From the NCBI RefSeq assembly GCF_007747445.1, contig NZ_CP036425.1, positions 1,286,175 through 1,350,174 of the forward strand: a stretch of DNA of 64,000 nucleotides, read 5' to 3'. Position numbers and translations under genes: made by a program. This DNA comes from Poriferisphaera corsica (GTDB lineage: Bacteria; Planctomycetota; Phycisphaerae; Phycisphaerales; Phycisphaeraceae). The stretch's first letter is position 1, and each line of letters starts with the position of its first letter. Of the stretch, positions 1-64,000 are shown piece by piece. The notes under the pieces are model-generated. The model was not told the DNA's origin and ran no database searches. It worked only from the letters and a program-made list of their open reading frames with translations.

Positions 1-32
1 TCTGATGGCGGTACAAGTGGAGACTGTATCGG

Positions 33-1268
33 ATGCGATCAGGTTTAAGAATTGTTCATTCACTTTGGAGTAAGCCGCTTGAGCTTTGCGTGAAACGTAA
101 ACGTATCAGCGGCGACTGGCCAAGCTGGAAGCACTACTGGTATAGCTGGGTGCTGTCCGCTTGGCAGGCCCATGAGACCCAAGGCCGCATTGACCTCGTG
201 ACGGATATGAAAGGTGCTGAAATTTTAGTCGAGCAGCTTGGTTTACCGTACCGCTCAGTGAGTTTGGCATTGGATGAGTTGCCAGAGTATGTCTCACCTG
301 CACTCTGGGCTTACGGCAAAGTCTTGGCTTACGCTCAGCAGCGATCATCATTCCTGCATATCGATTCGGATGTGTATCTTTGGAAGCAGCTGCCGGAATG
401 GTGTCGTAATGCACCTGTCATTGCGCAGAGCTTTGAAGCGACGCCGCAATACCTTGCCTTTGAGGATATCTATAACCGTCCAAGGCGAACGTTCTGCAAT
501 CTGCTAGAGAAAGTGCCACCGTCATGGCAACCATATGCAGAAGAAAACAAATCCCTCAATATGGGCATCTTTGGGGGCCGTGATCTCGGCACCATTCAAG
601 CGTACTGTCAGCAAGTGAGGGAGATGGTGGAGCACAAAGCCAATCGCTTAGGCTGGCAGGCCTTGGCCGCAACAGGGTTAAACAACATCGGCTGGTCGAA
701 CATGGTTGTCGAGCAGCAAACGGCGTACTGCGTTGCGAGGCAGCGAGGAGCAAACATTCACACGCTCTTTGATGAAGTTGATCCGAGCAAACTATCCGAA
801 GCGGCAAAGGTGATAGGTTACACCCATGTGATGGGTTCGAAGAAAAAGTCAGTCGATCACGAGTTCATGCAACGGCTCGAGAAACGTGTGAAAGAGATAT
901 CTTCGGATGCATATGATCGTATTCAAGAGGGTTTTGGTTTGACGAGAGGATGTGGTGGTACAAAAACAACACGCAAACCATCTACGATTCGCAAGAGTAC
1001 GAACGTAGTCAAACATGTCAGCCATGCCGGCGCGAGTGTGGCCAAGACATCGCTTGGCATCAATCGAGCGTCTAAGGAGCAGGTAACAAAGCGTTTAGCT
1101 GTTTGTGAAAAGTGCCCCGGCGATCACGCGGTTTGGAAGAACGGCAAACTCTATACCTGCGGGCCTATGCTTGAATCGATGAAGAAAGAAGGGAAGGGTA
1201 CTTGTGGATGTGTTTTGAACCTCAAAGCACGGGATATGGCGGAGGAATGCCCGTTTGGGTGGTGGTAA
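33..1268 (+). CDS. DUF6734-like protein with cysteine-rich C-terminal tail
   Basis: The N-terminus (residues 5-16, LRIVHSLWSKPL) and the later stretch around residues 95-125 (GKVLAYAQQ, then HIDSDVYLW) match what I remember of the DUF6734 family, proteins of glycosyltransferase-like appearance with no established role. The last 55 residues form a separate module with six cysteines (CEKCPG, CGP, CGCVLNLKA, CPFGW) that looks like a metal-binding knuckle and is also seen at the ends of phage-encoded and glycosyltransferase-type proteins. A lysine/threonine/serine-rich linker (about residues 305-345) joins the two. ATG at 33 is the first start after an in-frame stop at 3-5. It is separated by 180 bp from the restriction-type cluster and may belong to the same mobile element. 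The family call is from memory; the function is unknown. Confidence 0.6.
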   Translation: MRSGLRIVHSLWSKPLELCVKRKRISGDWPSWKHYWYSWVLSAWQAHETQGRIDLVTDMKGAEILVEQLGLPYRSVSLALDELPEYVSPALWAYGKVLAYAQQRSSFLHIDSDVYLWKQLPEWCRNAPVIAQSFEATPQYLAFEDIYNRPRRTFCNLLEKVPPSWQPYAEENKSLNMGIFGGRDLGTIQAYCQQVREMVEHKANRLGWQALAATGLNNIGWSNMVVEQQTAYCVARQRGANIHTLFDEVDPSKLSEAAKVIGYTHVMGSKKKSVDHEFMQRLEKRVKEISSDAYDRIQEGFGLTRGCGGTKTTRKPSTIRKSTNVVKHVSHAGASVAKTSLGINRASKEQVTKRLAVCEKCPGDHAVWKNGKLYTCGPMLESMKKEGKGTCGCVLNLKARDMAEECPFGWW

Positions 1269-1449
1269 TATTTGATCTGATAAGTACTTATTAAATCACG
1301 TATTGTTGAGCATCGTATTTTGACGCATAACCGTGCAATCCCTATCTATTAGCAAGAATAACTGGTAAAATTGACTTTGCTTGCAGCCTGTTAGCTTTCT
1401 GACAGGCTGTTGTTATAAAAAATGCTCAAGTATTAGATGGGACTTCCTG

Positions 1450-2403
1450 ATGGGTGATGTAAAGTTGTTTCGGATAAATGGTGAAAGCGCAATTGAGGTT
1501 GAAGGCGGAGCTGTAAAGCTGGAAAAACAGCTGCAAGTTATTGTCGAGCGTCATCTCAAACTTCTGCTTCAAATTAGATTGGTTGCTTCTGAATACTCAA
1601 CAGGCAAAACGCATGCCGGGCGTATCGATACGCTTGGGCTTGATGAAGACAATTGCCCTGTCATTATCGAATACAAGCGGAATGCCAATGCAAACGTCAT
1701 TAATCAAGGTCTTTTCTACCTCGATTGGCTTATGGATCATCAAGCTGAGTTCGAGATGCTTGTGTTGCGTCAATTTGGTCAGGATGCAGCAGATCAGATT
1801 GATTGGTCTTCCCCCAGGTTGCTATGTATAGCGGAAGATTTTTCACGGTATGACGTTCACGCTGTTCAGCAAATCAATAAGAATATTGAGCTCTTGCGGT
1901 ATGCTTATTATCCCAATGATGACCTTTTAATGCTTGAACTGGTCAATGCTGTTGTTGCCAAGAGTGAATCGCGAACAAAAGTTAATGAAACATCTAGTTC
2001 TCAAGTTGCAAAAGTGCAATACACCACTCAAGTTGAATATCTAGAAAAAGCTTCTCCGGAGTTAAAGAATCTCTACGAGGCCGTCCAAGATTATATGATT
2101 AGCTTAGGCGATGGCGTACAAGAGCGATTTTTGAAACTTTATATTGCTTTTAAAAGAATGAGAAATTTTGCCTCAATCAAATTAATGACACAAAATAATA
2201 GCATACTTATGTATTTGCCATTAAGTCCAGATGATTTTGAACTTGAAGAAGGTTTCACTCGTGATGTTAGAAATATAGGTCATCACGGGACTGGTCATTT
2301 CGAATTAACAATACGTAATCTTGAGGATTTAGATAAAGCTAAGTTCTATATCCAACTAAGCTATGAGGGACACCCAAGTTCAAGTCAAATTGCGAAGGTT
2401 TAG
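1450..2403 (+). CDS. PD-(D/E)xK nuclease-like protein with C-terminal DUF5655 domain
   Basis: The N-terminal half contains GRIDTLGLDE followed by VIIEYKR (about residues 58-80), which is the D...ExK arrangement of a PD-(D/E)xK nuclease fold of the DUF91/NucS-like type. The C-terminal ~110 residues (LKLYIAFKR, LELEEGF-like and RDVRNIGHHGTGHFEL) match DUF5655. Proteins of this two-domain type are common in genomic islands; their activity is not established. I chose ATG 1450 because the longer frame from TTG 1381 adds 23 residues unlike the family and lies in what looks like leader DNA. The gene sits 127 bp upstream of the SNF2-Mod-Res genes on the same strand, so it may be an accessory nuclease of that cluster, but the gap and the lack of overlap leave this open. 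Confidence 0.75.
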   Translation: MGDVKLFRINGESAIEVEGGAVKLEKQLQVIVERHLKLLLQIRLVASEYSTGKTHAGRIDTLGLDEDNCPVIIEYKRNANANVINQGLFYLDWLMDHQAEFEMLVLRQFGQDAADQIDWSSPRLLCIAEDFSRYDVHAVQQINKNIELLRYAYYPNDDLLMLELVNAVVAKSESRTKVNETSSSQVAKVQYTTQVEYLEKASPELKNLYEAVQDYMISLGDGVQERFLKLYIAFKRMRNFASIKLMTQNNSILMYLPLSPDDFELEEGFTRDVRNIGHHGTGHFELTIRNLEDLDKAKFYIQLSYEGHPSSSQIAKV

Positions 2404-2530
2404 TACATTGTATTTTATGATTTCTTCACAATAATGTGATGTTAAAAATCAGAAATACACTTCACATCACTTTGCAAAATACCATTGTGATATTTAATCG
2501 TTTTTAGACATTGCATGACGGGGCAATCTA

Positions 2531-5431
2531 ATGCCAACAGAAACTTCTTTACAAGTAGACAGAATATCAGATCAGCAGGCATGTTATTACGCGCATGAGT
2601 TAACGCGAGTAGGTGCTGTTGGCGAAATAGATCGTTTGAGTGCAACTTTGTTCGATGCCAAGGTAGACTTGAATCCTCATCAAGTTGATGCAGCACTTTT
2701 TGCAATATCTAATCCCCTGCAAAAAGGCGTAATACTCGCTGATGAAGTTGGGTTAGGTAAAACAATTGAGGCCGGACTAGTTCTTTGTCAAAAATGGGCA
2801 GAACGTAAGCGTCGATTGATTATTGTTTCTCCCGCACATATACGAAAGCAGTGGCAAAGCGAGCTTGCCGACAAATTTAACCTGCCAAGTATTGTGATGG
2901 ATCGCAAGATCTTCAACCAGTTTAAACGAGAAGGCCATATTAACCCATTTGACTGTGGGAAAATCATTGTAATTTCATACGGTTTTGCCGCGCGTATGCA
3001 AGACGAACTCCGCGCTACTTCCTTCGATTTGGTAGTGTTTGATGAGGCTCACAAACTCCGAAACGCCTATCAGCCTAGTCGCAAGCAAGGGCAGAAGTTG
3101 CGATGGGCTTTTGAACTACGTCAAAAGCTACTCCTCACTGCAACACCCTTGCAAAATAGTTTATTGGAGTTGTATGGCCTCGGTTGGATGATTGACGAGC
3201 ACCTCTTTGGCGACAAAGGTGCTTTCCAAAGTCGGTACTGCCGGGCGGACGGGGACATTGAAGGCCTACGTCATCGTCTTAGCCAGTTCTGCAAAAGGAC
3301 ACTACGAAAAGACTGTGAATACGTGCGATATACAAAACGCCGCGCTATTACGCATCCCTTTACACAAAGCCAAGCAGAGAAAAACCTTTACGCTGATGTT
3401 CTCGCTTTCATGCAGCAAGACGAAAGCTATGCCTTTCCAGTTAAACAACGCCAATTGGTCGAAATCGTCGTCTTTAAAGCACTTGCTTCATCTCCCCAAG
3501 CATTGGCAGGCACATTGCGAACCATGCTTAAACGGCTTGAGAATTTACGTGATGGGATGAAGAAAAATGGGGGCGATGATTACTGGGATGAACTTGCAGC
3601 AGACGAAGATCTTGATATCGAAGATCTTGTTGATGAGTGGGATGAGGATGAAGATACCAACAAAGACACGCAATACGTCGATGGCCGCCTGCTCGCCAAA
3701 GAAGTTACACTCCTTCAATCGCTTATTGCACAAGCAGACAGCATTACATGTGACAGTAAATCCAACGCACTACTTGCTGCACTCAAGACTGGGTTCGCAG
3801 AGCTGGCGAAGCTCGGAGCACAGCGTAAAGCCCTTATCTTTACCGAGAGTCGTAAAACCCAAACCTTCCTCGCTGGATTTCTAGAGAAGAACGGTTACGC
3901 AGGCAAGGTCATCCAGTTCAACGGCAGCAACAACCACCCGCAAGCCAAAGCTGCATATGAGCAATTCAAACAGCGTTACCAAGACACCGACCGTTTTACG
4001 GGCAGCAAGGCAGTCGATATCCGTAGTGCCTTGATCGAAGCATTCCGTGAAAAAGGCGAAATTTTGCTTGCCACTGAAGCCGCCGCCGAGGGCGTCAATC
4101 TTCAATTCTGCTCGTTCGTTGTCAATCATGACATGCCTTGGAACCCTCAGCGGGTGGAACAACGCATCGGCCGCTGTCACCGTTACGGACAAAAGTTCGA
4201 CGTGGTCGTTTTAAATTTTCTGAATCAGGACAATCACGCCGACCAGCGTGTCCATATGCTGCTTGATGAAAAGTTCAATCTTTTTGATGGCGTGTTTGGA
4301 GCCAGTGATCACGTCCTTGGTACGCTGGAGAATGGCATAGACTTCGAGCGGCGCATCCTCGATATACTCAAAACCTGCCGTGACGCCCAAGCCATCGAAG
4401 CGGCCTTCAATCGTTTGCAAAGTGAACTGGAAGATGTCATCCAAGACAAGATGGGCAAGGCTAAACAGCAGCTCATGGAGCACTTCGATGCCGATGTCCA
4501 TGAACACCTCCAAACTCAGCGTCATGATGCCGAGCTGGCGCTTAACCGTATCCAAGAAAAATTCTGGAAGCTTGCTCAGTGGGGGCTAGCGGAGAATGCA
4601 AAGTTCGATCATCAGCGATTTAGTCTGGATCTGCTTACTTCGCCTGATGAGAAGATTCCGTCAGGCCAGCACCGGCTGATTTCTGCTGCCAAGCAGGACA
4701 AGAACGATACAGGCGACCATCATCTATTGCGGCTATCCAGTCCCTTAGGAGAGTGGCTCTTGGAAACTGCCAAGATGCAGGAATTGCCAACGCATGAACT
4801 GTATTTTGATCTTTCTTCACATCCAAAGAAAATTAGCATGCTTGAGCCGTTTAAGGGACAATGTGGCTGGCTTCGAGTCGAACGTCTTCGAGTTCAAACC
4901 GATACGGATGAAGACTTCCTCTTGGTCAGCGGGATCACTGACGACCTCAAGAGCATGGATGTCGAGTGCCTTGAGCGTCTTTGGGACCTTTTTGCTTTAG
5001 ATCAAGGACCACAAACGCTTAGCGACGCTGCCGACACTCGATTGTGCCAAGAGCTTGAGCAACATCGCCAGAGTATCTTGCTGAAACATTCGCAAGGGGT
5101 TGGAAAACGTCTTCAGCAATTACAAGACCAGCTTGAACAGTGGGCTGAAGACAAGGTGGAACCCGAGAAGCAGAAACTCGAAGATTTGCGTAACCAAAAA
5201 CGCCAGTACCGCCGACAAGCTCGATCGGCTAACACGATCGACGAGCAACTGGGTAGCCAAACTCAAGCTAGACAAACCGAAAAGCGGATTCGCAAGCAGG
5301 AAGAAGTGATCGCTCAGTTGCAAGACAAGCTCGATGACAAGCTCGATGAGATGTTTGATAAACTGAAAACAAGCAGCCAGCAAAAGGCCACACCCCAGAC
5401 CGTCCTAACCGTGAAGTGGAAAATCGTATGA
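2531..5431 (+). CDS. SNF2-family DNA helicase of a restriction-type cluster
   Basis: A superfamily 2 ATPase of the SNF2/RapA (HepA) type. Visible motifs are Walker A in ADEVGLGKT (residues 70-78), DEAH box VFDEAHK (from about 169), motif III LLTATPLQNS, and motif VI QRVEQRIGRCHRYGQ (about 540-555). An acidic linker (residues 345-380, many D/E) separates the two helicase lobes. Residues about 855-950 are rich in Q, K, E and L and predict a long coiled coil, perhaps for dimerisation or docking. The stop codon overlaps the start of the Mod gene as ATGA, so the two are translationally coupled. Helicases of this type are found beside type III-like Mod and Res genes in many genomes and probably act as a translocase within the defence complex; that role is inferred. 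Confidence 0.85.
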   Translation: MPTETSLQVDRISDQQACYYAHELTRVGAVGEIDRLSATLFDAKVDLNPHQVDAALFAISNPLQKGVILADEVGLGKTIEAGLVLCQKWAERKRRLIIVSPAHIRKQWQSELADKFNLPSIVMDRKIFNQFKREGHINPFDCGKIIVISYGFAARMQDELRATSFDLVVFDEAHKLRNAYQPSRKQGQKLRWAFELRQKLLLTATPLQNSLLELYGLGWMIDEHLFGDKGAFQSRYCRADGDIEGLRHRLSQFCKRTLRKDCEYVRYTKRRAITHPFTQSQAEKNLYADVLAFMQQDESYAFPVKQRQLVEIVVFKALASSPQALAGTLRTMLKRLENLRDGMKKNGGDDYWDELAADEDLDIEDLVDEWDEDEDTNKDTQYVDGRLLAKEVTLLQSLIAQADSITCDSKSNALLAALKTGFAELAKLGAQRKALIFTESRKTQTFLAGFLEKNGYAGKVIQFNGSNNHPQAKAAYEQFKQRYQDTDRFTGSKAVDIRSALIEAFREKGEILLATEAAAEGVNLQFCSFVVNHDMPWNPQRVEQRIGRCHRYGQKFDVVVLNFLNQDNHADQRVHMLLDEKFNLFDGVFGASDHVLGTLENGIDFERRILDILKTCRDAQAIEAAFNRLQSELEDVIQDKMGKAKQQLMEHFDADVHEHLQTQRHDAELALNRIQEKFWKLAQWGLAENAKFDHQRFSLDLLTSPDEKIPSGQHRLISAAKQDKNDTGDHHLLRLSSPLGEWLLETAKMQELPTHELYFDLSSHPKKISMLEPFKGQCGWLRVERLRVQTDTDEDFLLVSGITDDLKSMDVECLERLWDLFALDQGPQTLSDAADTRLCQELEQHRQSILLKHSQGVGKRLQQLQDQLEQWAEDKVEPEKQKLEDLRNQKRQYRRQARSANTIDEQLGSQTQARQTEKRIRKQEEVIAQLQDKLDDKLDEMFDKLKTSSQQKATPQTVLTVKWKIV

Positions 5432-7443
5432 CCATAGCCCAATCCAATACCCTCGAACAACTCGATGGCGAATCCTTGGACCTGCTGGACCAACGCCTTC
5501 AAGCTCTCAAAGCCTTGCTCCCCGAAGCCTTTGACCTTGATGGCAACCTTGTCAAAGACAAACTGCTCGAATCGCTCAAGCCTGCCAGCTATGAGCCCAG
5601 CGATGACATCCCAGCCTTCGGTCTGGCGTGGCCGGGCAAACAACAAGCCTTCGCCGCTGCGGGTGTACCAACGACTGCGACGCTACGCCCTTGCCCGGAT
5701 CAATCCGTCGACTTCGACACAACAAAGAACTTGCTCATTGAAGGCGACAACCTCGAAGTCCTCAAAACCCTTCAGCGCAGCTACCACGGCAAGGTCAAGA
5801 TGATCTACATCGACCCGCCCTACAACACCGGCAAAGATTTTGTCTACCCAGACAACTACGGCGAAGGTCTGGACACCTACCTCAAACGCACTGAGCAAAA
5901 AGATGCAGACGGGTTCTGGCAGAGCACCAACAGTGAAACCAGTGGCCGGAAGCATGCGAACTGGCTGAGCATGATGGCCCCGCGCCTCACGCTTGCTCGT
6001 AACCTGCTCCGCGAAGACGGTGTGATCCTTATTTCGATTGATGATAATGAGGTTGCCAATCTGCGGCTACTCTGCGATGAGGTGTTTGGGGCAGAGAACT
6101 GTCTGGCAACACTTGTTTGGGACAAGAACCGGAAAAATGACGCAAAATATTTTTCCGTCGGACATGAATACATGCTTGTCTACGCAAAGAGCAAGTCTGT
6201 GCTTGTGGAACAAAGTATTATCTATCGAGGTGAAAAGGAAGGTGTTGATCAGCTTAAGGAAGTATTCGAAAGTTTAAGGAGTAGTCATGGCGATAACTGG
6301 GGCGTTATTCGCGATGGTTTGCTGAAATACTACAAAGATATTCCTGAAGACGATCCACGAGAACCATTGAAACGGTATCGCAAAGTTGACGAGCAAGGCC
6401 CTTACCGTGATGACGGAAATATCAACTGGCCAGGGGGTGGTGGCCCTACATACGATGTTTTGCATCCTGTAACAAAGAAGGTTTGCACACTTCCTACAAG
6501 CGGGTGGCGTTATCCGACTCCGGAGCGTTTTTGGGAAGAAGTTGAGAAGGGTAATATTGTATTTGGCGAAGATGAAGTAAAAGTACCTTCGGTAAGAACA
6601 AATATTTTCGAGAAACATGACCAAGTCATGGCCAGTGTTCACTATAGCTATGCACAAACAGCCACAAATCAGTTCAATGAACTATTTGGCGGCCAGCGTG
6701 TTTTTGAGAATCCGAAACCAACCAAGGATCTGAAAACCCTAACTGCGTACGTTACTGAAAAAGAAGATTTAGTCCTCGATTTCTTCGCAGGCTCTGGCAC
6801 GACAGGTCATGCGGTGATGGCGCAGAATGCGGAAGATGGCGGCAATCGCCGATATATTTGCGTGCAACTTCCCGAACCTTTGGATGAGCCGGTGACACTT
6901 GACGATGGCGTAGTCTGCGAGACCATCTTCGACCTGACCCGCGAACGCCTCAAACGGGCAGGCAGCAAGATTAAAGAAGAAGCAGGACTCAATGCCGAGA
7001 AAATCGATACCGGGTTGCGCGTGTTCAAACTCGATAGCAGCAACTTCACCCCCTGGAACAGCGAGCCGACAAGTAGCCAAACGGACATGCTGGAGCGGCT
7101 GGAGCAGTTAGCAGACCACACCGTACCGGGCCGAACTGAAACGGACATTCTCTGGGAAATTCTGCTGAAAATGGGTCTAGTCTTGGACTTGCAACTCGAA
7201 CGATTTGAGGTCGAAGGCACGAGCTTCTTCGGCGTGGGCGACCGAACCAAAGTGATCAGCACGGAGACGTCGATCCCGACCGCTGCGTTGGAAGCTTTGC
7301 TGGATCAGGACATCCCGCCGTCCGAATTGGTTGTGCTGGATGGTGCATTTGAAAACGACACTGACAGAGCCAACATTGCCACGTTCTACAAACAACGAAA
7401 AGATGACGACGGCCAACCCCTTTGTAATTTGAAGGTGGTATAA
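5428..7443 (+). CDS. mod: Type III-like DNA adenine methyltransferase (Mod)
   Basis: An N6-adenine methyltransferase with the beta-class motif order: catalytic DPPYNTG at residues 129-135 comes first, the SAM-binding motif DFFAGSGTTG at 451-460 later, and the target-recognition region of about 300 residues lies between them. At 671 residues it has the usual length of a type III Mod subunit. A GTG at 5416 would extend it by four residues, but the ATG at 5428 overlaps the helicase stop in an ATGA arrangement and is the better start. The Res gene begins two bases after the stop codon. Mod alone would methylate one strand of an asymmetric site and, with Res, define self DNA. Recognition sequence cannot be read from the protein. 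Confidence 0.9.
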   Translation: MTIAQSNTLEQLDGESLDLLDQRLQALKALLPEAFDLDGNLVKDKLLESLKPASYEPSDDIPAFGLAWPGKQQAFAAAGVPTTATLRPCPDQSVDFDTTKNLLIEGDNLEVLKTLQRSYHGKVKMIYIDPPYNTGKDFVYPDNYGEGLDTYLKRTEQKDADGFWQSTNSETSGRKHANWLSMMAPRLTLARNLLREDGVILISIDDNEVANLRLLCDEVFGAENCLATLVWDKNRKNDAKYFSVGHEYMLVYAKSKSVLVEQSIIYRGEKEGVDQLKEVFESLRSSHGDNWGVIRDGLLKYYKDIPEDDPREPLKRYRKVDEQGPYRDDGNINWPGGGGPTYDVLHPVTKKVCTLPTSGWRYPTPERFWEEVEKGNIVFGEDEVKVPSVRTNIFEKHDQVMASVHYSYAQTATNQFNELFGGQRVFENPKPTKDLKTLTAYVTEKEDLVLDFFAGSGTTGHAVMAQNAEDGGNRRYICVQLPEPLDEPVTLDDGVVCETIFDLTRERLKRAGSKIKEEAGLNAEKIDTGLRVFKLDSSNFTPWNSEPTSSQTDMLERLEQLADHTVPGRTETDILWEILLKMGLVLDLQLERFEVEGTSFFGVGDRTKVISTETSIPTAALEALLDQDIPPSELVVLDGAFENDTDRANIATFYKQRKDDDGQPLCNLKVV

Positions 7444-7445
7444 GC

Positions 7446-10400
7446 ATGTCTGATGTACATTTTCAATTTGATCCCAAACAGCAGTTTCAACTGGATGCAA
7501 TCGAATCCACGGTTAAGCTGTTTGATGGTCAACCTCGCAACGGCCAAATCAATGGGAACCTCTCGATCGAAGTAGGCGGTACAAACGCTGGGCTCTATCA
7601 AAACGGCCAAACACTGGCAAACCAGCTCGACATCAAACGGGAACAAATCCTCAAGAATCTGCGAGCAGCTCAGGACAGACAAGGGTTGATGCCGGATCGT
7701 TGCTTGATTCCAGAACTGCCTGATGATACCGATGCGCCGGCCCCGATGAACTTCACAATCAGTATGGAAACGGGCACAGGTAAGACTTATGTCTACCTGC
7801 GTACGATGCGTGAAATGCATGCGGAGTATGGCTGGAGCAAGTTTTTTATCGTCGTACCTTCCGTGGCGATCCGTGAAGGTGTGCTGCAGAGTCTGCGAGA
7901 TACGGATCAGCATCTGCGGGAGCTATACAACGGTGAGCCGATGGACTTTTTTGTTTACGACGGCAAGAAACCGACGGAGCTGGCGGCCTTTGCCCGTAAC
8001 AGTTGCCTTTCAGTCTGCATCATCAATATCCAAGCCTTTATCAAGGATGCGGATGTCGATCATACTGAGGAAGAGGCTAAACGTAGTGGAAACGTGATCT
8101 ACAAGCCAAACTGGGACAAAATGAATGGAAAGGCACCAATCGAGTTTGTGCGCGATTGCAATCCGATTGTCATTATCGATGAGCCCCAGAGCGTTGACAG
8201 TACACTCAAGAGCAAAGCTGCGATTCGTCGCCTGAACCCGATGTTCTGCTTGCGTTATTCTGCAACGCACAAAGAGCCGTACAACATGGTGTATGACTTG
8301 GGGCCAATCGAAGCGAGACGAAAAGAGCTGGTCAAGGGTATCGTGGTTACATCCGTTCGTGAAGGCGGGCTTCCTGCCGGGGCAGTACTTAAATGCATCC
8401 GAGTAGGCTACAAAGGCAAAGATAAAAAACCCAGTGCCGATCTGGAGCTTCTTGCCCTGAATGCAAAAGGCACACCAAAGCTGAAGAAGGTGACTGTGAA
8501 AGGGCCTGTCAATGGGAAGAGTGGCGAAGAGTTAGATTCATCCAAAGTATCCAAAGGCAACAGTGCCTACACTGGCATGCGCGTTGACGGGATCTCAATT
8601 GATAGTGGCGTGGAGATTAACATCCACGGTCAGCCACGTTACTTCCTTGAGGGTGAAGGAGACGGACAAGTCGATGAGTATGTGCTAGAAGCCATGGTTA
8701 TTAAGACAGTCGAAAAACATCTTCTTAAAGAAAAGCAATTACAAGGACGTTTAGCAATCGGCAAAGATGAAGGTGGTGATGATCAGGACCGCCGCATCAA
8801 AGTGTTGTCTTTGATATTTCTTGATAAGGTTGCGGACTATCGAAAATACGACGAAGAAGGCAAGAAATTGTCGGGCAAGGTGTATACATGGATTGAAGAG
8901 GCTCTAAACAAATTTCGTAAAGACAGCCGGTTTGCTGGATTACCTGCACTAACGCATGCTAACAATGATCTGCACGATGGCTATTTTGCCGAAGACAATA
9001 AAGGTAGAGCTAAAGACACCAAGGGTAACACCAAGGCTGATGAGTCTGCATATGAAAAGATCATGCGCAAAAAGGGCATGCTTCTTGATCCAGATGAGGC
9101 GTTACGGATCATCGTTAGCCACTCAGCGTTGCGCGAAGGTTGGGATAATCCCAACGTATTCCAGATTTGTAAGCTAGGCGGTGCACAGACCGCAACCCGG
9201 CGTCGGCAAGAATTGGGCCGAGGCCTACGTTTGCCGGTAGATGCGAGTGGTGTTCGTATCCGCGATAAGGTCATCAATGAGCTGACTGTTGTTGGTGCGG
9301 AAGATTACACATCGTATGCCAAGGGTTTACAGAATGAATTCCAAGAGGAATGCGGCGTAACGTTTGGGGTCGTACTTCCACGTGCTTTTGCGGAGCTGGA
9401 GTCTACAGAAGGACCTGTCGGTTTCGAGAAGGCAAGCAAACTCCACCGTGAGTTGAAGGATGCTGGTCTTTTAGATGCTGAGAATAAGCTAGTTGAAAAC
9501 CCAGACTTCAAGACTATGCCAGAGCAACTGTCGAGCAAATTCAGGCCCTTTAGTACCGAGATCGAGAAAATACTTCTTGAGCACAAAATCGAACACCACA
9601 TTCGGCCTGATAAACCTCGTACCAAGATCAAACTGAATAAGTCAATCCTCGATCATCCCGCCTTCCAGACCATGTGGAAGAAGGTGTCGCAACGAACACG
9701 TTACCGGCTTAACATCGATTCTTGTAATCTGATTAAGACTGCTGCAAAATCGCTCAAGAGCCATTTTGATATTCATGACATTAACCGAAAAGTAGAAATC
9801 ACAACCAGCGATCTTCAGGTATCAGCCAAAGGTGTCTCTTCTGGGAAAGTGCGTGAAAATCGAGCGGAGCATGTTGATTTTGCTGAGCGTCTACCTGATC
9901 CCTTGAGTTATCTGTCTGCCCGAATTGATCTGAGTCGCAAAAGCTTGTCGAGTATCCTGAAAGACTCTGGCACATTTGCGAACTTCAGTAAACACCCCGC
10001 ACGCTATCTAGAAGATTGCACTCGTTTGATTCGCCACACCCTTTCTTCAGAATTGGTTGAGGGGGTCACTTACGAACCAATCGGGGGAACTTGTTATGAA
10101 CAGCGGAAACTAAACGAGCTTGATGGAAAAGAGATTGCCCATAGTTTGGACCGCATCGTTAACCTACCTGAGGAAGACGGCACACCACTTCGAAGTCTCA
10201 CACAGCCGGTCGCCGTTGATTCTAATGTGGAATACAAATTTGCCTTGGACATGCAAAATCGCGGCGATGTCCTGTGCTTTGCCAAACTCCCTAACACATT
10301 CAAGGTGCCTACACCCGTGGGGGACTATAATCCGGACTGGGTTGTTATCAAAAATGATGGTCACGGAGAGCCAGTTCTTTACCTCGTGCGGGAAACGAAA

Positions 10401-10520
10401 GATACGCTCGTAGAAGAATCGCTACGGGAAAGTGAACGGTTTAAGATCCGATGTGCCCGCAAGCACTTTGAGGCTTTGGGAGTCGATTACGCTGTTTGTT
10501 CTAGTTCAGATCAGGTTTAG
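7446..10520 (+). CDS. res: Type III-like restriction helicase-nuclease (Res)
   Basis: A DEAD-family superfamily 2 helicase joined to a nuclease domain. Walker A is in METGTGKT (residues 107-114), motif II is DEPQ (from 245) rather than DEAD, which is typical of type III Res, then SALREGWDNPNVFQ (about 560) and motif VI RRRQELGRGLR (about 585-596). Near the C-terminus DYNPDWVV (about 959) and RETK (981-984) give the PD...ExK nuclease core. Length (1024) fits the family. It starts two bases after mod, with which it should form the cleaving complex. The reading frame is open and all motifs are intact, so the enzyme looks functional. About 320 bp after the stop comes the tRNA-Gly fragment that marks the element boundary. 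Confidence 0.9.
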   Translation: MSDVHFQFDPKQQFQLDAIESTVKLFDGQPRNGQINGNLSIEVGGTNAGLYQNGQTLANQLDIKREQILKNLRAAQDRQGLMPDRCLIPELPDDTDAPAPMNFTISMETGTGKTYVYLRTMREMHAEYGWSKFFIVVPSVAIREGVLQSLRDTDQHLRELYNGEPMDFFVYDGKKPTELAAFARNSCLSVCIINIQAFIKDADVDHTEEEAKRSGNVIYKPNWDKMNGKAPIEFVRDCNPIVIIDEPQSVDSTLKSKAAIRRLNPMFCLRYSATHKEPYNMVYDLGPIEARRKELVKGIVVTSVREGGLPAGAVLKCIRVGYKGKDKKPSADLELLALNAKGTPKLKKVTVKGPVNGKSGEELDSSKVSKGNSAYTGMRVDGISIDSGVEINIHGQPRYFLEGEGDGQVDEYVLEAMVIKTVEKHLLKEKQLQGRLAIGKDEGGDDQDRRIKVLSLIFLDKVADYRKYDEEGKKLSGKVYTWIEEALNKFRKDSRFAGLPALTHANNDLHDGYFAEDNKGRAKDTKGNTKADESAYEKIMRKKGMLLDPDEALRIIVSHSALREGWDNPNVFQICKLGGAQTATRRRQELGRGLRLPVDASGVRIRDKVINELTVVGAEDYTSYAKGLQNEFQEECGVTFGVVLPRAFAELESTEGPVGFEKASKLHRELKDAGLLDAENKLVENPDFKTMPEQLSSKFRPFSTEIEKILLEHKIEHHIRPDKPRTKIKLNKSILDHPAFQTMWKKVSQRTRYRLNIDSCNLIKTAAKSLKSHFDIHDINRKVEITTSDLQVSAKGVSSGKVRENRAEHVDFAERLPDPLSYLSARIDLSRKSLSSILKDSGTFANFSKHPARYLEDCTRLIRHTLSSELVEGVTYEPIGGTCYEQRKLNELDGKEIAHSLDRIVNLPEEDGTPLRSLTQPVAVDSNVEYKFALDMQNRGDVLCFAKLPNTFKVPTPVGDYNPDWVVIKNDGHGEPVLYLVRETKDTLVEESLRESERFKIRCARKHFEALGVDYAVCSSSDQV

Positions 10521-10841
10521 TAGCCCGCGTAGTAACATTCTCCTTTAAAAAATATGATGACGTACGCCACGCCACCAATTGCGAGGAAGTTAGTAGATGA
10601 TGCTGCTTATCCATCAATTTCTTGCATCCGTTGAATGGGTCAAGATCAAATGTCTGTTCATCAAATTTAACAACTGGTATCCTTCATAGGAGAAGGCCAT
10701 TATGTGATGCTTTATATGTTGGTTTTGCATACAAATGAACTGGCACCTAGGTTGAATTATTCATTTACAAGCACTCGTACCTGCGTGCCATATCTAATAC
10801 ATAACTAACGATGTGTTCGAAAGATACATTGAGTCAAACAA

Positions 10842-10886
10842 CGCTTCCCAAGCTGAATGTCGAGAGTTCGAGCCTCTTCACCCGCT
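10842..10886 (+). other. tRNA-Gly(CCC) 3' fragment, probable attR of an integrated element
   Basis: The segment carries the anticodon loop TTCCCAA (anticodon CCC), the 3' side of the anticodon stem, a variable loop, a T-arm (GAGAG-TTCGAGC-CTCTT) and the 3' acceptor strand CACCCGC plus discriminator T. It aligns well with the 3' half of bacterial tRNA-Gly(CCC). The upstream DNA cannot form the 5' half of the tRNA: the anticodon stem pairs for only two bases and no GCGGGTG lies upstream. Tyrosine-recombinase elements that insert in tRNA genes leave such 3' copies at the distal end. Because the fragment reads on the plus strand, the element and the intact tRNA should lie to its left, including the restriction-type genes. 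Confidence 0.7.
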
Positions 10887-10924
10887 TTGGCCTTTTGCCT
10901 AATGAAATTAGGCGACAGAACATG

Positions 10925-10956
10925 ACGACAGGTGACATACGTTGCCTGTCGTTTTT
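10925..10956 (+). terminator. Rho-independent terminator behind the tRNA-Gly fragment
   Basis: Stem ACGACAGG / CCTGTCGT (8 bp) with a 12-base loop, followed by TTTTTC. Its place 39 bp after the tRNA fragment suggests that it was the terminator of the original tRNA-Gly gene, left behind when the element inserted. A second hairpin without a T-run (GCCTAAT GAA ATTAGGC) lies just before it at about 10897-10913. Confidence 0.75.
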
Positions 10957-11456
10957 CTATGTGTTTGATGTTTATTGAGATAGGGTGGTGGAGTAAAGAT
11001 TATAGTTTTTGTTTCACGGCGACAGTTGAGGCAATGGCGGTCAGTTGCGACCTGAGTTTCGTGCAAGGATTCGTATCCATATTGCTAAGAAGCGCTTGTT
11101 TTGTTGGGCTGATTTTAGGGAGTTTTTGGTATTTTAGGTGGTAATCTCAAGAAGCATTAGTACCCACTTAACAAGGTCTTTAGTCATCTGATCGGTATGT
11201 CCTTCGCCATGATTCAGCTTGTTGACCAGTATAAGCATGAACAGGGTGTATGGGCCGCTGGCCTGAAGAATGAGCGAGCCGATCCGCCACCGCAAAACAT
11301 TGTAGTAGCAAAACGGTGATCGAAAATGTGAGTCGCAGATGGCTGGACTTGTGAAAGAAAGGTATGAAGTAATCCTTAGTGAGTGCTGGGACTATGAAAT
11401 CATCTCAGGATAGTTCTTTATTGAATCAAAAATTGAGTGATCGTTATATAGATTCA
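10957..11456. other. Intergenic region without a convincing gene
   Basis: About 500 bp between the element boundary and the metal-resistance locus. The only frame I considered is a 40-codon ORF at 11197-11319 (plus), which begins MSFAMIQLVD and ends in AKR. It has no clear ribosome-binding site and I do not recognise it; it may be the remnant of a larger gene. No RNA structure or promoter stands out. Confidence 0.4.
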
Positions 11457-12152
11457 TTAGAATTTAATTTTTGCAGTAATATTGATTAATTCATCATATG
11501 AAGCATTTCCCATCACACAAAGCCAACGATTGTCCAAATTAACCATTACCATATTTAATGTACTTGAATCTAATAATGAGTGCTTATATAGCGTTATGTC
11601 ATTTAGAATGATAGTTTCGCCCATTGGTATCGCAAAATCCTTGCCTTCTGCAACGACAATGCTAGCTACTTGATTGCCGAGTTGATAAGAACATGCTGCA
11701 AGGATCTTTCCTTTCACATTCGTCAAGCAACAAGATTCTACATACTGAGGTGACCAATTTTCATCAGCCGTACGATTTGTCTGTGCGGCTATTTCACGAT
11801 TAAGCAGATCAACATTATTAATAAGAACACCATTGCTATTAGCTAGCTGTGAATGCAGTGATTGAAGGCTAACTACTTGAGCATGAGCAGTATTTGAAGT
11901 TGTTCCAAAAATAAGAATCAATGATATGATCGCGGCCAGCACTACAGAAGCAGCAACGCCCAATTGCTTGTAGATAGCAAAAGAACGGTCTTGCATTGCG
12001 TTTGTAGATGTTTGCTGAAGTCGATTGATAATGCGTTCCGAGACTAGTTGTTCTTCTGGATGAGCAGAATGCGCATTTTTCAACTTTCGTAAACGTTGTG
12101 TTGTCGCGTCATCTAATTGGCTGATATTTCTATAATCGTTGTTTTGATTCAT
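11457..12152 (-). CDS. Single-pass anti-sigma-like protein with cysteine-containing outer domain
   Basis: A 231-residue protein with a charged N-terminal cytoplasmic part (1-60), one membrane segment (about 64-84) and an extracytoplasmic domain with four cysteines (C141, C142, C154, C212). Its ATG overlaps the stop of the ECF sigma gene as ATGA, the usual layout of a sigma and its membrane anti-sigma. The zinc-type HxxxCxxC anti-sigma motif is absent, so the identification rests on topology and position. The divergent neighbour is a Cu/Ag-type efflux operon, and the paired cysteines outside the membrane could sense metal or redox state; this is inference. The fold is not recognisable by eye. 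Confidence 0.6.
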   Translation of the reverse strand: MNQNNDYRNISQLDDATTQRLRKLKNAHSAHPEEQLVSERIINRLQQTSTNAMQDRSFAIYKQLGVAASVVLAAIISLILIFGTTSNTAHAQVVSLQSLHSQLANSNGVLINNVDLLNREIAAQTNRTADENWSPQYVESCCLTNVKGKILAACSYQLGNQVASIVVAEGKDFAIPMGETIILNDITLYKHSLLDSSTLNMVMVNLDNRWLCVMGNASYDELINITAKIKF

Positions 12153-12871
12153 AACATCACCTCGGTTCTTTGGTTGTTTGGTGACGTGTGCTTAGATGCT
12201 ATATTGTTTTCGATGGCATATTGGTAAAGGAGATTCCTGAGCATGGCACGCCCGCGATGAGTGCGTGATTTAATTGTGCCCACGGGGACATTGAGAGCAC
12301 TTGCGGCATCGGCATGATTGAGTTGTTCGACATCAACTAAGAGCAAGGTAAGCCGAATGTTTAAAGGTATTTTTTTTAGCGCGTCAATCACGACTTGATC
12401 CTCAAAACGATTAAGGATTAACTCGGGAGAATCTTCTTGCATGAAGAATGCTTCCGATTCAGTTGGGGCTGACAAGTTGTTTTCTTGTGTGGCATGAATT
12501 GAAACATTGTTCTTAAATTTCTTTTCACGTCGAAGCATGTCTATGTGAGCGTTTTTTAAGATCGTAAACAGCCAGGCCTGAAAGTTTGTATCTAGCTTAA
12601 ATCGTTTAAAGGATTTTTGAGCCCGAAGTGCTGCTTCTTGCACGAGATCTTCAGCCTGAGCATGGTTGTGAGTCATGTATGTAGCAACTCTGAGCAAGCT
12701 GGGGAGTTGTGGTTTGAGGTGGTTTTCAAACTGCTTCTTTAATGATTCAGCATGTTCAGAAGATTTTGTGTCGATCTTAAACATATGTACATAACGCATA
12801 GTCTGTAGAAATTGGTTCACTAATTCTATCGAATTGCGAAAAAAGTAACCGATTTTATCGGATGGGATCAT
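12149..12871 (-). CDS. ECF-type RNA polymerase sigma factor
   Basis: Region 2 is visible as AEDLVQEAALRAQ and FQAWLFTILKNAHIDMLRRE (about residues 75-120), and region 4 as LNHADAASALNVPVGTIKSRTHRGRAML (about 185-215), the helix-turn-helix that reads the -35 element. The first ATG at 12871 gives 240 residues; ATG codons at 12799 and 12784 would remove a non-conserved extension, and none has a good Shine-Dalgarno sequence, so the start is uncertain. It is co-transcribed with the membrane protein downstream (4-bp overlap) and divergent from the efflux operon, 98 bp away. I infer that it activates the efflux genes when released by its anti-sigma partner. Confidence 0.88.
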   Translation of the reverse strand: MIPSDKIGYFFRNSIELVNQFLQTMRYVHMFKIDTKSSEHAESLKKQFENHLKPQLPSLLRVATYMTHNHAQAEDLVQEAALRAQKSFKRFKLDTNFQAWLFTILKNAHIDMLRREKKFKNNVSIHATQENNLSAPTESEAFFMQEDSPELILNRFEDQVVIDALKKIPLNIRLTLLLVDVEQLNHADAASALNVPVGTIKSRTHRGRAMLRNLLYQYAIENNIASKHTSPNNQRTEVML

Positions 12872-12969
12872 TTCTATGTTGCAGTAGTTATTTTTTGGCC
12901 TTGAATGAACCTTTATTTGGTGTAGTTACGTTTGTCTATGCGGAAGAGTCATTGTAATAGGGATGTCGA

Positions 12970-14580
12970 ATGAGCAAAAAAACATCTGGATGGTTATATC
13001 TTGCTGTAGCTACATCGTTTACAGGATTGGTAGCGGGATGTGGTCCAGAACCGTTTCGTGATTGGAATGAAAGTACGTATGCCCGCATGGATAAGGAGTG
13101 GGGGAGGTATAGTGACTGGGAAGACGATCTGAAGAAGCAGATTACAGAACGCACAAAACGGCAGCTTGATCGTGGTGCAGAATCAGTGCAAACACCTAAT
13201 TCGTTGTCCAATATCACGTCAGGCATAAAATTTAGCGCGGCAACTGGAGGTGAACATTCGGTTGATCGGGGGGTTGAGTGGTATGTTCAAACTGCATTAG
13301 AGCGTAATCCGGCGATCCTAGCAGCTTCAGAGCGAGTGAAACGAATCGGCAAGATTGCGCCACAAGCTAGAAGCTTAGATTTCCCGGAAGCCTTCTTTGA
13401 AGTTGGCAATTTGCCACAAACCGCTGCGGGGCAGGTGGAATTCCGCTCGGGCATTAGACAGAGGATTCCCTTTCCGGGGAAACTAAAAGCGCGTGGATTA
13501 ATTATTGAACAAGAAGCTGAGGTTGCTGCAGCAGATATGGAGCGTGTCAAGCTTCAGGTTGTAGCTGATACAAGGCGAGCTTTTTGGCGTTTGTATTATG
13601 CAGTAAGAGGCATTGAAGTAACGAGGGCAAATTATCAGCTTCTTGATCAATTTCAACGCATTGCCGAGGCCCGTGTAAGGGCTGGGCAAACGAGCGTTCA
13701 AGACGTGTTGCGTGCGGGTGTTGAGATCGGTGTGCTGAATGAACAACTTGTACAGTTTCGTGAGCAAAAGATTGTTGCAACGGCCATGCTAAATCAATTA
13801 ATGAACCGTCAGCCTAATACTCTTTTGCCTGATCCTCCAGATGTAGAAATGACTGATTTCGATATAAATAAGAAACGACTGCTTGAGCAAGCACAACTAT
13901 ATAACCCTTCGATTCAAGGCGCGAAGTCTATGGTTGGACGGTATCGTGAACAATTAAAGCTTGCTCGCTTAGAGAATTATCCAGATTTTTTACTTGGTTT
14001 TGTTTATGGGCCAGTTAGAAACAATGGACCAGTGGAGAGTATTAGCGGTGAAGATCAATGGTGGATCACGTTAGGTTTTACAATTCCAATTTGGACCAAA
14101 CGGATTCAGGGCGCAAAATTCGAAGCGTATCATGGAGTCAATGAATCTTTGGCAGCTTTGCGTGATGCGAATAATGTCGTTGCTTTTGATGTCTTAGATT
14201 CGCTTGCGAATGTTGAGGCGCAGCGTGATGAAGTCGTCTTGTTTCGGGATCAGATTTTGCCACAGGCAAGGCAAGCTGTTGATGCTTCGGTGAGTGGCTA
14301 TCAAACGGGCGAGTTAGATTTCCTGACGCTGATTGATAATTGGCAACAATTGCTTCGTTTCGAGTTGTTGCAGTATCGCAATGTTGCTGAGCTTGAACAG
14401 GCATTCGCTGACTTACGTGAGGCTGTCGGACGTGACATAAGAGCAAATCGATCGAATAAAGGGCAAAATGAAATTAATAATATTATTCAGAATGAAATAG
14501 CAGGGGAGAATCCTGGTCCTGAGCAGCAAAAGGAAATGGAATCAGAGCAACAGATGGAAATGTCTCCTGATCAAAAATAA
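12970..14580 (+). CDS. Outer-membrane efflux lipoprotein, CusC/TolC type
   Basis: The N-terminus has a signal sequence ending in a lipobox, LVAGC, with the acylated cysteine at about residue 24. The body shows the repeated helical hairpins of the outer membrane efflux family, for example ALERNPAILAASERV (about 110), RIAEARVRAGQTSVQDVLRA (about 230) and SVSGYQTGELDFLTLIDNWQQLL (about 435-460). It would form the outer-membrane channel of a tripartite metal exporter together with the next two genes. The last 40 residues are low-complexity Q/E/N. ATG 12970 lies about 100 bp from the divergent sigma-factor gene, so the shared intergenic region should hold both promoters. Confidence 0.88.
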   Translation: MSKKTSGWLYLAVATSFTGLVAGCGPEPFRDWNESTYARMDKEWGRYSDWEDDLKKQITERTKRQLDRGAESVQTPNSLSNITSGIKFSAATGGEHSVDRGVEWYVQTALERNPAILAASERVKRIGKIAPQARSLDFPEAFFEVGNLPQTAAGQVEFRSGIRQRIPFPGKLKARGLIIEQEAEVAAADMERVKLQVVADTRRAFWRLYYAVRGIEVTRANYQLLDQFQRIAEARVRAGQTSVQDVLRAGVEIGVLNEQLVQFREQKIVATAMLNQLMNRQPNTLLPDPPDVEMTDFDINKKRLLEQAQLYNPSIQGAKSMVGRYREQLKLARLENYPDFLLGFVYGPVRNNGPVESISGEDQWWITLGFTIPIWTKRIQGAKFEAYHGVNESLAALRDANNVVAFDVLDSLANVEAQRDEVVLFRDQILPQARQAVDASVSGYQTGELDFLTLIDNWQQLLRFELLQYRNVAELEQAFADLREAVGRDIRANRSNKGQNEINNIIQNEIAGENPGPEQQKEMESEQQMEMSPDQK

Positions 14581-14661
14581 TCAGTTATTGAACGATAAGT
14601 TGATCGTATCACGTTTAACTTATGAAGGTGGGATGATTACACCGTCACTGGAGACCGTTCT

Positions 14662-16782
14662 ATGCAAATTCGACAGATAATAACTTTGTCATTGACTACG
14701 CTTTTCTTGATGAGTATCTATATTTCATATGATGCGAGCGGCCAATCAACAAGCACGTTAAATCAAGCTATTCATGATCATTCAGATGTACAAGGCGGTG
14801 AAGATGCTCACAATTTGTCGAAGCAATCAACGCAGATGTACACGTGCTCAATGCACCCGCAAGTAAGATTGAGTGATCCTGATGCGAAATGCCCTATTTG
14901 TGGAATGGCATTGATACCGGTAGCAGACAATGAACCTGACAATAACAGTGAATCCGATAGCACGAGTAGCGAAAGACGCATCACGTTATCGAGTCAGGCT
15001 GTTGCGCTTCTCGATATTGAAGTAACACCCGTTATCCGTGCACCGGCGGTGATCAATATTGATCTTGTCGGCAAAATTGATTATGACGAAACACGTTTAA
15101 CCTATATCACCGCATGGTTTGGTGGGCGACTTGACCGTCTATTCGTTGATTATACGGGTACGCCTGTTCGCAAAGGTGATCATCTCGCTGAAATCTATAG
15201 TCCTGCTGTATTTACTGCTCAAGAAGAATTACTGCAGGCTCTTCGTGTACAGAAAGCAGCATCGAGTGTTACAAATTTGCAAGTTAAGCGGACGAATCAG
15301 TTATTGCTTAAAGCGGCTCGTGATAAACTCAGATTGTGGGGGCTAAGTCCGGAGCAAATTAACAAGATAGAGCAAAGAGGAACTGCAAGTGAACGCGTCA
15401 CATTGTACGCGCTTAATAGCGGCGTTGTAGTCAATAAAAATGCGAATCAAGGCTCATATGTTGAGACCGGTACGCGGATCTACACTATTGCGGATTTATC
15501 GCAACTTTGGTTGAACTTATCAGCCTATGAATCTGATCTTGCGTGGCTTCGATATGGGCAGACCGTTAGCTTTAGCGTTCAGGCGATTCCGGGTCGCGAG
15601 TTTACGGGAACCATTGCGTTTATCTCTCCTGTACTTAATGAGGCAAGCCGTACAGTTCAGGTACGTGTTAATGTGCCTAATACCGAGCGGATCCTAAAGC
15701 CCGGCATGCTCGCCAGCGCGGAGATTAATGCAACAACAAGCAGCGCGGGGCGTGTAATAGATCCAGATTTAGCTGATAAGTATATATGTCCTATGCACCC
15801 AGAGGAGGTGTCTAATGAGGCAGACAATTGTAGCGTTTGTGGTATGCCTCTTGTATCTGCGGAATCACTCGGCTACACCAGTATTCAAGAATTTGAAACC
15901 ACATTGCCACTATTAATTCCCCGATCATCTGTGTTATTAACAGGTCGACGTGCTGTTGTATATGTCAGTGTCCCCGGTCAATCAAGGCCAACATTTGAAG
16001 GACGCGAAATTATATTGGGACCTCGGGCGGGTGAACAGTACATTGTCGAAAGTGGATTACAGGAAGATGATTTAGTCGTTACTTCAGGCAATTTTAGTAT
16101 TGATAGCGCGCTGCAAATCCAAGCAAAGCCGAGCATGATGTCACCTGAAGGTGGTGGTAGTCTGCCTGGGCACGGAGGAATGGATCATGGTGATATGCAA
16201 ATGATTTCTCAAAATGTTGATATGCAGGCAGAGGATACTCATACAGATCATGGTTCTCAGATTCAGTTTAATCCTGAAACAATTCCAATCGAAAAAGGCA
16301 TAAATAAACTCATCAATCAATATTTGGCAATGAGCAAAGCGCTTGCAGATGATGATCTTACTCAAGCTGAAAAAAATGTAAAAGATAGTCAGGAGCAATT
16401 GCAGGAGCTATCAAAACTAATCGCCAGAACGGATGATGAGTCTGTAGAAAATTCTGATTTAGCCATGTCGAAAATCATTCAGCAGCATACTGATCAAATA
16501 GCAAAACAATGCGATGTGATGGCACAAGCGGATGATATCGAAAGCTTACGTGAACATTTCGCGCCGTATTCTACTCAAATGATTAAACTGGTGCGGGCAA
16601 TGCCAAGCGGTAGTCGTGATGTAGATATTAATTTGGCTTTTTGCCCAATGGCGCGTGATTTTACAGGCGCACATTGGCTGCAAGCAGGAAAGAATATTCG
16701 CAATCCATATTTTGGCGCCTCGATGTTGACCTGCGGTGAAATCCAAGATATCCAGAAAAATGACCAGGAGGCTGGGCGGTGA
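14662..16782 (+). CDS. RND periplasmic adaptor (CusB-like) with two heavy-metal-binding domains
   Basis: After an N-terminal signal or anchor (residues 8-25) comes a short metal-binding domain, YTCSMHP...CPICGM (60-82), then the membrane-fusion core with barrel-sandwich and beta-barrel parts (about 110-360). A second metal-binding domain, YICPMHP...CSVCGM (373-393), is inserted before the last core segment. The final ~165 residues match DUF3347, with NLAFCPMA, NPYFGASMLTCGE and methionines that can bind copper. Two such metal motifs plus DUF3347 suggest metal capture and hand-over to the pump. The stop overlaps the GTG start of the pump gene. Adaptors of the CusB family normally have about 400-500 residues, so this one is enlarged. 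Confidence 0.88.
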   Translation: MQIRQIITLSLTTLFLMSIYISYDASGQSTSTLNQAIHDHSDVQGGEDAHNLSKQSTQMYTCSMHPQVRLSDPDAKCPICGMALIPVADNEPDNNSESDSTSSERRITLSSQAVALLDIEVTPVIRAPAVINIDLVGKIDYDETRLTYITAWFGGRLDRLFVDYTGTPVRKGDHLAEIYSPAVFTAQEELLQALRVQKAASSVTNLQVKRTNQLLLKAARDKLRLWGLSPEQINKIEQRGTASERVTLYALNSGVVVNKNANQGSYVETGTRIYTIADLSQLWLNLSAYESDLAWLRYGQTVSFSVQAIPGREFTGTIAFISPVLNEASRTVQVRVNVPNTERILKPGMLASAEINATTSSAGRVIDPDLADKYICPMHPEEVSNEADNCSVCGMPLVSAESLGYTSIQEFETTLPLLIPRSSVLLTGRRAVVYVSVPGQSRPTFEGREIILGPRAGEQYIVESGLQEDDLVVTSGNFSIDSALQIQAKPSMMSPEGGGSLPGHGGMDHGDMQMISQNVDMQAEDTHTDHGSQIQFNPETIPIEKGINKLINQYLAMSKALADDDLTQAEKNVKDSQEQLQELSKLIARTDDESVENSDLAMSKIIQQHTDQIAKQCDVMAQADDIESLREHFAPYSTQMIKLVRAMPSGSRDVDINLAFCPMARDFTGAHWLQAGKNIRNPYFGASMLTCGEIQDIQKNDQEAGR

Positions 16783-19700
16783 ACGATGACCATGATGTCC
16801 AGCTTGCAGATAGAAATGATGGCGTATTAAACCGCGTTATTGGTTTTTGCATACAGCAAAAGCTGATTGTGCTTCTCATGGCGATATTGATTGTCGCATG
16901 GGGGATTATGGTTGCGCCTTTTGATTGGAATGTTGGAGATTTGCCTCGTGATCCTGTTGCTGTGGATGCGATTCCAGATACCGGTGAGAATCAGCAAATC
17001 ATCTTTACTGATTGGCCTGGCAGAAGCCCACAAGATATTGAAGATCAAATCACGTATCCATTAACTGTTTCATTGCTTGGCGTGCCGGGTGTTAAAAGCG
17101 TGCGGAGTTTTTCCTACTTTGGTTTTTCAACGATTTTTGTGATCTTTAATGATGATGTGGATTTTTATTGGTCACGCAGTCGCCTGTTAGAAAAATTAAG
17201 TAGTCTGCCTGCTGATACGTTGCCTGAATCAACGAACCCGCGTCTCGGGCCTGATGCAACCGCTTTAGGGCAAGTCTTTTGGTATACATTAGAAGGTCGT
17301 GATCCCAAAGGTAATCCAGCAGGCGGTTGGAATCTTGAAGAACTGCGAAGTGTACAAGATTGGTATGTACGTTATGGATTAATGTCAGCTCAGAGTGTCT
17401 CTGAAGTGGCGTCAATTGGTGGCTACGTACGTGAATATCAGATTGATGTTGATCCCGATGCGATGCGTCTTCATGAGATTAGCCTTGAAGATATTTTTAA
17501 TACGGTACGCAACTCGAATCAGGAAGTTGGCGCTCGAACCATTGAAGTAAACCGTGTTGAATATCTGATTCGTGGCGTCGGTTGGATTAAAGGTGTTGCT
17601 GATCTCGAAAAAGCAGTTATTAAATCTATCAATAACGTGCCGATCACTTTGAATGAAGTAGCGCATATAACCATTGGCCCTGCAGAACGGCGGGGTGCAT
17701 TAGACAAGGGGGGAGCAGAAGCGGTTGGTGGCGTTGTTGTAGCTCGATTTGGCGAGAATCCGCTTGCTGCAATAAACAACGTTAAAGATAAAATTGAGGA
17801 AATATCTCCCGGTTTACCAAGCAAGGCTGTTATTGATTGGGGAAACGTAAAGGCTTCTCAAGTCAGGCAATTTGCAGATACACAGAATATTGATGGCTTT
17901 ATTTCGCAAAGTATGTTGCTGAATCAGGATGCCTGGCTTGAGTGGATGAACAGTCATTCATATGACAGTTGGCCTCAATGGCTAAACAAAAGCACCATTT
18001 CTATTATTCCTTTTTATGATCGTAGTGAACTGATTCAGGAAACGCTTCAAACACTTAATGATGCGCTGATTCAACAGGTACTGATTACGATCATTGTTGT
18101 TGTTATTATGGTGTTTCACCTTCGTGCAAGTTTGATTATTAGTTTGACGCTGCCACTTGCGGTATTAATGGCTTTTATCGCGATGAAAATATTTCATGTG
18201 GATGCGAACATTGTCGCATTGTCAGGTATTGCGATTGCGATTGGTACCGTAGTGGATATGGGGATCGTTCTAACTGAGAATATTCTTAAAAGGCAGCAGG
18301 AAGATTCGGGTAATACAAATTCGCAACGGTTAGTGTACGAAGCATCCACTGAAGTCGGTGGTGCGGTTTTAACTGCGGTCATGACAACCATTGTTAGTTT
18401 TTTGCCCGTTTTTACGATGATTGGTTCGGAGGGCAAGCTGTTTAAGCCGCTCGCATTCACTAAAACATTCACCTTAGTCGCATCAATTATCGTTGCACTA
18501 ACAATCATTCCGCCATTAGCACATTTGATGTTTTTTGTGTGGAGGAAACGAAATGTACCGAAATTTTCATGGGGCAAGCAAAGACTACAATCTTTAGTCA
18601 AGTCATATAAGAGATTGTCTAAAACATGGTTTGCTATTAAGCGTATATATAACCGGATTCGACCAGATATTTTTATACGATGGTGTCGACGGGGTATCAA
18701 TGTGCTATTTGCATTGATTATAGGTATTGTGTTGAGTTACCTATGGGAGCCATTGGGACCGGAGTCTGGATTCTTTTACAATCTACTTTTTGTCGTTTCA
18801 GTAATTGGTGGATTATTACTTCTGTTCCAGTTGTTCATACAGATTTATCCAACAATGCTGGATTGGTGCCTTCGATTCCGATGGTTATTTCTTAGTTTAC
18901 CTTCATTTATATTGATAGTTGGGCTATGTGTTTGGCTTGGTTTTGCACAGATTTTTGCATTTGTTCCTTGGAGTGCCAACAAGCTTGGCATGAATACGGG
19001 AAGAGTAATTGCCAATCCTATTTGGCAATGGGGAGATAACACGTTTCCAGGTTTGGGGCGTGAGTTTATGCCAGCGCTTGACGAGGGATCGTTTCTTTTA
19101 ATGCCTACAACAATGCCACATGCTTCGCTTGGACAAGCATTGGATATGATGAAGCAGGTTGATGCTGCGGCATCAAGTGTGCCAGAGGTAAAGCAAGTTG
19201 TTGGGAAAATTGGCCGAGTTGATTCGCCACTGGATCCTGCGCCGATATTCATGTTAGAGAGTGTTGTTTATTACAATGATGAATATGCTATCAATGAAGA
19301 AGGAAAACGTGTCAGACAATGGCGTGATGATATTCGTAGCCCTGATGATATATGGCGTGAAATACAAAAAGTAACAACGATCCCGGGTATTACTGGCGCG
19401 CCGAAATTGCAGCCGATTGAAGCACGTCGCATTATGCTCGAAAGCGGCTTTCGCGCACCGATGGGAATCAAGGTAAGAGGCCCTGATCTTATTTCTATTG
19501 AAAAAACCGTTCTAGAACTTGAATCATTGCTTCGGCAAATTCCTTCTATTGATCCATTGACTGTGAATGCGGATCGAATTGTTGGTAAACCTTATTTGGA
19601 AATCATTATCGATCGCGAGGCAATTAAACGTTATGGGCTATCAATAGCAGATGTACAACGTGTCATTGAAGTTGCGGTTGGCGGTGTTACAATCACGCGC

Positions 19701-20660
19701 ACGGTTGAGGGTCGTGAACGATATGGCGTGCGTGTTCGTTATCTTCGCGAACTTCGCGATTCACCGGAAACACTTGAGCAAGTCCTAGTTACGACACCAG
19801 AAGGACAACACATCCCGTTAACACAATTGGCAATGATTGAATACAGCCGCGGTCCGCAGATGATCCGTAGTGAAGATACATTTTTAGTAGGTTATGTTAC
19901 GTTTGGGCCACGTAGCGGTTTTGCTGAAGTTGATGTTGTTGAAGCGTCCCAAAAATACCTCGATAGTAAGTTGGCTAATAACGAACTGATTCTGCCTACA
20001 GGTGTGAACTACTCATTCGCAGGTAATTATGAAAATCAAATTCGAGCAAATAAAACACTGCAAATCGTGCTACCAATTGCACTCTTGATTATTTTTGTGA
20101 TTTTATATTTGCAATTCAAAGAGATTACGACGACATTAATCGTCTTTTGTGGTATTGCTGTTGCATGGGCTGGTGGTTTTATATTGATCTGGTTATATGG
20201 TCAGAGCTGGTTCTTAGATTTTGATCTTCTTGGACATAACATGCGCGAGGTGTTTCAGGTTCGTCCAATTAATCTTAGCGTTGCAGTCTGGGTTGGCTTC
20301 TTAGCACTTTTTGGTATTGCAACGGATGATGGCGTTGTGATCGCAACTTACCTCAAGCAAAAATTCAAAGGTCAAAAGCAACTCACAAAGGCACGGATCC
20401 GATCTTTAACTATTGAAGCCGGTAAGCGAAGAGTTCGTCCATGCCTCATGACGACCGCAACAACCGTTCTTGCATTGCTTCCCGTGTTGACTGCGACAGG
20501 CCGCGGCGCAGATATCATGATTCCCATGGCGATACCAAGCGTCGGAGGCATGCTGATTGAATTGATCACCATGTTCATTGTTCCAGTACTCTATTGCATG
20601 AGAAAAGAAGTTTCAGTAACGAAGATGATTGACAGGACTCCCCAAAATGATATGCGGTAG
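16779..20660 (+). CDS. CusA/CzcA-family RND metal efflux pump
   Basis: A heavy-metal RND transporter. The N-terminal membrane anchor (QQKLIVLLMAILIVAWGIM), the TM4 motif GIAIAIGTVVDMGIVLTENI and the C-terminal TM10-12 block (GIATDDGVVIATYL) are all present. The TM4 motif resembles the AIGxxVDxxIVxxEN pattern of Cu(I)/Ag(I) pumps rather than the DFG...DGA pattern of Zn/Co/Cd pumps, so I favour copper/silver. At 1293 residues it is about 250 longer than CusA. The excess is mainly a hydrophobic insertion after TM6 (about residues 610-760) with at least three extra membrane segments. GTG start with AGGAGG seven bases upstream, overlapping the adaptor stop by four bases. Confidence 0.9.
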   Translation: MNDDHDVQLADRNDGVLNRVIGFCIQQKLIVLLMAILIVAWGIMVAPFDWNVGDLPRDPVAVDAIPDTGENQQIIFTDWPGRSPQDIEDQITYPLTVSLLGVPGVKSVRSFSYFGFSTIFVIFNDDVDFYWSRSRLLEKLSSLPADTLPESTNPRLGPDATALGQVFWYTLEGRDPKGNPAGGWNLEELRSVQDWYVRYGLMSAQSVSEVASIGGYVREYQIDVDPDAMRLHEISLEDIFNTVRNSNQEVGARTIEVNRVEYLIRGVGWIKGVADLEKAVIKSINNVPITLNEVAHITIGPAERRGALDKGGAEAVGGVVVARFGENPLAAINNVKDKIEEISPGLPSKAVIDWGNVKASQVRQFADTQNIDGFISQSMLLNQDAWLEWMNSHSYDSWPQWLNKSTISIIPFYDRSELIQETLQTLNDALIQQVLITIIVVVIMVFHLRASLIISLTLPLAVLMAFIAMKIFHVDANIVALSGIAIAIGTVVDMGIVLTENILKRQQEDSGNTNSQRLVYEASTEVGGAVLTAVMTTIVSFLPVFTMIGSEGKLFKPLAFTKTFTLVASIIVALTIIPPLAHLMFFVWRKRNVPKFSWGKQRLQSLVKSYKRLSKTWFAIKRIYNRIRPDIFIRWCRRGINVLFALIIGIVLSYLWEPLGPESGFFYNLLFVVSVIGGLLLLFQLFIQIYPTMLDWCLRFRWLFLSLPSFILIVGLCVWLGFAQIFAFVPWSANKLGMNTGRVIANPIWQWGDNTFPGLGREFMPALDEGSFLLMPTTMPHASLGQALDMMKQVDAAASSVPEVKQVVGKIGRVDSPLDPAPIFMLESVVYYNDEYAINEEGKRVRQWRDDIRSPDDIWREIQKVTTIPGITGAPKLQPIEARRIMLESGFRAPMGIKVRGPDLISIEKTVLELESLLRQIPSIDPLTVNADRIVGKPYLEIIIDREAIKRYGLSIADVQRVIEVAVGGVTITRTVEGRERYGVRVRYLRELRDSPETLEQVLVTTPEGQHIPLTQLAMIEYSRGPQMIRSEDTFLVGYVTFGPRSGFAEVDVVEASQKYLDSKLANNELILPTGVNYSFAGNYENQIRANKTLQIVLPIALLIIFVILYLQFKEITTTLIVFCGIAVAWAGGFILIWLYGQSWFLDFDLLGHNMREVFQVRPINLSVAVWVGFLALFGIATDDGVVIATYLKQKFKGQKQLTKARIRSLTIEAGKRRVRPCLMTTATTVLALLPVLTATGRGADIMIPMAIPSVGGMLIELITMFIVPVLYCMRKEVSVTKMIDRTPQNDMR

Positions 20661-20683
20661 CCGATTTATGTAGATATGGTTGA

Positions 20684-21430
20684 TTAGACTATGTTGGTGA
20701 ATTTCAGCAATGCCTCCACCGCTTCTGCAACATCTAGTAGAGCGGGATCTGTATAAACGTTCATCGTAAGTTCAATACTACTGTGACGCATCGCGGACAT
20801 GGCGGTGCGTGGTGCTTTAGCGAGGTAGGTGCCAATTGTATGGCGAAGGGCGTGAATATCGACGACACGGCACGCTGGTCGTACTTAGCGATACTGGCTG
20901 CTGTAAGATCACGGCCGAATACACGCATCATGTCTTGTGTGATTTTGAAGAGCGGTGTGTTGTGAGTAAGCTGTAATGTGTGGTGCTTTTTGTGGGGCAG
21001 GTGGATGTGTGACCTTAGATGCTCAACAAGATCAGCACGCAACGGTATCATCGCGCCGCGACCAGCTTTTTCGTCTTTGGCCAGAAGTTCCAGATATGGG
21101 GTACGCTCATCCAGATAGACTTGCCCGAGCGTAACACTGGCTAGTTCGCTTTTGCGGAGGCCGGTATAGAGCAGCGTGCGAGAGATGAGTGACCGCTCCT
21201 TGCCGAGGAATGCGAGCTTCTTGGCTTGGCGTCTTCTGCTATTGCAGAGATGTTTCATGCCGCGTTCATAGACTTCTTCAATATTCTCCCACGTCAGTTC
21301 GGCTTTTCTTCTTGGTTTTGTCTTTGATTACGCTTTTGTGGCCGAACTCTGCAATCGGTCTGATTTCTGCTGCTCGAAGTAAGCGGTAGATTTCATCTTC
21401 GATAAGTGCACGACAAATTTCGTTTTGACA
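20684..21430 (-). pseudogene. Decayed tyrosine recombinase (phage integrase)
   Basis: Minus-strand translation gives three frames that join into one integrase. From right to left: a part with RALIEDEIYRLLRAAEIRP, then AELTWENIEEVYERGMKH and LLYTGLRKSELASVTLGQ (catalytic Arg), and finally HALRHTIGTYL (His-x-x-Arg), AMRHSS (His) and NVYTDPALLDV (catalytic Tyr). Frameshifts lie near 21310 and near 20868. All catalytic residues survive across the frames, but no single frame encodes the protein. The N-terminal DNA-binding part is missing. The sequence resembles integrases of planctomycete prophages. It lies just downstream of the pump gene, in the opposite direction. Confidence 0.8.
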
Positions 21431-21474
21431 TAGATATAGAGAGTGTAGGGGAGATAGTGGGGGGATAGGGTTTT

Positions 21475-21691
21475 ATGATGGCACAGGATACGACCACCAA
21501 CACGATCAGAGAGAATGCTGCCGGGCCACGGAAGGCAAGTGGCGATTCGGAATCGGTCGAGCAGCACAGTCTGCAAGATCAGATTGTTGCAGGCTGTGCT
21601 GCTCGAATCCAAGAAGGCCAGCCGATCTAAAGGACTCGGTATTCGGCTAGTTTCTATTAGCCTTGGCGGCTCAGCTGGCGGAGCAACATGA
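21475..21691 (+). pseudogene. Remnant of a small phage head-region gene upstream of portal
   Basis: One frame reads from ATG 21475 (TIRENAAGPRKASGDSESVEQHSLQDQI) to a stop at 21630. A second frame continues from about 21605 (ESKKASRSKGLGIRLVS, then GGSAGGAT) to a stop at 21689-21691. Together they resemble the small protein encoded between the terminase and portal genes in lambda-like phages. A frameshift near 21600 separates the halves. It coincides with the right arm of a near-perfect 19-bp inverted repeat (21558-21576 with 21587-21605). Confidence 0.55.
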
Positions 21692-21739
21692 TGCGTCTCT
21701 CGCATACATGATTTAAATCCAAACGTCACGATGCACCCA

Positions 21740-22326
21740 ATCAATCGCAGCAAGCAGTACCGGCTGTGATCAGAGCGCGTTATGACGCAGCGCAAACCAC
21801 ACGCGAGAACGTGCGACACTGGGCGATGGCAGATAGTTACTCAGCGGATCAATCAGCATCACTAGAAGTTCGTCGCAAACTCCGTGAACGTGCTCGCTAC
21901 GAAGTGGCCAACAACAGCTACGCCAAGGGGATCGTGCTTACCATCGCCAACGACTGCTTCGGCACCGGGCCGAAGCTTCAAGTTTTAACTGAAGACGTTC
22001 AAATCAATCGTCAGATTGAAAATGCATTCAGTGATTGGAGCCAAGCAGTTAATCTTGCTGAAAAACTCCGCACTATGCGAATGGCTAAAACAACTGACAG
22101 TGAAGTTTTTGCTGTTTTAGTCGCCAATCCAAAATTTGATTCGCTGGTACAGATGGATGTACAGTTCATCGAAACAGAACGCATCGCCTCCCCGCAAGAT
22201 CAGTACAACTTAAACGCCAATGACGTTGATGGCATTCGACTTAACCGCCTCGGTATACCCGAATCATACACCGTATTCTGTTTGAAGCGGCACAAACTAG
22301 GATCGTGGAATGAGAGTTATTTTTGA
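21740..22326 (+). pseudogene. Truncated lambda-type phage portal protein
   Basis: The frame encodes the start of a phage portal protein: IRARYDAAQTT, NVRHWAMADS, RSRYEVANNSYAKGIVLTIAND-like and ETERIASP segments are recognisable. Only about 190 of the usual ~500 residues are left. The homology stops just before the end of the convergent TPR gene, where the frame runs out at 22326, overlapping that gene by ten bases. The upstream in-frame codons contain a TGA at about 21709, so the start is also lost or uncertain (GTG 21766 is the first usable start). With the integrase remnant it marks a prophage reduced by a large internal deletion. Confidence 0.75.
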
Positions 22327-25300
22327 GTCGTTGGTTGGTTAGGTAGCTGGATGCCACGGTTTTGCAGTTCGCTTTTAAGCTCATTTGCGTCATGCTCCAT
22401 ACCAGCGTTCTCGTAAATCCTCAGTAGGTTGACGCGCCATAAAGGATTGTTTGGCTCTAACGTAATTGCCTTTTTCTGTGTTTCAATTGCCTTTTTATAA
22501 TCTTTATTTGCAGACTGAACGGCAGCTAACGTATCAAGAAAACTTGGATTTGCTGGTGAGGCATTAACCGCTTCCTCTGCTAATGACGCCGCCTCTTTAT
22601 TTGCCTGAGACTGTTGAATCAAAATGAATGCAAGATTATTTTTCGCAGAAGCCAGGTCAGGATTGATTTTAATAGCTTCACGATAGCTAATCGCTGCATC
22701 ATTTAGTTGCCCATTTGATTCATGAATTACACCTCGAATAAACCATGCAGTTGCTGGTGCCTCAGGTTTTGAAACAATATTATCAATAAGAGAAATGGCT
22801 TGCTGCTTAGATTCATCCATGTCAAAGCGATTGCCGACATCCCATAAACTCTCAGCTAGCAAAGCTTGCTGATCGAGATCATCAACCGGAATACTCGATT
22901 CAATCTGCTTTAGCCACGCAGCTATGGCATTTGGATTTCTAGTCGGAAGTATTGCACTTCTTAAAGCGATAGCACGCCATTCAGGGGCTTTCTCAAATAA
23001 TGGCTGATAAAACTCAACAGCTTGTTGAATACGATTATCTTTTGCAAGTGCTTGTCCATAGAGAGTGAGTATTTGCGGGAAAATATCGGGTTGCTGTTGA
23101 GCCTGCTCTACATAGGGATTAAGTGTTCTGATTGCATTATAAGCTTGGTTAAGTTGAATTTGAGCAGCAGCGATTCGTGTACTTGCTTCAAGTTTTGCAT
23201 CAGAACTTCGACTGATCCATTGATTCGCACTTATAATTGCATCGTTCCATTCACCAAGCGCCATATGTGCATCAGTAGCAATTCGTACAGCCGAAGGAGA
23301 ATCGGGAAAATTGACAGCTACTCTATCTGCAATCTGAAGTGCTTCGTCAAATTTACCAGTTCGAAGATATATTTCAGCGATGAGATTTTGCGGAGCTAAT
23401 ACGCCTGGGTGTTTGTTAGCAATTGGTTTAATCAAATCAGCGAAATCGGAAGCTTTCAAATCCTGCTTGTCTGCGATCGTTAGTTCATTCAAAATTTTGG
23501 AAGATATTGTACGATTTTCAGCATCACCTAAGACACCGAGTATGATTGGCCTGTAGATCGGTTGTTCTGAAAACTTAATAATAGCATTTTGATTGTTAAT
23601 AAAAGCTTTCAACGATAAATCATTGTCAATATGCTGCATAGCAGTAGTGGCCGCCGCGACAGCATCATTCCCATCTCCTCTGATGACATATCTCGCAATT
23701 AACTGCCTCCACGCATTTGGATTGTTTGGCTGCTTCTCAGTACGCTGGATGTCAAAATTGAGAGCTTTATCTAAATCTTGATGGGCAGCCGCATAGTTCG
23801 CTAAATATTGTTCCGCTACGCCATCACCTAAATTCAAGTTTTTGATTTGCGCAATAAGTTGATTAGCCTTGTTGTTTTCGCCAATTGATGCGTAATAATC
23901 AGCAGACCATGCTAATTTACGTGGAGTAGGGTTTGTTAAGAAATTAGCTAGTAGTGGTTGGAGTTTCCCGTTTTGATCAGTACGGCGATATAACTCTGCA
24001 GCAAGTAGAAGATCGTTTTCGGTTAATTGATTGTCATTTTTGAGTTTTTCAATGATCGATAACGCCAAACGGTTTTCATTCTGCCCAGCATATAAACGTG
24101 CAGCGGTACTCAGTTGATTTCCTGTAGATAAAGGCGATTGCCTAACAATATCCAATTGATTGCTTGATGAGTTAAATGATCTGATCGACTGATACATTCT
24201 TGCAAGTTCAATCGCAACACGTGGATTATCAGGATTATTTTTAGATATATTAGCTAACTCACGCATCGCTATCGGTACATTACCAGATTCCTCATACGCT
24301 TTCGCAATCATGAGTCGAGGTTCAATTCGATCCGGAAAATCATTGATGACGCTCTCTAAAATTTTAATGGCTTCTTCTGGATTACGATCCGTATTATTCG
24401 CATTGAGTAGTATTCGTGCTCTCTCAATCCTTACATTGATATTGTCAGCACCTGTTAATTGTTCTAAACGTTCTAGTGTTTTTTCAACTGACTGCAATGC
24501 GTCCGCCTCTCCGGATAGAGCTCGAATCGCAAGTTGCTGTGCACGCGCACTGTCGGGATAATTGTTGGCAATTGCTTCCCATGATTCAATATAGCGTGGA
24601 TCATTATTTATTCGCCAGAATGTTGCTTGTGCGATATCCCAATTCAATTTTTCTTCATCATTGATATTCTGTTGATACTGATCTTTGAAATATTGATTTG
24701 CTTCGTTTACATTTCCCTCTGACATCATGGCGATAGACCTAGCCAATGCTAGTTGTGGATTCATCCCAAAATCGTTCTGAACTTTATCGTAAATTCGATT
24801 TGATAACCCCAGATTCATTCCTCGACTTAGGTTAGCGATAGAAAGCAAGGTTTGTTGATTGATCTCGTTATCATTGTCTAAGGCATCCAATATGACTTGT
24901 TTTGCTTGATCTTTATCATTTATTTTTTCCAATAAAGTCAGTTGCATCAGTAGGAGTTGATTGCCCTGTACGCCACGATTTTCGAGTTGTTTGATAACAT
25001 TCAGTACATCGGTAGCTTGATCCTTTTGATCAGGTTTGATATTCGCAGCAGTCGCTAACGCCCATGTTGCCGCAATAGATGGGTTGGATTGATCTCGTTG
25101 TGCTGCCGCGGTTGCTAATGCTTGGGCCTCAACGGTTTTACCTTGAGCTAAATATACCAATGACAATTGTGCAAGTGGCTGTGCCCAACTTGGTCGCAAC
25201 CTCGCTGCATTCTGCCATACATCTATAGCCATTTCAAGTTCATTCGAATTGTTGTATTCTTCGCCTAAAAATAAGTATAAGTATGCATATGAAGGATGAT

Positions 25301-26450
25301 GTTTGATTGCGGTTTCAATTTTCTCAGCAGTTTCTGATGAAGAGGCATCTTGCTCAATCAAAACATCTTTTAAAGCGATACCTAATGTTTCAGATTGCGG
25401 ATCATTGCTGCGTTTGATCAACGCATTGACATTCTTATCTGCCTGCTCTTCTTGATCCGTATAAGTTAACGCAATTGTTTGGTACATCAGAATACGTAAG
25501 TTTGTTGCAGGGCTTTCCGGATTGATTTCGCCAATGACATCTAATGCATCATTATACCTTGATACTTCCATTAATCTGACGATCAAGGCCTCGTGAATCA
25601 AAGGATCGTCTGTACGCGCAGCAGCATTCTGAAGGACGCTAATTGACTGTGAAAACAATCCCGAAGCATCAAGAAATTGAATAAGAGTGTTGATGTAATC
25701 CGTATCAGAAGTTTCGTATGCAGCCGCCTTCTGGAGATTTGATAAACTTTTGGAGCTATCTTGTGCAAGTTGATACACATATGACAAAATTAAGTTGTAC
25801 CGTGCATCATCTGGTTTGGCAGCAGCAAGATTCTCAGCTTCTTCAATCAGTTTGTCTACAGGAACATCAAGTTGATTTTGCACCTCTATGCGCAATAATT
25901 GCATTCTGAAGTTGTCGGGATCAAGTGCAAGCACTTGATCTGCAGAGTTAAGCGATTCTTTAAAACGTCTCAATCGGCTATCAATAACCGCTTGTGCTTC
26001 CAGAGCATCTATGTTTTGAGGGTCTGCCGCGAGTAATTGATTAATGATTTGATTCGCTTCATCGTTTTGTTGAAATTGAACGTAATAATCAAGTAATCGC
26101 TCAGTAGCATCCTTATAATCAAAGTTCTGATCAACAATTTGTTGTAGCTTACCGACTGCAGCCGCAATATTGCGTCCACCAGGCTGTGGAACATTTTCAT
26201 AAATTTCAACAAGCTTATACGTAGCGTCTAGATCCGTCGGCTCATTACGCACATATTTTGACATGGGCTCTAGGGCTTTGCGATAATCACCTGCGTCATA
26301 TAACTGATTTGCTTGCGCATAAAGATTACTAACACGTTCTTCATTTTGATCTTGTCGATAAAACCACAAACCACTAATTGTAACACCAATAATGACAATA
26401 ACCGTGAGTAGTATCACGATTCGTTTTTTAGCTGTTGCATGAAGTGCCAT
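22317..26450 (-). CDS. Large membrane-anchored TPR protein of the exosortase locus
   Basis: A 1377-residue protein with one N-terminal membrane segment (residues 9-30) followed almost entirely by tetratricopeptide-type helical repeats, such as AQANQLYDAGDYRKALEPM (about 44-62), DKALNFDIQRTEKQPNNPNAW and ALRLRPSWAQPLAQLSLVYLAQGK-like units. In PEP-CTERM/exosortase systems a large TPR protein (PrsT type) is often encoded with exosortase and EpsI, and is thought to take part in exopolysaccharide export or assembly. This one lacks a lipobox and looks anchored by its TM helix. It is the last gene of a three-gene minus-strand operon, 46 bp after the EpsI-like gene. Low GC and many Asn/Gln. Confidence 0.85.
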   Translation of the reverse strand: MALHATAKKRIVILLTVIVIIGVTISGLWFYRQDQNEERVSNLYAQANQLYDAGDYRKALEPMSKYVRNEPTDLDATYKLVEIYENVPQPGGRNIAAAVGKLQQIVDQNFDYKDATERLLDYYVQFQQNDEANQIINQLLAADPQNIDALEAQAVIDSRLRRFKESLNSADQVLALDPDNFRMQLLRIEVQNQLDVPVDKLIEEAENLAAAKPDDARYNLILSYVYQLAQDSSKSLSNLQKAAAYETSDTDYINTLIQFLDASGLFSQSISVLQNAAARTDDPLIHEALIVRLMEVSRYNDALDVIGEINPESPATNLRILMYQTIALTYTDQEEQADKNVNALIKRSNDPQSETLGIALKDVLIEQDASSSETAEKIETAIKHHPSYAYLYLFLGEEYNNSNELEMAIDVWQNAARLRPSWAQPLAQLSLVYLAQGKTVEAQALATAAAQRDQSNPSIAATWALATAANIKPDQKDQATDVLNVIKQLENRGVQGNQLLLMQLTLLEKINDKDQAKQVILDALDNDNEINQQTLLSIANLSRGMNLGLSNRIYDKVQNDFGMNPQLALARSIAMMSEGNVNEANQYFKDQYQQNINDEEKLNWDIAQATFWRINNDPRYIESWEAIANNYPDSARAQQLAIRALSGEADALQSVEKTLERLEQLTGADNINVRIERARILLNANNTDRNPEEAIKILESVINDFPDRIEPRLMIAKAYEESGNVPIAMRELANISKNNPDNPRVAIELARMYQSIRSFNSSSNQLDIVRQSPLSTGNQLSTAARLYAGQNENRLALSIIEKLKNDNQLTENDLLLAAELYRRTDQNGKLQPLLANFLTNPTPRKLAWSADYYASIGENNKANQLIAQIKNLNLGDGVAEQYLANYAAAHQDLDKALNFDIQRTEKQPNNPNAWRQLIARYVIRGDGNDAVAAATTAMQHIDNDLSLKAFINNQNAIIKFSEQPIYRPIILGVLGDAENRTISSKILNELTIADKQDLKASDFADLIKPIANKHPGVLAPQNLIAEIYLRTGKFDEALQIADRVAVNFPDSPSAVRIATDAHMALGEWNDAIISANQWISRSSDAKLEASTRIAAAQIQLNQAYNAIRTLNPYVEQAQQQPDIFPQILTLYGQALAKDNRIQQAVEFYQPLFEKAPEWRAIALRSAILPTRNPNAIAAWLKQIESSIPVDDLDQQALLAESLWDVGNRFDMDESKQQAISLIDNIVSKPEAPATAWFIRGVIHESNGQLNDAAISYREAIKINPDLASAKNNLAFILIQQSQANKEAASLAEEAVNASPANPSFLDTLAAVQSANKDYKKAIETQKKAITLEPNNPLWRVNLLRIYENAGMEHDANELKSELQNRGIQLPNQPTTQK

Positions 26451-26496
26451 TGAATAAGTCCCTATTTGATAGCACCTGTTAAAGGTATTGTTTTTG

Positions 26497-27234
26497 CTAA
26501 TTATTCTTAATGTAAGATTCGCCGTTTAGCAGTGTTTGTATAATCTGCTTATTTGATCCGACGAGTTCTTCAAATATGCGCTGCCGTTGTTCATCAGTAT
26601 AATTTTTATTTGTGACTAGTTGTAATTGTGCTGCCCCCTGAAAAAATCTAGTATAGTCTGAGGCAGCTTCATTGAGGGCTTTCATGTTTGGTACAACATA
26701 TCCGTTGGGTAGAATGATGAAATTTGCAACATTCAAATACGTTACGCGATTGCTACGCTGTATGCTAAATGTGTAATCAGTACCATTCATCAGGAGGCCA
26801 TCTGCGTCCCAATCAACCTGCATTTCATTCGTCATTTGATAGCCATTTGCCGGGTAGCAAACAGGAGGGAAATGTCCTCGCATATCACGCGCATCTTTCG
26901 ACTGAACGATCAGGAGTGATGCCGTTTCTCCGGTTTTTTTGTTGTAGTAACTACGGCTGATAATTGCATTGGGTCGTAGCAACTTGATCGCACTTGCTGG
27001 TATATCTTGGTCGCGGCCCACCCAATCACCAATTTGGCTTGGTAGAGAATATATCGAATTTTTTGCGACCGCATGAAACTCCGAAGCGTCAGAAGGCTGA
27101 GGGCGAAATACCGCTTGCAGCCCTATTCCAAGCAATAAGATCATCGCTATGAACACAATAGCGATATTTCGAAAAGAATATTGGTTTATGATTTTGCCTT
27201 TCGTCATATGCTTGTATTTATCACTCACTTTCAC
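26497..27234 (-). CDS. epsI: EpsI / exosortase-associated protein (DUF3485)
   Basis: A 245-residue protein with one N-terminal membrane segment (about 22-42) and an outer domain containing GDWVGRDQDIP, RGHFPPVCYPANGYQM and LLIVQSKDARDM, which are hallmarks of the EpsI/DUF3485 family. EpsI is found as a separate gene or fused to exosortase and is linked to exopolysaccharide and PEP-CTERM processing; its biochemical role is not known. The longest start is GTG 27234, overlapping the exosortase gene by 14 bases. ATG 27207, 13 bases after the exosortase stop, is an equally good start. Translation is likely coupled to exosortase. Confidence 0.88.
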   Translation of the reverse strand: MKVSDKYKHMTKGKIINQYSFRNIAIVFIAMILLLGIGLQAVFRPQPSDASEFHAVAKNSIYSLPSQIGDWVGRDQDIPASAIKLLRPNAIISRSYYNKKTGETASLLIVQSKDARDMRGHFPPVCYPANGYQMTNEMQVDWDADGLLMNGTDYTFSIQRSNRVTYLNVANFIILPNGYVVPNMKALNEAASDYTRFFQGAAQLQLVTNKNYTDEQRQRIFEELVGSNKQIIQTLLNGESYIKNN

Positions 27235-28204
27235 CTGTATGCTTATTATTATTTTTAGCGCGTACTAAATCCCCATTGCCATTATTCTTTGGGAAAACCG
27301 GTAGCTGAAGCCAGTTCAATAAATGTACAATTCCGAACATCATCCCTAGCGCAACAAGCAACATAAACCAGCCTGAATAGTCATGAAATGCCTCCGCAAC
27401 CCCCTCTGAATATTGGCCATATACATAGACTGTAGGGATCAAACGGATCACGTTGCAGATCACAGCGATAACCGGACTTAGTAAAATGATCACGATACGT
27501 ACCCACGTGCGAAGAGGCGTGCCAAATGCGAAAGCAAAGGATACAAGTAATAACGCAAAGATCATCCGCATACCATTACATGCCTCTGCGACCGCAACTT
27601 CAATCCCATTGTACGACATGACATTACCCGAGCGTTCAACCGTCATCCCTATTAAAACCGAAAAAAACTGGGCAATAGCTGCCGTATATGTCTGCATCGG
27701 CACAGATATTTGCGTGCGTATCTGCCCAGGTATCGGCACCATAAACGCTAGTACCACAAATGCCGGCCAAAACCGTTTAACAACGTCCCAACCTGTAAAG
27801 GTCAAAAAACAACCCGACACGACCGCAATAGCGCCCGCATGCCTGCCCGATTGAAATGAATGATTGAATCCCGACCACAACAAAACCCACCCCACTCCGA
27901 TGAGTAGCGGCCCTAGAAAACTTAACCGCAAATTGCACAGCGGAATCTGATCTTTCCTTACAGAAACTAACCACACCAATATAATTGGCACAAGAAAAAT
28001 ATGTGAAGCCTCTTCATCAGTTAACGCAATGTGCCATATATCCATCCACTCCGAGAATGTCGCCCAGATACCGACTAACATCAATGCGACAATCGCCCCT
28101 AGACGCCCAGCCGACCACATCATAGGCATTGCAGTGATGCGCTTACCATCATCAGGTTGGCTTGAGTGTATACTCGCATTGTCGGTCAAGTCTTGATCCT
28201 TCAT
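27221..28204 (-). CDS. xrt: Exosortase (membrane protein-sorting transpeptidase)
   Basis: A polytopic membrane protein of 327 residues with about eight membrane helices. The proposed exosortase catalytic residues are visible: Cys209 in AEACNGMRM, Arg254 in NVIRLIPTVY and His274 in AFHDYSGW. Exosortases cleave PEP-CTERM-type tails of secreted proteins and anchor or release them at the cell surface. The gene heads a minus-strand operon with EpsI and the TPR protein. I cannot assign the subtype by eye and see no protein with a PEP-CTERM tail in this window, so its substrates must be encoded elsewhere. Confidence 0.9.
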   Translation of the reverse strand: MKDQDLTDNASIHSSQPDDGKRITAMPMMWSAGRLGAIVALMLVGIWATFSEWMDIWHIALTDEEASHIFLVPIILVWLVSVRKDQIPLCNLRLSFLGPLLIGVGWVLLWSGFNHSFQSGRHAGAIAVVSGCFLTFTGWDVVKRFWPAFVVLAFMVPIPGQIRTQISVPMQTYTAAIAQFFSVLIGMTVERSGNVMSYNGIEVAVAEACNGMRMIFALLLVSFAFAFGTPLRTWVRIVIILLSPVIAVICNVIRLIPTVYVYGQYSEGVAEAFHDYSGWFMLLVALGMMFGIVHLLNWLQLPVFPKNNGNGDLVRAKNNNKHTGESE

Positions 28205-28399
28205 TCGTTGCCTGAACTATAGGTCGTGACTGGTTCAAACAGACTTCGGGATCTTAAAACCCAGACAGTATTCACCCTAATAGCTAATCGGCTAAGCAGA
28301 ATTATCAACCCATAGATATATGATAAACAATCGGAATGCTAAGTGCTAAGGATAAAGTTCTTCATTCATTTTTAGGAATAAAACGTTCAAATCGGAACT

Positions 28400-29422
28400 T
28401 TGGTAAGCTATCTGACACGTATTGAAGGATCGGCATCAAAATTGGATAAAACAGTTCCGACAACTAGAACATACACAGTAACGAATGAGCATGACGGCTC
28501 TCGCCTTGATCAGTTCATTGGCAGCCATCTCGAATTATCACGCAATCAAGTCAAGCGACTCCTCGAAGCAGGCCTTGTATCACTTAATAACCGTTCAATC
28601 TCGGCTACAGCCAAAGGCAAACTTCTCCGAACAGGCAGCACTCTCACCATTCAATTAAATCATCTCGAAACATCCTCATTAGGCGCACAAGAACTCATCC
28701 TGCCTGAGCATATCCCTCTTGCCTCGCTCATTCTCACGCAAACTCAAGACGCCATCATCATTAACAAACCCGCAGGCATGCCTGTTCATCCACTCAAACT
28801 TGGCGAGACAGGTACAGCACTCAATGCGATTGTTGATCAATACCCAGCAATCCAAGGCATCGGTGAAGGCGGTCTCCGTAGTGGCGTTGTTCATCGACTT
28901 GATGTCACCACCTCAGGTACACTTCTCGTCGCACTCATGCAACCCGCTTGGGAGTACTACCGTCAAGCCTTCGCAAACCATCAAACAGAAAAAGTCTATC
29001 ACGCCCTCGTGCAAGGCCGCATCAACACATCTCAACAGCTCACCGCACATCTCGGCATCACTCAGCACAAACCCGCCAAAATAACTGTTTTTGATATACC
29101 CCCTAAACATTCACATGTCGATACCCGTATTTGCGATCTTAGCTATTCACCGATTAGGCATTTTGAAAACGCGACTCTTTTACGTATATCACTTGGCACA
29201 GGCTTTCTCCACCAAATCCGAGCCATGCTATCTCACATCGGCTACCCAATACTCGGCGACTCGCTATATAACGGGCCAACAACCGTCATGGCTCATTCCA
29301 AATCTGTTCCATTCCCAGTCTCTCGTCCAATGCTCCATGCCTATTCTCTTGCACTCGATAACATTCGCGCGCAAGCACCGTATCCTCAAGATTTCCAAAA
29401 CCTCATGAATGATCTTAATTAA
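28400..29422 (+). CDS. RluA/RluD-family pseudouridine synthase
   Basis: An N-terminal S4 RNA-binding domain (GSRLDQFIGSHLELSRNQVKRLLEAG, residues 33-58) precedes the catalytic domain, which has INKPAGMPVHP and the active-site motif GVVHRLDVTTSGTLLVAL. The aspartate in HRLD is the expected nucleophile. Such enzymes convert uridine to pseudouridine in 23S rRNA or tRNA. No ATG exists before residue 130, so the start must be a rare codon: TTG 28400 or TTG 28442, the latter preceded by GAAGGA. The gene stands alone between the exosortase operon and a convergent methyltransferase gene. Confidence 0.9.
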   Translation: MVSYLTRIEGSASKLDKTVPTTRTYTVTNEHDGSRLDQFIGSHLELSRNQVKRLLEAGLVSLNNRSISATAKGKLLRTGSTLTIQLNHLETSSLGAQELILPEHIPLASLILTQTQDAIIINKPAGMPVHPLKLGETGTALNAIVDQYPAIQGIGEGGLRSGVVHRLDVTTSGTLLVALMQPAWEYYRQAFANHQTEKVYHALVQGRINTSQQLTAHLGITQHKPAKITVFDIPPKHSHVDTRICDLSYSPIRHFENATLLRISLGTGFLHQIRAMLSHIGYPILGDSLYNGPTTVMAHSKSVPFPVSRPMLHAYSLALDNIRAQAPYPQDFQNLMNDLN

Positions 29423-29502
29423 TTTAATCGCATATTAAGTTGTTCGTGCTAAGGCAATAGTTGTGGTATTAACACGGATGACTTGTTACGCATCCTCTCA
29501 TC

Positions 29503-30342
29503 CTATCCACGTTTGACGCCTACAACATATGCAATCCAATCTTGCCGATCAGGATATACATCCGCAGGTTTATAGTACCCATCACTTTGCCCAATCTCAG
29601 TGTTGTAAACGTCACACCAAACTTCTGAATCATCAAACCCCGCCTCTATCATCATCGCCTGCAAATCTGCCAAAGACCAAAGACGCCAGTCGTAACAGAA
29701 CGCATCAACGAGTCGTTCTCCATTCTCTCGTTCAAAATGGATTCGACAATCAATTCGTTGATTGCGAGCATCGTATGAACGTTGTTCCCATTGATACTTA
29801 ATCTTTAAATCCTGTTCCCCCGGTACAACCATGGCTCTTTCCTGAACGCCAACCTGCTTCGACCCCGCGCCGCCAAACACATCCATCACAAATATACCAT
29901 TATCTAATAAGCACTTCCTCACATGTTTGAAATACGCAATCAACTCCAGTTTTGAATGGTAGATCAACGTGCTGAAATTCATACTCGCCACAATCTCCAC
30001 CTCTGGCTCGTTCACATTCATCACATCATCAACCAGAATGATCACGTCCTCGCTACGCTCCTGAATTTCATGTGAAATGAATTTATCCGCCCATACTGCC
30101 GTCGGATAGTCAATCTCGATAGCAAGCGCACGGTTATCTTCATCCATCATGACCCACGCACTACTGATGGCACAAGTTCCCGCAAAATCCTCACGCAGCA
30201 GTGTAGGCTGCTCTCCCTCAAAATAGTGCATATAGACACGTTCTAAAAACGCAACCTCTGCTTCCGGGTGCTGTACCGCAGAACGATACAACATCAACGG
30301 GTCCTGAAACACATCATGATGATTACTATCTAAACTCATCAC
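29503..30342 (-). CDS. Class I SAM-dependent methyltransferase
   Basis: A 279-residue protein with a Rossmann-type methyltransferase core: LLREDFAGTCAISSAWV (about residues 47-63) forms the SAM-binding loop, ALAIEIDYPTAVWADK holds the acidic residue after strand 2, and GIFVMDVFGGAGSKQ is the strand-4/5 region. The substrate cannot be told. It is transcribed divergently from the glucosidase gene and convergently with the pseudouridine synthase gene. The first codon at 30342 is ATG ATG; either may serve as start. Confidence 0.75.
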   Translation of the reverse strand: MMSLDSNHHDVFQDPLMLYRSAVQHPEAEVAFLERVYMHYFEGEQPTLLREDFAGTCAISSAWVMMDEDNRALAIEIDYPTAVWADKFISHEIQERSEDVIILVDDVMNVNEPEVEIVASMNFSTLIYHSKLELIAYFKHVRKCLLDNGIFVMDVFGGAGSKQVGVQERAMVVPGEQDLKIKYQWEQRSYDARNQRIDCRIHFERENGERLVDAFCYDWRLWSLADLQAMMIEAGFDDSEVWCDVYNTEIGQSDGYYKPADVYPDRQDWIAYVVGVKRG

Positions 30343-30580
30343 TGAATTCTAGGTAGAATCGCGCATCGACTCAATCGCACACACAACTAATTACAAACCC
30401 CATGTTATTGGATCGCTCTTATGCCAGATTCACACGGTATTTTCAGATAGCAAGCCTCGCATCATCGAATCTCGGCCGCAGCTTTGCTATGGCCGATAGT
30501 GTAGTTATCTCACCCGCAAGTAAACGTACCTTTCAGGTTACGACTAACAATTCTCTCTGCTACAAAACTGGAACCCACGT

Positions 30581-33256
<2,676 letters not shown>

Positions 33257-33428
33257 AACGATAGCCCAATGTTTCATAGGGCCTCCCAAAACCCGCTAAT
33301 CCTCTCACCAAGCACATCTCACGAAAACAATTGCGCTTTTTCCTCAACCCCATATTGTGAATCCCTTCTCATCTCGCTATAAAATACCCCTCAGTCGCCT
33401 ACACAACCCAAGAAAGGCAGAGTGCAAT

Positions 33429-34442
33429 ATGTATCGAGTTGGTGTTATTGGCTTAGGCATGATGGGACTCACCCATATCGAAGCGTGGAGCAAGAACCCA
33501 CAAGCAACAATTACCGCCATCGCCGATCAAGACGCAAAACGTCTATCGGGTGAAGATGTCGCTGCCGCTAATCTCGACGGCCTCGCCGAAACTAATTTTG
33601 ACTACAACACCGTCAAAAAATACACCGACGCTTTCGAACTCATCGCCGATCCCGACATCGACATCGTCGATATCTGTCTCCCCACACACCTTCACCTCAT
33701 GTTCACCAAAGCCGCCGTCGAAGCCGGCAAACACGTCCTTGTCGAAAAGCCGCTCGCACGCAATTTCACCGATGCGCAAGCGATCGTCGAAATCGCGAAA
33801 TCAACCAACAAAATCGTGATGCCCGCACAATGCATGCGTTTCTGGCCCGGCTGGGATTGGCTCAAGCAAGTCATCGACAACAAAACCTACGGCAACGTTC
33901 TCTCCGCAAACTTCAAACGCATGGGCTCCCACCCCAAAGGCGCCTTCTATGAGAACGGCGACCTAAACGGTGGCGGCCTCCTCGACATCCACATCCACGA
34001 CACCGACTTCATACAATTCCTTTTCGGCATGCCTTCCGCCGTCTCCTCCACTGGCTACAGTTTCCACACCAACAAAACCGATCATGTCGTCACACAATAC
34101 TTCTACGATCAGGTTCCACTCGTCACCGCTGAAGGCGGCTGGTGGACTGTCGATGACACCCCCTTCGTCATGACCTATACCGTCACATTCGAAAAAGCAG
34201 TCGCCATCTTCGACATCGCGCAAGGCAGCCACGTCACCCTCAAGCAACCCAATCAAGATGCAGTGCAACTCTCCATGACCGGCGAGATGGGTTACCAAAG
34301 TGAAATCAATTACTTCGTTGATTGTGTCAAAAATAATCAGCAACCCACCATCGTCACGCCGCAAGAAGCTGCCAACACCATCAAGATCTCCGAAGCAGAG
34401 CAGGGCAGTGTCGAGCAAGGCAAAAAAGTGTATCTGTCATGA
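33429..34442 (+). CDS. Gfo/Idh/MocA-family oxidoreductase
   Basis: A 337-residue NAD(P)-dependent dehydrogenase. It has the dinucleotide-binding motif VGVIGLGMMGLTH at the N-terminus, the family motif VEKPLARN (about residues 105-112) and GGGLLDIHIHDTDF with the catalytic-type Asp/His. Members act on sugars, inositols or their derivatives. The open frame extends to 33357, but ATG 33429 directly begins the Rossmann strand and has an AAAGGCAG sequence upstream. The tRNA-Arg gene starts 29 bp after the stop. Confidence 0.88.
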   Translation: MYRVGVIGLGMMGLTHIEAWSKNPQATITAIADQDAKRLSGEDVAAANLDGLAETNFDYNTVKKYTDAFELIADPDIDIVDICLPTHLHLMFTKAAVEAGKHVLVEKPLARNFTDAQAIVEIAKSTNKIVMPAQCMRFWPGWDWLKQVIDNKTYGNVLSANFKRMGSHPKGAFYENGDLNGGGLLDIHIHDTDFIQFLFGMPSAVSSTGYSFHTNKTDHVVTQYFYDQVPLVTAEGGWWTVDDTPFVMTYTVTFEKAVAIFDIAQGSHVTLKQPNQDAVQLSMTGEMGYQSEINYFVDCVKNNQQPTIVTPQEAANTIKISEAEQGSVEQGKKVYLS

Positions 34443-34471
34443 TCTAAGTGGTATGATGGAGATCATCATTT

Positions 34472-34545
<74 letters not shown>

Positions 34546-34610
34546 TTCATCCCCCCCCCCAACTCCCCCCATTTTTTCTCTTCCACTCCCACTCTCATGC
34601 ACACTTCTAT

Positions 34611-34643
34611 CAAGCCCATGACCGCCGGTCATGGGGTGTTTTG
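34611..34643 (+). repeat. Intergenic hairpin repeat, copy 1
   Basis: CAAGCCCATGACC-GCC-GGTCATGGG followed by GTGTTTT. A perfect 9-bp stem with a three-base loop. It shares the CAAGCC left flank, the CC-(A/G)CC-GG centre and the GTGTTT right flank with three other copies in this window, but the stem bases differ and are compensated. Confidence 0.75.
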
Positions 34644-34694
34644 CATCATAACACTCACTTGCCTGCAAGCTGTATCAATGGCATAATCTCATCC

Positions 34695-34755
34695 TCCATA
34701 TTTCCCCTCTAAATAATCCAGATACTCGTTGGCATCCAACCCGCTCTCGGTTTTA
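34695..34755 (-). pseudogene. 3' fragment resembling the M32 carboxypeptidase gene
   Basis: Minus-strand translation gives SGLDANEYLDYLEGKYGG and a stop, closely matching the end of the M32 carboxypeptidase 1.8 kb away (SGLDVRCYLDYLEGKFHSK and stop). In DNA, 22 of 24 bases match over the core, ending in CTAAATAATCCAGATA versus CCAAATAATCCAGATA. The rest of the gene is absent. It is the tail of a lost second copy or of a rearranged one. Confidence 0.6.
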
Positions 34756-35640
34756 CATTACAGTAAAAACATCATGACCTACTTATAGCGGTAAGCGTAG
34801 AAAACACCGTTTACGCCTGCGTTACGCTTGCCATCCACTCGCTCGCGGGCTTGCTGTGCAGCAGTGTGGACTGTTTGTGCGTCCTATGGCACCCCCATTC
34901 AGAAATACCACTCAATGAACGAAGTGTGACGCTGTGACGCATCACTCCGTTCAGGTAGGACAAGGGTCGGCTGGAGGTTTTATTTTACATTGCATGCTTT
35001 ACATCGTTGTTCTGGTCTGAGCGTCCAAGATCGTATGGTATAAACACCTGTTATGAAATCAGAATTATGTGGCAAACTTAGGAATCTCGCCTGCAGCATC
35101 TTGGCATACTTGGCAATGCGTTTGTTGCCGAATTTGCTCGCATTCAATTATTTTCCCCGGAATCAATCTTCAGCATCTCTTACAATAGAGATGGTCTGTT
35201 ACAAACTTTGAGAATAATAAATAGCGATCCTACTACACCTGTTAAATCTGCTGTGTACTAAGTTGATATGCCCAATCAGATAATCCAACTTCTATCTGCT
35301 CAGTTGATTTTTTCTCATGCTTTTTTGAAACTAATTTAAGGTTCTCTAGGAGAACCTCAAATAAAATGCCGCAATGATCCAATCTCATTTGGCATCATTT
35401 TTGGCATCATTATTTTTCTTATTATGCTGCTGTAAAATCATCTCATTATCACTTTTGTTTATTGAAGATATCGCCATATATAGATGATATCCCGCAAAAA
35501 TCAATGATATTGCTAGTAAGGTTGCCCAAATGCAGGTTGGTATTTTCCGCTCTAAAGCTTTCACAGAGTGCTCCGCCTATCTCAATGTATAATTGACCAA
35601 GTCATTTAATATGAAATATTGCTCAGTAATACATTCTACC
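34756..35640. other. Gene-poor, degenerate region
   Basis: No intact gene is visible. On the minus strand an open stretch ending at 34779 reads DAQTVHTAAQQARERVDGK and then RNAGVNGVFYAYRYK before a stop; it looks like the C-terminus of a lost protein that I cannot identify. The rest is AT-rich, with ATTTTTGGCATCATT-like short repeats near 35385-35412. Decayed DNA between two carboxypeptidase-like 3' ends is the simplest reading. Confidence 0.4.
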
Positions 35641-36353
35641 TCAGATATAGTGTCCACGCGGTTTTTTCAATTGTGGTAACTTTAGCATCGGGAATTGTTT
35701 GCGGTGATGTGGATCGCCTGGCCCAAATACCCTTCTGCAGCGTTCTGAACATGGCAAACAATTATTTTTTCTTCCTAGCCTAATGCCTTCATCTTCCCCT
35801 GCAATATCATTAGATGAATCTTGCCCAAAATCCCCACCAGACCTAATTTTAGGATGCTCAGTAACACGATCCCAAATCTCGACCAACCCCTCACCAAATA
35901 TGCCTAATTTCTTCGACAAGATACAGGCGGCAACGCAATGTCTATATTGACCTCCATCTCCAGGTTTTACTCGACTTTCTGCATCCCAAGCACTCCATGG
36001 TCCACCATCATTTGTGTATATACTTTTCCATTACAACATGTTTCACGCAGCGGCTTATATGGGGTTTTATTAGGACCACATGTCGGTTTTTCACATCTAA
36101 ATTTATGATCTCCAGGCCCTAGTCCTACAACACTTGTGCCGAGTGGATCATTGTGTTTTATGGAGGCACTTATTATATATTGATATAAATTCAGTCCATC
36201 ATGATATCCACCACCTGTACGGTTTTGGTTAAGCGAATCTCTTTGCATGAACCGTCCAAGCTTAGGATTGTACATCGCCATCGCATCGGTCGAACAAAGC
36301 ATCATCGTGAAAGTCGCCATGAGAATTGGCAGGATAGATTTCATATGTACCAT
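35641..36353 (-). pseudogene. Small secreted RHS-core protein with frameshifted tail
   Basis: The 5' part encodes a signal peptide (MKSILPILMATFTMMLC to about AMA) directly followed by an RHS repeat-associated core (YNPKLGRFMQRDSLNQ, GLNLYQYI, DPLGTS). The frame stops at 35967. In another frame the coding sequence goes on as SRVKPGDGGQYRHCVAACIL and GGDFGQDSSNDIAGEDEGIRLGR up to 35641, with CLPCSERCRR near its end. RHS cores normally precede variable C-terminal domains, so the second part is probably such a domain cut off by a frameshift near 35980-36000. ATG 36353 has AAGGGG five bases upstream; a longer frame to 36401 is possible. If the frameshift is real, only a short secreted core is made. 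Confidence 0.6.
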
Positions 36354-36540
36354 ATATTTGCCCCTTATATATGGGTAGCAGAAAGCAATAAGCAACTTCA
36401 TTGTCTACATACCATCACAGTCGCCATGACTTGTGTGGCAGGTTGTGAATCACCGCATTTTTAAACTGCGTTTGTTCTTGCTACCCTTCAGACCCACTCT
36501 CTGACACTGGCGTTTCATGGCAATAGTACTTTTATTAAGT

Positions 36541-37995
36541 CTATTTGCTGTGGAATTTTCCCTCCAAATAATCCAGATAACATCTCACATCTAACCCACT
36601 CCCCGTCGCGCGTTCACATAACTCATCCGCCTTATACTGCTGTCCATACTGATAAACATGTTCGTTCAACCATGCTCTAATCTGTTCGAAATCCCCACAC
36701 CTCACCGCATCATCAGCATCCCTAATCTTCGCATAGAGCTGCGCTGCATAAATACTCCCCAGCGTATAACACTGGAAATACCCAAACCCGCCGCATGCCC
36801 AATGAATATCCTGCAAATACCCCTCCCGATCATCTGTAATCTCAACCCCTAATTTCTCCCAATACATCTCTCGCCATGCTTCAGGTAAATCCTTCATCGT
36901 AAGTTCACCATTCAGTAACTGACGTTCCAAATCAAACCGCACCATCACATGCAGGTTGTAACTCACCTCATCCGCATCCACACGTATCGCCCCGGCCTGT
37001 ACGCGGTTCACCTGTCTAAACCATGCCTGTCCAGATAGCCCATGAGCGTCATTTAACCAATCGCAAAACGCTTCGCCCCGCCCCACCATATTCTCCCACA
37101 GTCGCGCCATCGCCTCATGAATTCCAAACGACGCCGCTAGCCCAGTCGGCAACCCCCACGCATTCTCTCTAAGCCCCTGTTCGTACAAGGCATGGCCTAA
37201 CTCATGGATAGCTCCCAAAATACCACATGAGCAGTCATCTACTTCATACCGACTCGTTAGCCGCACATCATCCCGCCCCATCTCCGTACAGAACGGATGT
37301 GCCGATTCATCAATTCTACCTCTCTCAAAATCAAACCCCATCGCATCTGCAATCTGTCTAACTAAATGCTTCTGCTCTTCGATCGGCATCGCCAATTGAT
37401 AATCATCCTCAGCCGCTTGTTTTTCACAGTTTTTCAGCAGCTCACGTAGTCGTTTTTCCATGTCCCCGAATACTTGTTCAATCCATTTCGCGCTGCAACC
37501 CGGCTCATACTCATCGGCAAGCGCGTCCCACATTTCACCATCCGTCTCCCATCCCAGGCAAGCCGCTTTCTCACGTTGCAATTCAATCATTTCCGTCAAT
37601 AATCTTAAATACGCATCATCATTCCCGCTCTCTCTTGCCGCAATCCATGCTTGCTCTGCTTCGCCCGCTTTTATTGCAATCGTTTTAACCAGTTGAGGCG
37701 ACAACTTCCTCAGTTTTTTGTACTCATACTCAATTTTCCGAACATTAGCAGCTAGCTCTGCATCCAGTACACGAGCATCGCATGCAGTGATTAGATCGCC
37801 TATTTGTGGGTTAGATCTTTTATGATGCGTGATCTCCGAAAGTAATCCCATCTGCTTCGCGCGTTGCCGCCCACCCTTCCGCGGCATCAAGACCGACAGA
37901 TCCCAATGTAATTGGCTAAAACAACTCCCTACCATCCATGCCTCGCGCCATTGCCGCATGAGTTCCAAATATGCTTCATGATTTTCCAAATACAT
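36541..37995 (-). CDS. M32-family metallocarboxypeptidase (Taq type)
   Basis: A 484-residue zinc carboxypeptidase. The HExxH motif is in AIHELGHALYEQGL, and the N-terminus (AYLELMRQWREA, WDLSVLMPRKGGRQRAKQM) and C-terminus (YLDYLEGKF) match thermostable Taq carboxypeptidase. It removes C-terminal residues from peptides in the cytoplasm. The open frame continues to GTG 38067, but ATG 37995 fits the family N-terminus and has GGGAG just upstream. A short relic of a similar 3' end lies at 34695-34755. Confidence 0.92.
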   Translation of the reverse strand: MYLENHEAYLELMRQWREAWMVGSCFSQLHWDLSVLMPRKGGRQRAKQMGLLSEITHHKRSNPQIGDLITACDARVLDAELAANVRKIEYEYKKLRKLSPQLVKTIAIKAGEAEQAWIAARESGNDDAYLRLLTEMIELQREKAACLGWETDGEMWDALADEYEPGCSAKWIEQVFGDMEKRLRELLKNCEKQAAEDDYQLAMPIEEQKHLVRQIADAMGFDFERGRIDESAHPFCTEMGRDDVRLTSRYEVDDCSCGILGAIHELGHALYEQGLRENAWGLPTGLAASFGIHEAMARLWENMVGRGEAFCDWLNDAHGLSGQAWFRQVNRVQAGAIRVDADEVSYNLHVMVRFDLERQLLNGELTMKDLPEAWREMYWEKLGVEITDDREGYLQDIHWACGGFGYFQCYTLGSIYAAQLYAKIRDADDAVRCGDFEQIRAWLNEHVYQYGQQYKADELCERATGSGLDVRCYLDYLEGKFHSK

Positions 37996-38283
37996 TCTCC
38001 CGCTAATATTCCGTATCCTAACAATCCCCCCCGAAACGACTATCGATACAACCTCACTTTTTCCCACTCACCCATTCCGTAACCCCGCATGTGAGCATTC
38101 GCAATCTAACCATACCTCAATAGAACCATATTGCTTATAGGGTATTTCATCATCAATAGCACTTTGTTCATTGACATCCAGATTCAATTTGTAAACAACG
38201 CTTTAACTTCATGCCGTATATACATAAAAATTAGTGCTTTTTAGACTTTTTTTTATAACCTCAAACTGACACGGCCAAACCAT

Positions 38284-39585
38284 ATGAATCAAACATTGCT
38301 TGCTGCCTCATCAATCAATCAAGACGATGAACGCTCCATAGAAGTTAATCAAGCCATCGATATCGCATTGAACGATATCAAAACACTTGGTTGCAAATGT
38401 GAAATTCATACCTACGGCCATGCCATCACCATCTATGAAGCTCGTATCCTTGATCACCACAAAAATGTTCTAGCACTCGGTACCGGCAAAGGTGAGTATC
38501 CCTTCAATAAGGCCGGCGCAATCTTCGAAGCTATCGAACATTTCTTTGGCATGAGCAATCTACCCGCACCACAATCCCTTCAAACCATCAACACGCAAGT
38601 ACTTGCAGATCAATCTGTCGCGCATGAATACCTACCGCTCAAACTTCTCACAGATTTCCCTCATCAAGATCTATTCTGTTCAACCTATCACGAGTACAAC
38701 CAGCCCAACAACAAGCTCATTCTTCCAGCTTTCCTTTGGGCGCCAGAGATTCTTTCGCGTTCCGAATACATCTGTGATTCTCAAAACGTGCAGCTTTTTT
38801 CATACCTCATGAAATATTCCTCCAACTCCGGTATTGCCTCAGGTCTTACCACCCAAGACGCTCTTCTTCACAGCATTAATGAAGCCATTGAACGTGATGG
38901 CCTCGGGGCGTTTCTCTATCAATATTGCTACAAACAAACTTCCAGTAAGCTTCCTGTGATCGATAAGGAGTCTTTGCCAGAACCCCTCAAATCGAACATC
39001 CAAGAGATTGAACAACACGTTAATGATCAATGCATTCTCATTAACGCAACGACCAATCTTCGTGTACCAGTCATCGCTGCTATCTTTAAGAATTATCACA
39101 AACAACAGCTCATTCCCGCACCCGGATTTGGCGCATCTCTTTATCCAGAAATTGCCATAAAACGCGCAGTTCACGAGGCGCTTCAGATTATGTTCGCAGC
39201 CGAGAACTATCACGATCAACGCGTCGCTTCATGGAAACGTGATTGGCAACGTGCCCAACAATCCGATGCCTACGCTCGCTGTACGCAATTCAACCTACAG
39301 CCATACCTGGACAACGACCGCCTTGATTTCCAATCTTTCGAACGATTACATCACAAGTCAGTCACTCTCGACGCGCATGCACACGTGAATCAACAAATAT
39401 CACGTCTCATCTCTCGACTTAAAAAATATAACCTCACCGTGTACATGCAAAATCTAAAAAAACTCAAGAATGGCACAAATGTAGTTAGTGTTCAAATACC
39501 CGGAGTCAGTTTATTCTACTTAACAAGTAATGGTATGATGATTCCACCACATAGCCGAACAATCACTTGTATGAATCCAAACTGA
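38284..39585 (+). CDS. Stand-alone YcaO-domain protein
   Basis: A 433-residue YcaO-family protein. Conserved segments are GKGEYPFNKAGAIFEAIEHF (about 75-95), SSNSGIASGLTTQDAL and INEAIERDGLGAF (about 180-212), and a C-terminal IPPHSRT. YcaO enzymes use ATP to activate a peptide amide and make azolines, thioamides or amidines; they are the signature enzymes of many RiPP pathways, and others act on ribosomal protein S12 or unknown targets. No E1-like/ocin-ThiF partner, TfuA or dehydrogenase is encoded nearby. The next gene, 143 bp downstream on the same strand, encodes a 32-residue peptide. No Shine-Dalgarno sequence is evident before ATG 38284. The leader (38068-38283) shows nothing else. Confidence 0.88.
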   Translation: MNQTLLAASSINQDDERSIEVNQAIDIALNDIKTLGCKCEIHTYGHAITIYEARILDHHKNVLALGTGKGEYPFNKAGAIFEAIEHFFGMSNLPAPQSLQTINTQVLADQSVAHEYLPLKLLTDFPHQDLFCSTYHEYNQPNNKLILPAFLWAPEILSRSEYICDSQNVQLFSYLMKYSSNSGIASGLTTQDALLHSINEAIERDGLGAFLYQYCYKQTSSKLPVIDKESLPEPLKSNIQEIEQHVNDQCILINATTNLRVPVIAAIFKNYHKQQLIPAPGFGASLYPEIAIKRAVHEALQIMFAAENYHDQRVASWKRDWQRAQQSDAYARCTQFNLQPYLDNDRLDFQSFERLHHKSVTLDAHAHVNQQISRLISRLKKYNLTVYMQNLKKLKNGTNVVSVQIPGVSLFYLTSNGMMIPPHSRTITCMNPN

Positions 39586-39728
39586 TCAACGAATAATAAA
39601 TATTAAATCAACGATAAACCATTACACAATACGTGTTAATCACAGGTTTGATTTACGAAGTAACACCTACTATGGTTCACAGTAACTCGCTGATTTAAAT
39701 GTAAGAACTACTAATAAAGGAACATAAT

Positions 39729-39827
39729 ATGAATAAATGGAAAGGCGGCTTCCTCGCCTCGGATAATGATGATAATAAACTGACTGACTCAGAACGCGAA
39801 ATGATTGAAGATAACAACACAGACTAA
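39729..39827 (+). CDS. 32-residue acidic peptide behind YcaO, candidate modification substrate
   Basis: The peptide starts MNKWKGGFLA, followed by a strongly acidic part (residues 11-32) with nine Asp or Glu in the first 18 positions and C-terminal NNTD. Residues S11, N13, D15, K17, L18, T19 and E22 fit a 12-residue EF-hand-like loop. There is no cysteine; Ser11, Thr19, Ser21 and Thr31 are the only hydroxyl residues. AAAGGA lies eight bases before the ATG and a strong terminator follows 20 bp after the stop, so this looks like a real, separately ended small gene. Whether the YcaO protein acts on it is unproven; a short calcium-binding or leader-like peptide with no link to YcaO is the alternative. 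Confidence 0.55.
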   Translation: MNKWKGGFLASDNDDNKLTDSEREMIEDNNTD

Positions 39828-39847
39828 GTGTTTATTATTGCATGTTA

Positions 39848-39882
39848 AAAGAGCAGGATATACTTCGTGTCCTGCTCTTTTT
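39848..39882. terminator. Strong terminator between the small peptide gene and the GNAT gene
   Basis: Stem AAAGAGCAGGA / TCCTGCTCTTT (11 bp) with an 11-base loop and a following T-rich run. With A-runs on the left it can serve the peptide gene on the plus strand and the convergent acetyltransferase gene (ending at 39909) on the minus strand. Confidence 0.9.
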
Positions 39883-39908
39883 ATTTATAGTTACTAACAG
39901 TTTGTATA

Positions 39909-40475
39909 TCAGCTGCCCCAATCGCTGTTCGTCATAGCATACAGGTTTAAATCCACACGTCTCCCTCGCCATGTCGCGACTCCGCGTTGGCATCCTTCAT
40001 AAACAAAACCAGCCAATTCAGCAACACGGCAACTTTTCAAATTATTAGGTTCAACTTGAATGACGACGCGCATCAAACCCATCTCGTTAAACCCATATGC
40101 CAACATTGTCCGTATCACCTCTCGCATTAATCCCCGGCCTCTCGCATTACCTGTCAGCCAATACGTCATCTCAGCCGATGCTAAGTGAATAGCTTTTTCT
40201 TGATTTTCCAATTCTCGCCACGACTCAAATCCCACCTCGCCCACAATTTTCTCATCATGCAGAATGACCATGTAAACCGCTTCACGCCGCTTAAATTCTC
40301 CCATTGCCTTCTCAATAAATCGCTCCGCCGTATCAACCCCGTACCGCTTATCCGCCCATAAAAACCACTCGGACAAGTCCTCATCATTCGCCAATACCAC
40401 ACGAGATAACTCAGCCGCATGACGCTTCTCAACCAATTCCAAATTAGTCCGCTCATTCACCTTAAGCCGCATCAC
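39909..40475 (-). CDS. GNAT acetyltransferase, RimJ/RimL-like
   Basis: A 188-residue protein with the GNAT fold. GEVGFESW marks strand 4, ARGRGLMREVIRTMLAYGF the acetyl-CoA pyrophosphate loop (Q/RxxGxG/A type), and GLMRVVIQVEPNNLKSCRVAELAGFVYEG the C-terminal part typical of the RimJ/RimL subgroup. These acetylate the N-termini of ribosomal proteins or small amines. It is 34 bp downstream of a SprT-like gene on the same strand. The acceptor substrate is not determinable. Confidence 0.85.
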   Translation of the reverse strand: MMRLKVNERTNLELVEKRHAAELSRVVLANDEDLSEWFLWADKRYGVDTAERFIEKAMGEFKRREAVYMVILHDEKIVGEVGFESWRELENQEKAIHLASAEMTYWLTGNARGRGLMREVIRTMLAYGFNEMGLMRVVIQVEPNNLKSCRVAELAGFVYEGCQRGVATWRGRRVDLNLYAMTNSDWGS

Positions 40476-40508
40476 ATATCCCTGACCCCACTATCAGTTC
40501 TATCGAAA

Positions 40509-40982
40509 TCACCCCTGACTTGCCTTCAATTTCTCGCCTCCATCTCGCCGGAACACCAGCTCTCCAGCTCTCGCCCCGCATTCCCTGCAATAATACGTCC
40601 GCCCTTTTAAAGGCCGTCGATGCCGTGTATGCTCATGCCCGCAACCCGCGCAACTTGCCATCCACTTCCCCTTCGGCATGCTCGCCGATCGATCACAACG
40701 TTCCGGCCTCGCACCAATCTCAATACACACCCTTTTCCACTTCTCACCATGCCCCGCCTTCGCCCCCGCGATCGCATGCGCAATCTCATGTAACAGCGTA
40801 TCCCGCACCGCCTCTTCATCGTTCCCATGCACCAGATGCACCGAAAGCTCAATCCGCTTCTTCCCATAGTCACACAGCCCCAGCGTTCGCTTCCGCTGGT
40901 TGAACCCAAACGACCATCTCGGCAACAATCCATGTTCCCGCATCAGTCCCTCCGCCATCGCTTTCGCGTCCCACATATTCAA
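40509..40982 (-). CDS. SprT-like zinc metalloprotein
   Basis: A 157-residue protein with HEIAHAIAGAKAGHGEKWKRV (about residues 65-85), the HExxH plus downstream His of the SprT/Spartan family, and a C-terminal zinc ribbon (CAGCGHEHTRHRR then CRECG). Bacterial SprT proteins are putative proteases of unknown substrate; eukaryotic relatives remove DNA-protein crosslinks. It lies between the acetyltransferase gene and a pair of zinc-ribbon membrane proteins, 36 bp from the latter, all on the minus strand. Confidence 0.85.
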   Translation of the reverse strand: MNMWDAKAMAEGLMREHGLLPRWSFGFNQRKRTLGLCDYGKKRIELSVHLVHGNDEEAVRDTLLHEIAHAIAGAKAGHGEKWKRVCIEIGARPERCDRSASMPKGKWMASCAGCGHEHTRHRRPLKGRTYYCRECGARAGELVFRRDGGEKLKASQG

Positions 40983-41018
40983 AATCGTATTCTCCTAATC
41001 ATCTATTAGACTCACTCA

Positions 41019-42059
41019 TTACTCCACTCCCTTTTTTACCATCTCCACCTCCATCGGCACAATCATCTCATGATACACCCCAAGCAAATCCTCCTCATTC
41101 GGTAACTCATACCCAAACCCATCCCCCATCTCCGGCCTTACACACTTACCCACCAACGTAAACCGCAACACCTGCCGATCTTCCTTAAAAAGCGCACGCT
41201 CAAAATTGACCTGCCCATGACTACTTCGATTCATATACACCTCCTTCGCCTCAATCGGCTCCCCATCGAGCGTCACATCCTTCAAATACCAGAACACCGG
41301 CAAATCATCCATACTCACGTAATTCTGTCGCATCCGAAAACTCACAACCATCGGCCATGCCACATTCTCCCGCACAACCATTTCCTTCTGCTCCATCCGA
41401 GGCCGCCCCATAATCCCTTCAATCAACCTCGCCAACTGCTCATCTTCAAGATCGCCCCGCTCGCTTACCACTGCCACATAATCAGAAATCACATCGTAAC
41501 CAACATAGCTGTCTTGCGTTGTTCCCTCTAACCATTCATCAACCAACTCATTCCACTGCTTGATATCTTCCTCACCAAACCGCTCATCCCTAACCCGTTC
41601 CGCTGCCTCACGCCATAACCGGCTATCATGTCGATTCTTTACAATCTCAACCTGCGCCCTACGGTACAGCAACTCATCATCAATCAGGCGCAGATTGTAA
41701 CTGTTCTTTCGCTCCTGCCCATAAATCTTCCACCCCGTCCACACCCCACTAATCAGCGGCAATATCAATACCACAACCCCCATTACCACGAGTCGCCATC
41801 TCACCCCACTCACCAGCTTCAACGTGCCACGTTTCCGCAACTCCACGCCACATCCCAGACAAACCTCCGTCTCTTCCGGCAACTTCCCGTTCAAATTCTC
41901 ACCACACCCCCGACACACCACCTTCGCTTTCCGCGTCTTCCCCTTAAACCCCGACCAGAACAACACTCCCGCCACCCACACAGCCGGCAAGAATGCGATC
42001 AGCAACCAAAACAATGCAGCAGGTGAATCCTTATACAAATAGCCAAAAAATTCGCTCAT
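41019..42059 (-). CDS. Membrane protein with internal zinc ribbon, unknown function
   Basis: A 346-residue protein with an N-terminal membrane segment (about 12-35), a zinc ribbon (CRGCGENL and CLGCGVEL, about 48-72), a second membrane segment (about 90-108) and a large outer domain without a recognisable fold. Topology is the same as in the gene immediately upstream, whose stop its ATG overlaps by four bases, so the two are probably paralogues acting together. No enzyme motif is visible. Confidence 0.75.
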   Translation of the reverse strand: MSEFFGYLYKDSPAALFWLLIAFLPAVWVAGVLFWSGFKGKTRKAKVVCRGCGENLNGKLPEETEVCLGCGVELRKRGTLKLVSGVRWRLVVMGVVVLILPLISGVWTGWKIYGQERKNSYNLRLIDDELLYRRAQVEIVKNRHDSRLWREAAERVRDERFGEEDIKQWNELVDEWLEGTTQDSYVGYDVISDYVAVVSERGDLEDEQLARLIEGIMGRPRMEQKEMVVRENVAWPMVVSFRMRQNYVSMDDLPVFWYLKDVTLDGEPIEAKEVYMNRSSHGQVNFERALFKEDRQVLRFTLVGKCVRPEMGDGFGYELPNEEDLLGVYHEMIVPMEVEMVKKGVE

Positions 42060-43636
42060 TTTTTACCTCCCATATTCTTCTGCCATGCTTCCAAATCCTC
42101 CCCAAGGTCCCACCGCTTCACCCGTACATTTTTCCGCTCAACCCGTCCCTGCCATACCTCATCTACCTCCAAATTCTCTTTCAACTGCTCTCTGTTCCCC
42201 GATAGTATAAAGTCCAATTCCCTCACCTCAGGATCCAACTCATCATCTAGATCTAACTTCAAGATAGATTTCATCCTCACCCGCTTCCGCCGCTCGCCAT
42301 ACACATCTTGCTGATGATTCCCAAGCAACTCGTACTTCACCCCATCAATTTCCACCTCTGCCTGCAGATTTACAACCACAGGATCAGCAATCAATTCCCT
42401 TTTATCTCGTTCCGGCAAAACGCCCATCTCTTGCTCTAACTCATAGAGCTGATTAACAACCTCCCGCTCCCGCTCAAGAATTAAAATCAGCCGCGTCTTC
42501 CCATTAAACGTCCTCGCCATGCAATCCATCACGCGCACCTGCTCATCAAGATCAGCCTCCAGCCCACGATCCTCCACAAACTCAATCGCATCCGCCACAT
42601 CCTCATATACCGGCATATTCAACCTCAACGTTTTCTCCTCCCGCCAAACTACTTCCTTCGGCCAATCCTCCCGCGTACAGTGTCCTTGTTCAGGCATCAA
42701 ACTTTTATCAAACAGCACCCGTTCAATATCAACCTCCACCGCATAATTCCCCTCCTTCATAGCACTTCCCGTAAGCCATAACCGCACACCGCGCCGCTGC
42801 CCATCCTGCGAATATTCATACTTCACATCTTCCCCATCCAGTCGCACACCCTTTACATGCATCTGATGAACCACCTCATTATTCTGTAATCCATCACTCG
42901 CATGAAGATGCGGTGTCGTTCTCACATCAACCCGAACCCGCTCATCATCCACATACACACGCTGGTTTAATGCGGCCCTCGCATTGCGCCCAAACCAATC
43001 GCGATAAAACCCCACCATCATCTCATCCGTCACCCGATCGTTTCCAATCGCCGCCGCAACAAACGGGTCCGTCTGATGATCCAAACGATCTGCCATCTTC
43101 TCATCATTCAAGCACATCCCCATGACCCGAAACGCTCGCGCCACATCTTCTTCCCCAGACGTCTGATCCACCAACGCGCCTTTGCAAACTTCCATCACAC
43201 TCCACGCCGCGCCCGGCTCCATATGCTCCTGCAAATAAGCCTCAACAACCTCCAATGGATACCGCCCCAGATTCCAACCCTGCGGCCCGTTCGCCTTCCC
43301 ATACAGCACCACACCAATCCCGCCCCACCAAGCCACCGGCCCAGTCAACGCGATCACCGCACCAAACAACAACCACCAATTCATCTTCCGCTTCACAAAC
43401 TCAACAACCTTCGGATCATTCAAGTCCGTACCACATTCCGGGCACCGCTTCTCCTTATACGTCTCATACCCCCGCAGGTCATACCCGCACCGTCCCCGTC
43501 TTCCCCCGCATCGCGGCGACGACCACACCATCCGCCCCTTCCAACTCCCCGTAAGCAAACTCAATACCCCGACAATTACACCACCTACTACCGTTACCCC
43601 CATCAAGATCATCAATAGCAATTCTTCACCAGTCAT
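42056..43636 (-). CDS. Membrane protein with CGYDLRG zinc ribbon, unknown function
   Basis: A 526-residue protein with an N-terminal membrane helix (about 6-30), a zinc ribbon RCGYDLRG...RCPECGTDL (about 49-72), a second membrane helix (about 88-110) and a long outer domain. This CGYDLRG...CPECG ribbon is very common in Phycisphaerae membrane proteins and is my main taxonomic clue. The outer domain has repeated charged beta-type segments but no known motif. First gene of a minus-strand run with its paralogue, SprT and GNAT. Confidence 0.75.
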   Translation of the reverse strand: MTGEELLLMILMGVTVVGGVIVGVLSLLTGSWKGRMVWSSPRCGGRRGRCGYDLRGYETYKEKRCPECGTDLNDPKVVEFVKRKMNWWLLFGAVIALTGPVAWWGGIGVVLYGKANGPQGWNLGRYPLEVVEAYLQEHMEPGAAWSVMEVCKGALVDQTSGEEDVARAFRVMGMCLNDEKMADRLDHQTDPFVAAAIGNDRVTDEMMVGFYRDWFGRNARAALNQRVYVDDERVRVDVRTTPHLHASDGLQNNEVVHQMHVKGVRLDGEDVKYEYSQDGQRRGVRLWLTGSAMKEGNYAVEVDIERVLFDKSLMPEQGHCTREDWPKEVVWREEKTLRLNMPVYEDVADAIEFVEDRGLEADLDEQVRVMDCMARTFNGKTRLILILEREREVVNQLYELEQEMGVLPERDKRELIADPVVVNLQAEVEIDGVKYELLGNHQQDVYGERRKRVRMKSILKLDLDDELDPEVRELDFILSGNREQLKENLEVDEVWQGRVERKNVRVKRWDLGEDLEAWQKNMGGKK

Positions 43637-43750
43637 ACATACCCGCCTTGTAACTGAAAAATATGTACTTCATCATTTGTTATGACGTACTACCTTATCA
43701 TCAATTTCACCGCCACGAAATATATTCACCTGCACTCAATTTAATTGCTT

Positions 43751-43783
43751 CAAGCCTGCCACCACCGGTGGCAGGGTGTTTGA
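43751..43783 (+). repeat. Intergenic hairpin repeat, copy 2
   Basis: CAAGCCTGCCACC-ACC-GGTGGCAGG followed by GTGTTTGA. Perfect 9-bp stem. Lies between the start of the zinc-ribbon gene and the terminator of the OmpA-like gene. Confidence 0.75.
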
Positions 43784-43832
43784 AACAACCGTGATTAAAA
43801 TTGCATGCGATCACATCAATACGACCCAACAA

Positions 43833-43862
43833 TAAAAAAAGCCCGCATCACGCGGGCTTTTT
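43833..43862. terminator. Terminator of the OmpA-like gene
   Basis: AAAAAAAGCCCGC-ATCA-CGCGGGCTTTTTG: GC-rich stem of seven or more base pairs flanked by A- and T-runs, 22 bp past the stop of the minus-strand OmpA-like gene. The symmetry allows termination in both directions. Confidence 0.92.
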
Positions 43863-43883
43863 GAGATTCATTTTTTGCACAGC

Positions 43884-44768
43884 TTACTTATAGAAAACAG
43901 GTGCAGTTTCTTTCTTCACGGGTGCAGGTGCAACAACAGGGGTCGGTGCTGCAGCCTTCGGTGCGACGACAGGTGTTGCTTTCACAACAGGTGCCGCAGC
44001 CACAGGTGCAGGCATCGCAACCAGGAAGATTTCAACACGGCGGTTTGCCTGTGAACCGGTCACGTTGTTCGCTGCGATCGGACGGTACTCACCATAACCC
44101 GCAATGCTCATGCGGCTCGGTGAAACACCAGCCTTCTGCAACACACTCTTCACCGCAATCGCGCGGCCAGCCGACAAGCCCCAGTTGTCACCATACTTAT
44201 CTTTATTGACTGGGTTCTTCATCGGAACGTTGTCCGTATGACCCACTACGCGCACTTCGTATGCCATCGCTTCGCCGCTGTTCAGTACAACAGCCAACTG
44301 TGCCAGTGATGCGCTTGCCGCGCTGCTGACTTCCGTCTTGCCCAGTGCAAACGTCATGTCACTTGCCAAGCGAACCATGCCGCTCTTTGAGTCATAGCTC
44401 ATCAGGCCCGGATTGCTTGCCGCCAAACTCTCAAGCTTATTGCTCAAGACCACTGGCAACTGATTGCTGCTCGAAGCCATGTCACGGATGCGCTCTTTCG
44501 CTTCATCCAGTGCTGCCAGCAACTGCGCCTTTTCAGCCAGTGCAGCTTCCAGAGCTGCTTTTGCTTCAAGATCAACCTTGGGTTCAGCCTGCAGTGCTAA
44601 AATTCTTGCATTGGCTTCATCCAGACGGCTCTGAAGTTCAATCTGCTGTGCTTCACTCTTACGATAGAGCTCACGGAATTGGTCAACTTCGCTTTGAGCG
44701 ACGCAACCTACCATACCAACTGAGCTTAAAATGACTGTTGCCATTGCTAAACGTGCAAAAGACTTCAT
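43884..44768 (-). CDS. OmpA-family lipoprotein with coiled coil
   Basis: A 294-residue envelope protein. The signal peptide ends in a lipobox (GMVGC, Cys at about 22), followed by a coiled coil (about 30-95), an OmpA-like peptidoglycan-binding domain (VRVVGHTDNVPM, GLSAGRAIAVKSVLQKAGV, SMIAGYGEYRP-like, NRRVEIFLV; about 120-245) and a proline/alanine-rich tail. The tail is unusual because the OmpA domain is normally terminal; it may reach through the wall. It probably ties the outer membrane to peptidoglycan. The gene stands alone with its own terminator. Confidence 0.9.
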   Translation of the reverse strand: MKSFARLAMATVILSSVGMVGCVAQSEVDQFRELYRKSEAQQIELQSRLDEANARILALQAEPKVDLEAKAALEAALAEKAQLLAALDEAKERIRDMASSSNQLPVVLSNKLESLAASNPGLMSYDSKSGMVRLASDMTFALGKTEVSSAASASLAQLAVVLNSGEAMAYEVRVVGHTDNVPMKNPVNKDKYGDNWGLSAGRAIAVKSVLQKAGVSPSRMSIAGYGEYRPIAANNVTGSQANRRVEIFLVAMPAPVAAAPVVKATPVVAPKAAAPTPVVAPAPVKKETAPVFYK

Positions 44769-44953
44769 CGCATCCGTTCCTTTCGTTGTCTATCCGATGA
44801 CACCCGCGTGTAGAATCTATCAGTGCTAGAGTTGGCGGAATGGGTAAAAGAGGTAAGCCGCCGACCGATTTGGATTGTACAATGGGTGTGAGGTTCTGGA
44901 AAATAAAACGTATTGTTCTCGTGTATAAATATCGGACTGCTGGGCATTAAAAC

Positions 44954-46339
44954 ATGAAATCACAACCGATAACTCTGATTCATTGCGCTGCGGTTCAAGA
45001 CGCGGCTAATATCAATATCCGTAATGCTTCAATTGCGATCAGTTCAGGTCGAATTGTCTGGGTTGGTCCGCGCGGCCAACTGCCGGAAGACCTTGCGCAA
45101 TATGTGGTTAATGAGCAATCATACGATGACCTGCTGGTGACACCCGCGCATGTGAATGCGCATGTGCATCTGGATTTAACGCACGTTGGCCCGCAACCAT
45201 TCAGCGGCTGCTTCGGAGATTGGCTGCGTGGGATTCGACGAATCCGAACTGAAAAGGCGATCCCGGTGAAGGAGGCGGTTGCACAAGGTGTTCGCCTATC
45301 TCGTGATGCAGGCGTGGGTTACGCAGCCGATATTGCTGGGACGGTTGAGGCGATTGAGGCAAGACGCGAGTTGGCGGAGCTGATGCCGTTGGCGGGTGTG
45401 TCGTATATGGAGTGGTTTGGGATTGGTGAGATGGCGGAGCCGCGAGGTGAGGTGCAGGAACAGAAGCTGCGTGAGGTGCCGTACGAGACGTCGGTGTCGG
45501 GACACACGCGAGGGATCGTTGCGGGGATCCAGCCACACGCGCCTTATTCGACGGGGCGACAGGTGTATATGCGGGCTGCAAAATTAAGCAGACAAAGAGC
45601 TTACAGGCTCAGCACCCATATGGCGGAGTCGATGGAGGAATTGGAATTTGTAGCCAAGGGCTCGGGGCTGTTCCGCCAATTTTTAGATGAGATGGAGATG
45701 TGGGATGAGTCGATTTTAGAACAAGGGATTGGAGAGGGGTTGCATCCAGTTGAATTCCTTGAGCGGCAATTACAACGAGGCAGGTGGCTGCTTGCGCACT
45801 GTAACTTCTTGGCGGATAAGCATATCGAGATCTTGGCGGAGACGGGGACGTCGGTGGCATACTGTCCAATCGCGTCGGATTACTTTGGGCATACAGGGCA
45901 GGGTGGCAAGCATGCTGCTGTATGGGAAAATGGCGAATGCAAAGATGGAGGGACAGAGGGGGATAGCGGGGGGAGGCATAGGTATCGAGAGATGTTGGCG
46001 CGTGGGGTGAATGTGGCATTGGGGGTAGATTCGGTGATCTGTCAGCCAGAGGATGAAGGGCAAGCGATGGGTATCTTGCCACAGATGCGGTACTTATATG
46101 AACGGGATGAGATGTATGGGGAAGAGGATGCGGGGTTGCTGCTGCGGATGGCGACGGTGAACGGGATGTTAGGGATGGATATGCCGGAGGAAGATGTGCT
46201 GTTGCTGGAGGGTTCGCCGGCGGTGTTTTGCGGGGTGGTGTTTAATCCGGAAGAGGGGACGGATCCGTTGGTGCAGGTGATGGAAAACCATGAGCCAGCG
46301 CGGTTGTTGGATTTCTCGATGGTGCAGATTCCAGAGTGA
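44954..46339 (+). CDS. Amidohydrolase-family deaminase-like protein
   Basis: A 461-residue metal-dependent hydrolase of the TrzA/AtzA/aminofutalosine-deaminase branch. The metal ligands are seen in NAHVHLD (about 68), STHMAES (about 220), AHCNFLA (about 280) and GVDSVI. Members remove amino groups from purine-like or triazine substrates. In menaquinone biosynthesis by the futalosine route a similar enzyme deaminates aminofutalosine, but no other gene of that pathway is in the window, so the substrate stays open. Codon use shifts to G-rich third positions towards the 3' end. Confidence 0.8.
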   Translation: MKSQPITLIHCAAVQDAANINIRNASIAISSGRIVWVGPRGQLPEDLAQYVVNEQSYDDLLVTPAHVNAHVHLDLTHVGPQPFSGCFGDWLRGIRRIRTEKAIPVKEAVAQGVRLSRDAGVGYAADIAGTVEAIEARRELAELMPLAGVSYMEWFGIGEMAEPRGEVQEQKLREVPYETSVSGHTRGIVAGIQPHAPYSTGRQVYMRAAKLSRQRAYRLSTHMAESMEELEFVAKGSGLFRQFLDEMEMWDESILEQGIGEGLHPVEFLERQLQRGRWLLAHCNFLADKHIEILAETGTSVAYCPIASDYFGHTGQGGKHAAVWENGECKDGGTEGDSGGRHRYREMLARGVNVALGVDSVICQPEDEGQAMGILPQMRYLYERDEMYGEEDAGLLLRMATVNGMLGMDMPEEDVLLLEGSPAVFCGVVFNPEEGTDPLVQVMENHEPARLLDFSMVQIPE

Positions 46340-46854
46340 TTTTGGGGCAGATGATTGAGTTATGAGTTGACGGAATCACTTGAAGTTTTGGCATGAGCGA
46401 TCACACAAGTGCGGGTTCGTGCGCACGATTTCTCGATTTTAGTGATTTTCCTGTAGCTGTTTTAGGTGGGTTTTGGCCTGTTTTGGGCAAACTTTGGTAT
46501 GAAATGGTTCAATTTTGTTTAGAAACAGCCTGCTTTTTGGGGGTGATTTTGTATGTTTTTTGGTTTTGTGCGCGCGGGGTGCAGATTTGGGAGAACGGTG
46601 AATTATTGTTTGGGTTGCGGTTGCAAGTTGCGCACGAGAGAGGTCATGCACGGGGATGGCGGGGCGACGGATGTGCAAGGCGGCTGTTAAGAATGGCGAA
46701 TTGGAATCGGTTTGGGCGATGAGTGATAGTGAGGGTGAGGCTTATTGGCGCGGTGGGGGAGGTGGTTATCGGCGTGTGGTTGTAGATGGGATCAGATGAA
46801 TGTAGGGCGGGCGGATTGGGCAATCTAACGGCAAGATAGATGGAGATTTTTGAG
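46340..46854. other. Intergenic G/T-rich region, no convincing gene
   Basis: A 109-codon open frame at 46393-46722 has membrane-like segments but no ribosome-binding site, and its low-complexity composition matches the surrounding DNA. I see no RNA gene or terminator here. Confidence 0.5.
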
Positions 46855-47766
46855 ATGAGTACCGAGCCAAAGGAATGTTGTTTGGGGAGTGTCGGATTTA
46901 TTGGGTTAGGGATTATGGGGCAGCCAATGGCGGAGAATCTGCTTAAGGCGGGGTATAAGGTGTGCGTGTGGAATCGGACGGAGAGTAAGTGCGAATGTTT
47001 GGTAGAGATGGGCGCGGATATGTTGCGGAGTCCGGGGGATGTGGCGGCGCACGGGCCGAAGGTGCTGTTTGTTTGCGTGACGGGGACGGAGGATGTGAAG
47101 GAGATTTTGTTTAGTGAAAAGGGGATTGCGAAGAGTGCGAAGCAGGGATTGATCGTCGTAGATCACTCGACGATTGATGCGAAGGAGGCGGCAGATTTTG
47201 CAGACTGTTTGGCGGGCGCGGGGGTAAAATATTTGGATGCGCCGGTGAGCGGTGGTGATGTGGGCGCGAAGGCGGGAACGTTGTCGATTATGGTGGGCGG
47301 AGACGAGAAAGCCTATGAGACGGTTAGGCCGATGTTGGAGGTGCTGGGTCAGAAAGTGAATTACATGGGCAAGAGCGGGATGGGGCAGGTGACCAAGAGT
47401 TGTAACCAGGTGATGGTGGCGTGCAATTTGATGGGTGTGTGTGAGGCGATGATGTTGGCGAAGAAGAATGGGTTGAGTTTGGAGAAAATGATTGAAGCGG
47501 TGAGCGGGGGGGCTGCGGGGAGTTGGTCGCTGAGTAATCTGGGCGTGAAGATTAAGGATGGGGATTGGTCGCCGGGGTTTATGGTGAAGGATTTGCTGAA
47601 GGATCTGGGTTTTGTTTCGCATTTATCGCAGGTCTCGCACGCGCCTTTGACGGGGACAAATATGGTGGAGACGCTGTTTCAGGTGTTGGCGGCTGAGGGT
47701 GAGGGGGAGCTGGGGACGCAGGCATTGGCGAAGGTGTATGAAAAATTGGGTGGGTTTGAGTTTTAA
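46855..47766 (+). CDS. Beta-hydroxyacid dehydrogenase family (GarR/HIBADH-like)
   Basis: A 303-residue NAD(P)-dependent oxidoreductase. The nucleotide-binding motif GFIGLGIMGQPMAENLLKAG is near the N-terminus, the substrate motif DAPVSGGDVGAKAGTLSIMVGG about residue 120, and the catalytic lysine in GQVTKSCNQ about residue 175. This matches 3-hydroxyisobutyrate dehydrogenase and 2-hydroxy-3-oxopropionate reductase. The open frame begins at ATG 46840, but that codon overlaps the GGAG that serves ATG 46855. Confidence 0.9.
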   Translation: MSTEPKECCLGSVGFIGLGIMGQPMAENLLKAGYKVCVWNRTESKCECLVEMGADMLRSPGDVAAHGPKVLFVCVTGTEDVKEILFSEKGIAKSAKQGLIVVDHSTIDAKEAADFADCLAGAGVKYLDAPVSGGDVGAKAGTLSIMVGGDEKAYETVRPMLEVLGQKVNYMGKSGMGQVTKSCNQVMVACNLMGVCEAMMLAKKNGLSLEKMIEAVSGGAAGSWSLSNLGVKIKDGDWSPGFMVKDLLKDLGFVSHLSQVSHAPLTGTNMVETLFQVLAAEGEGELGTQALAKVYEKLGGFEF

Positions 47767-47780
47767 CCCTTCGCTCCACC

Positions 47781-47818
47781 CCGATCCCCCGGATCCCCCG
47801 GATCCCCCGGATCCCCGG
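47781..47818. repeat. Short tandem repeat, unit GGATCCCCC
   Basis: About four copies of the nine-base unit directly behind the dehydrogenase gene. Copy number may vary by slippage. Not coding. Confidence 0.8.
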
Positions 47819-47960
47819 AATTTCCCTCCCCCCTCAAAAAAACAACTCGGAATTCTCTTGGAAGAAGTTAGCTTCGGTGGAGTGCTTGTGTTAGTTGATA
47901 GCGTTAGAGAAGACATAAGCGAGGGATTGAATGTTGTAGGTAATTGAAGTGTGGTTGGGA

Positions 47961-47992
47961 TGACACCCCACGACCGGCGGTCGTGGGCTTGG
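47961..47992 (-). repeat. Intergenic hairpin repeat, copy 3
   Basis: On the minus strand: CCAAGCCCACGACC-GCC-GGTCGTGGG then GTGTCA. Perfect 9-bp stem with different stem bases from copies 1 and 2 but the same flanks. Lies between the dehydrogenase and the acyltransferase genes. Confidence 0.75.
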
Positions 47993-48150
47993 TCATAACT
48001 TGTAGCGGGTGGATGAATGTGTCTAAGGTGGCAGGGGTGACAGTTTATTTTCAATGCGTGGCTGTATGAGTTACAGTAAGGGCTCAGTGGGTTCAACTGT
48101 GCTAGTGCGCGTTTTGTGCGAAGACGCTTTTGTTGAACAAAGGATTGAAT

Positions 48151-50028
48151 ATGAGTCAGGCAGCAGTCGGCCCCACATCCCCCCCTCCGCCCCCGGAAGC
48201 CCCGGCATTACTTAATCAAGCATCGGGAAATACCAATGCGAAAACAGTGGGGGGTGGGGGAAGAGTTATTTCTATTGATGCGCTGCGGGGGTTCATCATT
48301 ATTATGATGCTGTTTGTGAATGCGTCGGGGGGTGTGTTTAAATCGCAGTGGTGGATGGGGCATTTGGCTGCGGGGAAGATGGGGATGGCGCTTGCGGATT
48401 TTGTGTTTGGTTCGTTTTTGTTTATTACGGGGTTGTCGATACCGTTTGCGTTTAAGAAGCGGCTGGCGATGGATGCGCCGGCGAAGCTGTTTTGGCATAT
48501 TGGTTTGCGGGTGGTGAGTTTACTGATTATTGGGCATTTCATGATGGGGTCGCCGATTGATCATATTCGGTATTTTAGTGAGATAAATAGTGGGTATGGG
48601 GCGTATTGGGATACACGGCTGTGGGTAATTTTGGTATTCGTGAGTGTGTTTATGATTTGGCATCACGTGAATGTGACGTCGGATTTGGGTCGGAAGATTT
48701 CGGCAGCGGTGCGTGTGCTTGGGGCGGTGGGTCTTGGGTTTGCGTGGTGGTGTTTTACGGTGAAGGATTGGAAGGGCGATATTGGGATTAACTTTGCGCC
48801 TTACTGGTATGGGATTGTGGGATTGATTGGTGCGGCGTATCTGGTTGCGGCTGTGTTTTACTTGCTGTTTCGGGATAACAGGGTTGCGCTGGTGTTGGGG
48901 ATCTTGACGTTATTCAATGTGTTCTTTGTGGTGATGGCGACGCATGAGGAGTATGGGAATCTGCGTGGTGTGACGGCGATCTATATCACGTTGGTGAGTT
49001 TGGGGACGATCTATTATGCGATTAGAGGTGTGAAGGATGCGTGGGCGGATGCGAAGGCGAAGGGGTCGCACTGGGTGATGCCGACGCTGTTTACGGGGAT
49101 GGGGAGCTTGGTGGTGCTGTTCGTGGGATACATGGCGGTACTGGTCTTGCAGGGGATGGGGACGGAGGCAGGGGTGAAGGCTGATTATGTGATGTGGATG
49201 CCTTGGGCGGTTTGGCCGATGGTGATGGGGGTGCTGAGTGTGTGTGCTGTGGGCTGGTTTGTGGTGGCGGGTCAGAAGGCTGCGAATCCAGAAAATCGCT
49301 TGTTTTTGTGGGGTTTGGGTGCGGTGGTTGCGGGAGCGATAGTGTATGGATGGTGGTGGACGATTGATGCGGGTTGGTTTGTGAAAGTGGCGGGAGAAGT
49401 TGTAGAGAATAAGTTGTGGGCGATGACGCCGATCATTGGGGATAATGGTGGGCTGGTGCAACGTGCGTCGGTGAGTACGCACGCGACATCGGCGATGTTG
49501 GGGTTGATGATGGGGTTGGTGATTGCGGATAACAAGAAGTATCCGAATCCGCTGGACAAGATTACGACGATCATGACGTATGCGTTGGTTTGTGTGGTCT
49601 TTGCGCTGATTAGTGCGAAGTGGTATGGGATTCATAAGAACGGAGCGATGCCGGCGTATTCGTTGATCTGTGCGGCGTTCTGTATGGTGATGTGGGTGAT
49701 TTTTTATCTGTGGATTGACGTGAAGGGGTGGAAGAAGTGGTCGGTGTTGTTTGTGATGGCGGGGGCGAATCCGCTGACGATGTATTTGATTGGGTATCCG
49801 GTGAATGCGGCGTTTTTCATGTTGGATCAATGGACGTGGGGTGGTGGGAGTGGCGCGGTGTTTACGCCGAACGTATTTAATCGGGCGGACTTGCCGTGGT
49901 TTGGGGCGAGTTTGGATTGGAGTTCGTGGCAGCCTTGGATTGGGGTGGTTAAGTGTTTGGTGTGGGCGTTCTTCACGGCGTGGGTCGTGGGCATGCTGGC
50001 GAAGAAGAACTTTAAGTTGAAACTTTGA
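48151..50028 (+). CDS. HGSNAT-like multi-pass acyltransferase (DUF5009/DUF1624 type)
   Basis: A 625-residue membrane protein. After a proline-rich cytoplasmic N-terminus it shows RVISIDALRGFIIIMMLFVNA (about 38-58), the signature of the heparan-alpha-glucosaminide N-acetyltransferase-like family, and about a dozen membrane helices. SFLFITGLSIPFAFKKR and GANPLTMYLIGYPVN also fit. These proteins move acyl groups across the membrane to a sugar acceptor. ATG 48151 is chosen over 48130 because AAAGGA lies seven bases upstream. A terminator follows at 50108. Confidence 0.85.
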   Translation: MSQAAVGPTSPPPPPEAPALLNQASGNTNAKTVGGGGRVISIDALRGFIIIMMLFVNASGGVFKSQWWMGHLAAGKMGMALADFVFGSFLFITGLSIPFAFKKRLAMDAPAKLFWHIGLRVVSLLIIGHFMMGSPIDHIRYFSEINSGYGAYWDTRLWVILVFVSVFMIWHHVNVTSDLGRKISAAVRVLGAVGLGFAWWCFTVKDWKGDIGINFAPYWYGIVGLIGAAYLVAAVFYLLFRDNRVALVLGILTLFNVFFVVMATHEEYGNLRGVTAIYITLVSLGTIYYAIRGVKDAWADAKAKGSHWVMPTLFTGMGSLVVLFVGYMAVLVLQGMGTEAGVKADYVMWMPWAVWPMVMGVLSVCAVGWFVVAGQKAANPENRLFLWGLGAVVAGAIVYGWWWTIDAGWFVKVAGEVVENKLWAMTPIIGDNGGLVQRASVSTHATSAMLGLMMGLVIADNKKYPNPLDKITTIMTYALVCVVFALISAKWYGIHKNGAMPAYSLICAAFCMVMWVIFYLWIDVKGWKKWSVLFVMAGANPLTMYLIGYPVNAAFFMLDQWTWGGGSGAVFTPNVFNRADLPWFGASLDWSSWQPWIGVVKCLVWAFFTAWVVGMLAKKNFKLKL

Positions 50029-50107
50029 TCCTCGTCCCTCTTTTTCCCGCTCGGAAATCGAGGTGAGGGTGTAGTTGCGGTTTGGAAATCAGCGAATGAA
50101 TTGTATG

Positions 50108-50133
50108 AGCCCGAGTGAAAGCTTGGGCTTTTT
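50108..50133. terminator. Terminator between acyltransferase and Nudix genes
   Basis: AGCCCGAG-TGAAAG-CTTGGGCT followed by TTTTA, with one G-T pair. It sits 80 bp behind the plus-strand acyltransferase and touches the stop codon of the convergent Nudix gene, so it probably serves both. Confidence 0.75.
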
Positions 50134-50626
50134 ATTTGATGGCTTGGGGAGATGTGAGAAGGGTATGGAGTTCGGTGAGAGCTGTGCGGTTGCTTTGCCA
50201 ATGAAGGTGATTGAGCGCGGTTTGGTAGTCGTGCCAACGGTAGTGGGTGTGTTCTGCTGAGAGTTGGATGTTGGCGGGGTTGGGATGAGGGAGGCTGGGA
50301 GGTGAGGGGGTGAGATCGATGGCGAAGGTGTGTTCGGGGATGTGCGAGAGGGTAGGGGGCCAAGGGTTGTTGGGGAAGGCGGAGGTGGGGATTTGATGCT
50401 GGGATTGCAGAGGGATGAGCGGAGAAGTGGCGGGGATGGCGGCTTCTTCAAAAGCTTCACGCGATGCGGCTTGTTGAGGGGATTCGTTGTTCTCGCCGCC
50501 GCCGGCGATGAATTGCCAGAGCTGGTTGTCGACGCGACGGAAGAGTGCGTAGCGAGGGTTTGAGTCGGGGAGGTGGATGAAAGGAATGACGAGGATTTGG
50601 AAGGGGGCTCGGGGCATGGGGTGCAT
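50132..50626 (-). CDS. Nudix hydrolase
   Basis: A 164-residue protein with a complete Nudix box, GGGENNESPQQAASREAFEEAA (Gx5Ex7REUxEE; about residues 42-64). Nudix enzymes hydrolyse nucleoside diphosphates linked to another group; the context WQFIAGGGE and AIDL resembles dihydroneopterin triphosphate or dNTP pyrophosphatases. The ATG has no clear Shine-Dalgarno sequence, and ATG 50617 is an alternative. Confidence 0.85.
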   Translation of the reverse strand: MHPMPRAPFQILVIPFIHLPDSNPRYALFRRVDNQLWQFIAGGGENNESPQQAASREAFEEAAIPATSPLIPLQSQHQIPTSAFPNNPWPPTLSHIPEHTFAIDLTPSPPSLPHPNPANIQLSAEHTHYRWHDYQTALNHLHWQSNRTALTELHTLLTSPQAIK

Positions 50627-50661
50627 GGTAGTGGGGGTCTGGGGGTTTGTGAAGTGTCATG

Positions 50662-50691
50662 AAAAAGCCCAAGCAAGCTGCTTGGGCTTTT
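50662..50691 (-). terminator. Terminator of the UDP-glucose dehydrogenase gene
   Basis: AAAAGCCCAAGCA-AGC-TGCTTGGGCTTTT: an inverted repeat with a GC-rich stem and flanking A/T runs, 29 bp past the stop of the minus-strand dehydrogenase gene. Confidence 0.92.
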
Positions 50692-50719
50692 GGGGTTCGG
50701 TTATATGCCTAATGGAATA

Positions 50720-52066
50720 TTAGACGGCTGCGTTTTCTTCATTGATAGGTGCGCGGCCTACGGAGTGGTAGACGAAGCCGTATTCACGCATGGTGGAGCG
50801 GCGGTAGACGTTGCGGCCGTCGAAGATGACGGGGGTGGCCATTTTATCTTTCATGAGTTCGAATTCTGGGTTTTTGAATTCGGACCAGTCGGTGCAGACG
50901 ATGAGTGCGTCGGCGTCGTTGATGGCCTCGATGGCGTTGTTGGCATAGGTGATGGAGTCGGTGAGGACTTCGCCTGCGGTTTCGTGAGCGACGGGGTCGT
51001 ATGCGGTGACGGTTGCGCCTTTCTCGAGGAGCTTTTGGATGAGTGTGATGGATGGGGCTTCGCGGACGTCGTCTGTGCCGGGCTTGAAGGCGATGCCCCA
51101 GACGGCGATTTTGAGTTTCGACCAGTCGGCGCCTTCGAAATGAGATTCAAGTTTGGTGAGGAAGACGTCACGTTGTTGTTGGTTGACGCGGTGGACGGAT
51201 TCGAGGAGTTCTGCGGGGTGGCCACAGTCCTGGCCCATAGAGATCATGGCGAGCACGTCTTTGGGGAAGCATGATCCGCCGTAGCCGAGGCCGGGGTAGA
51301 GGAATTGGTTGCCGATGCGTTTGTCGGAACACATGCCGCGGCGGACTTCGGAGATATCTGCACCGTATTGTTCGCAGAGGTTTGCGACTTCGTTGATGAA
51401 TGAGATTTTGGTGGCGAGCATGCAGTTTGAGGCGTACTTGACCATTTCAGCGGATGGGATGTCCATGATGAAGATGGGGTTGCCTTGACGGACGAATGGC
51501 TCGTAGAGATCGCGCATTTTGTCGGCGGCGTATTTGGTGTGTGCCCCGATAACGACGCGGTCAGGTTTGTTGAAGTCGTTGATGGCGGCGCCTTCTTTGA
51601 GGAACTCGGGGTTCGAGGCCATGTGGAAGGTTTTGCTGGTGCGTGATGCGACGGCTTGCTGAACTTTGATGTTTGTGCCGACGGGAACGGTTGATTTGAC
51701 GACGATGATTTTTTCGCGTGTGTCTGAGGATGCTTCGATGGCGTCGCCGATGTCTTGAGCGGCGGCGAGGACGTATTGGAGGTTGGCGCGGCCGTCACTG
51801 CCGGAGGGGGTGCCTACGGCGATGAAGATGATTTCAGCGTTTTTGTAAGCGGCGGATTTATCGGTGGTGAAGTGTAGTCGGCTGGCTTTTGCGTTGCGGC
51901 CGATGAGTTCATCGAGACCTGGTTCGTAGATGGGAGAGATGCCGTTGTTGAGCTTTTCGATTTTGGATTGATCGATGTCGAGGCATGTGACTTGGTTGCC
52001 GGTATTGGCGAAGCATGTGCCGGTAACAAGACCGACGTATCCGGTGCCGACCATGGTGATGCGCAT
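50720..52066 (-). CDS. ugd: UDP-glucose 6-dehydrogenase
   Basis: A 448-residue enzyme that oxidises UDP-glucose to UDP-glucuronate in two NAD-dependent steps, for polysaccharide synthesis. Seen are the NAD motif MVGTGYVGLVTGTCFA, SIYEPGLDEL-like, NPEFLKEGAAI (about 155) and the catalytic cysteine in GYGGSCFPKD (about residue 265), followed by AFKPGTDDVREAPS. UDP-glucuronate could feed the exopolysaccharide pathway linked to the exosortase locus. Monocistronic with its own terminator. Confidence 0.95.
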   Translation of the reverse strand: MRITMVGTGYVGLVTGTCFANTGNQVTCLDIDQSKIEKLNNGISPIYEPGLDELIGRNAKASRLHFTTDKSAAYKNAEIIFIAVGTPSGSDGRANLQYVLAAAQDIGDAIEASSDTREKIIVVKSTVPVGTNIKVQQAVASRTSKTFHMASNPEFLKEGAAINDFNKPDRVVIGAHTKYAADKMRDLYEPFVRQGNPIFIMDIPSAEMVKYASNCMLATKISFINEVANLCEQYGADISEVRRGMCSDKRIGNQFLYPGLGYGGSCFPKDVLAMISMGQDCGHPAELLESVHRVNQQQRDVFLTKLESHFEGADWSKLKIAVWGIAFKPGTDDVREAPSITLIQKLLEKGATVTAYDPVAHETAGEVLTDSITYANNAIEAINDADALIVCTDWSEFKNPEFELMKDKMATPVIFDGRNVYRRSTMREYGFVYHSVGRAPINEENAAV

Positions 52067-52484
52067 GGGTAGGTTCCTTGTTTATGTGAGCTAGGTGGCT
52101 CAGTGTATCTTCAGATCCAGTGCCGACTCGTGGCAGGGGATCGGATTGTCTTGTTTAGGGGCGAAAAAAGGCCCTTAAATGGGCAATTAGTATCGCGGGT
52201 GGGGGCGGGTGTGTAAAGTTTGGCGGTTTTGGCGATTAATAATCGGGGATTCGGGAATAAGAATGATGATATGCGAGCTAATAGTGTGTTGTGGGTGTAG
52301 GTTTGTTGCAGGTATGGGAAGTGAGGGGCTGGCAAAGGTTTATGTGGCGATTCGGAAGAGTGGCTGCGTGTTGCTAAGATAGTAGGTACGAGAAAGCTGG
52401 CTTATGGGAATTGGCTGGCGAGGGTCCGTCGTGATAGTCGAGATATGTCGCGGCGGATGAACGCAAACACGAGGAAATAAGAAG
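52067..52484. other. Divergent promoter region of ugd and sulfite/nitrite reductase genes
   Basis: About 420 bp. It contains an imperfect hairpin at about 52119-52136 (GTGCCGAC/GTGGCA) and another at 52170-52185 (GCCCTTAAATGGGC), but no gene or RNA family I can name. GAGGAA lies ten bases before the reductase ATG. Confidence 0.5.
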
Positions 52485-54353
52485 ATGAGTAATGGCAAGC
52501 AGCCGGAGCCGGTGTTCAATACAGCGGACGGCGATCTTAACGAGGTTGAGCGATTTAAGCTCGAGAGTGATGGTGTGCGTGGGATTCTTGGGCCGGACTT
52601 CCGGAATCTGGAAGGGCCGGGCGATATCGAGAAGGCGAGCGAGCAGCTTGCGAAGTCGCATGGCATCTATTTGGAATATAACCGGGCGAAGACGGGTCGT
52701 GAGAAGGATTGGATGTACATGATCCGTGCGACGATCCCTGGGGGCGGCGCATTTACCGCGGATCAGTGGGACGTGTTTGATGGGCTGGCGGACAAGTATT
52801 GTGACAACAATCCGTTTGGCGGTTCATCGCTGCGGCTGACGACACGTCAGAATGTGCAGTATCACTGGCTGCACAAGGACAAGGTGATTGATCTTGTTGG
52901 GGAGATGGCGTCGACGGGGTTCTATGCGCTGAATGGTTGTGGTGATAACGTGCGTAACGTGATGGGCTGCCCGCTCTCGAAATTCAGTTCGATTTATGAT
53001 GCGAACAAGAAGGCGCAGGAGTATGGCGAATATTTCCGTCTGCCTGCCGCTCCGCATATTCAGGTGTTTGCGATTGATCCGAACTTTATTCGTGATCCTG
53101 AGAAGCAGTACAAGTATGGTGAAAAGCTTTTGAACCGTAAGTTCAAGATTGCTTTTAGTGCAGTACATCGCAACTTGCAGACGGGTGAGATTGAGTACGA
53201 TAACTGTGTTGAGATCCGTACGAATGACCTGGGTGTGATGCCGATTGTCGAGGGTGACAAGGTTGCGGCTTATCAGTTGTATATTGGTGGGGGGCAAGGC
53301 GAGAAGAATGGTAAGGCGACGTTTGCTGCTCATGGTGAGCCTTTGGGTATCGTGACGGAAGAACAGTTGATGCCTGCACTGGATGGGATTGTGAAGGTGC
53401 ATGATGAATGGGGGGATCGTAAGAACCGTCACTGGGCGAGGCTGAAGTATGTGGTGAATGCGCAGGGCATCCCGTGGTATCAAGATCAGCTTCGTGAGAA
53501 GGGGATCGAGATTGAATCACCTAACTCAGAGTTAGAGCCAGGCGCTCGGATGATGCACCATGGATGGCAGGAGCTTGAGACGACAGGTAAGCTGGCGTTT
53601 GGTGCTTATATCGAGAATGGGCGTTTGATTGACGGTGAGAACGGTAAGCTGAAGAGCATGGTGCGCGACACGATGCAGAAGTTTGCGGGTACTGAGCTGA
53701 TGATCACGCCGAACCAAGACCTGCTGTTTACGAATATTGAGCCTGAGGCCAAGGATGAGTTTGAAGCTTATCTTGGCGAGTACGGTTTTGGTAAGCGTAA
53801 TGGCAAGGCCTATTCGTCGCTTAGAGTGCTTTCGGGTGCTTGTGTTGGTTTGCCGACTTGCCGATTGAGTTATACGGAGAGCGAACGGTTTGAGCCGGAG
53901 CTGATTGATACGCTAGACGAGATGGGTTATGGAGATCTGAAGGAATCGATCGGGATTACCGGTTGTGAACGTCAGTGTTTCCGCCCGGCGACAAAGACGA
54001 TCGGCTGGGTGGGGCAGGGCCCGAACATGTATATGTTGAAGCTGGGCGGGTCTGAAGATGGCCGTTATCAAGGTACGGCTTTGGTCGAAGATGAGAAGCT
54101 GTACTTCAGGCAGGTGCCTCGTGATAAGGTTGCTGTACTGAGCGCGAAGTTGTTTGACTTGGCGAAGGCGCATATGACTGATGAGGAAATTGGTGATAGT
54201 GGCGCGGTGTTCCGCAGATTGGGCAGCAAGTTTATCTTGGATGCGCTGCGGGCTGATGAGGAGATTGCACCTTTGATGGAGAAGACGGCCAAGGCGCCGT
54301 TCTTGCCAAAGGGCTGTGCGGTCGATCATTATGCAGCGGCAACGATGAGCTAA
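52485..54353 (+). CDS. Siroheme-[4Fe-4S] sulfite/nitrite reductase
   Basis: A 622-residue assimilatory reductase. The metal centre ligands are visible as CVGLPTC (C453, C459) and GCERQC (C494, C498), the Cx5C...Cx3C pattern that binds the iron-sulfur cluster and siroheme. SSLRLTTRQNVQYHW and GDNVRNVMGCPLS are the first substrate-binding segments. Sequence alone does not decide sulfite against nitrite; the ferredoxin-dependent NirA/Sir group is most likely. A terminator follows at 54378. It stands alone, with no sulfate-assimilation genes adjacent. Confidence 0.9.
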   Translation: MSNGKQPEPVFNTADGDLNEVERFKLESDGVRGILGPDFRNLEGPGDIEKASEQLAKSHGIYLEYNRAKTGREKDWMYMIRATIPGGGAFTADQWDVFDGLADKYCDNNPFGGSSLRLTTRQNVQYHWLHKDKVIDLVGEMASTGFYALNGCGDNVRNVMGCPLSKFSSIYDANKKAQEYGEYFRLPAAPHIQVFAIDPNFIRDPEKQYKYGEKLLNRKFKIAFSAVHRNLQTGEIEYDNCVEIRTNDLGVMPIVEGDKVAAYQLYIGGGQGEKNGKATFAAHGEPLGIVTEEQLMPALDGIVKVHDEWGDRKNRHWARLKYVVNAQGIPWYQDQLREKGIEIESPNSELEPGARMMHHGWQELETTGKLAFGAYIENGRLIDGENGKLKSMVRDTMQKFAGTELMITPNQDLLFTNIEPEAKDEFEAYLGEYGFGKRNGKAYSSLRVLSGACVGLPTCRLSYTESERFEPELIDTLDEMGYGDLKESIGITGCERQCFRPATKTIGWVGQGPNMYMLKLGGSEDGRYQGTALVEDEKLYFRQVPRDKVAVLSAKLFDLAKAHMTDEEIGDSGAVFRRLGSKFILDALRADEEIAPLMEKTAKAPFLPKGCAVDHYAAATMS

Positions 54354-54377
54354 TAGCGTTTTAAATAAATTTATAGA

Positions 54378-54407
54378 AGCCTCGTACGTTTGTGCGAGGC
54401 TTTTTTT
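54378..54407 (+). terminator. Terminator of the sulfite/nitrite reductase gene
   Basis: AGCCTCG-TACGTTTGTG-CGAGGCT followed by seven T residues, 25 bp past the stop. Confidence 0.95.
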
Positions 54408-54524
54408 ATGCGCGATGGGTGAGAGAGCAGGGGGGGGAAAAGGTGGGGGCGGGAATAGTAAAAGTGAGTTTGATGTTGGATTTATAGTGGAAAATGCTTC
54501 GAGTTTGTTTTGAAATGGACTAAA

Positions 54525-54911
54525 ATGCAGGATATGGAAGTAGAAACGAAGGCGACGAACGTATTGAATCGCGTGGCTAAGAAGATGGGGCAGCCTGAGG
54601 TTGCTTATCCTGGGTATTACAAATGGTTGATTTTTGTATCTGCGATGGATGCGATTATGACGTGGGCGATATTGATGGTGGGTGGGATTGAGGCGAATCC
54701 AATTGCGGCGGCGGTGATGTCGGTCTGGGGATATGCGGGGATGGTGATATTTAAGTTTTTATTAGTGGCGTTTTTTGTGGTGATGTGTGAATGGATCTCG
54801 CGGAAGCAGTATGAGACGGGGCGAGTGTTGGTGTCATGTGGGGTGATCATTAGCGCGTTTCCGAGTTTATTGGCGGCGGGATTGTTGGTGGGGTCACTCA
54901 TGATGGGGTGA
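54525..54911 (+). CDS. DUF5658 membrane protein
   Basis: A 128-residue membrane protein with three or four helices. The segment LIFVSAMDAIMTWAILMVGG, then IEANPIAAAVM, gives the D...T...GG.EaNP pattern of DUF5658, a family without a known function. Starts at TTG 54510 and ATG 54534 are possible; ATG 54525 has GGA seven bases upstream. Confidence 0.75.
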   Translation: MQDMEVETKATNVLNRVAKKMGQPEVAYPGYYKWLIFVSAMDAIMTWAILMVGGIEANPIAAAVMSVWGYAGMVIFKFLLVAFFVVMCEWISRKQYETGRVLVSCGVIISAFPSLLAAGLLVGSLMMG

Positions 54912-54947
54912 TAGGGGCGTGTTTTAGGCGTTGGTTGCATATGTTGC

Positions 54948-54979
54948 AAACACTCTACCACCGGTGGTGACAGGCTTGA
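54948..54979 (-). repeat. Intergenic hairpin repeat, copy 4 (imperfect)
   Basis: On the minus strand: CAAGCCTGTCACC-ACC-GGTGGTAGA then GTGTTTGC. Flanks and centre match the other copies, but the outer stem has mismatches, so the copy looks older or decaying. Confidence 0.65.
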
Positions 54980-55021
54980 AGACATTACGCTTTGATCGAA
55001 TACTTCAGAGACAGTTATATG

Positions 55022-55053
55022 AAAAACGCCCATCGGAGTGATGGGCGTTTTTT
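55022..55053 (-). terminator. Terminator of clpC
   Basis: AAAAACGCCCATC-GGAGT-GATGGGCGTTTTTT: perfect stem with A- and T-runs, 29 bp past the clpC stop. It may also stop transcripts from the DUF5658 gene. Confidence 0.95.
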
Positions 55054-55081
55054 GTTTGGTTGTGGGGTGTCTAATGGTTAG

Positions 55082-57658
55082 TTAGCTGTCATCTTCGGAG
55101 CCGTTGCCATTGGTTGGCTTGACGGTTTGTTCAGAAGATTTTTTCTCAGTCTTCTTTTCTTCGGTTGAGGGATCGGGGAGCTTTTCAGCGGTGAAGGTGA
55201 GGTGCTCGTTGTCATCATTGTGGGTAACTTTGATGACTTGGCCGGCTCTGAATTCATCGCGAAGGATGGATTCGGAGAGAGGGTCTTCGATGTTTTGTTC
55301 GATGGCGCGTCGGAGTGGACGGGCACCGAAGTCGGGGTTGTAGCCCTTGTCGATGAGGAAGTCTTTGGCTTTCTGATCGACTTGGATGGCCATGTCGCGT
55401 TCTTCGAGGCGTTTGAAAACCTTGCGGATTTCGTATTCGACGATGCCGTTGAGGTCGCCGCGGTTGAGTGGACGGAAGACGATGATGTCGTCGAGTCGGT
55501 TGATGAACTCGGGACGGAAGTAACGCTCGATTTCGTTGTTGAGCGTGGTCTTCATTTTTTGGTAGTCGGCTTCTTCTGCTTTGATTGCGAAACCGAAGCC
55601 GGCTTTGTTTTTGATGAGGTCGGCGCCGATGTTTGAGGTCATGATGAGGATAACGTTTCGGAAGGAAACGTGGCGGCCGAAGGAGTCGGTGAGCTCGCCT
55701 TCTTCCATGATCTGGAGGAGCATGTTGAAGACGTCGGGGTGCGCTTTTTCGATCTCGTCGAGTAGAACGACGGCGTATGGGCGGCGGCGGATCTGCTCAG
55801 TGAGCTGGCCACCTTCTTCGTAGCCGACGTAGCCGGGAGGCGCTCCGACGAGACGGGAGACGTTGTGTTTCTCCATGTACTCGGACATGTCGATGCGGAT
55901 GAGTGATTCGGGGTCGCCGAACATGAATTCAGCGATGGCCTTGGAGAGTAGGGTCTTACCGACGCCGGAGGGGCCGACGAAGATGAAGGAGCCCATTGGG
56001 CGGCGTGGGTCTTTGAGGCCGGAGCGTGAACGCCTGACGGCCTTGGCGATGGCTTTGATGGCGTCGTTCTGAGAGACAACGGTTTTGTGGAGTTCGTCTT
56101 CGAGGTTGAGGAGTCGTTCGGACTCTGCTTTTTCGAGACGGGTGAGCGGTACGCCGGTCATCTTGGAGACGACTTCGGCGATGACTTCGTCGTCGACAAT
56201 GCCATCGACTTCCTTGGATTTTGCACGCCAATCGCGTTGGATTTGTTCTTTGTTGCGACGGAGTGATTCGGCTTGGTCACGCAATTCTGCGGCTTTTTCG
56301 TAGTCGGCAGATTTGACGGCTTCATCTTTTTCGATGGAGAGGCGTTCGATCTGTTCTTCAAGCTCGGCGAGATTCGGCGGCTTGGACATGCTCTTGAGGC
56401 GGATGCGGGCACCGGCCTCGTCGATCACGTCGATTGATTTATCGGGTTGCACGCGGGCTGTGATGTAGCGATCAGAAAGCTCAACGGCTTGCTCGATGGC
56501 TTCGTCGGTGATGGCGACACGGTGGTGCGCTTCGTAGCGATCCTTGAGCCCCTTGAGGATAGCGACGGTGTCGGCTTTTCCAGGAGGGTCAACGAGGATG
56601 GTCTGAAAGCGACGTTCGAGAGCGCCGTCTTTTTCGATGTACTTGCGATATTCGTCGAGTGTGGTCGCACCGATACATTGGATCTCACCGCGGGAGAGTG
56701 CGGGCTTGAGAACATTGGATGCGTCGATGGCGCCTTCGGCACCGCCTGCACCGACGAGGGTGTGGAGTTCGTCGATGAAGAGGAGTACGTTTTTAGCGCG
56801 ACGTACTTCGTTCATGACGGCTTTGATGCGTTCCTCGAACTGGCCGCGGTATTTGGTGCCTGCGACCATCATGGCGAGGTCGAGGACAACGATGCGGCGG
56901 TCGTGGAGAATTTCGGGGACGTCGTTGCCGACGATGAGTTGAGCGAGTCCTTCGACGATGGCTGTCTTGCCGACGCCGGCTTCGCCGAGGAGGACGGGGT
57001 TGTTTTTTGTACGGCGGCAAAGGATTTGAACGAGACGTTCGATCTCATCTGCACGTCCGATGACGGGGTCGAGTTGATCTTGTCGGGCGAGTTCGGTGAG
57101 ATCTCGGCCGAAGGAATCGAGTGCGGGGGTTTTGGATTTTCCGCCCTTGGCTCCGGCTTGGGAGGACGAGGAAGAGCCGGACTCGGGCTTGCCGGTCATG
57201 GTTGCTTCTTCGGGGTCGACGCCTGCGCCGAGGAGGTTGAGTACCTCTTCGCGAACTTCTTCGAGCTTAAGGTTGAGGTTCATGAGAACTTGAGCGGCGA
57301 CGCCTTCGTGTTCACGGAGGAGGCCGAGTAGGAGGTGCTCGGTGCCGACGTAGTTGTGGTTGAGGTTGCGCGCTTCGTCAATTGCGTATTCAATGACTTT
57401 CTTTGCGCGGGGTGTTTGTGGGAGTTTGCCCATGGTGACCATGTCGGGGCCGGACTTGACGAGTTTTTCAACTTCCAAGCGGACTTTGCGTAGATCGACA
57501 TCCATGTTTTTCAGGACGTTTGCGCCGACGCCAGATCCTTCCTTGACGAGGCCAAGGAGGATGTGCTCGGTGCCGATCCACTCATGGTTGAAACGCTGGG
57601 CTTCCTGGTTGGCCAGTGCCATGACCTTGCGTGCTCGGTCTGTAAATCGTTCAAACAT
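55082..57658 (-). CDS. clpC: ATP-dependent Clp protease ATPase subunit ClpC
   Basis: An 858-residue AAA+ unfoldase. Two N-terminal Clp repeats (FERFTDRARKVMALA and TPRAKKVIEYAIDEA), Walker A of the first ATPase (GEAGVGKT, about 225), a UVR-type middle motif (YEKAAELRDQAESLRR), the second ATPase (GPSGVGKT, about 565) and the conserved C-terminal RPEFINRLDD are all seen. It feeds substrates to ClpP; no clpP is in the window. The C-terminal tail (about 820-858) is charged and low in complexity. Monocistronic. Confidence 0.96.
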   Translation of the reverse strand: MFERFTDRARKVMALANQEAQRFNHEWIGTEHILLGLVKEGSGVGANVLKNMDVDLRKVRLEVEKLVKSGPDMVTMGKLPQTPRAKKVIEYAIDEARNLNHNYVGTEHLLLGLLREHEGVAAQVLMNLNLKLEEVREEVLNLLGAGVDPEEATMTGKPESGSSSSSQAGAKGGKSKTPALDSFGRDLTELARQDQLDPVIGRADEIERLVQILCRRTKNNPVLLGEAGVGKTAIVEGLAQLIVGNDVPEILHDRRIVVLDLAMMVAGTKYRGQFEERIKAVMNEVRRAKNVLLFIDELHTLVGAGGAEGAIDASNVLKPALSRGEIQCIGATTLDEYRKYIEKDGALERRFQTILVDPPGKADTVAILKGLKDRYEAHHRVAITDEAIEQAVELSDRYITARVQPDKSIDVIDEAGARIRLKSMSKPPNLAELEEQIERLSIEKDEAVKSADYEKAAELRDQAESLRRNKEQIQRDWRAKSKEVDGIVDDEVIAEVVSKMTGVPLTRLEKAESERLLNLEDELHKTVVSQNDAIKAIAKAVRRSRSGLKDPRRPMGSFIFVGPSGVGKTLLSKAIAEFMFGDPESLIRIDMSEYMEKHNVSRLVGAPPGYVGYEEGGQLTEQIRRRPYAVVLLDEIEKAHPDVFNMLLQIMEEGELTDSFGRHVSFRNVILIMTSNIGADLIKNKAGFGFAIKAEEADYQKMKTTLNNEIERYFRPEFINRLDDIIVFRPLNRGDLNGIVEYEIRKVFKRLEERDMAIQVDQKAKDFLIDKGYNPDFGARPLRRAIEQNIEDPLSESILRDEFRAGQVIKVTHNDDNEHLTFTAEKLPDPSTEEKKTEKKSSEQTVKPTNGNGSEDDS

Positions 57659-58204
57659 GCCTATTGCTCTTTGGGTTAAGGTTCTTGTCTCTCGTTAGTG
57701 CTTTGATGCGTTGAGCGCGTTGGCTCGAAAAAGCGTGCCTCTGTAAGTATTACTCGTACGAAGGCGATTTCATTCTACATGGTTGGTTATCCCATGAAAA
57801 AAAACAGATTTTGTGCAGAAATGGTAGAAAAAGATGATGTATTCTCACTCCTGCAGCGTGCTGCATAAGTGTTTATCGGCTGATTTATACCCCCAGAAAT
57901 ACTTGAGGTGGTGGGAAGGGTGAAAATAAGAAAAATCTGTGTAAATGAAGGGGATTTTGCGGGGATTGTCGCTTTATGGTCAGTTGATTTGTTGTGAGAA
58001 AAAGTGGGGGTCGTCTTTCAAGGTTTCTCGCAGGTGGGGTAAACGGCCAATAACTTGTATGGGTGAACGGTGTTTGATGAAAGAAAGATGAAAAGAAATG
58101 AAGTCTTTTGATGTGGGTTTTTGTGATAGATTGGGTGTGGCTTTGAGGTGGAGAATGTGGTGTGGGATCTGACGATTGAGGGGGAATTCGATACAATCCG
58201 GGGC
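57659..58204. other. Intergenic region between clpC and gltX
   Basis: About 545 bp that must hold the divergent promoters of clpC and gltX. I see a short inverted repeat CTGCAGCGTGCTGCA at 57852-57866 and A-rich tracts, but no gene, RNA or defined operator. The gltX frame is open back to 58148, but that part does not look coding. Confidence 0.45.
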
Positions 58205-59914
58205 ATGAGCGATATAGAAAAACAAAAAGTCGTAACCCGTTTTGCACCCAGCCCGACCGGATTTTTGCACGTTGGCGGGGCGCGGACGGCAATGTTCAGC
58301 TGGGCGTATGCGCGTGCTAATGGTGGCGAGTTTATCTTGCGGATTGAGGATACGGATAAAGCAAGGTCGACGCCGGAGGCGACGAAGGCGATTATCGCTG
58401 ATATGAAGTGGCTAGGTCTTGATTGGGATCAGGGGCCAGCCCCCGGAAGTTGCGATTCCTGCCATGGGGATGCTGATTGGGATCCGTATGCGGAGCAAAA
58501 GGGGGAGAACGGGCCGTATTTCCAGAGTCAGCGTGGTGAGTTGTATGAAGCGGCGATCAAGAAGCTTTTTGATATGGGACGGGCGTATTACTGCTTCAAG
58601 ACGGCAGAGGAGTTGGATGCGGCGCGTAAGGCGGCGAGAGCGGCGAAGAAACCGTATCAATATGACCCGGCGGATATGCTGGCGCTGAATGCGGATGAAG
58701 ACGCGCTGAAGGCGAAGTTGGATTCTGGTGATAAGCATGTGGTGCGGTTTAAGATGCCAGACCATGATGTGGTGGTGAATGATGAGATTTTGGGTGAGGT
58801 CGTTGTGAAGGCTGCTGAGCTTGAGGATTTCATCATTGTGAAAGCGGATGGTGGGCCGACGTTCCATCTGGCGAATGTGGTGGATGATGCGGCGATGGGT
58901 GTGACGTTGGTGATGCGGGCACAGGAGCATTTGAATAACACGCCAAAGCATGTGGCTTTGTTTGAAGCCCTTGGATTGAAGTTGCCGAAGTTCGCGCACA
59001 TTCCATTGATCTTTAACAGCGATGGCTCGAAGATGAGTAAACGCGATAAGGGTAAGGCTGCGAGAGCGGCTGCGAAGGATGCGAAGCTCGAAAGTGTTGA
59101 GGGGATTGATGATGAACTCTTTAAAGGGTTCATGGACAAAAAGAATGACGAGATGGTGGTGTCGATTGCGATCGCCAAGCAGCTTGGTTTGGCTTTACCT
59201 GAGATTGATGTGGCAGACTTTAGAGATTCGGGATATTTGCCTGAGGTGTTGAATAACTATTTGGCGCTGCTTGGTTGGTCGCCAGGCAATGATATTGAGC
59301 GATTTGGTGCTGATCCACTAACGTTTATCAAAGATCATTTTACGCTTGAACGTGTGGGTAAGAGCGCGGCGAAGTTTGATCGTGATAAGTTGGCGAAGTT
59401 CAATACGGAAGCGGTTGTAATGCTTGAGCCTGAGGATTTTAAAGCGCGATTGAAGAAGCATCTCGAAACGCATTATCCGGAGTATGGGTCGATCTTGGCG
59501 AACGAGGCTCACTTTGATGCGTTCTGTAAGGCGAATCAGGAGCGTAGTCGTTCGTTGGATGAGCCAGCGAAGGGCGGGATGTTCTTTGTGAGTGATGAGG
59601 TGAAGTATGACTTTAAGCCAAAGAATATTAAGAAGGCCATAATGAAGAATGAGGGGGAGGGGTTTGTGATGTTGGCTCGATTGAAGGACGCGTTTAGTGA
59701 ATTGCCTGAAGAGGGATTTGGCGATGCGGCTCATGAGTGGATCGCAAAGACAGCAGAGGAAGAGGGGCTGAATATGGGCAAGATGGCGCAGCCGATTCGT
59801 GTGGCCGTGAGTGGTGGGACGGTGACGCCGCCGATTGATGCGACGCTGAACATTTTAGGTAAAGCAAAGACGCTGGCACGTTTTGAAGCGTGTATTGCGG
59901 CGAAGCCAAAATAA
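58205..59914 (+). CDS. gltX: Glutamyl-tRNA synthetase with two insertions
   Basis: A 569-residue class I aminoacyl-tRNA synthetase that charges tRNA-Glu (and perhaps tRNA-Gln). APSPTGFLHVGGARTA holds the HIGH-type motif (residues 22-25) and GSKMSKRDKG the KMSKS motif (276-280). Two parts are unlike standard GltX: a short insertion with CDSCHGDADW (C83, C86, H87) near the acceptor-binding domain, and about 50 extra residues right after KMSKR (about 281-330). The usual text resumes at DSGYLPEVLNNYLALLGWSPG. ATG 58205 starts the protein just before the conserved core; a frame from 58148 is less likely. Confidence 0.93.
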   Translation: MSDIEKQKVVTRFAPSPTGFLHVGGARTAMFSWAYARANGGEFILRIEDTDKARSTPEATKAIIADMKWLGLDWDQGPAPGSCDSCHGDADWDPYAEQKGENGPYFQSQRGELYEAAIKKLFDMGRAYYCFKTAEELDAARKAARAAKKPYQYDPADMLALNADEDALKAKLDSGDKHVVRFKMPDHDVVVNDEILGEVVVKAAELEDFIIVKADGGPTFHLANVVDDAAMGVTLVMRAQEHLNNTPKHVALFEALGLKLPKFAHIPLIFNSDGSKMSKRDKGKAARAAAKDAKLESVEGIDDELFKGFMDKKNDEMVVSIAIAKQLGLALPEIDVADFRDSGYLPEVLNNYLALLGWSPGNDIERFGADPLTFIKDHFTLERVGKSAAKFDRDKLAKFNTEAVVMLEPEDFKARLKKHLETHYPEYGSILANEAHFDAFCKANQERSRSLDEPAKGGMFFVSDEVKYDFKPKNIKKAIMKNEGEGFVMLARLKDAFSELPEEGFGDAAHEWIAKTAEEEGLNMGKMAQPIRVAVSGGTVTPPIDATLNILGKAKTLARFEACIAAKPK

Positions 59915-59930
59915 TGATGACTTTAATAGC

Positions 59931-59966
59931 GATGCTCGGCGGATGAAGCCGAGCATCGTTTGTTTT
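59931..59966 (+). terminator. Terminator of gltX
   Basis: GATGCTCGGC-GGATGAA-GCCGAGCATC followed by GTTTGTTTTA. Perfect 10-bp stem. Confidence 0.9.
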
Positions 59967-59998
59967 ATATTTTGAGCTTATATTGAAGGGGTTTTTGG

Positions 59999-60418
59999 AT
60001 GAAATACTGGTTAATTAAAACTGAACCTGGGACATGGTCGTGGGAAGATCAATGCAATAATCCCGACCAGACGGAGCATTGGGACGGGGTTCGAAATTTT
60101 CTAGCGAACAAGCATATGAAGGAGATGCGTCTGGGGGATCGGGCGTTTTTCTATCATTCAGTTAAGGAAAAGAAGATTGTGGGGATTGTTGAGGTGGTGA
60201 AAGAGCATTACCCGGATCATACGGACGAAAAGGGTAAGTTTGGCATGGTTGATTTTAAGGTGGTGATGCCTGTGGAACGAGAAGTGACGCTGGAGGAGAT
60301 CAAAGGGATGAAGGCGTTGGAGGAAATGGTGCTGGTGAAGAATAGCCGACTGTCGGTACAGCCAGTGACAAAAAAGGAGTGGGGGATTGTTTGCAAGCTG
60401 GCCGGCGTTAAGGCCTGA
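59999..60418 (+). CDS. EVE-domain protein
   Basis: A 139-residue protein with the EVE signature: MKYWLIKTEPGTWSW at the start, WDGVRNFLANKHMKEM and GDRAFFYHS. EVE domains are PUA-like modules that bind modified bases in DNA or RNA. Found between gltX and a sugar kinase gene on the same strand, with a terminator in front, so it starts a new unit. Its ligand is not known. Confidence 0.9.
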   Translation: MKYWLIKTEPGTWSWEDQCNNPDQTEHWDGVRNFLANKHMKEMRLGDRAFFYHSVKEKKIVGIVEVVKEHYPDHTDEKGKFGMVDFKVVMPVEREVTLEEIKGMKALEEMVLVKNSRLSVQPVTKKEWGIVCKLAGVKA

Positions 60419-60472
60419 AATTGAAAATATAGCGGCTGAATAGATGGCTGCTTAAACGAATTGGAGACAACG

Positions 60473-61378
60473 ATGAGTTTGATTGTAACGGGTAGTATCG
60501 GAATTGATACGATTGAGACGCCTGATGGAAAAAAGGCGGACAGTGTGTTGGGTGGTTCAAGTATTTATTTTGCTGCGGCGGCATCGTACTTTGGTGATGT
60601 GCGATTAGTCGGTGCGGTGGGTGAAGATTTTCCTGAAGCTTTTATCGGGGATTTTAAGCATTTTCAGGTCGATACGACGGGGTTGGAGATTCGTAAGGGG
60701 AGTAAGACGTTCCGTTGGCATGGCAAGTACATGGAGAATATGAACGATCGTGAGACGATCTCAGTTGATTTGAATGTGTTGGCTGAGGCGTTGCCGCCGG
60801 TACCTGAGGTTTATCAAGATAGTGCTTTTGTATTTCTTGCGAATACGCATCCCGCGGGGCAGATGGCTTTGCTCGAGAACTTCCCGAAGGCGAAGCTTGT
60901 GGTGGCGGATACGATGGATCTTTGGATTAATACGGAAAAAGAAACGCTGCTTAATCTGATGAAGAAGATTGACGGCCTTGTGCTGAATGATTCGGAAGCG
61001 GAGCTGCTCACTGGTGAGAGTAATGTCATTGTGGCGGCAGAAAAGATTTTGGAGCTTGGCCCGAAATTTGTTGTGGTGAAGAAGGGGGCTCATGGCGCAT
61101 ATCTGAAGCATGCGGGAGGTGCATGTGCATTGCCAGCGTACCCAACTAAGCAAGTAATCGATCCGACCGGGGCAGGGGACAGCTTTGCTGGTGGGATGAT
61201 GGGGTACCTGACGGGTGCTGACGACTTGAGCTTCGAGTCATTGCGTAAGGCGATTGCGTACGGGACGATTGTTGCGAGCTTTAATATTGAAGATTTCTCG
61301 TTGGGCCGATTGAAGACGTTAAGTCGAGAAGAGCTTGATAAGCGTTATGCAGCGTTCTGTGAGATGCTAACGATCTAA
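60473..61378 (+). CDS. PfkB-family carbohydrate kinase
   Basis: A 301-residue ribokinase-type kinase. The N-terminal GSIGIDTIETP and VLGGSSIYFAAAASYFGD and the C-terminal active-site motif DPTGAGDSFAGG (catalytic Asp at 236) are complete. The phosphorylated sugar or nucleoside cannot be named. ATG 60473 has GGAGA six bases upstream; the longer TTG 60461 frame is rejected. Terminator at 61415. Confidence 0.92.
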   Translation: MSLIVTGSIGIDTIETPDGKKADSVLGGSSIYFAAAASYFGDVRLVGAVGEDFPEAFIGDFKHFQVDTTGLEIRKGSKTFRWHGKYMENMNDRETISVDLNVLAEALPPVPEVYQDSAFVFLANTHPAGQMALLENFPKAKLVVADTMDLWINTEKETLLNLMKKIDGLVLNDSEAELLTGESNVIVAAEKILELGPKFVVVKKGAHGAYLKHAGGACALPAYPTKQVIDPTGAGDSFAGGMMGYLTGADDLSFESLRKAIAYGTIVASFNIEDFSLGRLKTLSREELDKRYAAFCEMLTI

Positions 61379-61414
61379 TGATTGCATAGATTTGCAACGT
61401 TTAAATGGAATAAC

Positions 61415-61439
61415 AAACCTGCCTTTGGGCGGGTTTTTT
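61415..61439 (+). terminator. Terminator of the PfkB kinase gene
   Basis: AAACCTGCC-TTTG-GGCGGGTTTTTT with one T-G pair in the stem, about 37 bp past the stop. Confidence 0.88.
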
Positions 61440-61707
61440 AATGGGTAAAACAAGAAGTATAAAATCTGTATTGATGTCACAATGCGCTGATTGTGTGGTT
61501 TATGAATATAGATATGGTGGTGAAATCGTTATGAGTTGGTTGGTTTTGGGGGTGATCGATCCGAATAACAGGGTAGGTAAGCTGCATAAACAGGTGTGGT
61601 TATAACGTTTGTTTAAGTGGTTAACCTGACTGGTCGATGGGATTAGTGATCAGTTCATAGTGTATTGTCATTTTTTTTCGGACTTATAGACCTGTTGGAA
61701 GTGTCTA

Positions 61708-63237
61708 GTGAGGATGAATTTGCTGGATCAGATTCTGGAGTCACCCCAGTTGCCAACTCTGCCACGGATTGCAGTTCGAGTGATCGAATTATGCAAATCG
61801 GATCGGTGTGAGTTGCAGGAACTGGTGGATGTAATCAGTACGGATCCGGGGCTAACGGTGAAGTTGCTGGCATCTGTGAACAGCAGCTACTATGGACTGA
61901 ATCGTGAGGTGGTGACTGTCAGCGAGGCAACTAAGTTATTAGGGTTGCGAGCGGTTAAAACTTTGACGATTGCGTTCTGCTTATCGCAGGTTATTTCAGA
62001 ACAGTGTCCGCATGATTTTGACCTTGAGGGTTTTTGGCGGCGTTGTTTATATTCGGCTGTTGCTGCGAAATTGATGGCTGAACGGATTGGCAGTGATATA
62101 GAGGAAGAAGCGTTTACCGCAGCACTTGTGCAAGATATCGGTTTGGCTGCGATGGTGCAGGTGATTGGGCGTGATTATCAGGAACTGATGAAGTCGACAG
62201 GCTCCAATCATTCAGTTTTAAATCGGATCGAACAAAATCAATTGTCGACAGACCATGCTCAGGTCGGCGCATCACTAGCAGATCGATGGGGCTTGCCGGA
62301 GATACTGATTGATGCGATCAGATATCACCATAATCCAGAAGATTATAAAGGCGAGAATCAGCAGGTCGTTCAGATTGTGAATTTAAGTAGTTTGGTCGCA
62401 GATGCTTTATCGCCGGAGCAGATTGCAGTCGCGACTATTTCTACCTTTTCAAGTCAACTCGAAGAATGGCTTGGTATTCCTGAAGAGCAAGCCCACGATT
62501 TGCTGAATGATGTTGAAGAGAAAAGCCGCAAGTTGGGTGGATCGTTTAAGATCAAGCCAAGGCCGCAGCGAGATATTAATAAGCTGCTTATACAAGCGAA
62601 TGATCGCCTGATTAAGATGGCAATTGAGAGTAATCAGCGCTTAGTTGAGCTAGAAAAGAAGAATTACCAGTTAAAGGCAGCGGCGCAACGTGATCCACTG
62701 ACAGGGCTGGCGAATCGTCGAATGTTTGATAGTTCATTGCGAGAAGGATACCTCAAGAGTAGTGAGGCTGATTTCCCATTAAGTTTGATCTTATTTGATA
62801 TTGATCACTTTAAGAAGATCAATGATGAGTATGGGCATCTAGCAGGTGATCGTGTTTTGATCATGATTGCAAGATTGTTGCAGGAGCATGAACCTGATGG
62901 GGGATGCATTGCGAGGTTTGGTGGCGAGGAATTCACACTTGTACTGCCACGACTGGGTGTCGCTTCAGCAGCTCAGATTGCAGAACATATGCGATCACGT
63001 ATTGAACAGTTACGATTCGACATTGGAGGCGGTAAACGTATTCACGCTACTGTGAGTGCAGGCGTTGCCGGTCGTGATCATCTTCGTCAGTTAAGTAGTG
63101 AGATTGAATTGTTGGATTGCGCGGATAAGGCGTTGTATGCTGCTAAATCATCAGGTCGAAATTGTGTTCGTGTTTTGAGGCCGATGATGATGCCGAGAGT
63201 TACACCAGATAAACCATGCGATCAGGCTGTTGATTGA
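61708..63237 (+). CDS. HDOD-GGDEF signalling protein
   Basis: A 509-residue cytoplasmic protein. Residues about 5-210 form an HDOD domain (LPTLPRIAVRVIEL, STDPGLTVKLLASVNSSYYG, LLGLRAVKTLTIAF). A coiled linker (about 295-325) leads to a GGDEF diguanylate cyclase (DPLTGLANRRMFD, DIDHFKKINDEYGHLAGD, ARFGGEEF at about 402-409). The GGEEF active site is intact; the RxxD inhibitory site is not seen. It should make c-di-GMP. Start GTG 61708 or ATG 61714. The next gene encodes a second HDOD protein with the same beginning. Confidence 0.92.
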   Translation: MRMNLLDQILESPQLPTLPRIAVRVIELCKSDRCELQELVDVISTDPGLTVKLLASVNSSYYGLNREVVTVSEATKLLGLRAVKTLTIAFCLSQVISEQCPHDFDLEGFWRRCLYSAVAAKLMAERIGSDIEEEAFTAALVQDIGLAAMVQVIGRDYQELMKSTGSNHSVLNRIEQNQLSTDHAQVGASLADRWGLPEILIDAIRYHHNPEDYKGENQQVVQIVNLSSLVADALSPEQIAVATISTFSSQLEEWLGIPEEQAHDLLNDVEEKSRKLGGSFKIKPRPQRDINKLLIQANDRLIKMAIESNQRLVELEKKNYQLKAAAQRDPLTGLANRRMFDSSLREGYLKSSEADFPLSLILFDIDHFKKINDEYGHLAGDRVLIMIARLLQEHEPDGGCIARFGGEEFTLVLPRLGVASAAQIAEHMRSRIEQLRFDIGGGKRIHATVSAGVAGRDHLRQLSSEIELLDCADKALYAAKSSGRNCVRVLRPMMMPRVTPDKPCDQAVD

Positions 63238-63437
63238 AGTTAATGCAGTGAATCGTTTAAGTGAAGGTGATTATTCGACGATATTTTTTCAACTTAGGGG
63301 AACAATCTTACATGAGGGGGGGATTGACTGCAGTTATTTCGCAGTAGATTCATGTCAGATTCAGCACGTTGTTGTTATACCGGATTTTGAGATTTTTATT
63401 TAATAATTCTTTACCGGACGTGAGGGGATTTACGTTA

Positions 63438-64000
63438 ATGAATCAAACGCTTCTAGATCAAGTTATAGAATCACCACGACTGCCGAGTTTGCCATCGATT
63501 GCGTTGGAGGTGATTGATCTGGTTCAACAGCCGGATGTCGATATCGCGCAGATTGCAGATACGATCCAGAACGACCCAGCCCTTTCGTCAAAAATTCTGA
63601 AAACAGTCAATTCAAGTTTCTATGGCCAAGCCTATACCGTTAGTACGATTAGTCATGCGTTAGTTGTACTTGGATTGAATAGTGTAAAAACGCTTGCCCT
63701 TGGGTTTAGTCTGGTGAGTAATCTTCAGAACAGTGGTGGCGATGGATTTGATCACATTCAATACTGGAAACGTAGTATTTACGCTGCGTCAGCTGCGAAG
63801 GAATTTGCAAAACAACAACGACTTGTGCAGCAAGAAGAAGCGTTTTTAGGTGCACTTCTACAGGATCTAGGTGTTCTTGCTCTGAACCAAGTATTGGGTG
63901 ATCAGTATACAGATCTATTAAATCAGACGGATGGATGTCACCGTAAACTCATTGAGCTTGAAACCAGTCAGTTGAAAATGAATCACGCGCAGGTCGGCGC
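63438..64000 (+). CDS. Second HDOD protein, cut by the window edge
   Basis: Partial: 187 residues from ATG 63438 to the window end without a stop. MNQTLLDQVIESPRLPSLPSIALEVIDL, NDPALSSKILKTVNSSFYG and LGLNSVKTLALGFSL show an HDOD domain clearly paralogous to the one just upstream. Its 3' part, perhaps also a GGDEF domain, is outside the window. GAGGGG lies eleven bases before the ATG. The 200-bp spacer between the two genes shows no terminator, so they may be co-transcribed or arose by tandem duplication. Confidence 0.9.
   Translation, partial: MNQTLLDQVIESPRLPSLPSIALEVIDLVQQPDVDIAQIADTIQNDPALSSKILKTVNSSFYGQAYTVSTISHALVVLGLNSVKTLALGFSLVSNLQNSGGDGFDHIQYWKRSIYAASAAKEFAKQQRLVQQEEAFLGALLQDLGVLALNQVLGDQYTDLLNQTDGCHRKLIELETSQLKMNHAQVG

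What the first reader, a model, noticed from the sequence alone, without database searches (positions are those of the whole stretch)
38284..39882. YcaO enzyme gene followed by a 32-residue peptide gene with its own ribosome-binding site and terminator
The small gene at 39729-39827 has a good AAAGGA site and an 11-bp terminator, which a chance ORF would seldom have. YcaO proteins modify peptide backbones, and RiPP precursors are small genes next to them. Here no cyclodehydratase partner, TfuA, protease or transporter is adjacent, and the peptide has no cysteine, so a known azole or thioamide pathway is unlikely. If it is a substrate, it would be a stand-alone YcaO acting on an acidic, EF-hand-like peptide, which I do not know from described systems.
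Basis: partly seen in the sequence, partly recalled or inferred. Interest (0 to 1): 0.65.

Follow-up and report, generated by a model that had tools for sequence, protein, structure and literature searches.

The report
Peptide gene paired with backbone-modifying enzyme
A marine planctomycete carries a tiny peptide gene beside a backbone-modifying YcaO enzyme; similar pairs occur in a sister species and in distant bacteria, and the enzyme resembles the ring-forming enzyme of the antibiotic bottromycin, so this looks like an overlooked minimal modified-peptide pathway.

Summary
The genome (4,291,168 bp, the size of Poriferisphaera corsica KS4) holds two YcaO loci, each with a related small ORF. 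Its congener ZRK32 has both loci too: A (51% YcaO identity) with two tandem KWKGG peptides, B with an MGSCYxGTxxCC peptide. The YcaO belongs to a cross-phylum group of stand-alone YcaOs: in 39 of 49 relatives a Met-Gly ORF with a ribosome-binding site lies just upstream, against 19 of 1389 background stretches. A profile of the group gives bottromycin's macroamidine enzyme BtmF 260 bits and the other reference YcaOs at most 118. As in bottromycin, core comes first and a follower last. TfuA was not found in either genome. Most likely the YcaO activates a core amide with ATP and an amine closes an amidine ring (-18 Da). The pairing is well supported; the chemistry is inferred. It is not a bottromycin: core, partner genes and precursor model differ. 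The window peptide breaks the group's Met-Gly start, so which amine reacts is open. A convergent acetyltransferase travels with locus A. The EF-hand reading is not supported.

The parts
38284..39585 (+). stand-alone YcaO enzyme gene (433 aa), bottromycin BtmF-like group
   Evidence: PF02624 E=5.1e-32; group profile 328 bits; residues invariant in a 30-row alignment are present, e.g. E82, E85, H86, E200, E203, R204, E298, Q301; AF2 model pLDDT 91.8, YcaO fold
39716..39721 (+). ribosome-binding site AAAGGA of the peptide gene
   Evidence: read from sequence, 7 nt before the ATG
39729..39827 (+). precursor peptide gene, 32 aa, MNKWKGGFLASDNDDNKLTDSEREMIEDNNTD
   Evidence: homologues beside YcaO at KS4 locus B and ZRK32 loci A and B
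39729..39758 (+). proposed N-terminal core (residues 1-10, with KWKGG)
   Evidence: KWKGG kept in the two ZRK32 locus A peptides; the border with the follower is an inference
39759..39824 (+). proposed C-terminal follower (residues 11-32, with TxxExxxI)
   Evidence: [TSN]xxExxx[IL] read in all five Poriferisphaera peptides, in the bottromycin precursor and in most group peptides; actinobacterial model E=0.031
39847..39881 (+). intrinsic terminator-like hairpin of the peptide gene
   Evidence: 15 pairs, T-rich tail; fold -21.0 kcal/mol
39909..40475 (-). GNAT acetyltransferase, convergent, probable third part of locus A
   Evidence: PF13302 E=4.7e-21; best ZRK32 match lies beside its locus A YcaO (42%, 150 bits; next 33 bits)

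Best explanation
A minimal RiPP locus. The 32-residue peptide is the precursor of the adjacent stand-alone YcaO, which is of the bottromycin BtmF type. The enzyme binds the C-terminal follower, uses ATP to activate a backbone amide in the N-terminal core (around KWKGG), and an amine attacks the activated carbonyl and closes an amidine ring with loss of water. Peptidases coded elsewhere remove the follower; the conserved GNAT acetylates the product or protects the cell. Shown by computation: the gene pair, its recurrence, the core/follower layout and the kinship of the enzyme. Inferred: that the peptide is modified, that the product is an amidine, which amine attacks, and the roles of follower, peptidases and GNAT.
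For: A related peptide gene beside each of four YcaO loci in two genomes; the core type follows the locus. The ZRK32 locus B peptide was found genome-wide by a four-row profile that did not hold it, E=0.0011. Group rule: Met-Gly ORF with RBS upstream in 39 of 49 loci against 19 of 1389 background stretches. With a follower-only model and starts chosen by RBS, 29 of 49 loci gave a counted candidate and all 29 have Gly second. Group profile: BtmF 260 and 258 bits; other references 118 or less; BtmE 56 and 50. BtmF with BtmI makes the bottromycin macroamidine and needs the follower (PMC5103208, parts 1-2 of 3 read). No TfuA in either genome. Precursor transcripts ended by a terminator resemble btmD (PMC7113386, passages).
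Against: No product is known. The window peptide starts Met-Asn and two of three locus A peptides do so (third Met-Ser), against the Met-Gly rule, so the attacking amine is unclear. No BtmI-type amidohydrolase, peptidase or transporter was seen beside the pair; the genome was not searched for them. Sequence support for the window peptide as a group member is modest: E=0.031, while a spurious ORF reached 0.081, the bottromycin precursors 0.8, the ZRK32 locus B peptide 5.3, and the KS4 locus B and ZRK32 locus A peptides were not listed up to E=20. BLASTP between the two KS4 peptides gave E=4.6. Branch order around BtmF and BtmE is unresolved. In 10 of 49 loci the strict rule found no Met-Gly ORF.
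Confidence: 0.65

Rival explanations
1. Same precursor/enzyme pair, but other chemistry: an azoline on Ser, Thr or Cys, an amidine made by a lysine side chain, or another ATP-driven backbone change, instead of an N-terminal amidine.
For: The locus B core has three Cys; locus A has two conserved Lys and no Gly after Met. BtmE of bottromycin, also stand-alone, is thought to make a thiazoline (PMC5103208). Nearest solved fold is a thioamide-forming YcaO, 6peu/MJ1094 (its role is recalled).
Against: The KWKGG core has no Ser, Thr or Cys. The group profile is far nearer to BtmF than to BtmE. TfuA is not found.
Confidence: 0.25
2. The YcaO modifies a cell protein (as E. coli YcaO is thought to do) and the peptide is a regulator or an unrelated small gene.
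For: In locus A the peptide is a separate terminated unit downstream. No transporter is adjacent.
Against: Peptide and YcaO recur together at both loci of both genomes and the pattern holds across phyla. E. coli YcaO falls outside the group.
Confidence: 0.07
3. The small ORF is a chance ORF.
For: 32 aa; no Pfam or NCBIfam match.
Against: RBS, terminator, KWKGG homologues in another species, related peptide at locus B.
Confidence: 0.03

Closest known systems
Bottromycin pathway (precursor BtmD, macroamidine YcaO BtmF)
   Same: Stand-alone YcaO, group profile 260 bits, shared ExxEH; precursor with N-terminal core and C-terminal follower holding [TSN]xxExxx[IL]; hairpin after the precursor gene
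   Different: Core KWKGG, not GPVVVFDC; Met-Asn start at locus A; one YcaO per locus; no radical SAM methyltransferase, amidohydrolase, hydrolase or P450 adjacent
Streptamidine (ami) family
   Same: YcaO-made amidine RiPP (PMC8442711, parts 1-3 of 5 read)
   Different: No ALV of its motifs in the window peptide; no AmiB-, FecBCDE- or AmiE-like genes seen adjacent; streptamidine's core is internal and needs AmiB and a dehydrogenase
YcaO/TfuA thioamide pathways and the McrA-glycine YcaO
   Same: YcaO fold; 6peu is the best PDB match by Foldseek; TIGR03266 64 bits, far under its cut-off of 365
   Different: No TfuA found in either genome; small peptide partner
Azol(in)e TOMM cyclodehydratases (SagD, E1-fused YcaO)
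   Same: YcaO domain; TIGR03604 75 bits, under its cut-off of 219.25
   Different: No E1-like partner seen nearby; no Cys, Ser or Thr in KWKGG; E1-fused YcaOs lie outside the group

Membership tests
RiPP precursor with YcaO (general) | small gene beside the enzyme gene, conserved with it in relatives | tested here: met
   four of four YcaO loci in two genomes; 39 of 49 relatives by one strict rule
RiPP precursor with YcaO (general) | modified peptide product | not testable with these tools
   no mass spectra at hand
Bottromycin family | YcaO of the BtmF kind without E1 or TfuA partner | tested here: inconclusive
   profile 260 bits and ExxEH support it; TfuA not found; tree order unresolved, clade with BtmF not rejected, p-AU 0.229; E1 partner not searched genome-wide
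Bottromycin family | N-terminal core and C-terminal follower in the precursor | tested here: met
   layout by alignment with ZRK32 and actinobacterial peptides; function of the follower not tested
Bottromycin family | precursor model NF033414 | tested here: not met
   window peptide has no NCBIfam match up to E=10
Bottromycin family | Met-Gly start giving a free Gly1 | tested here: not met
   window peptide starts Met-Asn; locus B peptides start Met-Gly
Bottromycin family | adjacent second YcaO, methyltransferases, amidohydrolase, P450 | tested here: not met
   neighbours are an M32 carboxypeptidase, a GNAT and a SprT-like gene; bottromycin order
Bottromycin family | macroamidine in the product | not testable with these tools
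   needs MS and NMR
Streptamidine family | motif A or B with ALV in the precursor | tested here: not met
   no ALV in the window peptide; motif as told in PMC8442711
YcaO/TfuA thioamidation | TfuA partner | tested here: not met
   0 of 2 genomes match PF07812; control finds it in Methanosarcina acetivorans
Azol(in)e TOMM | E1- or ocin-ThiF-like partner | not tested
   none seen among neighbour ORFs; genome not searched
EF-hand | EF-hand loop and family match | tested here: not met
   no Pfam match up to E=10; D/N stretch not kept in relatives

The most novel reading that the evidence does not exclude
A cross-phylum, apparently unnamed class of leaderless, follower-guided peptides made by BtmF-like stand-alone YcaOs, mostly with Gly1 as the ring-closing amine; the Poriferisphaera KWKGG branch departs from the Gly rule and uses another amine (a lysine side chain or a newly exposed N terminus), giving a ring type not yet described, with a linked acetyltransferase.
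Probability: 0.25. Interest if true: 0.8.

Novelty: new variant of a known kind. Interest (0 to 1): 0.6.

Why it matters
Few stand-alone YcaOs have a known peptide substrate. A two- or three-gene system with a 32-residue substrate would be a small model of follower-guided amide activation. It also gives a search handle, a Met-Gly peptide with an LTxxExxxL follower before a YcaO, for peptides that Pfam did not match (0 of 10 tested) and that NCBIfam matched only by chance (2 of 10, far under cut-off). The P. corsica paper's antiSMASH 4.0 table lists only two terpenoid clusters for this genome (PMC7783415, passages).

Tried and rejected
EF-hand peptide: rejected, no family match and no conservation of the loop. 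Thioamidation: TfuA not found in either genome. Viral carriage: no relative confirmed in viral contigs or phage records. M32 carboxypeptidase as the follower-removing partner: not kept, since it is not beside the ZRK32 YcaO. BLASTP of the two KS4 peptides gave 9.2 bits, E=4.6; shuffling and profile tests were used as well, and the BLAST result stands against an easy homology claim. A single-protein scan of genome contigs found no relative; the alignment scan did.

Literature: ten searches. No paper that I opened names this peptide family, but I opened nine papers, most of them by passages only; listed papers such as PMC8824727 (Pantoea) and PMC9484694 were not opened. The library holds open-licence papers only, and the supplements of PMC8442711, which list its peptide networks, could not be read, so some of these peptides may already stand there.

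Choices: I scanned 41 of the 155 neighbour ORFs, same-strand downstream ones picked by hand. In one search one row (L008) was left out by the program. In one search I used 30 of the 68 YcaO rows gathered.

Full report
WHAT IS THERE. The window lies in a single-contig genome of 4,291,168 bp, the size printed for Poriferisphaera corsica KS4 in PMC7783415 (passages); the name is inferred from that size.

SECOND LOCUS IN THE SAME GENOME. The YcaO finds a second one at 670261-671542 (44% and 37% identity in two pieces), which holds an in-frame stop and a frameshift. Just upstream is a small ORF, MGSCYSGTGICCQLADSENNNNKLNEKEIRLIRNNN..., that shares S-x-N-x-x-NKL-x-x-x-E-x-x-x-I-x-x-NN with the window peptide. 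The local score, 52, is reached by 8 of 100,000 shuffles, and the next best of 1173 ORFs scores 35; BLASTP with composition adjustment gives E=4.6. A profile of these two, run over the genome, returns only these two places up to E=10.

SISTER SPECIES. Of 51 genomes of the family, two match the YcaO: this one and one of the same genus, whose contig length, 5,234,020, equals that of CP066225.1, strain ZRK32. In a draw of 392 genomes of the phylum, 3 match, this genome among them and the other two weakly. ZRK32 has two YcaO loci. Locus A (51%) has two peptide ORFs downstream, MNIKWKGGMIVPRVVNN... and MSIKWKGGLIVPRTTNN..., each with a purine-rich RBS and a following hairpin. Locus B (43%, intact) has upstream MGSCYTGTWNCCGRAGSNLKKNRLTKKEAEIIKK..., found by a four-row profile that did not hold it, E=0.0011; the same search gave one poor hit inside a long ORF of KS4, E=1.58. 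A hairpin lies between peptide and YcaO in both B loci (KS4 folded; ZRK32 read from the sequence). So each of four YcaO loci has a peptide, and the core type (KWKGG or MGSCYxGTxxCC) follows the locus. All five peptides hold [TSN]xxExxx[IL] after the core, as does the bottromycin precursor; this loose pattern was noticed after the fact.

LOCUS A MODULE. Comparing the 64-kb window with 18 kb around the ZRK32 locus, the matches are the YcaO (51%), the convergent GNAT (41%) and one weak 26% pair far from both. The GNAT's best ZRK32 match is the one beside the YcaO (150 bits; next 33). The GNAT is therefore probably a third part. Locus B sits in a syntenic neighbourhood, which says less.

RELATIVES ELSEWHERE. 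An alignment-based scan gave 49 loci. By one strict rule (ATG-Gly ORF of 30-90 aa with an RBS, ending -450 to +60 of the first matched YcaO base), 39 of 49 have such an ORF, against 19 of 1389 background stretches. Of the ten without, ZRK32 has its peptides downstream, L054 has a GTG start, L056 a late-starting match with MGNVVDFV... further up, L047 a downstream MGIDINYD... with GTG start, and L018 an Met-Gly ORF without RBS; for L041, L050, L059, L063 and L065 I found none. As that rule asks for Gly, I repeated it with a follower-only model that left out the locus itself (and all Nonomuraea-type rows for such loci), starts chosen by RBS: 29 of 49 loci gave a candidate at E<=1, all 29 with Gly second; 18 gave none and two were not counted. 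The model's training rows had themselves been picked by the Met-Gly rule. A model of 35 actinobacterial peptides over 3516 ORFs of 26 sources put the window peptide first among ORFs of non-actinobacterial sources (E=0.031), then Pantoea (0.032); a spurious ORF had 0.081, the bottromycin precursors 0.8, the ZRK32 B peptide 5.3; the other three Poriferisphaera peptides were not listed up to E=20.

KINSHIP OF THE ENZYME. NF033414 found bottromycin precursors in 2 of 392 Streptomyces genomes. The gene order precursor, YcaO, YcaO, radical SAM, alpha/beta hydrolase, amidohydrolase, P450 marks the second YcaO as BtmF, which with BtmI makes the macroamidine (PMC5103208, parts 1-2 of 3). The profile of the 49 relatives, which holds ZRK32 A but not the window or BtmF, scores the window 328, BtmF 260 and 258, an M. 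chelonae plasmid YcaO 118, a TfuA-neighbour 109, E1-fused 90 and 79, BtmE 56 and 50, E. coli 51. Group rows, BtmF and the M. chelonae YcaO share ExxEH; BtmE, E. coli and the E1-fused row shown have ExxER and the TfuA-neighbour ExxEV. In the trees the three intact Poriferisphaera YcaOs form a 100/100 clade; the group together with BtmF and BtmE parts from E1-fused, TfuA-neighbour and E. coli YcaOs (98/93, 97/94), but the order inside is unresolved and BtmE moves between trees. Holding group and BtmF together without BtmE is not rejected (p-AU 0.229). The AF2 model (pLDDT 91.8) is a YcaO fold; 6peu is the best PDB match.

MECHANISM. I think the YcaO binds the follower, activates a core backbone amide with ATP and lets an amine close an amidine. 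For locus B and the wider group the amine would be Gly1 after Met removal, as in bottromycin. For locus A the start is Met-Asn (two peptides) or Met-Ser (one). Met before Asn is usually kept (general knowledge), so either a peptidase trims to the conserved KWKGG or a lysine acts. This step is open. TfuA was not found in either genome.

STATUS. It works like bottromycin's macrocyclisation step but is not a bottromycin: precursor model, core, partner genes and second YcaO are missing. It is a new variant of a known kind; the literature check was limited (see Tried and rejected).

Noticed in passing
L019:6279-8456, L014 (ORF after the YcaO) and other Streptosporangiaceae-type loci: Of 41 downstream neighbour ORFs scanned, 10 match NACHT (PF05729): a Met-Gly peptide, YcaO and NACHT NTPase cassette whose meaning is unknown.
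   Followed up: no
L010:8256-9552 (KS4 locus B): The second YcaO of KS4 is broken by an in-frame stop and a frameshift while its peptide ORF is open; ZRK32 has an intact counterpart. An assembly error cannot be excluded.
   Followed up: partly
L010:9756-11631 and L068:8149-9970: Locus B is followed in both genomes by two conserved membrane-protein ORFs and a further ORF (83-87% identity), which look from memory like YeeE/YedE sulphur transporters and an ArsR-type regulator (not run against a family library).
   Followed up: no
L085:2815-2958 and 3136-4284: A Mycobacteroides chelonae plasmid carries a YcaO with ExxEH and a Met-Gly small ORF upstream; it joins BtmF on a long branch in one tree.
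   Followed up: partly
L013:4731-7920: A Streptomyces plasmid locus of the group has peptide, YcaO and a SagB-type dehydrogenase in a row, so some members may add oxidation.
   Followed up: no
36541-38067 (-): M32 carboxypeptidase gene divergent from the YcaO; not beside the ZRK32 YcaO.
   Followed up: partly
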